Assembly: GCA_003216465.1 (NCBI GenBank)
Contig: QCIU01000006.1
Location: forward strand, 68,967-104,230
Direction of reading: 5' to 3'
DNA from: Prochlorococcus sp. AG-402-N10
GTDB taxonomy: Bacteria > Cyanobacteriota > Cyanobacteriia > PCC-6307 > Cyanobiaceae
DNA: 35,264 nt
A program made the position numbers and the translations under genes. Positions 1 through 35,264 of this stretch are shown in pieces (position 1 is the stretch's first letter; every line of letters begins with the position of its first letter). Below the pieces are notes generated by a model. The model was not told where the DNA came from. It worked only from the letters and a program-made list of their open reading frames with translations, and did no database searches.

Positions 1-41
1 TAGTCTTTCTAAATTTCAACTAGCATCACAAGATTAATTAA

Positions 42-515
42 GTGAGGATTATAGGTATAGATCCTGGATTAGGAAGAGTTGGATATGGAATTATTGAAAC
101 ACAACATGAAAAGAAAAAATTACTTGATTGTGGAGTTATTGAAACTAATAAAAACGATAAAGAAGAAGATAGACTTTACGAAATTTTTAATGATCTCAAT
201 GCATTAGTAGATCATTGGCAACCTGATATTGCTGCAGTAGAGAAGTTTTTCTTTTATAGATCTAGTACTACAATTAGCGTTGTTCAAGCTCGAGGTGTAA
301 TTATGATGGTATTAGCTTCCAAGAATATCCAGGTTAGTGAGTATGCACCTTCTCAGGTTAAACTTACTATTGCAGGCTCTGGGAAAGCTTCAAAAAAAGA
401 AGTTATTGAAGCAGTTATGTATAACTTAAATTTACACTATGCACCGAAACCTGATGACTCCGCGGATGCACTAGCAATAGCCCTTACGAAATTAAATGAA
501 GAAGGAATAAACTAG
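42..515 (+). CDS. ruvC: Crossover junction endodeoxyribonuclease RuvC
   Basis: RuvC is the Holliday-junction resolvase that acts with RuvAB in recombination and replication-fork repair in the cytoplasm. The 157-residue protein has the family's length and RNase H-like fold signature. The four acidic catalytic residues are visible: D7 in the N-terminal IGIDPG motif, E67 in AVEKFF, and D139 and D142 in the C-terminal DDSADALA motif. The start is GTG, chosen because the catalytic Asp must be at about residue 7. It opens a plus-strand series with only 9 bp before the next gene, which suggests co-transcription with the folate gene. Nothing looks truncated. Identification is secure from the motifs. 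Confidence 0.95.
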
Positions 516-524
516 ATATAATCT

Positions 525-1082
525 ATGACTATTTCAGAAAAAAAGAACTTCGAGAGGGGGATTTTTAGAAATTTGATGGATAAAAGTTCTCTCATTGATA
601 GAAGAAATGTAGAAATTAATGTGAGATTATATGTTGAGTCTTTTTTTACTAGTGGAAAAAAATTTAATCATATTGGGATATATTGGCCACTTAAAAATGA
701 AGTTGATATAAGGAGTCTTAATGACAAATATTCTTTAGCTTTACCTAGATGTGATGACAATAAAGAACTTTTATTTTGTGCCTGGGACGATAAAAAATTA
801 ACTAAAGATTCTGAGGGAATACCTTCTCCTGATATTTCTAGCAAAATAAGCTATAAAAACTTAAGTATGATTTTTATACCTTGTCTTTCTATCGATAAAA
901 ACTTGACAAGATTAGGTTATGGAGGAGGATATTTTGATAGATTAAGAGTTGATAAAAATTGGAGAGACATCCCATGTATTGGAGTATTAACCTCTAATTG
1001 TGTAAGTCATGATTTATTAACTAAAGCAGATTGGGATATCCCTCTATCAGGCTTTATTACGGAAAAAGAAATTTTAGTTTAG
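525..1082 (+). CDS. 5-formyltetrahydrofolate cyclo-ligase
   Basis: This enzyme (MTHFS family) converts 5-formyl-THF to 5,10-methenyl-THF using ATP, returning a storage or inhibitory folate to the one-carbon pool in the cytoplasm. The 185-residue protein has the usual length. The diagnostic phosphate-binding motif RLGYGGGYFDR is at residues 129-139, and the central IYWPLKNEVD segment near residue 55 matches the family's substrate region. The N-terminal half is poorly conserved, as is common in the family. It follows ruvC by 9 bp on the same strand and precedes sufE, so a housekeeping operon is likely. A gene symbol is not given because naming varies between genomes. Confidence 0.9.
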   Translation: MTISEKKNFERGIFRNLMDKSSLIDRRNVEINVRLYVESFFTSGKKFNHIGIYWPLKNEVDIRSLNDKYSLALPRCDDNKELLFCAWDDKKLTKDSEGIPSPDISSKISYKNLSMIFIPCLSIDKNLTRLGYGGGYFDRLRVDKNWRDIPCIGVLTSNCVSHDLLTKADWDIPLSGFITEKEILV

Positions 1083-1120
1083 TCTGTGATCAATTAATTA
1101 TTTTTTAAAATTGGATAAGA

Positions 1121-1546
1121 ATGGAAAAAAAAGAAACTTATATTAAATTATTTAAATTAGTAGATAAGCTGAAAAATTCAGATGATCCTAAAAGAAAATA
1201 TGAATATATTTTGTGGCTGGGTAAAAAATTGAAAATTCCAAAGAATGACATTTTAATTCCGGAAAATAAAGTCCAGGGGTGTGTTTCTGAAGTTTTTGTT
1301 AAAGCAATCTTACAAGAAGGTAAACTTTATTGGGAAGGGTATTCTGATGCATTGATAACAAAGGGTTTACTAGCATTCTTAATCAATGGAATGAACGAGT
1401 TAACACCAAAAGAAGTTGTTAATATAAATAATAAATTTATAGAAGATACTGGTCTTAAAGCAAGCTTAACGCCATCAAGATCTAATGGTTTTTTAAATAT
1501 ACTTTTAAAAATGCAGTCTCAGGCAAATGAATTCTTGTCTGAATAA
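1121..1546 (+). CDS. sufE: SufE-type cysteine desulfurase activator
   Basis: SufE accepts persulfide sulfur from the cysteine desulfurase SufS and passes it to the SufBCD scaffold for Fe-S cluster assembly. The 141-residue protein carries the active-site cysteine at C54 in the motif VQGCVSEVFV, matching the family pattern in which a single Cys lies in a loop near residue 50. The C-terminal helix containing LTPSRSNG is also typical. No other suf genes are in this window; the rest of the system must be elsewhere. It sits between the folate gene and homoserine dehydrogenase with short gaps of 38 and 35 bp. Confidence 0.92.
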   Translation: MEKKETYIKLFKLVDKLKNSDDPKRKYEYILWLGKKLKIPKNDILIPENKVQGCVSEVFVKAILQEGKLYWEGYSDALITKGLLAFLINGMNELTPKEVVNINNKFIEDTGLKASLTPSRSNGFLNILLKMQSQANEFLSE

Positions 1547-1581
1547 TATTATAAAATTATACTCATAATAAATAATAAAAA

Positions 1582-2883
1582 ATGCAAAAATGTAAAATTG
1601 GGATTATTGGTTTTGGAACTGTTGGTAAAGGTATTTATAGAATCCTAAATTCGCAAAGTAGTATTCATCCTATTTTAAAAGAAATAGAAATTGTAGGGAT
1701 AGCTGTTAAAAATATCAATAAGAAAAGGGATATTGAATTAGAAAATAATCTATTAACAAATAATCCATTTAAATTAATTGACGATCCTAATATTGATGTA
1801 ATTGTAGAAGTTATGGGTGGTATAGATATAGCCAAAGATATAATATTGAAATCTTTAAAGGCTGGAAAATCTGTAGTTACAGCTAATAAAGCAGTAATTG
1901 CAAGATTTGGCACAGAAATTTATACTACAGCAACTAAATATGGAGTTTATGTATTAACAGAAGCAGCAGTATGCGGAGGGATACCAATAATTGAACCTTT
2001 AAAAAGATCTCTTAGAAGTAATCAAATAAATAAAATGGTTGGAATAATAAATGGTACAACAAACTTTATACTTACAAAAATGACAAAAGAAAAAGCAGAC
2101 TATAAGGAAACACTAAAATTAGCTCAAAAACTCGGTTTCGCAGAATTTGATCCAACAGCGGATGTTGAAGGTCATGACGCAGCCGATAAGATTTCAATAC
2201 TTACTGAACTTGCATTTGGGGGAAAGATTAATAGAGACTCAATTAGTACAGAGGGTATTAATCAAATAAATATTAAAGATATTGAATATGCAAATAAACT
2301 AGGTTTTGAAATAAAACTTTTAGCCTTCTCTGAGAGAAGTGATATCAATAGTAATGATTCTCTCTCCTTAAATATTTGGGTGGGTCCCTCTTTAATTCCA
2401 AAATCACATCCTTTGGCTGCTGTTGAGGGTGTAAATAATGCCATCCTTATCGAGGCAAATCCTCTTGGGGAAATAATGTTATATGGCCCAGGCGCGGGCA
2501 GTGGGCCAACTGCCTCTTCCGTAGTTTCTGATATCTTAAATCTTCATGCTTCATTATTAAAAAATTCATCCTCAATTGATCCCTTATTATCTTTTAACTT
2601 TTGGAAAGACTGCCATGTCATAGATTTTAATCAAATATCAAAAAAGAATTATCTTAGGATTATTTGTTTAGATACCCCAGGTGTAATTGGAAAGATTGGT
2701 GATCTTTTTGGCAACAATGATGTCTCAATTGAATCAATTGTCCAACTAGATGCGAGTGAGAACAAAGCAGAAATAGTTGTGATCACTCATGAAGTAACAA
2801 ATGGTAAATTTGAAAAATCAAAGAAGGAAATAAGTGTCCTTTCTGAAGTTGAATTAATTGCTAGCCAATTAAGTTGTATTTGA
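1582..2883 (+). CDS. hom: Homoserine dehydrogenase (with C-terminal ACT domain)
   Basis: The enzyme reduces aspartate semialdehyde to homoserine with NAD(P)H, the branch point to threonine, methionine and (via threonine) isoleucine. The 433-residue protein has an N-terminal Rossmann fold with GFGTVG at residues 10-15, a TANKA motif at 99-102, the family signature with NGTTNF at 155-160, and DVEGHDAADK at 192-201. From about residue 350 an ACT-like domain begins (LDTPGVIGKIGDLF), the usual site of threonine feedback. It is a monofunctional enzyme: there is no aspartokinase domain fused to it. The next start is 62 bp downstream. Confidence 0.93.
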   Translation: MQKCKIGIIGFGTVGKGIYRILNSQSSIHPILKEIEIVGIAVKNINKKRDIELENNLLTNNPFKLIDDPNIDVIVEVMGGIDIAKDIILKSLKAGKSVVTANKAVIARFGTEIYTTATKYGVYVLTEAAVCGGIPIIEPLKRSLRSNQINKMVGIINGTTNFILTKMTKEKADYKETLKLAQKLGFAEFDPTADVEGHDAADKISILTELAFGGKINRDSISTEGINQINIKDIEYANKLGFEIKLLAFSERSDINSNDSLSLNIWVGPSLIPKSHPLAAVEGVNNAILIEANPLGEIMLYGPGAGSGPTASSVVSDILNLHASLLKNSSSIDPLLSFNFWKDCHVIDFNQISKKNYLRIICLDTPGVIGKIGDLFGNNDVSIESIVQLDASENKAEIVVITHEVTNGKFEKSKKEISVLSEVELIASQLSCI

Positions 2884-2945
2884 AAAAAACATTTGCAAAT
2901 CTACCTATAGCTTGTTAAACCAAAGAAAGGAAATATACTTTTGTA

Positions 2946-3206
2946 ATGAGTTTTTCAAAATTAATTGAAAATAAAAATAATCATAAATTTCAACATAATG
3001 ACATTTGTAAGAACCTTTATAAAGGAGCTTGTGTAAAAATTAAAAATAGTCAAAAAACATTTCAGGTTATAGGAATCAATCCAAAGAGTAAAGTTTGTTG
3101 GATAAGAGAGTGGCCTTTCGCTTTAGAAGTTAACAAAACATTCACTTTGAAAATAAATCAAATTACTTTGCAAACATTTTGTTCAAATAGTATTACTAAA
3201 ATTTAA
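2946..3206 (+). CDS. Conserved hypothetical protein, 86 aa
   Basis: I do not recognise a named family. The protein is 86 residues, basic, with four cysteines (C21, C29, C50, C79) and short alternating hydrophobic and polar stretches (YKGACVKIKNSQKTFQVIG) suggestive of a small beta-barrel of the SH3 type. There is no signal peptide or membrane segment. It is flanked by homoserine dehydrogenase and the ABC binding protein on the same strand, 20 bp before the latter, so it may be co-transcribed with the transporter genes. The reading frame looks genuinely coding because residue composition is balanced and no long overlapping frame competes. Confidence 0.7.
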   Translation: MSFSKLIENKNNHKFQHNDICKNLYKGACVKIKNSQKTFQVIGINPKSKVCWIREWPFALEVNKTFTLKINQITLQTFCSNSITKI

Positions 3207-3226
3207 ATTTCTGAAATTTCATTTAT

Positions 3227-4798
3227 ATGCGTAACAACTTTTTAATAGCTACATTTATTTTCTTAATTTCTTTATCACAGTATTCTTGTGTTTCTAATAA
3301 TAAATCCAAAAGAATTATAGTTGCGAGTGCAGGTAAAATAGAATCTTTAGATCCAGCTAGGGCAAATACACTTAAATCACTTCAACTATTAAGTTCCTTA
3401 GGAGATACTTTATATGAATTAAATTCTGAAGGCGAATTAATTCCTGAATTAGCATCTGAAATGCCAATTTTTTCAAAAGATAAATTACAAATAATAATTA
3501 ATCTGAGAAGGAATGTTCTTTTTCATGATGGAACTTCATTTAATTCAAATGCTATAAAGTTTTCTTTTGAGAGATTTAAAAGAATCGGAACAATGAATTA
3601 TATTTTGGGAAATAAAATTAAATCAATAGAAACTCCAAGTGAATACAAAGTAATAATTAATCTAAATAAACCTTCAAGCTCTGTTAATGGGTTACTTACA
3701 GCTGTAAATTTAACACCTATTTCACCCTCTTTTTATAAAGATTATTCTGATAAATTTTTAAATGATAAATTTGTTGGTACAGGCAAATATATACTGAAAA
3801 GATTTTCAAATGAAATTCAAATAATTGATCCAAATTTAAATTATTGGGGAGATATTCCTAATAATGAAGGTATTAGCTTTATTGGATATTCCAATTCTGC
3901 TTCTCTTTTTGGAGCCTTAAAAAGTAATCAAATTGATGTTCTTTTATCAAATTCAATCGATGATAGTCAAAGAAATAATTTAAATTTCCTAAGCAAAAAT
4001 AATGAAATTAAAGAAGGAAATAGTCCTGCAACAGAAATAAGTTTTATTAGTCTTAGAACAAATTCCTATCCATTAAATAACCGTAATGTTAGGTTAGCTA
4101 TAGCTAAAAGTATTAATAGGGAACGAATTAGCAATAAAGTAAGTTATGGATTGAGGCAACCGTCAAGAACAATTGTCCCGCCAATTTTAAAAAAAAATAA
4201 TCCAGAATTATGGCCAAAATATGATCCTATTAAAGCAAAAGTTTTACTAAAAAAAGAAGGTTTCTGTAATGGGAATATTTTAGATCTTCCTCTTACTTAC
4301 AGATCTAATGTCCCTGCTGACAAACTAATTGCGATCTCTTGGCAAGAAGATATAAAAAATATTTTAAATGAATGTATTAATATTCAACTTAACGGAGTAG
4401 AGTCTACAACAATTTATAAAAACCTAAATTTAGGAATATATACTGCGGTTATTCTGGATTGGACAGGTGCTTATTCTGACCCAGAGGCTTATCTTACCCC
4501 TCTTCTAAGCTGCATTGAGTTTGATGGCGAAGGCTGTAAAAAAGGGGAATCTGTTTATAGTGGCAGTTTTTGGGGATCAAAAAAAGTAGAGGATTTATTC
4601 ATTGAAAGTGAAAATTTAAATGGTCATGAAAGATTAGATAAATTAATTGAAATAGAGAGAATAGCCTCAGAATCAATACCTTATATTCCTATATGGATTT
4701 CTTCTCAAAAAGCATGGTCGCAAAATAATGTATCAAAACCTATTTTCAATGGAGCAGGAATTATTTCGATGAGCGATCTCAAGTTTATTAATGAGTAG
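3227..4798 (+). CDS. Dipeptide/oligopeptide-type ABC transporter substrate-binding protein
   Basis: This is a family-5 extracellular solute-binding protein (DppA/OppA type), which captures a peptide or similar solute outside the inner membrane and delivers it to an ABC permease. The 523-residue length is normal. Features are the N-terminal hydrophobic signal (residues 3-18), SLDPARA near residue 38 and the FHDGTSFNSNAIKFSFERF segment, a classic family-5 motif. A cysteine after the signal (SQYSC) suggests a lipoprotein, though Tyr at -2 and Gln at -3 make the lipobox atypical. It overlaps the permease start by 8 bp, showing translational coupling. The real substrate cannot be told from sequence; peptides, nickel or other small solutes are all possible for this family. 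Confidence 0.88.
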   Translation: MRNNFLIATFIFLISLSQYSCVSNNKSKRIIVASAGKIESLDPARANTLKSLQLLSSLGDTLYELNSEGELIPELASEMPIFSKDKLQIIINLRRNVLFHDGTSFNSNAIKFSFERFKRIGTMNYILGNKIKSIETPSEYKVIINLNKPSSSVNGLLTAVNLTPISPSFYKDYSDKFLNDKFVGTGKYILKRFSNEIQIIDPNLNYWGDIPNNEGISFIGYSNSASLFGALKSNQIDVLLSNSIDDSQRNNLNFLSKNNEIKEGNSPATEISFISLRTNSYPLNNRNVRLAIAKSINRERISNKVSYGLRQPSRTIVPPILKKNNPELWPKYDPIKAKVLLKKEGFCNGNILDLPLTYRSNVPADKLIAISWQEDIKNILNECINIQLNGVESTTIYKNLNLGIYTAVILDWTGAYSDPEAYLTPLLSCIEFDGEGCKKGESVYSGSFWGSKKVEDLFIESENLNGHERLDKLIEIERIASESIPYIPIWISSQKAWSQNNVSKPIFNGAGIISMSDLKFINE

Positions 4799-5813
4799 AG
4801 ATCTAAAAAAACTTTTAAATTATTCTTTGTTAAAGATATTGCTAATCCCTTTGATGCTGTTGATAATATCTACATTAGTCTTTATTTTGTTACGAATTGC
4901 ACCTGGAGATCCAGTTGATGCAATTTTAGGATCTGGAGCAGATGAAACCTCAAGAGAACTTCTTCGTTCTAAATTAGGATTAAATGAATCTCTTCTAAGT
5001 CAGTATTTATCTTATATTAATGATATTTTGCACTTAAATTTTGGGGAATCTCTAAGTACTCAAGAACCAGTTCTTAATATTATTCTTAAGTCCTTGCCAG
5101 CAAGTCTTGAACTAGGAATCTTTTCTATGTTTTTTGCAATTTTAATAGGCTTTCCTTTGGGGTTTTTAGGTTTAAAAAATAAAGGTAAGAAAGGCGACTA
5201 CATAGCTAGAATAATTGGAATTTCTTCATATGCAATTCCTCCTTTCTGGGGAGCAATGTTAGCTCAGTTAATATTCTCAGTTTATTTTAGATTTTTCCCA
5301 ATTGGAGGTAGGTTCCCAATAATTCATGACCAACCTCAGATAACTGGTTTTTTAGTTTTAGATAGTCTTCTTGATAATAATCTCATTTTTCTGAGAGACA
5401 GCTTATATCATCTTGCGCTTCCCTCTTTAACACTAGGGTTTCTTCTAAGTGGAATTTTTAGTAGATCTTTAAGGATTAATTTAGACAAGGCAATAAGAAG
5501 TGATTATGTAAATGCGGCTTTCTGCAGAGGTATTACACGAAGAAAAATCACCTTAAATCATGCTTTACCCAATGCACTTTTGCCTATTGTTACTATTTCT
5601 GGTTTGACGATAGCTTCTTTAGCTGGGGGAGCTCTTCTTTTTGAAGTTACTTTTTCATGGCCTGGTATTGCTTTAAGATTAAATGAAGCCATTTCTCAAC
5701 GGGATTATACGGTTGTTCAAGGGATCGTAATTATTACTTCTTTGCTAATTGTCTCATTAAATCTTTTTGTAGATATTTTTATTGCTTTATTAGATCCTCG
5801 TATTGAGTACTAA
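4791..5813 (+). CDS. ABC transporter permease, DppB/OppB family
   Basis: This is the inner-membrane permease subunit of the first (B) type found in dipeptide/oligopeptide/nickel importers. The 340-residue protein shows the DppB-type N-terminal helix followed by LRIAPGDPVDAILG, a large periplasmic loop, and a cluster of transmembrane segments. The cytoplasmic EAA-like coupling loop is visible near residues 240-265 (AFCRGITRRKITLNHALPNALLP). It overlaps the binding-protein gene by 8 bp. No C-type permease and no ATPase follow; instead a convergent gene begins, with the two reading frames overlapping by 4 bp at 5810-5813. The partner subunits must be encoded elsewhere, or the transporter is incomplete. 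Confidence 0.9.
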   Translation: MSRDLKKLLNYSLLKILLIPLMLLIISTLVFILLRIAPGDPVDAILGSGADETSRELLRSKLGLNESLLSQYLSYINDILHLNFGESLSTQEPVLNIILKSLPASLELGIFSMFFAILIGFPLGFLGLKNKGKKGDYIARIIGISSYAIPPFWGAMLAQLIFSVYFRFFPIGGRFPIIHDQPQITGFLVLDSLLDNNLIFLRDSLYHLALPSLTLGFLLSGIFSRSLRINLDKAIRSDYVNAAFCRGITRRKITLNHALPNALLPIVTISGLTIASLAGGALLFEVTFSWPGIALRLNEAISQRDYTVVQGIVIITSLLIVSLNLFVDIFIALLDPRIEY

Positions 5814-7372
5814 TTTTTGATAATTTCTTTTAGAGTCTTTCTATCTAAAATATGAAAATCAATATTACTTTGTGTTTTATTTGTCATAATTTTAATGCTC
5901 TCATTCTTTTTTATATTTTCGAGGAACTCAATAATAAATTGTAAAGATAAATTTTGAACTAAATTAGGATCAGATCCAATAAAAGATTTATTAATTTTAA
6001 AGATATCATTACTTTCAATATCTTTTGAAATATTGTCATTAACTCTTATTGGTGAAAAATGACTCGCTCCTTCAATAATTAAAAATCTATTTAAGGGATT
6101 AGAAGTAGTAGATAAAAATACTTTGAATTGCTCACTAATTAATGGAGTAATAAGATCATAAGTACCTCCAATAAATAGTACTGGCATTTCAATTCCAGAA
6201 TCATTTTCTTTTGGCCAGATTATGCTTCCGAATGAATTAAACCCTATAATTCCGTTTGCTTTATTTATATTATTAATTTCAGGCAAAGGGATTTCGTCTA
6301 ATTGACATTGAACGAGTTTTGATAAATTTGTTAATGCAAAATCTTTTAGAGCTATGTTACATCTCTCATTTAAACCATCTTTAGGTAAATTTCCTTCATA
6401 TAAAAAAGCTATTAAAGCTCCCAATGAATGTCCCATTAAAATATAGGAGTTATTTGCTAACTCAAATCTCCCATTATTATGAGCTTTTATTATTGCTTCT
6501 AAATCTTTGATGCGATACAAAAACAAATCAACACTACTAGGGACGACATTACTACCTTCCATAACTTCTAAAAGAGACTTTAAATTACTCCCTTTATGGT
6601 CTATAAATAACACAGGCCAACCTCTCTTACTTAGTTCATATCCTATCCACCTGTAATTATTAAAATCCCCCCCTAGTCCTGGCATGAATATAATTAGATC
6701 TTTTTCAGATGATTCTGTTTTGTTTCTCCATATTTCAATTTTTAATGGATCAACTCTATGAGATGAATAAACTTCTTTATTAACTTTTATAATTCTTGGA
6801 TCATATTTAGTCGCTTTTTTCTTGGATAAGTAACCGTCAGTTTTTTTTAGAGAATTTAATTTTACAATTAGATTTTGTTGCTTTGCTAGTTCGTTTTTCC
6901 ACGAAGAAATTATCAAAATTAGATTATCAATATTTAATGAAATTTCTTTTGAGGGTAAAGCTTTTATGATGTCTAAAGTTGACACTTCCTTTTGGAATTC
7001 CAACAAATTTTCTATAGTATTAAAAATCTCAATACCATCTTTGTCGTCTGGTACCAAAATAGTATTACTTAATTCTGAAAGAATCTTTCTACCTACCCAA
7101 CTTCTTAATACTTGTCTGTTTAAACTTTCTTGTTTAAAAATAGGAAAATCTAACAATTTTGACATTTCAATTATTTTTGAAAATCCATTTTTCTTAATCC
7201 AATCTATTACTTCTGTAGAATCATTCTTATAACTTTCTAAGTTAGATAAATTATTTACATTAAAAGGAATTGACATTTCTTCGAACTTAATATTTATCTT
7301 TTCAGCAGCCTTTGAATTGTTAGCTGTAAAAAAACTAAAGAAACTTATAAAAATTACAAAAATGAATTTCAA
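5810..7372 (-). CDS. Secreted DUF1400 / alpha-beta hydrolase
   Basis: This 520-residue protein has a cleavable signal peptide (residues 1-23, ending around SKAAE), then an N-terminal region of about 110 residues resembling the cyanobacterial DUF1400 domain, then an alpha/beta-hydrolase domain from about residue 220. The hydrolase shows an oxyanion-type FMPGLGGD at 229-236, the nucleophile elbow GHSLG with S316, a probable acid D406 in GGTYDLITP and H438 in EGASHF. It should act in the periplasm or lumen on an unknown ester or amide. The start codon is TTG; no ATG that keeps the signal peptide is available. It is divergent from the MFS gene, with only 5 bp between start codons. Confidence 0.82.
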   Translation of the reverse strand: MKFIFVIFISFFSFFTANNSKAAEKINIKFEEMSIPFNVNNLSNLESYKNDSTEVIDWIKKNGFSKIIEMSKLLDFPIFKQESLNRQVLRSWVGRKILSELSNTILVPDDKDGIEIFNTIENLLEFQKEVSTLDIIKALPSKEISLNIDNLILIISSWKNELAKQQNLIVKLNSLKKTDGYLSKKKATKYDPRIIKVNKEVYSSHRVDPLKIEIWRNKTESSEKDLIIFMPGLGGDFNNYRWIGYELSKRGWPVLFIDHKGSNLKSLLEVMEGSNVVPSSVDLFLYRIKDLEAIIKAHNNGRFELANNSYILMGHSLGALIAFLYEGNLPKDGLNERCNIALKDFALTNLSKLVQCQLDEIPLPEINNINKANGIIGFNSFGSIIWPKENDSGIEMPVLFIGGTYDLITPLISEQFKVFLSTTSNPLNRFLIIEGASHFSPIRVNDNISKDIESNDIFKINKSFIGSDPNLVQNLSLQFIIEFLENIKKNESIKIMTNKTQSNIDFHILDRKTLKEIIKN

Positions 7373-7377
7373 TAGTT

Positions 7378-8604
7378 GTGTCCCCGAATAAATTTCTAAT
7401 TGGCAAACTTTGGTGGAGTCAATTTCCCTTTCATTTAAGGTTAATTACTAAAATAAGATTTTTTGCCTCATTTGGAGCAGGAGGTGTAATTTATTTAACA
7501 TCACTTATTTTTAATAATATAGGTTTGTCAGCAACTGAAATTGGTCTAGGTTTTACAATATCAGCAATCATAGGAACTTTAACAAGACTCTTTACAGGAG
7601 AATACTTAAATAAAGCATGTAAAATTCACTATCCTTTTGTAATCTCTTCATTGATTAGTATTGCCGCAGGGTTTTTTCTAATTATTTCAAAGGACTCTTA
7701 CTTTTATATACTCGGGCAAGCTTTAATTGGTGCAGCGGCTGGGATATATTGGCCCACTGTGGAATATGTAGTCCCATATTTTTGTCATCCTGTTGATACT
7801 AGAAAAGCTTATGCTCTGGTAAGAAGTTCTGAAGCTTTGGGTATATTTCTAGGAGTTTTTATTGGTGGATTTATGAACTATTTTTTATATTTCAAATCGA
7901 TTTTTATAAATGATATTTTTTGTATGTTCACAATTATCTTTTTAATTTTAAGAAATAAATTCTCTATCCAAAAGACTTTAGAAAATTCTCAAAATAATTC
8001 TTTAGATCTTATTAATTTTAATCAATATAGGTTAAATAAAAATACATTCTCAATAGTTTTATCTATAGTCTTGATAACTACATCCCTTGCTTTAATTCAA
8101 GTAACATTACCTCTTGATTTAGTTAAAGGAGGGTTTTATAGGGAAGTCCTAAATGAACAACTTATTAGCTTTATAATTTCCTTTCAGTTGATTTTGTTGC
8201 TGATTTTGCAATGGCCAATTGGTTCGTGGATATCAAAAAAAGGGAAATTGTTTGGTTTGAAATTTAGTTTAATCAATTTTGCTTTTGCTTCCTTTTTATT
8301 ATTTATTTCTAGTTATTTGAATATTGGTGCTTTTTCTTTTGTATTTGTAGCAATAATTTTAATAAGTTTAGGCACATCTTCCTTTCTTCCGACATCTACA
8401 GACGTTGTTTATAGCATAGCTCCTAAAAGTAAAAAAGGTTATGCACTTGCACTTTTATCCCAATGCTTTGCTATGGGATATTTCTTTGGACCATTTATAT
8501 CAGGACGGGTCTTAGACCTTTTTGGGTATGCATCGATAATTTGGTTAGGTATTTCCTTTTTATGTTTTTTAACTTTTGCGATACTATTAAAAAAAATGTT
8601 TTAA
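7378..8604 (+). CDS. MFS-family transporter
   Basis: This 408-residue integral membrane protein is of the major facilitator type. It has about 11-12 hydrophobic segments, an N-terminal half beginning RFFASFGAGGVIYLTSLIF, a loop-2/3-type sequence (GTLTRLFTGEYLNK), a longer polar central loop around residues 195-220, and a second half ending GPFISGRVLDLFGY. The substrate is unknown. The start is GTG at 7378; the next in-frame Met is far inside the protein, so this start is the sensible one. The gene is divergent from the DUF1400 hydrolase, so its promoter must lie within or very near the hydrolase's first codons, or the RNA is leaderless. Confidence 0.85.
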   Translation: MSPNKFLIGKLWWSQFPFHLRLITKIRFFASFGAGGVIYLTSLIFNNIGLSATEIGLGFTISAIIGTLTRLFTGEYLNKACKIHYPFVISSLISIAAGFFLIISKDSYFYILGQALIGAAAGIYWPTVEYVVPYFCHPVDTRKAYALVRSSEALGIFLGVFIGGFMNYFLYFKSIFINDIFCMFTIIFLILRNKFSIQKTLENSQNNSLDLINFNQYRLNKNTFSIVLSIVLITTSLALIQVTLPLDLVKGGFYREVLNEQLISFIISFQLILLLILQWPIGSWISKKGKLFGLKFSLINFAFASFLLFISSYLNIGAFSFVFVAIILISLGTSSFLPTSTDVVYSIAPKSKKGYALALLSQCFAMGYFFGPFISGRVLDLFGYASIIWLGISFLCFLTFAILLKKMF

Positions 8605-8628
8605 AAGTTTTTATTAAAAAGGCAATAT

Positions 8629-8997
8629 TTAATTGTTATCTATTTCAATGATTCTTCTCTCTCGGAGAAATAAGAAAAAAGGAGCAGAAAAGGCAAATGC
8701 AATTAAAAAAGTTCCAATGTAAACAATCCACATATTTTTTATATTCAATTTTTTTGATTCATTTACAATCCAAATAAAAACTGCACTAGCACCAACAAAT
8801 AAATCTCTTGAAATGGATTGAGCGGCTGGATTGGCATTCGCTAATGAAACAAAGTTTTTTATGTCAAAACTATTTCCATATTCCAGAGCAAAATTGAAAT
8901 TAGCCATCATTGGAAGTATGGCCCCAATGATTGATAGGCAAAGGTAAATATAAGATAGAGTTTGTTTATTATTCTTTAAGATATTAAATGAATTCAT
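8629..8997 (-). CDS. DUF2834 family membrane protein
   Basis: This 122-residue protein has three to four predicted membrane helices and matches the DUF2834 pattern: a proline-rich first helix (GAILPMMANF), an ANANPAAQSISRDLFVGASAVFIWI segment in which the Asp is in helix 2, and a C-terminal FAFSAPFFLFLRERR. The family is widespread in cyanobacteria and other bacteria; its function is unknown. It is convergent with the MFS gene (24 bp between stops) and divergent from the PfkB kinase, whose start lies 42 bp away. Confidence 0.75.
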   Translation of the reverse strand: MNSFNILKNNKQTLSYIYLCLSIIGAILPMMANFNFALEYGNSFDIKNFVSLANANPAAQSISRDLFVGASAVFIWIVNESKKLNIKNMWIVYIGTFLIAFAFSAPFFLFLRERRIIEIDNN

Positions 8998-9039
8998 ATG
9001 AAAAATGTAAATTATCCTAATAATAGTATTTAAAAACTT

Positions 9040-9909
9040 ATGATTGTTGAAGAAAATAATTCAATCCAAGATTATAAATTTAAAAAAGGCAACTTAAAAT
9101 TTGCTGTTATTGGACATATTGAATGGATAAATTTTATTAAACTTGATCAACTCCCAAAACCAGGTGTCATTTCTCATTCACAAAAATCTTTAGAATATCC
9201 TGCAGGTGGAGGATCTGTAATTGCCAAAAGACTTAGAGAATTAACGAATAACGAAGTTCATTTCTTTACAGCCTTAGGGAATGATTTTTATGGAAATCAA
9301 TGTTTAAATATTCTTGAAAGTATGGGTATCAAATTACATGTTGCATGGCATGATCTCCCTACGAGAAAAGGGTTTAGTTTGATTGACTCCGATGGTGAGA
9401 GATCTATTACTATTATTGGGGATCGATTATCTCCAACTCATAAAGATAATTTAGATTGGAGTATCCTTAATGATATGGATGGAATTTTTATTACAGCAGC
9501 CGATAAGGAAATATTTAAAAAATCAAGGATTGCCAAAACATTATGTACCACTCCCAGAGTTGGTTTAAATATTATTAATGATTCTGGGATATTTTTAGAT
9601 GGCTTAATTGGAAGTAATCTTGATCCCGGAGAAGTTTATTCTTTAAATGAATTAATATTAAAGCCAAAATTTGTTATTAAGACGGAAGGAGAAAATGGAG
9701 GGATAATTTTTCCTGGAGGAAGGTATAGAGCTATTAAAAATAAAAATTTAAAAGTTGATTCATATGGATGTGGAGATTCTTTCGCCGCAGGTATTCTTTA
9801 TGGATTATCCTCAAATTGGAATATAGAAGAAAGCTTAAATCTTGCTAAAATAATGGGTAGAAACTGTAGTGAACATTTTGGACCATATGAAAAATACAAT
9901 AAACTATAG
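9040..9909 (+). CDS. PfkB/ribokinase-family carbohydrate kinase
   Basis: This 289-residue protein belongs to the ribokinase/PfkB superfamily, which phosphorylates sugars, nucleosides or related alcohols with ATP. The N-terminal glycine motif AGGGSVIAKRL is at residues 55-65, and the C-terminal family signature with the anion hole and catalytic base, DSYGCGDSFAAG, spans 240-251 with D246 as the probable base. There is no clear match to a known specificity (ribose, adenosine, fructose), so the substrate is unassigned. It is followed 15 bp later by two very small genes on the same strand. Confidence 0.87.
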   Translation: MIVEENNSIQDYKFKKGNLKFAVIGHIEWINFIKLDQLPKPGVISHSQKSLEYPAGGGSVIAKRLRELTNNEVHFFTALGNDFYGNQCLNILESMGIKLHVAWHDLPTRKGFSLIDSDGERSITIIGDRLSPTHKDNLDWSILNDMDGIFITAADKEIFKKSRIAKTLCTTPRVGLNIINDSGIFLDGLIGSNLDPGEVYSLNELILKPKFVIKTEGENGGIIFPGGRYRAIKNKNLKVDSYGCGDSFAAGILYGLSSNWNIEESLNLAKIMGRNCSEHFGPYEKYNKL

Positions 9910-9924
9910 TGAGAAAATCTATTT

Positions 9925-10116
9925 ATGAATAATTTGTTAAATAAAAAAAGAAGTAATCTTGTTGATTCAATTATTATTTTTTTCTTTTTTGCTTCTGTCT
10001 TAATTTTTGAATCTTTTAAAACGTTATCTGAGCTTTTTACGTATGGGATTTTAAAAAAAGAAATTTTGACTACTAAAAGTAACTTGGGATTTGATTTTAT
10101 AATTAAAATTAAATGA
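9925..10116 (+). CDS. Small single-helix membrane protein, 63 aa
   Basis: I do not recognise this protein. It is 63 residues with one hydrophobic segment at about residues 14-28 (VDSIIIFFFFASVLIF), a basic N-terminus and a basic C-terminus. It is placed 15 bp after the PfkB kinase and overlaps the next gene by the ATGA quartet at 10113-10116, which is typical of coupled translation and supports both being real genes. No function can be proposed. Confidence 0.55.
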   Translation: MNNLLNKKRSNLVDSIIIFFFFASVLIFESFKTLSELFTYGILKKEILTTKSNLGFDFIIKIK

Positions 10117-10466
10117 ATATTTCTTTAATTATCTTTGCTTTAGTTGCAATTTTACTAGTTAATAAAATTATAAATTTAAAAAAAAAGAAGAATAGAAATT
10201 TATTGAAATTTAAAAAGAAACTTCTTAGTAAAGAATTCAATATCGAAAAAATTTATTCTAGAGATGATGAGAAAACCTCTTTAGATCCAAATATTAATAT
10301 TAATATTGGACTTTATGAGAATGAAGATAATATAAATAGAAAATCTAATATTCATAGAGCCAGACTTTCAAAATTTAAGAAGTCAAAATTAAATGGGGAA
10401 ATTATATTTATAGATGAAGATCAAAAAATCTTCAAATACTTTAATGGTAAAAAAAAATATATTTAA
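10113..10466 (+). CDS. Membrane-anchored basic hypothetical protein, 117 aa
   Basis: I do not recognise this protein. It has an N-terminal helix at residues 3-20 (ISLIIFALVAILLVNKII) followed by a highly charged Lys/Asn-rich soluble tail, so it is probably anchored in the membrane with the tail in the cytoplasm. Its start overlaps the stop of the preceding small membrane gene (ATGA). The low-complexity tail reflects the AT-rich genome. It converges on the pentapeptide gene 12 bp away. Confidence 0.55.
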   Translation: MNISLIIFALVAILLVNKIINLKKKKNRNLLKFKKKLLSKEFNIEKIYSRDDEKTSLDPNININIGLYENEDNINRKSNIHRARLSKFKKSKLNGEIIFIDEDQKIFKYFNGKKKYI

Positions 10467-10478
10467 TAAAAAAAGAAG

Positions 10479-10997
10479 TTAATTACATTCGAGACTATCT
10501 CTTGTTGAAACTCCTGTAGTGGGATTAACTCCCTCGGCAATTTTGCAAAGATTTCTCTGGTCTTCACTATCAAGAATTGCATAAGAAAAGTCTGCTCCGT
10601 CTATTTGAGCTCCAGCGAAACTACTACCTGAGGCTATCATATTTACTAATATTGAATTTCTTAAATCAGTTTTTTGGAAATTAACTCTATCTGCGAGAGT
10701 ATCGGTCAAATCGATTCCGTTGAGATTAGAACCTTTTAAGTCAGATAAAGTTAATGTAGTTCCATGAAGATCAACTTCACTAAAATCAGCATCTCTTGCT
10801 ACAGCTCCTGCAATTGAAGATAGATGAAGATCTTCCCCGTGAAAATCAAAACCAGTAATATTAGACCTGACATAACTAGGGACTTCATCACCCTCTCCTT
10901 TAACAGCAACATTTGCACCTGCAAAAACGGGTGCTGAAAATATAAAAAAAGAAAAAGTTAAACATAAAAAATATTTCAAGAAGCTAAATGGTTTCAT
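10479..10997 (-). CDS. Secreted/lumenal pentapeptide-repeat protein
   Basis: This 172-residue protein has a Sec-type signal peptide (about residues 1-26, ending APVFAGA). From about residue 55 it has tandem pentapeptide repeats of the A(D/N)LXX type (DFSEVDLHGTTLTLSDLKGS; NLNGIDLTD; ADFSYAIL). These form a right-handed quadrilateral beta helix. Similar small lumenal pentapeptide proteins occur in thylakoids of cyanobacteria and plants, so export to the thylakoid lumen or periplasm is likely. Two cysteines, at C151 and near the C-terminus (C171), could form a disulfide. The biochemical role is unknown. Confidence 0.82.
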   Translation of the reverse strand: MKPFSFLKYFLCLTFSFFIFSAPVFAGANVAVKGEGDEVPSYVRSNITGFDFHGEDLHLSSIAGAVARDADFSEVDLHGTTLTLSDLKGSNLNGIDLTDTLADRVNFQKTDLRNSILVNMIASGSSFAGAQIDGADFSYAILDSEDQRNLCKIAEGVNPTTGVSTRDSLECN

Positions 10998-11080
10998 ATT
11001 GAATTTTTACATTGTATTTATTTTATATTAATAAGATAATTATTTAAATTAATTTTCAAATTTGAATATGGTTTTTAAAG

Positions 11081-11623
11081 TTATTTAACACTATAAATTT
11101 TAAATTTTGGTTTGAGATTTGTTATGCAATCTTGGAGTTTTTTATTATCTCTACTATTGGTAACTTTGAACTCAGATTCAACACTACCTTTTTTATCCCT
11201 TATGGCTTGATTTAAAACGATAGAACCATTTTCATCAGAAACGGATCTATGATATGTACCTCTTGGTATTTTCAAAATTAATCCGCAAGATTCTAATCTT
11301 ACTTTGTAGAAAGGATATTCCCAGCCAAAGTTTACTAGGAAAAATGTTCGACCTCCTGATATCGCTAAAAGATTATCCTCTTGATTGTGATGAATATAAA
11401 ATTGCCAATTGCCTAATTCTTTATCATTAGGAGGACTTACAGCAGGCCCTTTATGAATAACTAGATCTCTAAAATTTGAGTTATTTATACTAATATCGAA
11501 AAACCTAACGTCTGCAGTATCACGGAATTTTTCGTAACTCCTCAATTCAAACATTTCAGATTTGTTTGGCTTGATGAGTTCGATTTTTAAAGTTGAGTTC
11601 AATTTGTTTTTAATATTAAACAA
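11081..11623 (-). CDS. Cupin-fold protein, 180 aa
   Basis: No specific family name is recognised, but the sequence carries recognisable cupin motifs. Motif 1 is degenerate, with H78, H79 and E82 in YIHHNQED; motif 2 is exact in spacing, G114-x5-P120-x-G122-x2-H125 (GLILKIPRGTYH). H78/H79, E82 and H125 could therefore bind one metal ion. The leading start codon is TTG at 11623. An in-frame ATG at codon 24 (11554) is an alternative and would remove a basic, unconserved-looking N-terminus, so the true start is uncertain. No signal peptide is seen. The gene is flanked by the pentapeptide gene and the transglutaminase operon, with gaps of 83 and 116 bp. Confidence 0.68.
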   Translation of the reverse strand: MFNIKNKLNSTLKIELIKPNKSEMFELRSYEKFRDTADVRFFDISINNSNFRDLVIHKGPAVSPPNDKELGNWQFYIHHNQEDNLLAISGGRTFFLVNFGWEYPFYKVRLESCGLILKIPRGTYHRSVSDENGSIVLNQAIRDKKGSVESEFKVTNSRDNKKLQDCITNLKPKFKIYSVK

Positions 11624-11739
11624 ATGTAAACAGATAAATATTCAAAATAACGTATCATTGAACACTTAATAAGAAACAACTTAATTTAACTAAAAGATTT
11701 TTATAACTTTCTATTAATTCCTGTAATTTTTAGGCTTGA

Positions 11740-12600
11740 TTAATTATTAATTTCTAGAAGTTTTATGTCCCATGACAAATTATTCTTTAAGTTTGTTCTT
11801 CCTCTAAAGTTTCCTGTTATTACAGCTGTAAGGTTGGATTTTGAAGAAGATACTAATGTTAAATATCTCTCGTCTATTAACCCTTTACCACTAGGATCAA
11901 AACCTCTCCATCCTGCGCCTGGGATATATAATTCAGCCCATGCATGTAAATCAAATTGATTTGGTAAAGGATCTTCGAAATGATAACCACTGACGAATCT
12001 GCTTGGAATTCCAACTGATCTGCATGCTTCTACCATAAGCATTGCTAAGTCTCTGCATGAACCAACTCTTTCTCTAAGAGTCCTGCTTGCTGGCCATGCT
12101 GGACCTGTATGCCTTTTTGTATACTTTACTCGATCCTGAATTATTTCTATTAATTGATATGTGAATGATAATGCATTATTGCTACTTCCTGCCAAGGCTT
12201 CTTGGGCTAATTCAACGGCAGTAGGATCATGCTGTCCATTTGGCATCCATCCTTCTAAAGCACCCTGAAGGTCTCTATTTATGATACTTCTACAAAAGGG
12301 TAATGTAAGGTCTCTTTCTTTAACGCCATCAAAAATGTCTGGATGTTTAAGAGTCTCAACCTCGCTTACTGATTTAATAGAAAGATTATTTGTATAACCC
12401 TCAAAGGTAATTCTATTAATCTCTTCACCGCTTGCGGCTAATAAAGGATAAATAGTTTTAGGATTTGGGGATATATTTAAATCAAAATTTATCAACCTTT
12501 GAAATCCATGAGATCTTGGTTTAATACATAATCTATGCTCCCCTAATTGAACTGATTCTTCATAAGAATATTCAAGGTTATGGGTATATTTTATTCTCAT
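11740..12600 (-). CDS. Transglutaminase-like cysteine peptidase/amidase with bacterial N-terminal domain
   Basis: The 286-residue protein has the bacterial transglutaminase-like N-terminal beta domain (residues 1-85, YTHNLEYSYEESVQLGEHRL) and a papain-like transglutaminase core. The catalytic triad is visible: C182 in GSCRDLAMLMVEACR, H219 in DLHAWAEL and D235 in WRGFDPSGK. Such proteins usually hydrolyse amide bonds rather than crosslink. The start is taken as the ATG at 12600, which overlaps the stop of the alpha-E gene by one base (TGATG); a TTG one codon earlier is possible but weaker. It is the last gene of the ATP-grasp/alpha-E/transglutaminase operon and may process or transfer the product made by the other two. 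Confidence 0.88.
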   Translation of the reverse strand: MRIKYTHNLEYSYEESVQLGEHRLCIKPRSHGFQRLINFDLNISPNPKTIYPLLAASGEEINRITFEGYTNNLSIKSVSEVETLKHPDIFDGVKERDLTLPFCRSIINRDLQGALEGWMPNGQHDPTAVELAQEALAGSSNNALSFTYQLIEIIQDRVKYTKRHTGPAWPASRTLRERVGSCRDLAMLMVEACRSVGIPSRFVSGYHFEDPLPNQFDLHAWAELYIPGAGWRGFDPSGKGLIDERYLTLVSSSKSNLTAVITGNFRGRTNLKNNLSWDIKLLEINN

Positions 12601-13553
12601 CAATCAAATTCTTTATTAATAAAATATTTATCTTGTATAAGAATATGCAGTTTATTCAAATCAATTTGTAATGAATCAATAGCTTCATGAAGTCCATTAT
12701 TAATTATATCTTCAATTCTGATATAACTCCACTTTGCTTTAAGTAAACCTCTCATGCATTCAAGTTTTGAGGGATTATCTGAAATTGGATTTTTATCTAT
12801 CATTTTAAGTGTATTACTTATTCCATCCAAACAATATCTAACAGATCTTGGGAAATTATTATCTAGTAATAGAAATCTTGCTACTGAGTTTGGCTTAATA
12901 GAATTTTGTTCTGCTTTCCTGAACATTTGATAGGCTCCAGCCGAACGCAAAAGAGCAATCCATTGCAACTCGTCAAGTACACCTCCTAGCTCATCTAAGC
13001 TTGGTAGTAGTAAATAATATTTTACATCTAATATTCTTGATGTCTTATCAGCTCTTTCTAGTAATCTTCCTAAAATACTAAATTGGCATGCAAGATCTTT
13101 GCTCAGAGTGGCATCTGTAATTCCGTAAAACAACTGACATCCTCTTCTTATTTCGCTCAATTGCTCCTGCCTTGGAAGTTCCCATATAGATTCTCCCTCC
13201 TGTAAATTCCAATATAAAATATTTATTTGTTCCCACATTTCAGATGTCATAACATCTCTTATTTGTCTAGAATTTTCTCTAGCCATTTGAATACAAGAGA
13301 TTATACTGTTGGGATTTAAACGATCCCTAATTAAAAAATTAATAACATCATCTTGTTTTTTATCTGGGAATCTTGAATCAAATGTTTCTCTATCACTTGA
13401 AGCATCTATAAGTGGAAGCCAGGGTTCTGCACTTCCTGGAGGGCAGTCTAATGACATTGCTTCACTTACTTCTACAAAACGAGAGATATTTTCCGCACGT
13501 TCTAAGTAACGATTTATCCAATAAAGAGATTCAGCTACCCGACTTAAAAGCAT
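12600..13553 (-). CDS. Alpha-E domain protein (DUF403)
   Basis: The 317-residue, mostly helical protein begins with the family hallmark MLLSRVAESLYWINRYLERAEN (residues 1-22) and includes further conserved helices (SILGRLLERADKTSRILDVKYY near residues 163-184). The alpha-E family has no established activity but is almost always encoded next to a circularly permuted ATP-grasp protein and a transglutaminase-like protein, as here. Its start lies one base after the ATP-grasp stop and its own stop overlaps the next ATG, so all three are translated as a unit. By context it is thought to support an amide-ligating reaction. Confidence 0.9.
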   Translation of the reverse strand: MLLSRVAESLYWINRYLERAENISRFVEVSEAMSLDCPPGSAEPWLPLIDASSDRETFDSRFPDKKQDDVINFLIRDRLNPNSIISCIQMARENSRQIRDVMTSEMWEQINILYWNLQEGESIWELPRQEQLSEIRRGCQLFYGITDATLSKDLACQFSILGRLLERADKTSRILDVKYYLLLPSLDELGGVLDELQWIALLRSAGAYQMFRKAEQNSIKPNSVARFLLLDNNFPRSVRYCLDGISNTLKMIDKNPISDNPSKLECMRGLLKAKWSYIRIEDIINNGLHEAIDSLQIDLNKLHILIQDKYFINKEFD

Positions 13554-13554
13554 A

Positions 13555-14988
13555 TTAATTTCCTACTACCCATGTATCTTTGCATCCTCCACCTTGAGAT
13601 GAATTAACTACTAATGATCCTTTTCTTAAGGCAACTCTAGTAAGCCCCCCTGGGCTTACCCACGAATCTTTCCCCCTTAAAATATAAGGTCTTAAATCAA
13701 CATGGCATGGATAAAGTTCACCATCACATAACGAGGGAACTGTAGAAAGTTCTAAAGTGGGTTGAGCTATAAAATTTCTTGGATTTTTTTTAATTTTATC
13801 AGAGAATTCTTTTATCTCAGTTGTAGTTGATTGAGGGCCAATTAACATTCCATAACCACCTGCTTCAGAGACTGATTTTACAACTAGTTTTGGAAGGTTT
13901 TTTAAAACATATTCTCTATCCTTTTCGTAATAGCAAATATAGGTTTCAACATTTTTGATAATTGGTTCTTCATTAAGAAAATATTTTATAATTTTAGGAA
14001 CAAAAGAATAAATCATTTTGTCATCGGCTAATCCTGTTCCAGGTGCATTTGCAAGGGCAACATGACCAGCTCTCATAACATCTAGTAATCCACTAACACC
14101 TAAATATGAATCTTTTCTAAAATGAATAGGATCTAAAAAATCATCATCAATTCTTCTATAAATTACATCTACCCTCTTTAATCCAGATGTAGTTTTTAAG
14201 TAAGCATAATCATCAATACAAACTAGGTCATGACCTTGAACTAATTGAATCCCCATTTCTTGAGCTAGATAACTATGTTCGAAATAGGCACTATTAAAAA
14301 TTCCAGGAGTTAATAAAACTATTTTGGGGGTATCAGTCCAAACAGAAAGTTCTTTGAGCGTTTTTAGTAAATATGATGGGTAATCATCAATTGGTTTAAC
14401 TATTCTTCCAGAGAAGAGATTTGGGAATATATTCTTCATTACTAATCTATTCTCTAGAAAGTAAGCCACACCAGAAGGACATCTCAAGTTATCTTCTAAA
14501 ACATGCCAAGTACCTTTACCATCTCTTATCAAATCAAGTCCTGATATTTGGCACCATTTATTTAATGGAGGTTTAAAACCTAACATTTGAGGTCTCCATC
14601 CATCTGAACTCTCTATTAACTCTCTTGGAATTATTCCATCATTAATAATATTTTGAGAGTTATATACATCATCTAAGAATAGATCTATTGCCTCTAGTCT
14701 CTGCTTCAGGCCTTCTTCTAATGTTTTCCAATCATCCTTACTTATTATTCTTGGTAAAGGGTCAAAAGGTAGTATTCTTTCTGTTCCTTTTAAGCCTGTG
14801 TCGTTTAACCTAAAAGTTGCTCCGTGTCTAAGTAATAATTTCTTGGCTGCTGAGTGATTTCTATTTAATTCTTTTATTCCCATGTTATCAAGAGCGGATA
14901 ACAAGGGAGCTAAAATTTCTCTAGCTGAATTTAAATTGTCTTTAAAGTATTCATCATAATTATTTTTAGGACGATAATTTGAAAACAT
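13555..14988 (-). CDS. Circularly permuted ATP-grasp protein (DUF404/DUF407 type)
   Basis: The 477-residue protein belongs to the circularly permuted ATP-grasp family, predicted ligases that join carboxylates to amines with ATP, perhaps making a short peptide. Characteristic blocks include FRPQMLGF-like text near residues 122-135 (GWRPQMLGFKPP), LEDNLRCPSGVAYFLENR near 164-181, an acidic VDVIYRRIDDDFLDP near 274-288, KSVSEAGGYGMLIGP near 370 and the C-terminal RVALRKGSLVVNSSQGGG. The ATG at 14988 is preferred over the TTG four codons upstream (15000). It leads the three-gene operon. A GTA-N8-TAC palindrome lies about 50 bp upstream. The substrate is unknown. Confidence 0.88.
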   Translation of the reverse strand: MFSNYRPKNNYDEYFKDNLNSAREILAPLLSALDNMGIKELNRNHSAAKKLLLRHGATFRLNDTGLKGTERILPFDPLPRIISKDDWKTLEEGLKQRLEAIDLFLDDVYNSQNIINDGIIPRELIESSDGWRPQMLGFKPPLNKWCQISGLDLIRDGKGTWHVLEDNLRCPSGVAYFLENRLVMKNIFPNLFSGRIVKPIDDYPSYLLKTLKELSVWTDTPKIVLLTPGIFNSAYFEHSYLAQEMGIQLVQGHDLVCIDDYAYLKTTSGLKRVDVIYRRIDDDFLDPIHFRKDSYLGVSGLLDVMRAGHVALANAPGTGLADDKMIYSFVPKIIKYFLNEEPIIKNVETYICYYEKDREYVLKNLPKLVVKSVSEAGGYGMLIGPQSTTTEIKEFSDKIKKNPRNFIAQPTLELSTVPSLCDGELYPCHVDLRPYILRGKDSWVSPGGLTRVALRKGSLVVNSSQGGGCKDTWVVGN

Positions 14989-15036
14989 ATATCTTTTCAA
15001 TTACTAACTTTTTACTTTAGGTTGAAACCCATATTA

Positions 15037-15050
15037 GTATTTATTAATAC
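15037..15050. promoter_or_regulatory. Candidate NtcA-type site (GTA-N8-TAC)
   Basis: The sequence GTATTTATTAATAC fits GTA-N8-TAC, the cyanobacterial NtcA consensus. On the plus strand a TAN3T-type -10 (TAATCT, 15072-15077) follows after 21 bp, the spacing of NtcA-activated promoters, and the 15126 gene starts 49 bp further on. On the minus strand a TAN3T is 17 bp away, upstream of the ATP-grasp operon. By base composition around ten such half-site pairs are expected by chance in a window this size, so this is only a candidate. Confidence 0.35.
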
Positions 15051-15125
15051 AAAAAGAAATATCTACAAACATAATCTATTTATTTATCTTATTCGTTGAA
15101 GTATATTTCTTAAAAATGAAAAAAT

Positions 15126-15362
15126 ATGAACACAGGAAATTGGCAATTTGTTTTTTTTAGATATTTTGCGAGTTTGCTTTTTATACTCTCTCACAGTTTA
15201 CTTGTTTTAGATCATCTACCTACTGGAGCTGCACTTCATGGTTTAGGAGAAGTTTTTATTGCTCCTTGGGCTTTTAAGGAGAGAGCCTGGGATTTAGTCG
15301 TTATTGCTGTTTTATTTTTCTTTTTTGATATTTGGGGACTTGTTAACACCCCTTGGAATTAA
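15126..15362 (+). CDS. Small membrane protein, 78 aa, unknown function
   Basis: I do not recognise a named family. The 78-residue protein has two hydrophobic helices (about residues 8-27 and 55-70) joined by a conserved-looking, non-polar loop (HLPTGAALHGLGEVFIAPWAFKERAWD). Five tryptophans and the balanced composition argue for a real, constrained membrane protein, probably in the thylakoid or plasma membrane. The codons are less AT-biased than those of the neighbouring small genes. It is divergent from the ATP-grasp operon and lies downstream of the candidate NtcA-type promoter. Confidence 0.7.
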   Translation: MNTGNWQFVFFRYFASLLFILSHSLLVLDHLPTGAALHGLGEVFIAPWAFKERAWDLVVIAVLFFFFDIWGLVNTPWN

Positions 15363-15409
15363 TTTATAATATTTATTTACAAACGTTTAAAAGATAAACT
15401 AATTTAAAA

Positions 15410-15631
15410 ATGAAATCGAAAATAAAGCAAATAATCAATTTATTTTTTTTTATATTAATCACAAATACTCAATTTTCACAAGCTCACAACTCTCTAAATG
15501 GTGGCTGCAAGAATCATTGTGGAGAATCATTTTTTCAAAACAAGTTAGAAAAAAAATCAGAAAATATTAATAATAAAATTCAATTTGGAGATAATAATTC
15601 TTGCTTAACTAAATCACTTTGTAGAGGTTAA
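15410..15631 (+). CDS. Small secreted Cys-containing protein, 73 aa
   Basis: I do not recognise this protein. A Sec signal peptide is clear (basic KSKIK, a hydrophobic core at residues 9-20, then FSQAHN as the probable cleavage site). The mature part is about 48 residues and has four cysteines, two as GGCKNHCG near residues 31-38 and two near the C-terminus (SCLTKSLC). They could form two disulfides or bind a metal. Its 3' end overlaps the convergent zinc-ribbon gene by 18 bp. Confidence 0.55.
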   Translation: MKSKIKQIINLFFFILITNTQFSQAHNSLNGGCKNHCGESFFQNKLEKKSENINNKIQFGDNNSCLTKSLCRG

Positions 15632-15904
15632 TATATTTTGTTTTGATGTTTGGTGGATTGAAATTATATAGGCTTGATAATTTCTTCTAGGAGGATTTAT
15701 TTGATTTTTAATTAAATAAATGAATGAGTAAATCAGAGGGAGTAATAATGATAAGGAAGCTAAGATTGCAACTATCTGATTAATTTTAATAAATGGTTTT
15801 TTTACAAGAGGATCCCCACATAAACCACATATCAATTCTCCAGTTGTTGATTTCTTATGAAATTGATATTTTGGATTACAGTATGGACAGTAATAATTTT
15901 TCAT
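15614..15904 (-). CDS. Zinc-ribbon membrane protein, 96 aa
   Basis: The protein has an N-terminal treble of cysteine pairs, CPYC at residues 6-9 and CGLCG at residues 26-30, forming a plausible zinc ribbon, followed by one hydrophobic segment at about residues 46-66 (AILASLSLLLPLIYSFIYL) and a basic tail. It is probably a membrane-anchored protein with a cytosolic zinc finger. No functional family is recognised. Its stop codon lies inside the 3' end of the convergent secreted-protein gene. Confidence 0.65.
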   Translation of the reverse strand: MKNYYCPYCNPKYQFHKKSTTGELICGLCGDPLVKKPFIKINQIVAILASLSLLLPLIYSFIYLIKNQINPPRRNYQAYIISIHQTSKQNILTSTK

Positions 15905-16025
15905 TGATTAAAAAATTTTTTTTTCATATTATTAGAAATTCAAATAGTTAAATTAAAAAAAATTTAAGTTTAATTGAGATTCCTTAGAAGCAATATTTTT
16001 ATCCATTAAATTAAAGTGAATCTTA

Positions 16026-16172
16026 TTAATAAGATGAGAAATGGTGTAATCTCTGATCGTCAACATCTGCTATAAGATCTTGTCTCTTTAATTTCTTAAC
16101 AACTATTTTGTATTCGATTTCAATAATAACTCTAGCTAATAAGTCAGAAAAATATCTAAGTTTGCTTGACAC
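16026..16172 (-). CDS. Small hypothetical protein, 48 aa
   Basis: This GTG-initiated reading frame encodes 48 residues (SSKLRYFSDLLARVIIEIEY..., ending HHFSSY). It is amphipathic and helical-looking, with alternating basic and acidic residues. An AGGA ribosome-binding sequence lies 8 bases before the GTG (AGGAATTAAAAAGTG), and an in-frame stop two codons upstream fixes the start. Both support real coding. The family is unknown. Upstream of it on its own strand is a hairpin region (16206-16288). Confidence 0.55.
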   Translation of the reverse strand: MSSKLRYFSDLLARVIIEIEYKIVVKKLKRQDLIADVDDQRLHHFSSY

Positions 16173-16189
16173 TTTTTAATTCCTATTTC

Positions 16190-16300
16190 AAAAAAGTTTG
16201 TTATTACAATAAATAGCTCAAAAAAATTTATTGTGCAAAATTTATTTTCCTATCCATTAAAAAAAGGAGGGCTTTTATAAGCTCTCCTTTTAATTTTCTT
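16190..16300 (+). ncRNA. Candidate small RNA ending at a strong terminator
   Basis: The stretch has no reading frame but holds two structured elements: a perfect 9-bp stem (16206-16214 with 16226-16234, ACAATAAAT/ATTTATTGT, loop of 11) and a strong terminator hairpin at 16265-16288 with a T-rich tail. A 3' terminator with an upstream hairpin and no nearby gene on the plus strand suggests a short transcript. The 5' end and the strand are not certain, because the terminator could work on either strand. No promoter of good quality was found. Confidence 0.3.
16265..16296 (+). terminator. Rho-independent terminator
   Basis: A 10-bp stem, AGGAGGGCTT paired with AAGCTCTCCT (one G-T pair), with loop TTAT, is followed by TTTTAATTTT on the plus strand. 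The preceding A-run means it could also end transcription on the minus strand. It is the most stable hairpin in the 15.9-16.7 kb gap. Confidence 0.7.
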
Positions 16301-16355
16301 CTTATTTTTCTATCAAAATTAAAATTTAGCCTAAATCATTGATCCTAGTTGCTAA

Positions 16356-16592
16356 TTATTTTCAGCTAAAAATAACCTTAAAAAACTAAATTTTTTTAAC
16401 TGGGGCAAAGACTCTAGTATTGAACTTTTTCTTATAGGGCACCTAAACGATGCAGAAGAAGTAAGTTCAGACATTAATAAAAAATAATTGGAGCAGTTAA
16501 TTAAATCAGTTCGGTATTATTCCGAAATTGCAGGCAGGCTATCGATCATTTTGAAAGACCTCCTAAAACTCAACATTCATAAATTAATCTAA
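16356..16592 (+). pseudogene. Decayed gene with internal in-frame TAA
   Basis: Reading the plus strand gives 43 sense codons (..SAKNNLKKLNFFNWGKDSS.. IELFLIGHLNDAEEVSSD..), then TAA at 16485-16487. The same frame then continues for another 34 codons (LEQLIKSVRYYSEIAGRL..) to a second TAA at 16590-16592. Both halves have the composition of a real, charged helical protein, but there is no ATG, GTG or TTG to start the first half, and the frame is closed by a TAA just upstream. I take it as the remnant of a gene that has lost its 5' end and acquired a nonsense codon. The original protein is not recognised. Flanking sequence (16300-16355 and 16593-16783) shows nothing else. Confidence 0.4.
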
Positions 16593-16783
16593 ATATTTTT
16601 AATTAACAATCCGTTTTTGTACGCATTGATTTTTAATCCAAAATGTCCGATAGTGGTAATCAATTTGTTTATTTTTAGTTTTAAATCATAAATATTTCTT
16701 GCTTAATATTTAGGAAGTTTTGCTTATTTCTTTTCTTATTTCCTTCGTTTATGTTAACCCTAAATGAATTGAGGAAATTTTTT

Positions 16784-16948
16784 ATGACTAATTCAAAAAT
16801 TCAAAATAATCAAAAAAATATTGATACTAATAATCCTATAGATGAATATTTACAATGTCTTTCATATTGTGATATTCATCCAAAAGGTATAGATAATGAC
16901 TGCGAAGTGATTTGTATGGAGAGACATTTGAAAAATAATTATTGGTAA
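16784..16948 (+). CDS. Small Cys-rich hypothetical protein, 54 aa
   Basis: The start is placed at the ATG at 16784, because GAGGA lies 8 bases upstream; an in-frame ATG 33 bases earlier lacks such a site. The 54-residue protein has an Asn-rich N-terminus and a compact C-terminal part with four cysteines in the pattern CLSYC...C...C (residues 25, 29, 41 and 45) and a His, suggestive of a small metal-binding or disulfide fold. There is no signal peptide. It converges on the WD40 gene with 16 bp between stops, next to the zinc cluster, which may be coincidence. Confidence 0.6.
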   Translation: MTNSKIQNNQKNIDTNNPIDEYLQCLSYCDIHPKGIDNDCEVICMERHLKNNYW

Positions 16949-16964
16949 ATTTATATGCTATTAA

Positions 16965-18038
16965 TTACCTGAATCCCTTTGAAAAGGAACTAGTACGTAC
17001 TTTAAAATTCCAAACGGTTACAACACCCTTTGCATTAACCGCTGCTAAAGCACAGTCGTCGGGTCTCCAAGCAATATCTCCAACTAAATCTCCAGCAAAA
17101 GCAGCCCCAACAGGATCACCATTTCCATCGTTTTTAAGAAAACTAGCTACGACTGAACCATCTCTTGATCCAGAGGCAACTAACAACCCTTTGTTAGAAA
17201 AAGCTAGGCTAGAAATTGGTTCAGTATGATGACATAATTCTCCAGGCATAGTTCCTTCAGGGCCATTACCTGAAAAACTCCACACAGTAATTCTTTCACT
17301 ACCACTAGTTGCTAGTAGCATGCCAGTATCGTCAAATGAAAGGTGAGAAGGCTTCCCTGGATAACCCGTCATTTCAGCATCAAGTCCAGTTGATCTACGC
17401 CAGAAATGTACAGAATTATCTTGACTGCCACATGCGACTATATCTCCATCAGGGCTTAACTGCATCGAAACTAGTGAACCTTGCCATTCAAGTTTCTGAT
17501 TGGTTTTTTTATTTGCTACATCAAAGAAGGTTACTCGTCCATAGCATGCAGTTGCTAATTCATTTTTATTCGACCATGATATCGCACTTACTGTACTTGG
17601 ATGTTCTTCTGAAACCCATTCTTCAGTACCATCTTGATTAAAAACATATACTTTTTTGGAAAAAGCTATGGCCAAATATAAACCGCCATTTGACCAACTT
17701 AAATGTTCTACCCAACCTTTACCAAGTTTAATGACTTTAATTTCTTCGCCATTATTGCAATTCAATATGCGAACTATTCCATCTTGTCCAGAAGTTGCAA
17801 AAATCTCTCCATTTGGATGGATAGACATTGCAAGAAGACCTCCAGAATGAGCTTCATCTTTTTTCCAAATAATTTTACCTGTATCTCCTTCGAACCCATA
17901 AAGTCCTCCTCCTACATCTCCGACAATAAATAGTTTTCCTCCTAATGCCCAACCACAAACTATTGCATAATCATCAACTTCAGCAGACCATCCTTCATGA
18001 AACATGCCTCTGGGACTAAATGGCTCTATATCAGGCAC
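16965..18038 (-). CDS. WD40-repeat beta-propeller protein, linked to zinc cluster
   Basis: The 357-residue protein consists of WD40-type repeats throughout (for example LLAMSIHPNGEIFATSGQDG, VSMQLSPDGDIVACGSQDN, ISSLAFSNKGLLVASGSRDG, IAWRPDDCALAAVNAKG), enough for one seven-bladed propeller. No enzymatic domain or signal peptide is seen, so it is probably a cytoplasmic protein-interaction scaffold. The start is GTG, 13 bp inside the end of the upstream GTPase gene, with AGAGGG about 9 bases before it; an ATG at codon 12 (18005) is an alternative. Overlap with the COG0523 GTPase strongly suggests a shared role in zinc handling, which is inference from context. Confidence 0.85.
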   Translation of the reverse strand: MPDIEPFSPRGMFHEGWSAEVDDYAIVCGWALGGKLFIVGDVGGGLYGFEGDTGKIIWKKDEAHSGGLLAMSIHPNGEIFATSGQDGIVRILNCNNGEEIKVIKLGKGWVEHLSWSNGGLYLAIAFSKKVYVFNQDGTEEWVSEEHPSTVSAISWSNKNELATACYGRVTFFDVANKKTNQKLEWQGSLVSMQLSPDGDIVACGSQDNSVHFWRRSTGLDAEMTGYPGKPSHLSFDDTGMLLATSGSERITVWSFSGNGPEGTMPGELCHHTEPISSLAFSNKGLLVASGSRDGSVVASFLKNDGNGDPVGAAFAGDLVGDIAWRPDDCALAAVNAKGVVTVWNFKVRTSSFSKGFR

Positions 18039-19384
18039 TTATCAAATCCCTCTTGCATCTCTTTTTCATCAAGGTTTCTGCCAATAAACACGAGTTGATT
18101 TCTGCGTGGTTCATTACCCCATTCTTTATCTGGCTGGGCAGTAAATAGCATATGAACCCCTTGAAAGACTATTCGGCGTGGGTTGCCAGAATAACTAATA
18201 AAACCTTTTGTCCTGAATATATCAACCCCTTTCTCAGAAAGAAGTCTTCCCATCCAAGTATTTAACTTTTCAGGATCAACATCTCCAAAACGCTCTATTG
18301 CGATTGATCCAACTTCGTCATCATGTTCATGTTCTGCCACCCAGTTTCTTTCTGTTTTAAAAGGAATTTCCTTTACTTTATTTTGGCTATCTATTTTCAG
18401 CAATTTCATATTGAATTCTTCAGCAGTATGTTGTGTAAATAATCCAATTTTTGAAGATTTTTCAACCTCTAAAATAAAAGATTTAGGTCCTTTTTCTTCC
18501 AATTTAAGACTCACATGCTCATCATATGGAATGGTATTTCCAGGTTCTAAGTTTTTCGCTTTTTCTGCATAAAGTCTTACAGATGCTTCGGCTCCCTCTT
18601 TTAATTCTTCCTCGCTAAATCCTTGATTAGCAAAAGCTACTAATGACATCTCAGGATCAGGGCCTTCTTCAAGTTTTAATTCATGTTTCCCAGGCTCAAG
18701 CTCATAAACTCCTGACCACTCAAAAGGGTATTCAGGTTCTAAAAAAGTTGGTCTACGCTTTAGAATTTGGTCAAGATCAAATGCGCTAAGATTCAAAACT
18801 GTATCTATTGGGACTTGGGCATTTTCCGCTCGAATAATTCTAGTCATTCGATTCATGTCTCTCAACCTTGATTCCAGGCTGTCAAGAGCTTCATCAGAGA
18901 CTAAATCAGTTTTATTCAGAACTAAAACATCTGCAAATGCTACTTGTTCTGAACTCTCATCACTCCTTCCTATCTGTTGATCTATATGAGCGGCATCAAC
19001 TAATGTAACTATTCCATCAAGTGTGAATTCAGAACTGATTTCTTCATCCATAAAAAATGTTTGAGCAACTGGACCAGGATCTGCTAATCCAGTAGTTTCA
19101 ACTAAAACATAGTCAAATTTATCCCTTCTTTTCATCAGATTACCAAGGACTCTAATAAGATCGCCACGAACAGTACAACAAATGCAGCCATTTGACATTT
19201 CAAATACTTCTTCATCGGCGTTTATAACCAGTCCTTGATCAATTCCAACTTCTCCATATTCGTTCTCAATTACAGCGATTCGCTTACCATGCTCTTCGTT
19301 TAATATTCTATTTAGTAGAGTCGTTTTGCCAGAACCAAGAAATCCAGTCAGGATTGTCACAGGTACTTTTTCGTTAGTACTCAT
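18026..19384 (-). CDS. COG0523/G3E-family GTPase (CobW-type zinc chaperone) with inserted domain
   Basis: The 452-residue protein is a metallochaperone-type GTPase: P-loop GFLGSGKTT at 14-22, the metal-binding CxCC motif at C67, C69 and C70, and NKTD at 157-160. A CobW C-terminal domain spans about 345-450. Between them, about residues 218-335, lies an extra domain not found in ordinary CobW proteins (FEWSG at 221-225, DPEM at 243-246, FTQH at 316-319, EEF at 322-324), clearly similar to an insertion in the neighbouring ZnuA. A His/Asp patch (EHEHDD, 351-356) follows. By family and neighbourhood it should deliver zinc to client proteins under zinc limitation. It overlaps the WD40 gene by 13 bp. 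Confidence 0.9.
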   Translation of the reverse strand: MSTNEKVPVTILTGFLGSGKTTLLNRILNEEHGKRIAVIENEYGEVGIDQGLVINADEEVFEMSNGCICCTVRGDLIRVLGNLMKRRDKFDYVLVETTGLADPGPVAQTFFMDEEISSEFTLDGIVTLVDAAHIDQQIGRSDESSEQVAFADVLVLNKTDLVSDEALDSLESRLRDMNRMTRIIRAENAQVPIDTVLNLSAFDLDQILKRRPTFLEPEYPFEWSGVYELEPGKHELKLEEGPDPEMSLVAFANQGFSEEELKEGAEASVRLYAEKAKNLEPGNTIPYDEHVSLKLEEKGPKSFILEVEKSSKIGLFTQHTAEEFNMKLLKIDSQNKVKEIPFKTERNWVAEHEHDDEVGSIAIERFGDVDPEKLNTWMGRLLSEKGVDIFRTKGFISYSGNPRRIVFQGVHMLFTAQPDKEWGNEPRRNQLVFIGRNLDEKEMQEGFDKCLI

Positions 19385-19397
19385 AAATCAATTAATT

Positions 19398-19434
19398 TAA
19401 AAAAAAATGTCTAATAAAAACATATTAGACATTT
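19398..19434 (-). terminator. Rho-independent terminator of znuA
   Basis: On the minus strand, downstream of the znuA stop, a 10-bp stem (AATGTCTAAT paired with ATTAGACATT, 8-nt loop) is followed by a run of nine T. It ends about 15 bp before the start codon of the GTPase gene, so the GTPase needs its own promoter or read-through. Confidence 0.75.
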
Positions 19435-19442
19435 ATTGATAA

Positions 19443-19457
19443 TGAAAACCGTTATCT
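19443..19457. promoter_or_regulatory. Weak candidate Zur-type site upstream of the GTPase gene
   Basis: The sequence TGAAAAC-C-GTTATCT is an imperfect 7-1-7 inverted repeat with five of seven pairs matching, just after the znuA stop and about 60 bp before the GTPase start. It resembles Fur-family boxes, but similarity to the clear box at 20999-21015 is limited. The terminator hairpin between it and the GTPase start makes its role doubtful. Confidence 0.2.
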
Positions 19458-19467
19458 ATAGAAAAGT

Positions 19468-20976
19468 TTAATTTTGAAGAGAATTCCAGGTGCCTTCAAG
19501 TTTAGAGCCAGCTTCTTTATCACATGATCCACCTAATGAATTAACAATAGTACATGTATTATGAACTGCGACTGATACTGTATTCCCTGTCATCATTAAT
19601 CCATCAACAAATATTTGATTAGAAGCTAAAGGAACTGAACTTTGTCTACTCAAGTTTTTTAATAACTTAGAAGCTGGTATTTGTTCAGGAAATATTGCCT
19701 TAACATTTTCTTCATCAAGCATCTTCAACGTTGATTGAATATTGTCTGGTCTTAGACTTGATGAGTCACCAAGAAAATCTAGTAAGCTAATAGTCTCAAA
19801 TCCAAAAGCATCGCCGTAATATTCCATTGCTTTGTGTTTAGATACAATAACCCTGTTTGATTCTGGAATTGTTGAGACCTGCGCAACAATCCAGCTATCA
19901 AGTTCTTCTAGTGTTGAATCTACTGAAGCAAAGCTCGCATTGATTGATTTCCTGTCCGATCTATTAAAAACAGAGATATCTTTCTTTAAACTTTTACTTA
20001 CAACTTCTCCCATTTTTATAATGTTATGAGGATCATGCCAAACATGAGGATCTAATCCTCCGTGATCATGGTGGTGGTGTCCCTCGCCTTCATCTGGAAC
20101 TTGTGCAATTGGTTCAACATCGCTATTAGATAAATCTTTAAAGAAGTGTTCGTCGGCTTCAAACTCAAAAGGCATATGTTCAGTGAAGAAGGTATATTGG
20201 CCATCTTTCTCAATTTCTATATTAAATACTGTACTCTCCTTCCCTTGATCAAAATTAAGAACATAGGCTTTATTACTAGCTACAAGAGTCCCATTATTTT
20301 TTTTATTTATTGATTTCTTAGAACCTAATAGTTCTTTAGCAAGTTCTTCAGAAGATTCAATATCATTCGATTCGAGAATCACCATTTTCATGGCTGGATC
20401 TGCATATTCTCCACCTACCTTTGCGAATGACCACTTGTAGGAGCCTTTAGAGAGTTTAAATTTGCCTGCCCATTCAAATGATCCTTCTGCATGATCATCA
20501 TGTCCGGCGTGATCATCATGGTCGTCATGTCCATCATGATCATCTACTTTTGCTGCGGAGTGATCATCATGGTCATCATGCCCACCATGATCAGAGTGTT
20601 CATCTACATCTATAGCACTTACACCAATTACAACAGTTTGAGGCTTACCCTCCCAATTTTTCATGCTTGGGGTCATCTCTTTCCCTAGAGTAAAAACTTT
20701 ATCTGCACTGTTAAGTAATTGAGCTTGTCTTGGAGTGATTTTTAAGTCATGCACATCTTGTTTTCTTTCAACCAAACAGGTTACTTTATCAGAGGGTAAG
20801 GCAATAGATTTAACTAAATCGCAAGTGAGTGGCTCTACAGCTACATATGATTTTTCTTTGGCTAAAACATCTGGAGCAGCTGTTGATATTAATACAGTTC
20901 CAGCTAATAAAGTGTTTTTTAAAACAGAATGATTAGATTTCTTATTATTAAAAATTACTTTTTTAAAAATTGACAT
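19468..20976 (-). CDS. znuA: Zinc ABC transporter substrate-binding protein ZnuA with inserted domain
   Basis: ZnuA captures periplasmic zinc for the ZnuBC importer. The 502-residue protein is far longer than the usual roughly 310. It has a signal region (residues 20-40), a first ligand H76 in QDVHDL, a very long His/Asp-rich loop (126-162), then an inserted domain (about 166-282: FEWAG at 167-171, DPAM at 193-196, FTEH at 264-267, FEFE at 270-273), a second His stretch (HHHHDHG, 300-306), and the conserved DPHVWHDP with H311. H381 in SKHKA should complete the site. The inserted domain matches one in the adjacent GTPase. The gene diverges from znuC across a palindromic Zur-type box, so repression by Zur when zinc is replete is likely. 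Confidence 0.92.
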   Translation of the reverse strand: MSIFKKVIFNNKKSNHSVLKNTLLAGTVLISTAAPDVLAKEKSYVAVEPLTCDLVKSIALPSDKVTCLVERKQDVHDLKITPRQAQLLNSADKVFTLGKEMTPSMKNWEGKPQTVVIGVSAIDVDEHSDHGGHDDHDDHSAAKVDDHDGHDDHDDHAGHDDHAEGSFEWAGKFKLSKGSYKWSFAKVGGEYADPAMKMVILESNDIESSEELAKELLGSKKSINKKNNGTLVASNKAYVLNFDQGKESTVFNIEIEKDGQYTFFTEHMPFEFEADEHFFKDLSNSDVEPIAQVPDEGEGHHHHDHGGLDPHVWHDPHNIIKMGEVVSKSLKKDISVFNRSDRKSINASFASVDSTLEELDSWIVAQVSTIPESNRVIVSKHKAMEYYGDAFGFETISLLDFLGDSSSLRPDNIQSTLKMLDEENVKAIFPEQIPASKLLKNLSRQSSVPLASNQIFVDGLMMTGNTVSVAVHNTCTIVNSLGGSCDKEAGSKLEGTWNSLQN

Positions 20977-20998
20977 TCAATAAATTCGTAAATACTAA

Positions 20999-21015
20999 AA
21001 AATGATAATCATTTT
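20999..21015. promoter_or_regulatory. Zur/Fur-type operator (perfect 8-1-8 palindrome)
   Basis: AAAATGAT-A-ATCATTTT is a perfect 17-bp palindrome between the divergent znuA and znuC genes, 22 bp before the znuA start and 100 bp before the znuC start. It closely resembles cyanobacterial Zur boxes built on TGATAATnATTATCA-like sequence, and the Zur gene is in the same cluster. One operator could therefore govern both genes. Confidence 0.75.
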
Positions 21016-21115
21016 CATAAATAATGGCAATATTTGGTATCAATTGTTATGAAATAAGTATGGATTCCTTAATATTGATAAAATAAAGTTCTAACTGATT
21101 TAAATATATTATTTA

Positions 21116-21886
21116 ATGGCTACTTTAATTGCAGATAATTTAACTTATTCTTATTCAAAAAATAGTAAACCAGCTTTAAACAAAGTATCAGTTGAAATAA
21201 CACCAGGAACTCTAACAGCTCTTGTTGGACCAAATGGAGCTGGCAAATCTACACTTTTGAAATTATTGCAAGGAATAAATAATCCTGATATTGGAAATAT
21301 AACTATTGATGGGCAAAGTTTAGCTAGAAATAGATCCCAAGTTGCACTTATGCCACAAAGAAGCTCAATGAATTGGAAATTTCCTATTACAGTTGAAAAA
21401 TTAATTTCTTTAGGCCAAATAAAATATTCGAAATCAAAAAGTGCTAATCCATTCCAAATAAAAGCTCTTCTCGCAAATCCTAAGTCTTGGGTTAACAAAT
21501 GTTGTGAATTAGAAGCAACAATGCAACGAGTTGGAATTTCAAATCTCGCAAATAGAAGACTTGATTCTCTTTCAGGTGGACAGCAACAAAGAGCTCTTTT
21601 GGCTAAAACTTTAATGTCTCCTGCAAGAATTCTTTTATTAGATGAACCATGTGCTGCATTAGATCCTCCCGCAAAGGATGATTTTCTTAAGACAGTCCGT
21701 CAACTTGCAGATGCTGGCTTGTCTTTGTTTATAAGCAGTCATGATTGGGGTTCAACTCTCAATAATTATGATCAGGTAGTAGTTTTAGATAAAACAGTAT
21801 TAGCATCCGGAACTCCTAGTTCAATACAAGGTAAATTAGATGATCTTAATATTAGTTCTTTAAAAGAGAATAATTATTGTGATTAA
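21116..21886 (+). CDS. znuC: Zinc ABC transporter ATP-binding protein ZnuC
   Basis: This is the cytoplasmic ATPase subunit of the zinc importer. The 256-residue protein has Walker A GPNGAGKST (about residues 38-46), the ABC signature LSGGQQQR (about 156-163), Walker B ILLLDEP with the catalytic Glu, and a switch His in ISSHDW. It is divergent from znuA and separated from its membrane partner znuB by the oppositely oriented zur gene. A 14-bp gap separates it from the convergent zur stop. Confidence 0.92.
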   Translation: MATLIADNLTYSYSKNSKPALNKVSVEITPGTLTALVGPNGAGKSTLLKLLQGINNPDIGNITIDGQSLARNRSQVALMPQRSSMNWKFPITVEKLISLGQIKYSKSKSANPFQIKALLANPKSWVNKCCELEATMQRVGISNLANRRLDSLSGGQQQRALLAKTLMSPARILLLDEPCAALDPPAKDDFLKTVRQLADAGLSLFISSHDWGSTLNNYDQVVVLDKTVLASGTPSSIQGKLDDLNISSLKENNYCD

Positions 21887-21900
21887 AAATATGTTTAAAC

Positions 21901-22299
21901 TTAACTCTGAGCTTGATAACAGTTTTGGCAAAGTCCGAAATATTCAAGCGTATGAAATAAAAATTGAAATTTTTTTGGATTTTTCTTGGGACTATGAATA
22001 TCTTTTACCGGACAACCTTCCATTTTGGAGGTTTCTCCACATTGAACACATGTCAGGTGGTGAATATCTCTATCAACTGGTGTGTAAAGGACTTCTCCAG
22101 TTGGAAGATGTCTAGATCGAATTAATCCATGCTTTATAAGAACTTGAAGATTTCTATAAACTGTTGTCAAACCCATGGATTTGCCATCAATTATCAATTG
22201 TCTATGCAATTCTTGACCGCTCAATTCATCTTCACTTTTTTTAAGCTCTTCAAGAAGTTGCTCTTGTCTTTGGGTAATTTTTGGCTTCGCTACCATCAT
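21901..22299 (-). CDS. zur: Zur, Fur-family zinc-responsive repressor
   Basis: This is a Fur-family regulator, called Zur because it sits inside the znu genes. The 132-residue protein has a winged-helix DNA-binding domain (recognition helix TTVYRNLQVL at 45-54) and a dimerisation/metal domain with the structural zinc cysteines in two CxxC pairs, C84/C87 and C124/C127, plus H80 and H81. The start is placed at the first of two consecutive ATG codons (22299 or 22296); a TTG two codons earlier is less likely. It lies antisense between znuC and znuB. Binding to the 20999-21015 palindrome under zinc-replete conditions is expected from the family. Confidence 0.88.
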   Translation of the reverse strand: MMVAKPKITQRQEQLLEELKKSEDELSGQELHRQLIIDGKSMGLTTVYRNLQVLIKHGLIRSRHLPTGEVLYTPVDRDIHHLTCVQCGETSKMEGCPVKDIHSPKKNPKKFQFLFHTLEYFGLCQNCYQAQS

Positions 22300-22352
22300 T
22301 TTCAAGATCTATTAATGTCCTGTATTTTTGATCATAACGAATCATACGAATA

Positions 22353-23141
22353 ATGTCTTTTATAAACAGTTGGTGGTTAATTCCTTTAATAATTACTATT
22401 TTCTCAGGAATTTTATGTCCAGCTATGGGAACTGTTTTAATAACTCATAGAAGATTATTACAGGTAAATTTAATTTCTCACTGTGTTTTACCAGGACTTG
22501 CTCTAGCTTTGGCACTAGGGATTCATCCGTCAATTGGAGGAGTTATTAGTGGCCTACTAGGTTCAATTATTGCAGAAAGTTTAACTAATAAAAAAAGTGA
22601 AAATTACGAAGCGGTAATGAATACTATGCTTGCTGGAATGCTCGGTTTCGGAGTTTTACTCATTCCACTTCTTGGGATAAGAATTGATTTAGAGGCAGTA
22701 TTATTTGGAGATTTATTAACTGCTAACCTTAGTGATTTGTTAAGAACAATCATTGCTTTTTTAACATTTATTTTATTGATAACTTTTGGATATGAAAAAG
22801 TTGTTTATGTCGGATTAGATCCAGAGGGGGCTTCTGCCAGTGGAATAAATGTCTCTTTATTAAACCTAGCTCTAAGTTTTACTACTGCACTAGTTATAGT
22901 AAGTTCGATGTCAGCAGTGGGCGTTATTCTAGTAATCGCTTTATTATCAACACCTACTTTATTAGGCCTTGATAAGGCACAAAGTCTTAGGATCGCGATG
23001 ATGAGATCTTCATTCTTTGGCCTTTGTATTTCTCTATTGGGTTTTATTCTTTCAATTGTTTTTAACTTATCTCCTGGTCCTGCTATAAGTGTTATTTGCG
23101 TTGCTTCATTAATAATTCCAAAAATTGGAAATAAATTCTAA
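22353..23141 (+). CDS. znuB: Zinc ABC transporter permease ZnuB
   Basis: This is the membrane subunit of the zinc importer (ABC-3 family). The 262-residue protein has about eight hydrophobic segments and family blocks GTVLITHRRLLQVNLISHCVLPGLALA near residues 26-52, AVLFGDLL near 114-121 and the glycine-rich AVGVILVIALLSTPTL near 189-204, the cytoplasmic coupling region. It starts 53 bp from the divergent zur start, so it has its own promoter or is read through zur antisense. A TGAT-N8-ATCA sequence (22329-22344) in that gap is a weak potential Zur site. Confidence 0.92.
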   Translation: MSFINSWWLIPLIITIFSGILCPAMGTVLITHRRLLQVNLISHCVLPGLALALALGIHPSIGGVISGLLGSIIAESLTNKKSENYEAVMNTMLAGMLGFGVLLIPLLGIRIDLEAVLFGDLLTANLSDLLRTIIAFLTFILLITFGYEKVVYVGLDPEGASASGINVSLLNLALSFTTALVIVSSMSAVGVILVIALLSTPTLLGLDKAQSLRIAMMRSSFFGLCISLLGFILSIVFNLSPGPAISVICVASLIIPKIGNKF

Positions 23142-23149
23142 AACTTTTT

Positions 23150-23296
23150 TCAAAGTTTAAATGTCCAATCAGAATTAAGGATTTCTGCTTCTGGATTGTT
23201 TTTTAAGGCCACCTCAATAGCATCTTTTTTATTGTTTGCTATCACAACCTCATCAAACTCTTTGCCGTCTTTTTTTAAACATACTTTGAAGCGCAT
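23150..23296 (-). CDS. Small conserved hypothetical protein, 48 aa
   Basis: The ATG-initiated 48-residue protein (MRFKVCLKKDGKEFDEVV..., ending DWTFKL) reads like a compact beta-alpha-beta fold: two strands around the KKDGKEFDE turn, then a helix (NKKDAIEVALKNNP), then a strand. This pattern is typical of small cyanobacterial proteins of unknown function. It is convergent with znuB, 8 bp between stops. The balanced composition in an AT-rich background supports real coding. Confidence 0.65.
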   Translation of the reverse strand: MRFKVCLKKDGKEFDEVVIANNKKDAIEVALKNNPEAEILNSDWTFKL

Positions 23297-23390
23297 TGAA
23301 TTTTATAAAAACTTATTTCCATCTTAAATATTTTAGAAAGAAAATAAATAATTAATTGCTAAAAAATGTAATTTATTGATTGAGTATTAT

Positions 23391-23639
23391 CTAATTTTTT
23401 TGGAGTTTTTCCACTACAGTTTCTTTTTCAATTCTTGCAACATCTTGAAGACCGTTAGCATCAAACCAAGGAGCATTTTCCCAATCAAAGCCATCTCCAA
23501 AGGTGTTATCTGGAGCAGCTACGTACCAATGACATGAGGAATCTGGTACGTCAACTGCACATTTTGACCAATCAGCCTCCCATTGAGGAACTTGAACCCA
23601 CATAACAGAAGCTAGAAAAAAAGAAATAATAATATTCAT
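23391..23639 (-). CDS. Secreted Trp-rich hypothetical protein, 82 aa
   Basis: The protein has a short N-terminal hydrophobic segment (MNIIISFFLASVMWV), then a domain rich in tryptophan and acidic residues with two cysteines (C27 and C36: DWSKCAVDVPDSSCHWYVAAP) that could form a disulfide. It is probably exported. No family name is recognised. It lies in a run of minus-strand small genes. Confidence 0.6.
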   Translation of the reverse strand: MNIIISFFLASVMWVQVPQWEADWSKCAVDVPDSSCHWYVAAPDNTFGDGFDWENAPWFDANGLQDVARIEKETVVEKLQKN

Positions 23640-23648
23640 AAGTTATTG

Positions 23649-23786
23649 TTAGCAAAATTTTGAAAGATTCTTTTCACATTCTTTTCTTTTTTTCCAGTAT
23701 TGTTCTACTCCTTGGTAGTTATGTTTCCCTTTAACTTCTTTAAAACTATCTTCTTCGCTAACAAAAAAGGAAATTTTTCTTTTCAT
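23649..23786 (-). CDS. Small basic hypothetical protein, 45 aa
   Basis: The ATG start at 23786 is preceded by AGGTGG with 4 bases of spacing, a good ribosome-binding site. The 45-residue protein (MKRKISFFVSEEDSFKEV..., with YWKKRKECEKN near the end) is charged and probably soluble, with two cysteines. It is 9 bp upstream of the next minus-strand gene. The family is unknown. The ribosome-binding site overlaps a 16-bp palindrome. Confidence 0.55.
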   Translation of the reverse strand: MKRKISFFVSEEDSFKEVKGKHNYQGVEQYWKKRKECEKNLSKFC

Positions 23787-23792
23787 AAAGTC

Positions 23793-23808
23793 CACCTATC
23801 CATAGGTG
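23793..23808. promoter_or_regulatory. Perfect inverted repeat over a ribosome-binding site
   Basis: CACCTAT-CC-ATAGGTG is a perfect 7-bp inverted repeat ending 7 bp before the start codon of the 45-aa gene and including its AGGTGG ribosome-binding sequence. A further CTATCC/GGATAG pair at 23796-23821 allows an alternative fold. It could be an operator or a translation-control hairpin. Confidence 0.35.
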
Positions 23809-23962
23809 ATATATAGGATAGATTTATAATTTTTTGAAGTGAATTTATACTTAAATTATTTCTATTAATCTCTTATGGTATTTTGAAATGAATAATAGAA
23901 ATCTTTAGAATTAAAAAATTGTTCTTATTTAGATTTAAAAAAAAATACTTATCGACCTTAGC

Positions 23963-24109
23963 TTATATTGTTACGCCCTTTGTTTTAGGGATAGATAAAT
24001 CTCGATTTTCATCAAAATATCCAAGAGCATGCTTAGCAATCCCTCCACTTACTGAATAAAGCAAAGTTTATTGAAAAAGTTCAAAATATCTTTTAGTTTC
24101 TTTTCTCAT
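23963..24109 (-). pseudogene. Small gene interrupted by an in-frame TAA
   Basis: From the ATG at 24109 the minus strand reads 13 codons (MRKETKRYFELFQ), then TAA, then 34 more codons in the same frame (TLLYSVSGGIAKHALGYFDE..., ending TKGVTI) and a final TAA at 23963. The 34-residue part reads like a real protein. The most economical explanation is a 48-residue gene with a single nonsense change at codon 14. An alternative is a shorter protein starting at the TTG at 24064. The family is not recognised and no ribosome-binding site is seen. Confidence 0.4.
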
Positions 24110-24226
24110 TTAAAAATTATTTGTAATTATCTAAATTTTCTCTGTTCATACATAAACTCAAAAAATATTATAAATTAGGGATTTATACTATATCTTTTTT
24201 TATTCAAAGAAGGTTATATTTATATA

Positions 24227-24295
24227 GTCAGAAACTCCTCACACACATTTTTTCTGATATTCAAGTGCTTTTGCTATCCGGCAAAAGCATTTTTT
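24227..24295 (+). ncRNA. yfr1: Yfr1-type small regulatory RNA
   Basis: The 11-nt motif ACTCCTCACAC, the ultraconserved core of cyanobacterial Yfr1, is at 24234-24244. It lies in the loop of a 7-bp stem (TCAGAAA/TTTCTGA) and is followed by a strong terminator hairpin (24266-24295). A TATATT-type -10 at 24215-24220 predicts a start near 24227 and a length near 69 nt, within the size range I recall for Yfr1. Yfr1 acts by base pairing with mRNAs, for example porin mRNAs in Prochlorococcus. My memory places the typical gene near trxA, which is not here, so this may be a relocated copy or paralogue. Confidence 0.75.
24266..24295 (+). terminator. Rho-independent terminator of the Yfr1-type RNA
   Basis: A perfect 9-bp stem, TGCTTTTGC with GCAAAAGCA, and loop TATCCG, is followed by six T. 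It forms the 3' hairpin of the small RNA. Confidence 0.85.
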
Positions 24296-24364
24296 GTAGG
24301 CTTGTGACAGTTGATTTACATACATACTAAGTATTTCATACATATAAATTATGTGTGATATTGT

Positions 24365-24459
24365 GTACGTGTGTAGGAGAAATTTTAAGAATTAGTGGAA
24401 ACAAGGAAACACTATTTTTAAAATTTATTAAGACCCTTTTATTAAGGGTCTTTTTTTTT
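24365..24459 (+). ncRNA. yfr2: Yfr2-family small regulatory RNA
   Basis: A long 5' stem-loop at about 24381-24425 (16 bp with one bulge and one G-T pair) presents a loop with tandem GGAAACA heptamers (24397-24403 and 24405-24411), the feature I recall for the Yfr2 family. It is followed by a terminator at 24431-24459. Near its 5' end, GTGTGTAGGAG (24369-24379) is complementary to the Yfr1 core with only one bulged base. The predicted length of about 95 nt fits Yfr2-5 RNAs. The exact 5' end is an estimate. It starts about 70 bp after the Yfr1 terminator. Confidence 0.7.
24431..24459 (+). terminator. Rho-independent terminator of the Yfr2-type RNA
   Basis: An 8-bp stem, AGACCCTT with AAGGGTCT, and loop TTATT, is followed by nine T. 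It overlaps the last codons and stop of the convergent 24442-24744 gene. Confidence 0.85.
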
Positions 24460-24744
24460 GGAACCAAGATTATATTGATCAATTAATTTTTTTAAATTAT
24501 CTACTCTTCCTTCATAGCGCTTAATAGGTCTTGAATAATCAAGTATTGCAGCGCAACATAATTGCCAACATGATTTTTCGTCAAGATTTAATTTCTTGCA
24601 TATATTTTTTGGAGCAATAGTTAATGTATTTATCTCTGAAATATGTTGGGTAGTTTCCCAAAGCTCTCCTTCAAGAAAATCAAGTTCAATACTCGATAAT
24701 AATTCAGTGGCTACATAATCTTCGACTAATTCAGTTAATTCCAC
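24442..24744 (-). CDS. Hypothetical protein, 100 aa
   Basis: I do not recognise this protein. The start is GTG at 24744. It is 100 residues, acidic at the N-terminus (MELTELVEDYVATELLSSIELDFLEGELW) and basic at the C-terminus, mostly helical, with four cysteines in the middle (KNICKK, SCWQLCCAA). There is no signal or membrane segment. Its last codons (GSKKKDP) and stop are written inside the terminator of the convergent Yfr2-type RNA, so the two transcripts are tail-to-tail and overlapping. Confidence 0.6.
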   Translation of the reverse strand: MELTELVEDYVATELLSSIELDFLEGELWETTQHISEINTLTIAPKNICKKLNLDEKSCWQLCCAAILDYSRPIKRYEGRVDNLKKLIDQYNLGSKKKDP

Positions 24745-24952
24745 GTTATGCAGTGTATTTAATGAATATCTTAATTCTAAGACTCTTTTATACAGTTTGA
24801 AACTTAATTTTCTTTATTTTAGTTTCTTTTACTCTCTTAAATTTAATTTTGAAAATTTTATGTTTAAGTTGAATGAATTTGATTTAATAAACAAAATTCC
24901 TTCAAAGATTAAGTTTGTTGGTTAAATTAATTATATTAATTCTATATCTTTT

Positions 24953-25336
24953 ATGAGAATTTTATTTATTAGCATTTTTATCTTTTTAGGACTTATATTT
25001 CCATCATCTTCATTTGCTTCACATATTAAATTGAGTGAATGTGTAGAAATAGCACATTGTGTAAGAGAGGAATGGGAAGTTAGCTCTATAGACAAGCCCT
25101 TTGATGATATTAAAGAGATAATTGAAAATTTTCCAAGATCAGCGATAGTTGAAGTTGATGGCGATTATCTTCATGCAGAGGTAAAAAGTAAATGGATGAA
25201 ATATGTAGATGATTTAGAAGTGTCTTTTGTTCCTGAATTTAATAAATTGTCAATAAGATCTGAATCAAGAGTTGGAGAAAGTGATTTAGGAGTGAATCAA
25301 AAAAGAATTAATTTAATAAAATCTAAGTTATTTTAA
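24953..25336 (+). CDS. DUF1499 family secreted protein
   Basis: The 127-residue protein has an N-terminal signal peptide (residues 1-22, ending SSSFAS) and a DUF1499 domain. The family's hallmark is at the C-terminus, IRSESRVGESDLGVNQKR (residues 101-118), preceded by YLHAEVKSKWMKYVDDLEV (72-90). DUF1499 proteins occur widely in cyanobacteria and plants; their biochemical role is not established. It should be periplasmic or lumenal. The 24745-24952 gap upstream holds no gene I can support. Confidence 0.82.
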   Translation: MRILFISIFIFLGLIFPSSSFASHIKLSECVEIAHCVREEWEVSSIDKPFDDIKEIIENFPRSAIVEVDGDYLHAEVKSKWMKYVDDLEVSFVPEFNKLSIRSESRVGESDLGVNQKRINLIKSKLF

Positions 25337-25496
25337 AAATTTTTGATTTATAAAGCTTTATTCCAATAATATATTCTTCAAAAAATTTAATTATTAAGAA
25401 AGTAATAGATATTTAACGCCATAATTTGTAAATGTAATATTTGTTATTTCCATTTAATTAAGACACTATTATTATCAAAGGTCATTTAACCATTAC

Positions 25497-25784
25497 ATGA
25501 CAATAAATATAATTTTACTATTTATATTAGGGGCAATATTTTTTTTGTTTTATAGGTACCTTAAAAAACGAGCTTTACTAATAATAGCCAAGGTATCTTT
25601 ACAAATAGGAATACTAGTATTGTTTATTGGTGCTTTTTTTAGATTGTTTGTTACTTTACCTTCTAATCCATTTATAAAAATAATATTCTTTATTACATAC
25701 ATATGGTGCACTATAGGAATAAATGTCAATTTTATGCTTCCATTAATTAGTTTGATTGATCAAAAAATTGATAAAAATATATAA
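25497..25784 (+). CDS. Small integral membrane protein, 95 aa
   Basis: I do not recognise this protein. Three hydrophobic segments (about residues 3-20, 30-50 and 60-85) separated by short basic loops (YLKKRALL) suggest a small polytopic membrane protein. There is no known motif. It is preceded by a 160-bp gap with no supported gene and followed by a region rich in small reading frames. Confidence 0.55.
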   Translation: MTINIILLFILGAIFFLFYRYLKKRALLIIAKVSLQIGILVLFIGAFFRLFVTLPSNPFIKIIFFITYIWCTIGINVNFMLPLISLIDQKIDKNI

Positions 25785-25963
25785 ATTAGTTGTTTTTAAA
25801 GATTGGGATTTAAAAAAGTAGTATATTTCTATTTGCAAAATATAAAAGATACTTTATTAAATAGGCGCGTTAAAAAAAGAATAGATTATCTCTTGATAAA
25901 TACAATAAAATTTCAGAGAAATTTTTAAGAAATTATTTAAGATGAATTTGTATGGCTTTTATC

Positions 25964-26080
25964 TTATCTACCTTTTTTTTTATTAGATATTCTTTTTCTG
26001 GTATATCTAGTTTTAAATGCTAAATCAGTAGTAATAAATATACCAATTATAAGAATAATTATTCCTATAGAATATTTCAT
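25964..26080 (-). CDS. Small single-pass membrane peptide, 38 aa
   Basis: The ATG-initiated 38-residue peptide has one transmembrane segment (YSIGIIILIIGIFITTDLAF) and a strongly basic C-terminal tail (RYTRKRISNKKKGR), the usual layout of small cyanobacterial membrane proteins with the tail in the cytoplasm. It is located 26 bp before the 3' end of the OsmC gene on the same strand. No ribosome-binding site is obvious. It is supported mainly by composition. Confidence 0.45.
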   Translation of the reverse strand: MKYSIGIIILIIGIFITTDLAFKTRYTRKRISNKKKGR

Positions 26081-26106
26081 AGGATTCTTTTATTTAAAAT
26101 TGATAA

Positions 26107-26529
26107 TCAAGTTTGTAAAGTCCTTATGGGATTCCAATTTATTTGAATATCAAGAGATTCAGATAGATTACGAGTGACAGGACAATCTTTAGACGCGTTT
26201 TTTATAAAATTAAGTTTTTCTTTAGACAATTCTTCTGGAACATTAATAACTATTAATAGCTGATTTATTTTCCTTTCTTCATTTTTGGTCATTGTTTTTT
26301 CAATATCACAAGATATATTTTCTAATTCCCATCCTCTAGATTTGGCTTTAATGGCCATTATTGTTAGAAGACAAGATCCTAGAGAAGTTGCGAGTAAATC
26401 AGTCGGAGAGAAGTTTTCACCTTTCCCGCAATGATCTAATGGAGCATCAGTTTTTATTCTCATGCCTGATTGGAGATGTTTCGCCTCGCATTTGAAATCC
26501 CCTAAATAGAAACATTTGATTTTACTCAT
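26107..26529 (-). CDS. OsmC/Ohr-family peroxiredoxin-like protein
   Basis: The 140-residue protein belongs to the OsmC/Ohr family of thiol-dependent organic peroxide reductases. The two redox cysteines are at C53 (SLGSCLLTIMA) and C116 (SKDCPVTRNL), with the family's ENFSPTDLLATSLG block before the first. It should act in the cytoplasm to reduce organic hydroperoxides; some family members have other roles. It lies 9 bp downstream of the next minus-strand small gene, so the two are probably co-transcribed. Confidence 0.9.
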   Translation of the reverse strand: MSKIKCFYLGDFKCEAKHLQSGMRIKTDAPLDHCGKGENFSPTDLLATSLGSCLLTIMAIKAKSRGWELENISCDIEKTMTKNEERKINQLLIVINVPEELSKEKLNFIKNASKDCPVTRNLSESLDIQINWNPIRTLQT

Positions 26530-26538
26530 TTAAAAAAT

Positions 26539-26736
26539 CTAGTTATTTTTTTTAACTTCAGGATAAGAAGTCATTATTGCATCAGCTACATCTCTCAACA
26601 TATCAGCGATGTATTGTGGAGGACATTTAAGCTCTTTAATATAAGCAACACATTTCTGAGATATAAAGGTATAAGCAGGAAGAATGATATCATCGACTTG
26701 TGGTTTTGTTGGCTCCCATCTATGAATCTTAGTCAT
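26539..26736 (-). CDS. Conserved hypothetical protein, 65 aa
   Basis: I do not recognise a named family. The 65-residue protein (HRWEPTKPQVDDIILPAYTF..., with CVAYIKELKCPPQYIADML) is soluble and mostly helical, with two cysteines. It is directly upstream of osmC-type gene (9 bp) in the same orientation, so the two probably share an mRNA, perhaps in oxidative stress; that is only inference from context. Confidence 0.6.
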   Translation of the reverse strand: MTKIHRWEPTKPQVDDIILPAYTFISQKCVAYIKELKCPPQYIADMLRDVADAIMTSYPEVKKNN

Positions 26737-26803
26737 AATATTTATTTTAATCCTAAGGGAACTAAGTAAAAAGATATTAATAGTTGTGCATATGCTAATT
26801 TAA

Positions 26804-27046
26804 TCATTTATCAGATCCATATTCCTTTAAGCAATATTCAATCAAATCCATTGATTCATTTAAAGTTCGTTGGCTTTTGTTTTTGAGATCAAAACATTTG
26901 TTTAAGATCTCAGCAGATCTTTTTAATTTACTTTCTTCTTCTTTTTTCAAATCTCTAGTAATACTATATTTTCGATATGTATTAAAAATTAATAGAAATC
27001 CAATAAACAACAAAATAACAGAAAACGTTTTGCAGAAGGTTTTCAT
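26804..27046 (-). CDS. Membrane-anchored hypothetical protein, 80 aa
   Basis: I do not recognise this protein. It has an N-terminal hydrophobic helix (residues 7-22, TFSVILLFIGFLLIFN) followed by a charged helical region (DLKKEEESKLKRSAEILNKCFDL) that may form a coiled coil, then a short tail. It is probably anchored in the membrane, facing the cytoplasm or the periplasm. Its neighbours are other small minus-strand genes. Confidence 0.55.
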   Translation of the reverse strand: MKTFCKTFSVILLFIGFLLIFNTYRKYSITRDLKKEEESKLKRSAEILNKCFDLKNKSQRTLNESMDLIEYCLKEYGSDK

Positions 27047-27135
27047 ATGTTTGAGGTACTTATTAAGTCGTTGATTAATTAATATGGTCTATTCAAACAT
27101 TTTCTAAATCATAAAGGAATAGTTCTATATAAATA

Positions 27136-27237
27136 CTAAATAATTATATTTGAAGTGGCTGCAATAGTTATTGCAGCAATAGATACAAATATGTAGGGAA
27201 CAATTTTTAATGGAATATAGATGTTATTCTTGTTCAT
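27136..27237 (-). CDS. Small single-pass membrane peptide, 33 aa
   Basis: A 33-residue frame (MNKNNIYIPLKIVPYIFVS..., with SIAAITIAATSN) has one clear transmembrane segment. An in-frame ATG at 27255 would give 39 residues; neither has a ribosome-binding site. It is chosen because the segment is hydrophobic and free of stops, but the short length leaves real doubt. Confidence 0.35.
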   Translation of the reverse strand: MNKNNIYIPLKIVPYIFVSIAAITIAATSNIII

Positions 27238-27322
27238 TGAATTTTCTATTATCATATATTGATTCGGAAATTTATAAGTCTCAAAATATACTAAAATTTA
27301 ACTTTGAATAGCATTTATTTAT

Positions 27323-27526
27323 TTAAATTCTCATTAAATAAAGAATCTCGAGATCCTGCATAGAATCAGATATCCTCCTTTTCAAAAAACTTAATTCTTC
27401 TTGACTCATTTTTGATTCTTTAATCATCATTTCTGCTTGAGCTATTGCATGCTCGATATTTTTTATCTTTATGTCTCTAATTTCAGGATTATCTTTACAT
27501 GCTTTTTTTGTATTTGAATCGAGCAT
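27323..27526 (-). CDS. Helical hypothetical protein, 67 aa
   Basis: I do not recognise this protein. It is 67 residues and almost entirely helical and charged (IKNIEHAIAQAEMMIKESKMSQEELSFLKRRISDSMQDL), with heptad-like hydrophobic spacing that suggests a coiled coil. There is no membrane segment or cysteine cluster. It is probably a small cytoplasmic protein. Confidence 0.55.
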   Translation of the reverse strand: MLDSNTKKACKDNPEIRDIKIKNIEHAIAQAEMMIKESKMSQEELSFLKRRISDSMQDLEILYLMRI

Positions 27527-27706
27527 AATTTATCCTATTTACCGCTTAATCAATTCTGTTGGTTTAGTAAATTGGATTTATTATCGCAAAAGTTATCCAA
27601 ATTACTTACAATATAATTAAGAATTTTAATCTTAACTGGCCTTCTCTTCATTTGTTTGAGTGGGTTTTTTTTATGGTGTAATATATTTCTAGCATAAATA
27701 TTAAAT

Positions 27707-28060
27707 TTGGAAGACTCAAAGCTAATACCAGAAGATAATAATTCAATTGAATCATCTTCCAATAAGAAAAAAGAAAGTAATAAAGAAGATAATATTGAAG
27801 CATTTACTGAATTTCTTGAATATGCAAGTAATCAAGAAACAAAAAATGATAAATTAACCCCTGATTTAAAAGGAGAACAAATAGAAAATAAGAATAATTC
27901 TCTTTTTAAAAAAATCCTTAATGATGGGTTTGATGGGATATCATCAAATCCTAATTACAAAATGTTGGCACTATTAATCATTCTTTTGATTAATCTGTCA
28001 CTCTTTTTTGTTATCGGAAATATAGGTAAAGCTTTCTTGAGAAATGCAGGAATAATGTAA
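27707..28060 (+). CDS. Tail-anchored hypothetical protein, 117 aa
   Basis: The start is TTG at 27707; there is no ATG in the open frame, which is closed by a stop four codons upstream. The protein has an acidic, Ser/Asn/Lys-rich, probably disordered N-terminal half and one transmembrane helix near the C-terminus (residues 84-103, LALLIILLINLSLFFVIGNI). This makes it likely to be tail-anchored in the membrane. The family is not recognised. Confidence 0.55.
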   Translation: MEDSKLIPEDNNSIESSSNKKKESNKEDNIEAFTEFLEYASNQETKNDKLTPDLKGEQIENKNNSLFKKILNDGFDGISSNPNYKMLALLIILLINLSLFFVIGNIGKAFLRNAGIM

Positions 28061-28155
28061 TAATTAATTATATCTTTTTTATAATCTATTCTTTACAATA
28101 TTGAGTCCAAAAAAAAATTTATGATAATTTGGTTTTTAATTTTATTTTATAAATA

Positions 28156-28317
28156 TTGAATAATAAAGAACCAGAAAATCCTGTTGTTTACCTTTCTAAT
28201 TTAATTAAAAGGTTGGATGTTAAAAATAGAAACGGGTTAGTAGCTCTAGCCATTGTTAATATATTAGTTATCCTTTTATTTAAGTTTTATTTGAAAGGTT
28301 CAGGATTGTTACCTTGA
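28156..28317 (+). CDS. Small single-pass membrane protein, 53 aa
   Basis: A TTG-initiated frame, closed by a TAA two codons upstream, encodes 53 residues: a polar N-terminus (NNKEPENPVVYLSNLIKRLD) and one transmembrane segment (GLVALAIVNILVILLFKFYL). It follows the 27707-28060 gene on the same strand by 95 bp and resembles it in having a polar head and a C-terminal helix. It converges on the TM2-like gene. Confidence 0.5.
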   Translation: MNNKEPENPVVYLSNLIKRLDVKNRNGLVALAIVNILVILLFKFYLKGSGLLP

Positions 28318-28332
28318 TTTTATTTGAATTTT

Positions 28333-28683
28333 TTACTCAGCGTTTTCAAACTGTTTAGCAAGTCTGAAAGCCTTTTTAATTATGCGATATCCTCCGTATG
28401 CTCCTGCAATGAAAGGAAGAAGAATTAATGGATTTGGCGAGTAATCTGAATAATTTTTTACTCCATCTACATATTCGAAACCTGAACATTTTAAGTATAA
28501 GAAAGTCGAAAATGTAGTACTCCATCCAATAATTGATAAGACCCCACCTTTTTTATCTGCTTCGTAGAATCTATCTAAACCTAAACCCCAACCTCCAATT
28601 AAAAAAATTCCTCTTACTACAGAATTTTTTTCTTTATTTTTAAGCATGATTTTTTTAAAATGTTCATTCTGAACATAACTCAT
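28333..28683 (-). CDS. TM2-domain-like membrane protein, 116 aa
   Basis: The protein has two hydrophobic segments with the TM2-type hallmark between them: GGWGLGLDRFYEADKKGGVLSIIGW (a Gly-rich stretch, then DRFYxxxxxxG). A third segment follows (NPLILLPFIAGAYGGYRII). TM2 domain proteins are small membrane proteins of unclear function. The start is the ATG at 28683; an internal ATG at codon 13 is possible. It is convergent with the small 28156-28317 gene, 15 bp away. Confidence 0.65.
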   Translation of the reverse strand: MSYVQNEHFKKIMLKNKEKNSVVRGIFLIGGWGLGLDRFYEADKKGGVLSIIGWSTTFSTFLYLKCSGFEYVDGVKNYSDYSPNPLILLPFIAGAYGGYRIIKKAFRLAKQFENAE

Positions 28684-28789
28684 TTATTCCAATCTCGCGA
28701 CATCCCCTTAAGTTGATTTACTTGATTCGGATTTGTATTTGTATTTATAATATTTAGTAACAACACTTAGATAAATTACAAGAAATTTT

Positions 28790-29545
28790 TTATTTAGAAT
28801 TAAGTAAGGATATTGTTGGTCTTATGTATACAAAAGTTGATCCATAAATATCTTTCATTACTCTTATCTCCTCGTCTAAATAAATCACGGATACTTCGCA
28901 AGAAGGTGATTCTTTATTCCAAGGCAATTTTTTCCATACTTTATTGACTGGATACCATCTTTCCATTAATAGCGTACTAAACAATGGAATCTTATTAAGT
29001 CCATCAACTTTGGAGACTTTGGTTTTCTGCAAATTCATTTTAAGTACCCTATCTTCTAAAATTAAATCATCAGCGAGTGTTATTACTCTTCCTCCAAAAG
29101 TTGGAAGAAGCTTGAACCAACCAAAAATCGGAACTGTTGTAAGCCCGAATATTGTGGTATCAAATGTTGATAAAAATTCTTTTTTATCAAAATCAATATT
29201 TTGCGCAATTCTTCCAATTGTAGAAAGACCAAATGATCCAACTTGTAATTGATGTAGTTTGAAAAAAAGATTACTTTTGAATTTATCACTTAATGCTTTT
29301 TCTATAGCTAAAAAAAATGGAGAACTTCTAAATAATTCAACTGTTGAATAAATTAATTCCCACTCTCCAGATAATTTCTCTTCAGAAACTTCCGTATTGA
29401 AATTTTCAAGACTATCTATCAGCTCATCCATCTCTTTTAATTTTTCTTGATACATAGGTGCAATTAATTTGTTCAGTCTTTGCCCCCTATCAGTAATAGC
29501 TGCTATTTGATATATCTTCTTTTTAATCGCCTCTATATCTGTCAT
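28790..29545 (-). CDS. PAP/fibrillin family lipid-associated protein (251 aa)
   Basis: The protein matches the plastid lipid-associated protein (PAP/fibrillin) family, lipocalin-like proteins associated with thylakoids and plastoglobules in plants and cyanobacteria. Family features are the N-terminal helix leading into SGEWELIYSTVELFRSSPFF (residues 59-78), the central IGRIAQNIDFDKKEF region, and the C-terminal DEEIRVMKDIYGSTFVYIR with the conserved RxxRxxxGxxFV-like ending. A second, shorter family member is at 31883-32425. The probable role is binding of a lipophilic molecule at photosynthetic membranes under stress. Confidence 0.85.
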   Translation of the reverse strand: MTDIEAIKKKIYQIAAITDRGQRLNKLIAPMYQEKLKEMDELIDSLENFNTEVSEEKLSGEWELIYSTVELFRSSPFFLAIEKALSDKFKSNLFFKLHQLQVGSFGLSTIGRIAQNIDFDKKEFLSTFDTTIFGLTTVPIFGWFKLLPTFGGRVITLADDLILEDRVLKMNLQKTKVSKVDGLNKIPLFSTLLMERWYPVNKVWKKLPWNKESPSCEVSVIYLDEEIRVMKDIYGSTFVYIRPTISLLNSK

Positions 29546-29631
29546 GATTACATTTTTGCAATTTTTATATTAATTTATTTTATGAGTATTGGCGCTAATT
29601 AAACGTTTTTATTGATTGTATATTAATTTGT

Positions 29632-29814
29632 TTAATATTCCCCCCATCTTTTGCCAATTTCAAACCCCCATTTAGAAGTTAAGTTAATTACTTCTTCATG
29701 ATTTTTGCAATCTGACAATTCCTTCTTTTTAATAGGATTTTTTTCTAACAATTCAGATAGTTTATTTAATTGTTCAATTTTTTTAAGGAAATTAATTAAA
29801 TCTCTTTCAGCCAT
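29632..29814 (-). CDS. Nif11-domain-like small protein, 60 aa
   Basis: The 60-residue protein (MAERDLINFLKKIEQLNKLS..., ending EEVINLTSKWGFEIGKRW) resembles the Nif11/nitrile-hydratase-like leader domain: a helix, a Lys-rich loop, then a conserved AxxxGF-type ending (here LTSKWGFEI). Nif11 domains serve as leader peptides of ribosomally made peptides in marine cyanobacteria, but this protein lacks a Gly-Gly cleavage site and a core peptide, so it is more likely a standalone Nif11 protein of unknown role. The start is the second of two adjacent ATG codons; 29817 is equally possible. It follows a small membrane-peptide gene by under 10 bp. Confidence 0.65.
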   Translation of the reverse strand: MAERDLINFLKKIEQLNKLSELLEKNPIKKKELSDCKNHEEVINLTSKWGFEIGKRWGEY

Positions 29815-29822
29815 CATTGATA

Positions 29823-29930
29823 CTAAGAAGAGTATTTCTTGTCGTAAGTGAAAATATAATATAAGACCCAGCCAACTCCAACAATTAAAATTGCAACCAT
29901 TATATTTACTGACCAAACAATTTCTATCAT
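29823..29930 (-). CDS. Small single-pass membrane peptide upstream of Nif11-like gene, 35 aa
   Basis: An ATG-initiated 35-residue frame (MIEIVWSVNIMVAILIVGVGW..., ending YDKKYSS) is one transmembrane helix with a short polar C-terminal tail. Its stop codon is 5 to 8 bases before the Nif11-like start, so the two are almost certainly translated together. The family is unknown; no ribosome-binding site is obvious. Confidence 0.55.
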   Translation of the reverse strand: MIEIVWSVNIMVAILIVGVGWVLYYIFTYDKKYSS

Positions 29931-30060
29931 CAATTTTTAACTGATATTCATATTTTAACTAATTTTCTAATTAAATTTCTAATCAAATTTAAAAAATATT
30001 TTAGGATTGTATTTGAACATATATATGAACTATATTTGTTTAAAATAACTACAGGCAAAA

Positions 30061-30240
30061 ATGGGGGAAGCAAAAAGGAGAGAAGAATTAGGATTGCCGC
30101 CTAGAGAAAAGAAGCTTGTAAAAAAGGAATCAAAAAATAATTTAAATCAAATCTTGAATAAATATCCCTATTTTCCCTATATCTTGGGAATATCTCTCCT
30201 TACAATTTTGATAATCGATCTAGTTAACTACTATAAATAG
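30061..30240 (+). CDS. DUF2839 family small membrane protein, 59 aa
   Basis: The protein begins MGEAKRREELGLPPREKK, which matches the DUF2839 pattern (MGEAKRRKxLGLPPR) found almost only in cyanobacteria. One transmembrane helix is at about residues 39-56 (PYILGISLLTILIIDLV). It is a small membrane protein of unknown function, with the basic head in the cytoplasm. It is clearly coding even though it is short. Confidence 0.85.
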   Translation: MGEAKRREELGLPPREKKLVKKESKNNLNQILNKYPYFPYILGISLLTILIIDLVNYYK

Positions 30241-30364
30241 TTTATTCAAAAAAAAATTTCATATCTTAATTTTTAATTTATAAAACTGTAATCTTTTGTT
30301 CCGCATTTTTAAAATTATTTTTCCATAATTAGAAGATTACTTAATTTAAAACCTATAATCGCAA

Positions 30365-30667
30365 ATGTTTGATAATATTGGTACCGCCTTAGTCCAAGCA
30401 GTAGGGTTTTTTGGTGTATTCGGATTTTTTGTATATCAGCTTTTATCAGATGGTAAAAAACCAATTCAAACTCAATTGAAATCTCCTATAAAAAAAATTA
30501 ACAAATCCATGGATTTAATTGATAAACCTAAAAAGAAAGGGTTATTTGGTAGAAAAAAAGATCCAGTAAAAGTGGAGGTGATACCAAAGAAAAAAGGATT
30601 ATTTGGTAAAAAAGTAGAGCCTGTGAAAGTTGTAGAAAAGCCTAAAAAGAAAGGTTGGTTTAGATAG
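30365..30667 (+). CDS. Membrane protein with 19-residue basic repeats, 100 aa
   Basis: The protein has an N-terminal hydrophobic helix (residues 8-28, ALVQAVGFFGVFGFFVYQLLS) and a Lys-rich tail that contains three copies of PKKKG[LW]F at residues 55-61, 74-80 and 93-99, exactly 19 residues apart, with (D/E)PVKV in between. This is a tandem repeat of 57 bp in the DNA. A role in binding acidic lipids, nucleic acid or ribosomes is possible; none is established. Confidence 0.65.
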   Translation: MFDNIGTALVQAVGFFGVFGFFVYQLLSDGKKPIQTQLKSPIKKINKSMDLIDKPKKKGLFGRKKDPVKVEVIPKKKGLFGKKVEPVKVVEKPKKKGWFR

Positions 30668-30758
30668 ATAATTTAAAGTATCTTTAAATGATTTTGATAT
30701 CTTTTATACAAAAAAACTTTTATTCTATTTTTATAATTAGGATAATTAATCAAATTTA

Positions 30759-30890
30759 ATGAATCATAGAGAAATTACAAAAAGATATAGTGATTTAATT
30801 AATAGTGCTGAAAAAGCTAATGGTAGAAAGGAAATTGTTGGTTTACTTAAAAAAGCAGCAAAATTAAAATCTAAACTTGAAGTTAACTAA
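30759..30890 (+). CDS. Small basic helical protein, 43 aa
   Basis: An ATG-initiated frame encodes 43 residues (NHREITKRYSDLINSAEKAN, then GRKEIVGLLKKAAKLKSKLEVN), a charged amphipathic helix or helix pair. There is no membrane segment. It lies on the plus strand 91 bp after the repeat protein and 92 bp before the Psb34-like gene. The family is not recognised. Confidence 0.55.
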   Translation: MNHREITKRYSDLINSAEKANGRKEIVGLLKKAAKLKSKLEVN

Positions 30891-30982
30891 TAATCATTAG
30901 AAAAATTATTTTTTTTTCTAAATGTAAAAATTTTTTAAACAAAAAAAATAATCATGCGATAATTATATGAAATTTTTTAGTT

Positions 30983-31153
30983 ATGAATAAAAAAGGTTAT
31001 ACAACAGAAAGCGGCGGAAGACAAAATGGATTTGCAATTGAACCAGAAATCAATCTAATAACGCAGGGAGAATCCAAGAGATCATTTCTCTTATTTATCG
31101 GTATATTATTACCTTTCCTAATAGGTGGGATTTATTACTTTAAAACGCTTTGA
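30983..31153 (+). CDS. psb34: Psb34 / Ssl1498-family light-harvesting-like protein, 56 aa
   Basis: The protein begins with the family signature YTTESGGRQNGFAIEPE (residues 6-22), matching the Ssl1498-type YTTExGGRxNxFAxEP, and then has one transmembrane helix (about residues 34-52, SFLLFIGILLPFLIGGIYYF). In other cyanobacteria this family is Psb34, a small subunit found in photosystem II assembly intermediates. It is therefore a thylakoid membrane protein acting in PSII assembly or repair. It is convergent with the 31165-31344 gene, 11 bp apart. Confidence 0.82.
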   Translation: MNKKGYTTESGGRQNGFAIEPEINLITQGESKRSFLLFIGILLPFLIGGIYYFKTL

Positions 31154-31164
31154 ACAAAAAATTG

Positions 31165-31344
31165 TCATAAATCATTTTTGGAAATATATTCTTGAGAACT
31201 AATAAGATCTTGCATTAGACCTTGGGAAGATGAATTGAATCCATTTTTTTCAAGATAAGTTTTCACTTCCTTAAATTTTTTTTGAATTTTTTTTGTATAA
31301 GGGGTTGTCATTAAATAGTCTTCTTGTTCAGTGGAGTAATTCAT
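31165..31344 (-). CDS. Small hypothetical protein, 59 aa
   Basis: An ATG-initiated frame encodes 59 residues (MNYSTEQEDYLMTTPYTKKI..., with KEVKTYLEKNGFNSSSQGL). It is soluble, helical and has no cysteine. The codon series is open for the whole length and the stop is 11 bp from the convergent psb34 stop. The family is not recognised. Confidence 0.6.
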   Translation of the reverse strand: MNYSTEQEDYLMTTPYTKKIQKKFKEVKTYLEKNGFNSSSQGLMQDLISSQEYISKNDL

Positions 31345-31519
31345 TTAATTTAATTTTTATTATTACTTTAGATTTTGCTAAATATTTCATAAATAATGAA
31401 GTTATATTCATTACAAAAAACGATTACTAGTAATAAATACTTATTTTAAGAAAATCAATTTATTCTTTATTTATGAGAAAATATTATTACCTGAGATTTA
31501 TTTTTATCTATTTTTAAAA

Positions 31520-31804
31520 TCAAAGAGTGCTTATTGTCACAAGTTCCGTTAAATCCCTTGACCTCAAATATTCTTGAAATACATCAGAATAAAAGGCTCT
31601 TTTTGCAGCTATCTTAGATTCAAATTCTATTACTATGCCTAATTGACCCCCGTCCCACTTGTGCGAATTAGAAACCTGGGTAATATCTTTTTTTATTACT
31701 ACGCCACCTACTGATCTTATCCATGGCATAACTGTTCTTATGTATTCGAGAAACATATCGGCATTTGGAATAGAAATTTTCTTAAGCCAGTAACTCTTTG
31801 TCAT
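31520..31804 (-). CDS. DUF1330-like ferredoxin-fold protein, 94 aa
   Basis: The 94-residue protein fits the DUF1330 pattern of dimeric alpha/beta-barrel proteins: an N-terminal strand and helix (YWLKKISIPNADMFLEYIR), a middle GGVVIKKD strand, then GQLGIVIEFESKIAAKRAFYSD followed by FQEYLRSRD. Members may bind small aromatic molecules, but activity is not established. It is probably cytoplasmic. Confidence in the fold is higher than in any function. Confidence 0.7.
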   Translation of the reverse strand: MTKSYWLKKISIPNADMFLEYIRTVMPWIRSVGGVVIKKDITQVSNSHKWDGGQLGIVIEFESKIAAKRAFYSDVFQEYLRSRDLTELVTISTL

Positions 31805-31882
31805 GGAATCAAAACATTTTCAGTAGAATATAGCACATAACGTAAGTATTTTTGCTCAAGTATTTCTTGTAAAACTATTTAA

Positions 31883-32425
31883 ATGAATTTAGAACAACAA
31901 TTATTCGACTTACTCCTCTCAAGTCCTAATACAAAAAAGATTAAAAATATGGCTGAAGAATTAGAGAAGGAATCAAGATTTACTCTTAGCAGGGATATTG
32001 AGAAGTTAAAAGGGATATGGGAACTAAGATGGAGTAGTTCAAAAGCTCTATTTCTAAATTACTCCCCTTTAGTTGATAATCTTCAAATTCTTGATCCTTT
32101 AAATCTAGATGGTCTAAATTTACTCAAACCTAAAGGAATCAATTCAATTATTGGAACGGGAATAGTAGCAAAATTAAGATCTTTAAGTGAAAAAAAAATT
32201 GGAGTAAATTTTACTCATGCTGGAATAATTGGACCTTATATTGGAATAAGGAAGATAAACGCTTTAACTAAGATTAAAAAAGAACAAAAAGGATGGTTAG
32301 AAATAACTTTTTTGAGCAAAGATCTTAGAATTTGCAGGGGCGATAAAGGCACTTTATTTATTCTTAGAAGAATAAAAGACAATATCTTATTTGAAAGGTT
32401 TCAAGAATTTATTAAATATCTTTGA
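31883..32425 (+). CDS. PAP/fibrillin family protein, short form (180 aa)
   Basis: A second PAP/fibrillin-like protein: the N-terminal helical part is followed by LKGIWELRWSSSKALFLNY (residues 42-60), which aligns with the SGEWELIYST block of the longer family member at 28790-29545, and the C-terminal part ends LRICRGDKGTLFILRR (about 152-167), the family's conserved RxxRGxxGxxFV-type motif. It is about 70 residues shorter than its neighbour. The probable site is the thylakoid surface or associated lipid bodies. Confidence 0.78.
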   Translation: MNLEQQLFDLLLSSPNTKKIKNMAEELEKESRFTLSRDIEKLKGIWELRWSSSKALFLNYSPLVDNLQILDPLNLDGLNLLKPKGINSIIGTGIVAKLRSLSEKKIGVNFTHAGIIGPYIGIRKINALTKIKKEQKGWLEITFLSKDLRICRGDKGTLFILRRIKDNILFERFQEFIKYL

Positions 32426-32431
32426 ATATCT

Positions 32432-32725
32432 TTATTTTTTAATCCAAATGCATTTTAAAAAGAAATAAATTGGCAAATATTTAAAAGCTTCTTTGGGCAG
32501 CTCATATGACATAAATTTTAAATACTCTTCTAACCAATAACCTACATCAAGTCCAAAAAGGTATCTTTCTAAAACGTACCAAAACTCTTTATCAAATATT
32601 GTTGTTAAATTAAGGTAGATATATTCCCAATGAAAGGTATTCCAATATTGTTGTAAATAAGAAGAGATTATTAGCCAAAAAGATACAAATAAAAAACTTT
32701 TTGCAAATTTACTCAACTTTTTCAT
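32432..32725 (-). CDS. Aromatic-rich membrane-associated protein, 97 aa
   Basis: I do not recognise this protein. It begins with a signal-anchor-like helix (about residues 9-24, SFLFVSFWLIISSYLQ) followed by a strikingly Trp/Tyr/Phe-rich region (WNTFHWEYIYLNL, FWYVLERYLFGLDVGYWLEEYLKF) and a C-terminal hydrophobic patch. It is likely to sit on or in the membrane. It converges on the short PAP gene with 6 bp between stops. Confidence 0.55.
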   Translation of the reverse strand: MKKLSKFAKSFLFVSFWLIISSYLQQYWNTFHWEYIYLNLTTIFDKEFWYVLERYLFGLDVGYWLEEYLKFMSYELPKEAFKYLPIYFFLKCIWIKK

Positions 32726-32874
32726 TATTTTTAATCCAAAACAATATAGATCTTAAAAAAATTTTTTCTTAATTTAATATAATTAGTAATTATTTTTATT
32801 TCCATAAAATATTGATCCATTAAAAATATAAAAAAAATTTTTTATTTTCATCCAAGTTTATAGTGAATAAAAAA

Positions 32875-33003
32875 TTATTTTTCTTTATTAGTCAAATTTT
32901 GTGCTTTACTATTTTTATTTCTTAAATTAAATCCTAAAAATAAAAAAGTTAAATAAATTGCAATACTACCAAGTAATATTATTAATATTTTTGAAATGTC
33001 CAT
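32875..33003 (-). CDS. Small single-pass membrane peptide, 42 aa
   Basis: An ATG-initiated frame encodes 42 residues with one helix (KILIILLGSIAIYLTFLFLGF) followed by a polar basic tail (RNKNSKAQNLTNKEK). This is the usual layout of small cyanobacterial membrane proteins. The family is not recognised and no ribosome-binding site is obvious. Confidence 0.45.
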   Translation of the reverse strand: MDISKILIILLGSIAIYLTFLFLGFNLRNKNSKAQNLTNKEK

Positions 33004-33123
33004 TTGGATTTTTTAATATAGCTTATGAATATAAATATAATTTGGAGTTTTTAAAACTAAATATTATTACGCATTAATTAATATTAATTTACTAGGCTAG
33101 ATTAAATTAATTATTTACGATAA

Positions 33124-33528
33124 ATGCCAATAGTTTTTGCTTGGAGCCTTTGCCTGTCTGTTTTAGTTGTCTTACTATCGACAATTCCTTTGACTCTAGG
33201 AAGAATCAAAGCTGGTTATTCTGCGGAGAATATGTCTGCACCAAGAGCATTATTTGATCAATTGCCAGACTTTGGTAAAAGAGCAGTTTGGTGTCATCAG
33301 AATTGCTGGGAAAGCATTTCTATTCATGCTCCAGCTTGCATACTTTGTTTAATTACATTACCTGATTCAAACCTCTCATTAATAGCTGCTTGGATGCACC
33401 CTCTCTTACGTTTCTTTTATATTGGAGCTTATGTCTTAAATATTCCTATTGCTAGAGGTTTAATATGGGCTTCTGGAATTTTTACTACACTTATTTTATA
33501 TAAGGAAGGGATATCCCAACTTATGTAA
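33124..33528 (+). CDS. MAPEG-family membrane protein
   Basis: The 134-residue protein has four hydrophobic segments and matches the MAPEG pattern (membrane-associated proteins in eicosanoid and glutathione metabolism). The family's central loop is visible as FGKRAVWCHQNCWESISIHAPACILC (about residues 50-75), corresponding to the R/AxxAHxNxxExxP block, and the C-terminal RFFYIGAYVLNIPIARGLIW. Bacterial members are often membrane glutathione transferases, but no substrate can be assigned. It is convergent with the Mrr-type nuclease gene. Confidence 0.82.
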   Translation: MPIVFAWSLCLSVLVVLLSTIPLTLGRIKAGYSAENMSAPRALFDQLPDFGKRAVWCHQNCWESISIHAPACILCLITLPDSNLSLIAAWMHPLLRFFYIGAYVLNIPIARGLIWASGIFTTLILYKEGISQLM

Positions 33529-33533
33529 TTTAA

Positions 33534-34406
33534 CTAAATTAGTAGATTTTCTAAATCCTTTAATTCAAAATCATTTATTAGTTTTACTTTATTAGCTCTT
33601 GCTAGTTTTTGTGCAGATTTAGTAAAACCAGATTTTGATACTAATACCGCATGTGTTCCTTTCCAATATAATTTACCAGCTGAAATTTCTTGAACAGCAT
33701 TGTTGCCTACTGCTTTTTTATGATTTTTACATTGAATACAAATCCTTAAATTATCGATGGAGGCAATCAAATCCACTCCTTGGTCTCCTGTAACAGGTGT
33801 TTCTTTCACTTTCCACCCATTCTTTTTGAGTATTTCCTTACAATGATTTTCAAATATAATTCCTTTTTTATAGTTTTGATTAATATTCTTCGATGTATTA
33901 TTTTCTATTAAATTTAGGCAAGTTTTTTCTATTTGACTAGCTATGAATATAAACCAGTCCTCATTCTCCAAAATTCTACTCGCACCAATTATTTCATCAT
34001 TAATTATTGGATTAATCTTGCGATAAGCTTTCCATTTTTCAAAAAAAATGTCTTTTCCTGAAAAATTTTTTAAAATAACTTTTTCCCAAAAGTAGGGAAT
34101 GCCCTCTTTAAATCTTTTCGAACCATTATTGAGGCATTTCTCAATTAATTCCTCATCGAGAGGAGGATTACCAATCCACTTTTTCAAGTCTTCGTTACCA
34201 TAAGCATCAATAACTTTTAATCTAATTCTTTCCTCCAATAGATTGTATTTATTTTCTTCAATAAGTCTATTTATCGTCTCAAGGAAGTAATTTGCATTTA
34301 GGGCATTATTTAATTTATCTTTTCTTTTTTTTAATAGAAAAGCTCTAAAAATAGTTATCCAAAATAACAAAATTAGAGAAACTAAAATAATAAAAATATT
34401 ATTCAT
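33534..34406 (-). CDS. Membrane-anchored Mrr-type restriction endonuclease-like protein
   Basis: The 290-residue protein has an N-terminal transmembrane helix (residues 4-22, IFIILVSLILLFWITIFRA), a helical middle, and a C-terminal Mrr_cat-type nuclease fold: E186 in IIFENHCKEIL, D212 in GDQGVDLIA, and the QxK motif Q225-K227 in IQCKN. These are the acidic and lysine residues of the PD-(D/E)xK active site. Mrr-like enzymes cut modified DNA, but many membrane-anchored relatives have no known restriction role. No methyltransferase or specificity gene is beside it. It lies in a run of minus-strand genes. Confidence 0.8.
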   Translation of the reverse strand: MNNIFIILVSLILLFWITIFRAFLLKKRKDKLNNALNANYFLETINRLIEENKYNLLEERIRLKVIDAYGNEDLKKWIGNPPLDEELIEKCLNNGSKRFKEGIPYFWEKVILKNFSGKDIFFEKWKAYRKINPIINDEIIGASRILENEDWFIFIASQIEKTCLNLIENNTSKNINQNYKKGIIFENHCKEILKKNGWKVKETPVTGDQGVDLIASIDNLRICIQCKNHKKAVGNNAVQEISAGKLYWKGTHAVLVSKSGFTKSAQKLARANKVKLINDFELKDLENLLI

Positions 34407-34429
34407 TATTTTTTATTTATTATTTTTAG

Positions 34430-34681
34430 TTAAAAAGATTTTGTTTTTCTAATTACAAAATCATTTTTTGTGATTAATGTAGAGTCTTTTACATCAAAAC
34501 CACTTATTGCTGAAATTTCACCTTCAATACCCTCCAGGGTAAGTTGTTCAATAATTCCCTTAATAACTTCGTCTTCAACTAATTTCCTATCTATTCTTTC
34601 GGGAGTTATATCTGTTAACCATTTAGAAGTCTTTTTTTTTACCACTTCTGTTGGGTTGGTTATTTTTAAGTAAATAGCCAT
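34430..34681 (-). CDS. Conserved hypothetical protein, 83 aa
   Basis: I do not recognise a named family. The 83-residue protein (YLKITNPTEVVKKKTSKWLT, then TPERIDRKLVEDEVIKGIIE) has a mixed strand/helix pattern and no membrane segment or cysteine. It is probably cytoplasmic. It is located 23 bp upstream of the nuclease gene on the same strand, so the two may be co-transcribed. Confidence 0.6.
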   Translation of the reverse strand: MAIYLKITNPTEVVKKKTSKWLTDITPERIDRKLVEDEVIKGIIEQLTLEGIEGEISAISGFDVKDSTLITKNDFVIRKTKSF

Positions 34682-34722
34682 TTTAAAAAAATAATACTTT
34701 ATTATTATAAGCCAAGTTATTT

Positions 34723-34923
34723 TTATTGATTATTTTTATTATTACTTTCCCATTCAAGAAATTGAAAAATAATTATTGCAAAGATTGAAAAAAAAACGAT
34801 AAAAAGCACCAACCATCCTATGAATTTGTTTTCAGAAAAAAGGTTAGTAAGAGAAGAAGTTTCTTGGTATCTTGATTCCATTTGATATTGATATGAATCG
34901 ATGACTATAAATATTTCTTTCAT
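34723..34923 (-). CDS. Single-pass membrane protein, 66 aa
   Basis: I do not recognise this protein. It has a polar N-terminus and one transmembrane helix (about residues 36-54, GWLVLFIVFFSIFAIIIFQF), ending in a short polar tail. It is located 41 bp upstream of the 83-aa gene in the same orientation. No function can be suggested. Confidence 0.55.
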   Translation of the reverse strand: MKEIFIVIDSYQYQMESRYQETSSLTNLFSENKFIGWLVLFIVFFSIFAIIIFQFLEWESNNKNNQ

Positions 34924-34978
34924 TAGAGAATAAAAATTAATTGCTTTAGTAATTAAAAATTAATTTACCAGTTCTTTA

Positions 34979-35264
34979 TTAGTTTAATTTTGAAAATGCC
35001 TTTGAAATAAATTCAGGCCTTTTCCTTATAATAGAGAAATTTTTTTTATCCACCAATACCAAATTAACTTCGGCAATGGTCAAAACCTTTTTATCATTGT
35101 TAATAAATTTTGAATAGATATTAATTTTCGGACTTTTCCCTATTTTGAATAAGCTTTCAATTGTAATATTATCCCCAATATATAAAGGTAGTATATACTT
35201 TATTGAGGCATCTATTAATGGTAGTTCAAATCCTCTTTTTATTAGATCAAAATAATTTATACCT
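34979..35264 (-). CDS. Hot-dog fold acyl-CoA thioesterase, 3' part (partial)
   Basis: The gene runs off the right edge of the window; 95 C-terminal codons are present. The sequence YFDLIKRGFELPLIDASIKY followed by ILPLYIGDNITIESLFKIG fits the 4-hydroxybenzoyl-CoA thioesterase-like (hot-dog) family, with the usual strand of substrate-facing residues (ASIKYILPLYIGD). In cyanobacteria a member of this family is the 1,4-dihydroxy-2-naphthoyl-CoA hydrolase of phylloquinone synthesis, which is a reasonable guess, but the catalytic N-terminal part is not in the window. Confidence 0.7.
   Translation of the reverse strand, partial: GINYFDLIKRGFELPLIDASIKYILPLYIGDNITIESLFKIGKSPKINIYSKFINNDKKVLTIAEVNLVLVDKKNFSIIRKRPEFISKAFSKLN

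Follow-up and report, generated by a model that had tools for sequence, protein, structure and literature searches.

In bacteria, the supply of zinc has the substrate-binding protein ZnuA at one end and the COG0523 proteins at the other, and the way in which the latter acquire and hold metal is an open question. According to the parts of the literature consulted here, the His-rich loop of ZnuA proteins increases the available zinc near the cleft (reviewed in PMC8786288), while the precise function of COG0523 proteins is called enigmatic (PMC6689063). A GCxCC motif was named for COG0523 proteins, and the znuABC and WD40-protein genes were noted to cluster with their subfamily 5 (PMC2770081). 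In Synechococcus WH8102, Zur was documented to repress the cluster synw0968-0973 around znuA, and the genes adjoining this Zur-controlled znuA were termed uncharacterised (PMC9337993).

The window analyzed in this study is the whole stretch of 35,264 nt of Prochlorococcus sp. AG-402-N10 (GCA_003216465.1, contig QCIU01000006.1, positions 68,967-104,230), and it harbors a zinc-uptake locus (Table 1). The ZnuA of the window is a member of the PF01297 family with a His-rich loop, which was recognized by inspection as the two His stretches of Table 1, and the domain described below lies inside that loop. The GTPase has the G domain PF02492 and the CobW_C domain PF07683, and its nearest solved relative is YjiA (E 3.3e-63). 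These two domains and the CxCC motif, which reads NGCICC in the translation, are shared with the G3E subfamily 5 of COG0523 (Haas et al. 2009), and the gene is adjoined by those for the WD40 protein and znuABC. The presumed zur showed no NCBIfam equivalog above the cut-off.

Table 1. Features of the zinc locus, with positions counted from the first letter of the window.
Feature	Position	Strand	Basis or remark
WD40-repeat protein	16965..18038	-	Pfam; 13-base overlap with the GTPase gene
COG0523 (CobW-type) GTPase, 452 aa	18026..19384	-	Pfam: cobW 8-184, E 6.5e-62; CobW_C 359-451, E 5e-25
Shared domain, GTPase residues 218-335	18380..18733	-	Candidate metal ligands from sequence: E222, D243, H319, E323
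znuA, zinc ABC transporter substrate-binding protein, 502 aa	19468..20976	-	Pfam: PF01297, E 2.7e-42, two stretches
His stretch HHHHDH, ZnuA residues 300-305	20062..20079	-	Sequence; C-terminal of the domain, directly preceding DPHVWHDP
Shared domain, ZnuA residues 166-282	20131..20481	-	Candidate metal ligands from sequence: E168, D193, H267, E271
His/Asp-rich stretch, ZnuA residues 127-162	20491..20598	-	Sequence; N-terminal of the domain
Sigma-70-like promoter, directed at znuA	21002..21030	-	Consensus match only
Zur-box-like palindrome TGATAATCATTTTCA	21003..21017		Between divergent znuA and znuC; 1 mismatch to the consensus
znuC, ABC transporter ATPase	21116..21886	+	Pfam; best NCBIfam match AztA, below cut-off
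Fur-family regulator, presumed zur	21901..22305	-	PF01475, E 2.1e-19
znuB, ABC-3 permease	22353..23141	+	PF00950, E 2.8e-42

The Zur-box-like palindrome was the sole match of such quality to the consensus within the window; a looser pattern permitting three mismatches gave 11 matches, which is not above chance. The palindrome overlaps the second hexamer of the sigma-70-like promoter, and sigma-70-like matches in this region were fewer than in shuffles. The GTPase gene and znuA presumably belong to a single Zur-controlled operon. If the uncharacterised genes of WH8102 have counterparts in the window, these would be the GTPase and the WD40 protein.

The segments ZnuA 166-282 and GTPase 218-335 are homologous and share a common ancestry, and their coordinates in the original prediction were exact on the translation. 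The blocks it had named are all present, namely FEWAG/FEWSG, DPAM (193-196) and DPEM (243-246), EEL, and FTEH/FTQH followed by FEF/EEF. BLASTP of whole ZnuA against the whole GTPase gave E 3e-6 with 29% across 114 columns, the local BLOSUM62 score of the segment pair was 92 (shuffled mean 30.9, sd 5.6, best 75; 0/5000 shuffles reached it), and comparison of separate subfamily profiles gave 99.7% and E 8.5e-26. These results rule out chance similarity and confirm the original observation. Other segments of the two proteins scored only 25-45 against either domain, and a search of the same Prochlorococcus genome at E 10 matched only the ZnuA and GTPase of the window. As had been proposed, the segment breaks the family layout in both hosts: PF01297 is split into two stretches in ZnuA, of which 278-478 is the better match, and the GTPase copy sits between cobW and CobW_C.

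Each segment, predicted alone from a separate alignment, folded confidently (mean pLDDT 90.2 and 89.8). The predicted elements of both come in identical order, and the same four SEC14-like GOLD chains top the neighbor lists of both models, with CBM35 beta-sandwiches close behind, so that by prediction the two fold alike, as was expected of them. The neighbors were weak, with a best Z of 4.5 (3.2 A, 82 residues) and 6.0 (3.6 A, 92 residues), and Foldseek with both models returned nothing at E 0.001 or below. The models point to a globular domain of some 110 residues, probably a beta-sandwich.

The earlier statement that no named family covers this domain was borne out. Neither Pfam nor PHROGs gave a family above the cut-off on the segments, and NCBIfam on the whole proteins gave none over them (for the GTPase, among the best 25 of 26 families), which rules out, at these cut-offs, a known family under a different name. 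PF16990 (CBM_35) on the ZnuA segment stayed below threshold (E 0.12, 13.1 bits vs a cut-off of 28) and was not matched on the GTPase segment by Pfam. Sequence matches to the PDB were insignificant (best E 0.74, 0.057 and 1.3). No earlier description of such a domain was found in the portion of the literature consulted. A lineage-specific low-complexity expansion is excluded by the predicted globularity and the occurrence in many phyla, and a viral origin by the lack of any relative among viral contigs and phage records. As described in the parts consulted of the respective papers, the diatom ZCRP-B is a NikA-like protein of a different family (PMC9010474), and Anabaena ZepA, which was compared by description, combines a beta-sandwich with a second domain of new fold and a PEP-CTERM signal (PMC10957091); both were set aside as relatives.

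The domain was found in 73 of 1626 genomes sampled from eight taxa, and its range extends far beyond the picocyanobacteria, to haloarchaea and no fewer than nine phyla or classes of bacteria. The profile search returned nearly only the two expected kinds of host, with 126 COG0523 GTPases, 66 ZnuA and 5 others among the distinct frames, and a separate search added 11 further GTPases; as had been anticipated, zinc-uptake genes often adjoin them. The other hosts include lipoproteins, a membrane protein and stand-alone haloarchaeal proteins. In the ZnuA of a congener (G219) the domain is cleanly absent and the His-rich loop is retained, which shows, as far as the gene sequence tells, that the domain is dispensable in ZnuA. 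In picocyanobacterial genomes without a ZnuA-type match of the domain, the PF01297 frames are mostly of about 300-345 residues, and the segment search was empty there. Tandem copies occur in the ZnuA of some Prochlorococcus (L013, L118, L135, L137) and of SAR324 (L139, L195). A two-copy ZnuA of 873 aa (G223) was discarded as an assembly artefact, in which exact copies are joined over unknown bases. Repeated independent entry into ZnuA is not called for by the tree, which requires one host change between GTPase and ZnuA but is unrooted and rests on few columns.

The conserved set of residues comprises the E of FEW, the D of DP, the H of TQH/TEH and the E of EEF, which were kept in 39, 39, 38 and 39, respectively, of 40 rows that had been collected without a motif pattern. 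The other 26 of the 66 rows came from a scan whose only pattern required T[QE]H and EF, so that in them the pattern itself imposes the H and the last E. In divergent verrucomicrobial GTPases, whose alignment was built on weak and partly fragmentary profile matches, the last E is changed to H in 17/17, a C-G motif replaces TQH in 12 of 17, and the D-bearing loop holds a His-rich run in all 16 of the 16 covered. The change from E to H together with the His-rich run is what would be expected of a metal site. At one locus (L203), E, D and H are all missing. A His-rich flank, defined as at least four His within 40 residues on one side or both, accompanies the domain in 65/65 ZnuA and 4/4 stand-alone or membrane hosts. 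The notion that the domain always adjoins His-rich runs thus holds for ZnuA and fails for most GTPases (such a flank in 17/124), which have a median of 0 His among the 40 residues preceding the domain and of 2 among those following it. The GTPase of the window likewise has no His-rich flank, with 2 His in the 30 residues C-terminal of the segment.

Taken together, we consider it somewhat probable that this beta-sandwich domain is transferable and gives metal-handling proteins a second metal site. We infer that the domain binds metal, and the conserved E, D, H and E would together make up a single site for a divalent metal at one end of the sandwich. On the outer side of the membrane, in ZnuA, the domain would capture Zn2+ jointly with the His-rich loop and pass it to the His cleft site. 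Inside the cell, the GTPase copy may take the place of the His stretch found in many other COG0523 proteins, and Zn2+ may be held by it between CobW_C and the G domain, which bears the CxCC motif. One presumed Zur-controlled operon would place the same kind of site on both membrane sides under the same condition, and the common feature of the two copies would be the metal rather than a common protein partner. Several points speak against this explanation: the limitation of the His-rich link to ZnuA, the loss of E, D and H at L203, the conservation imposed by the motif pattern in 26 rows, the weak verrucomicrobial alignment and the dispensability seen in the congener ZnuA. Conserved residues can be structural, and carboxylate-rich sites are not zinc-specific; the haloarchaeal and Alicyclobacillus neighborhoods indicated nickel or cobalt as much as zinc. 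The earlier suggestion of metal binding is indirectly supported by the ligand-for-ligand exchange.

It was also suggested that the domain may be a docking module; each copy would then attach to a common or equivalent protein partner, and zinc delivery would be organized in this way. Beta-sandwiches frequently bind proteins. The ZnuA and GTPase genes lie near each other in cyanobacteria, SAR324, Hahella and Verrucomicrobia, for instance in the orders GTPase(domain)-WD40-ZnuA(domain)-ZnuC-ZnuB in a verrucomicrobial operon (L066) and ZnuA(two copies)-ZnuC-ZnuB-GTPase(domain) in one of SAR324 (L139), and downstream of the GTPase, 22/26 loci outside picocyanobacteria show a WD40 match. However, ZnuA and the GTPase are expected to be separated by the membrane, which means that no single soluble partner could serve both copies, and the SAR324 operon, which has both domain forms, has no WD40 match in the stretch examined. 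By a hand tally, in which draft genomes may miss genes, 20 genomes have both forms, 48 the GTPase form only and 5 the ZnuA form only; with 53/73 genomes carrying the domain in one protein only, the common docking role found little support. The best-kept residues, moreover, include acidic ones and His that are swapped for other metal ligands, and we regard docking as unlikely.

The domain could instead act as a structural spacer: its stable fold would set the orientation of a flexible loop or linker, and its conserved residues would serve folding only. Its location in a loop or an inter-domain linker, the high confidence of the predicted fold, the clean absence from the congener ZnuA and the missing His-rich neighbor in most GTPases agree with such a role. 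On the other hand, retention of one E/D/H/E set across hosts as different as GTPases, ZnuA, lipoproteins and a membrane protein would be surprising in a spacer, and so would the change from E to H next to a His-rich run. In the stand-alone haloarchaeal proteins there is nothing for a spacer to hold apart, and we regard this role as rather improbable. Binding of a sugar, a lipid or a metal-ligand complex in place of a bare ion, to which the lipid-binding GOLD and the CBM35 neighbors and the sub-threshold CBM_35 match hint, is highly improbable, as the Z scores could reflect nothing beyond a common arrangement, Foldseek found no match at E 0.001 or below, and the same ligand would need to matter in both cytosol and periplasm.

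Returning to the metal site, a wider reading, tentative and a little short of an even chance in our view, is that this is an old, unnamed and mobile metal-binding domain, a zinc cassette that would have been exchanged between a cytosolic GTPase chaperone and the periplasmic ZnuA, spread among bacteria and haloarchaea, duplicated in tandem, cleanly lost, and altered in its ligands (E to H, H to C). If true, it would be, to our knowledge, the first module placing the same metal site in zinc import and in intracellular zinc allocation. A domain common to ZnuA and COG0523 proteins of abundant ocean cyanobacteria offers a small expressible piece with four candidate ligands, and natural pairs of ZnuA with and without it allow a direct look at metal binding by the domain.

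In comparison with known systems, the best structural neighbors of both models are the GOLD domain of SEC14-like proteins and p24 and the CBM35 modules, with which a jelly-roll-like sandwich would be shared; the scores are weak, no sequence match was significant, and the surroundings differ. The parts consulted of PMC6689063 describe ZinT and AztD as separate partner proteins that pass zinc to ZnuA or AztC, and the likeness lies in additional zinc capture and hand-over beside the flexible loop of the binding protein. No ZinT family was matched at E<=1 by Pfam on proteins and segments or by NCBIfam on the proteins (for the GTPase, among the best 25 of 26), and there is no beta-propeller; the module of the window is built into the protein itself and is also present in a GTPase that shows no visible signal peptide. 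This GTPase has 452 aa against 318 aa in YjiA, and the part consulted of PMC2770081 mentions no inserted domain for subfamily 5. The ZnuA of the window, unlike the described members of its family, carries a folded domain within its His-rich loop.

The original prediction held that a segment is common to ZnuA (residues 166-282) and the COG0523 GTPase (residues 218-335), and this alignment was borne out over most of its length. When the two whole proteins were compared by BLASTP, the segment pair was found at E 3e-6 and the next local match only at E 2.0. The local alignment score was 92, against a mean of 30.9 (sd 5.6) and a best of 75 in 5000 shuffles of one segment. Profile-to-profile comparison of 37 ZnuA-type and 44 GTPase-type copies gave a probability of 99.7 and an E of 8.5e-26 over 106 columns, and these two proteins were the only domain matches in the window's genome at E 10. 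AlphaFold2 was run on each domain in isolation, with the alignment of its subfamily as input (mean pLDDT 90.2 and 89.8). The order of elements was identical in both models, with three strands, a helix and then further strands, six in the ZnuA model and five plus a short extra helix in the GTPase model; the predicted fold of the two copies is the same. The check for differing folds or chance similarity left the shared domain standing. The data demonstrate the same domain in both proteins, and it is real, widespread and unnamed in the libraries searched.

Neither model had a Foldseek match in the PDB at E 0.001 or below, and the weak lists of both consisted for the most part of jelly-roll domains. 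The top VIA-align rows were the same four SEC14-like GOLD chains for both models, and the next rows included p24 GOLD, GPR180 and CBM35 (best Z 4.5 and 6.0). Since Eph receptor domains and other sandwiches scored about equally, "GOLD/CBM35-like" is a description of the modelled domain and not a membership.

A single pattern, [FY]T[QE]H[TLM][PA][EFA]EF, to which copies without the motif are invisible, was used to scan the GTDB-species collection; it gave 439 stretches, 422 of them akin to the query. The best 80 were retrieved, and these came from Prochlorococcus and Synechococcaceae, and further from Gamma- and Alphaproteobacteria, Verrucomicrobia, Spirochaetes, Myxococcota, Desulfobacteraceae, Dehalococcoidia, SAR324 and Sericytochromatia, with a few unplaced. 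Eleven plasmid records also carry the domain (Alicyclobacillus, Paraburkholderia, two Pantoea and seven haloarchaea), while a search of viral contigs and phage records found no relatives. Among 292 Cyanobacteria, 23 had a match at E 0.001 to the GTPase segment and 22 to the ZnuA segment, the copy being ZnuA-borne in 15 of the 22. With the domain search profile A2 at E 1e-5, matches were found in Gammaproteobacteria (8/369), SAR324 (7/52), Verrucomicrobia (20/194), Desulfobacterota (1/198), Alphaproteobacteria (3/230), Chloroflexota (10/151) and Spirochaetota (1/140), where the centre genome of each of these seven sets was picked as a domain carrier and is the sole match in two. The eight samples together gave 73 of 1626 genomes: 20 with the domain in both ZnuA and the GTPase, 48 in the GTPase only and 5 in ZnuA only.

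Distinct open frames covering at least 80 profile positions comprised 126 COG0523 proteins, 66 ZnuA and 5 others, and 11 further GTPases also bear the domain. Wherever both host halves were matched, it sits between them, and Pfam upheld the ZnuA identity of all six non-cyanobacterial proteins tested. The five others are three haloarchaeal proteins, one Alicyclobacillus protein with hydrophobic segments and one short broken frame. The Alicyclobacillus protein presumably resembles NicO/RcnA-type transporters; family searches matched it to no family. The position of one haloarchaeal copy directly behind urease genes hints at nickel. A His-rich flank, meaning that the 40 residues to one side or both hold 4 or more His, was found in 65/65 ZnuA (both sides in 57), 4/4 others and 17/124 GTPases. 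In ZnuA the domain lies inside the His-rich loop.

Coordinates of the window's genes and site, and of related features in other loci
Feature	Position	Strand	Remarks
WD40-repeat gene	16965-18038		overlaps GTPase gene by 13 bases (18026-18038)
COG0523 GTPase gene	18026-19384	minus	452 residues; neighbour of znuA
znuA	19468-20976	minus	502 residues; adjoins GTPase gene
Zur-box-like site TGATAATCATTTTCA	21003-21017		
znuC			beyond znuA, side away from GTPase
Fur-family gene, presumed zur	21901-22305	opposite to znuC/znuB	beyond znuA; between znuC and znuB
znuB			beyond znuA, side away from GTPase
Second PF01297 protein, own genome	G000:C2:140768-141556		open frame of 329 aa, without insert
Haloarchaeal 73-residue ORFs	L144:6041-6262; L145:6056-6277; L151:6056-6277		constant length; between znuA(domain) and ATPase gene
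Haloarchaeal hosts L146, L147, L152			twin-arginine lipoprotein-like start and His-rich ends, by inspection
Haloarchaeal stand-alone copy	L147:4839-5423		lipoprotein-like; immediately after urease genes
Alicyclobacillus host	L143:4665-5696		domain between hydrophobic segments; near metal-regulator, cation-transporter and metal-transport genes
Pantoea soli plasmid host	L153		short broken frame with one internal stop; remnant of domain-bearing GTPase gene

Four residues are candidate metal ligands. In a set of 66 strong matches, the E of FEW was kept in 65, the D of DP in 65, the H of TQH in 64 and the E of EEF in 65, with 26 rows coming from the pattern scan, which forces the H and the last E; the 40 rows outside it kept 39, 39, 38 and 39, respectively. 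L203 is without E, D and H, and L204 is gapped at the last two. Nineteen verrucomicrobial GTPases were aligned separately, and this alignment is uncertain because they are weak profile matches; L202 is canonical, L203 degenerate and 17 divergent. Under this uncertain alignment, the E of EEF is replaced by H in 17/17 divergent proteins, and a C-G motif stands in place of TQH in 12; in 5 an H remains close by. The E of FEW was kept in 16/16 covered, and 9 to 22 His were counted after strand 2, the place of D elsewhere, in 16/16 covered there. Such exchange of acidic residues for His or Cys beside a growing His-rich run is the behaviour expected of a metal site, and a structural role would predict it less. 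On this ground the domain is read as a putative module that would capture a divalent ion for transfer to the site of the host protein itself. The docking module common to ZnuA and the GTPase that was also proposed has less in its favour than metal capture. We infer that the domain binds metal, that it binds zinc and that it hands over the ion; an added metal-capture module is the most likely reading.

The domain tree is unrooted and was built from 66 copies thinned from 260 at 85% identity. It requires one host change between GTPase and ZnuA, or three once four others are included. The ZnuA and haloarchaeal lipoprotein copies cluster with support of 92/95, under the program's star level, and several long branches meet in the tree. 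Tandem copies in ZnuA occur in some Prochlorococcus (L013, L118, L135, L137) and in SAR324 (L139, L195). An 873-residue two-copy ZnuA of genome G223 (L016, L026, L062) was rejected as an assembly artefact, being an exact duplicate across unknown bases. In the congener G219, a ZnuA frame of 371 residues beside a domain-bearing GTPase is without the domain, with the His-rich loop and the rest intact; ZnuA-family proteins without it near domain-bearing GTPases in G221, G257 and G291 are apparently another ZnuA type. Because the GTPase domains of L080, L184, L191, L193 and L194 nest in the picocyanobacterial GTPase group, it is suggested that the domain-bearing GTPase gene was transferred between bacteria. 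These five loci come from Dehalococcoidia, SAR324 and a gammaproteobacterium.

The domain-bearing genes also recur together. The order is GTPase(domain)-WD40-ZnuA(domain)-ZnuC-ZnuB in a verrucomicrobial locus (L066) and ZnuA(two copies)-ZnuC-ZnuB-GTPase(domain) in SAR324 (L139), and in Hahella (L071) ZnuA(domain) is followed by an opposite-strand cation-efflux gene and then GTPase(domain)-WD40. Three haloarchaeal plasmids have the order ZnuA(domain)-73-residue ORF-ATPase-permease; one such ORF gave no match against NCBIfam. The GTPase is followed downstream by a WD40 match in 53/53 picocyanobacterial loci and in 22/26 elsewhere, the loci without it being L074, L075, L121 and L139, where some contigs are short. 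Haas et al. (2009, PMC2770081) described, in their account of COG0523 subfamily 5, its clustering with WD40 and znuABC genes. In the window, the overlap of the WD40 and GTPase genes suggests coupled translation, and no signal peptide is visible in the WD40 protein. The presumed zur splits znuC from znuB; 45/53 picocyanobacterial loci likewise contain a zur match.

A ZnuA match was present in 52/53 picocyanobacterial loci (L078-L142 among them), in contrast to a review whose passage on its ZnuA cluster gives that cluster as almost absent from Prochlorococcus (PMC8786288). Owing to the insert, these ZnuA proteins may fall into a different cluster from the review's. Apart from the Zur-box-like sequence, no site in the window comes within one mismatch of the Zur-box consensus palindrome used; 0.09 sites of this quality are expected by chance, and at least one turned up in 8/100 shuffles. 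In a promoter-like site directed at znuA, the second hexamer is overlapped by the Zur-box-like sequence. In Synechococcus WH8102, as described in the relevant part of PMC9337993, one Zur box lies between the divergent znuA and znuC, over their -10 elements, and synw0968-0973, uncharacterised znuA neighbours included, appear there to be Zur-repressed.
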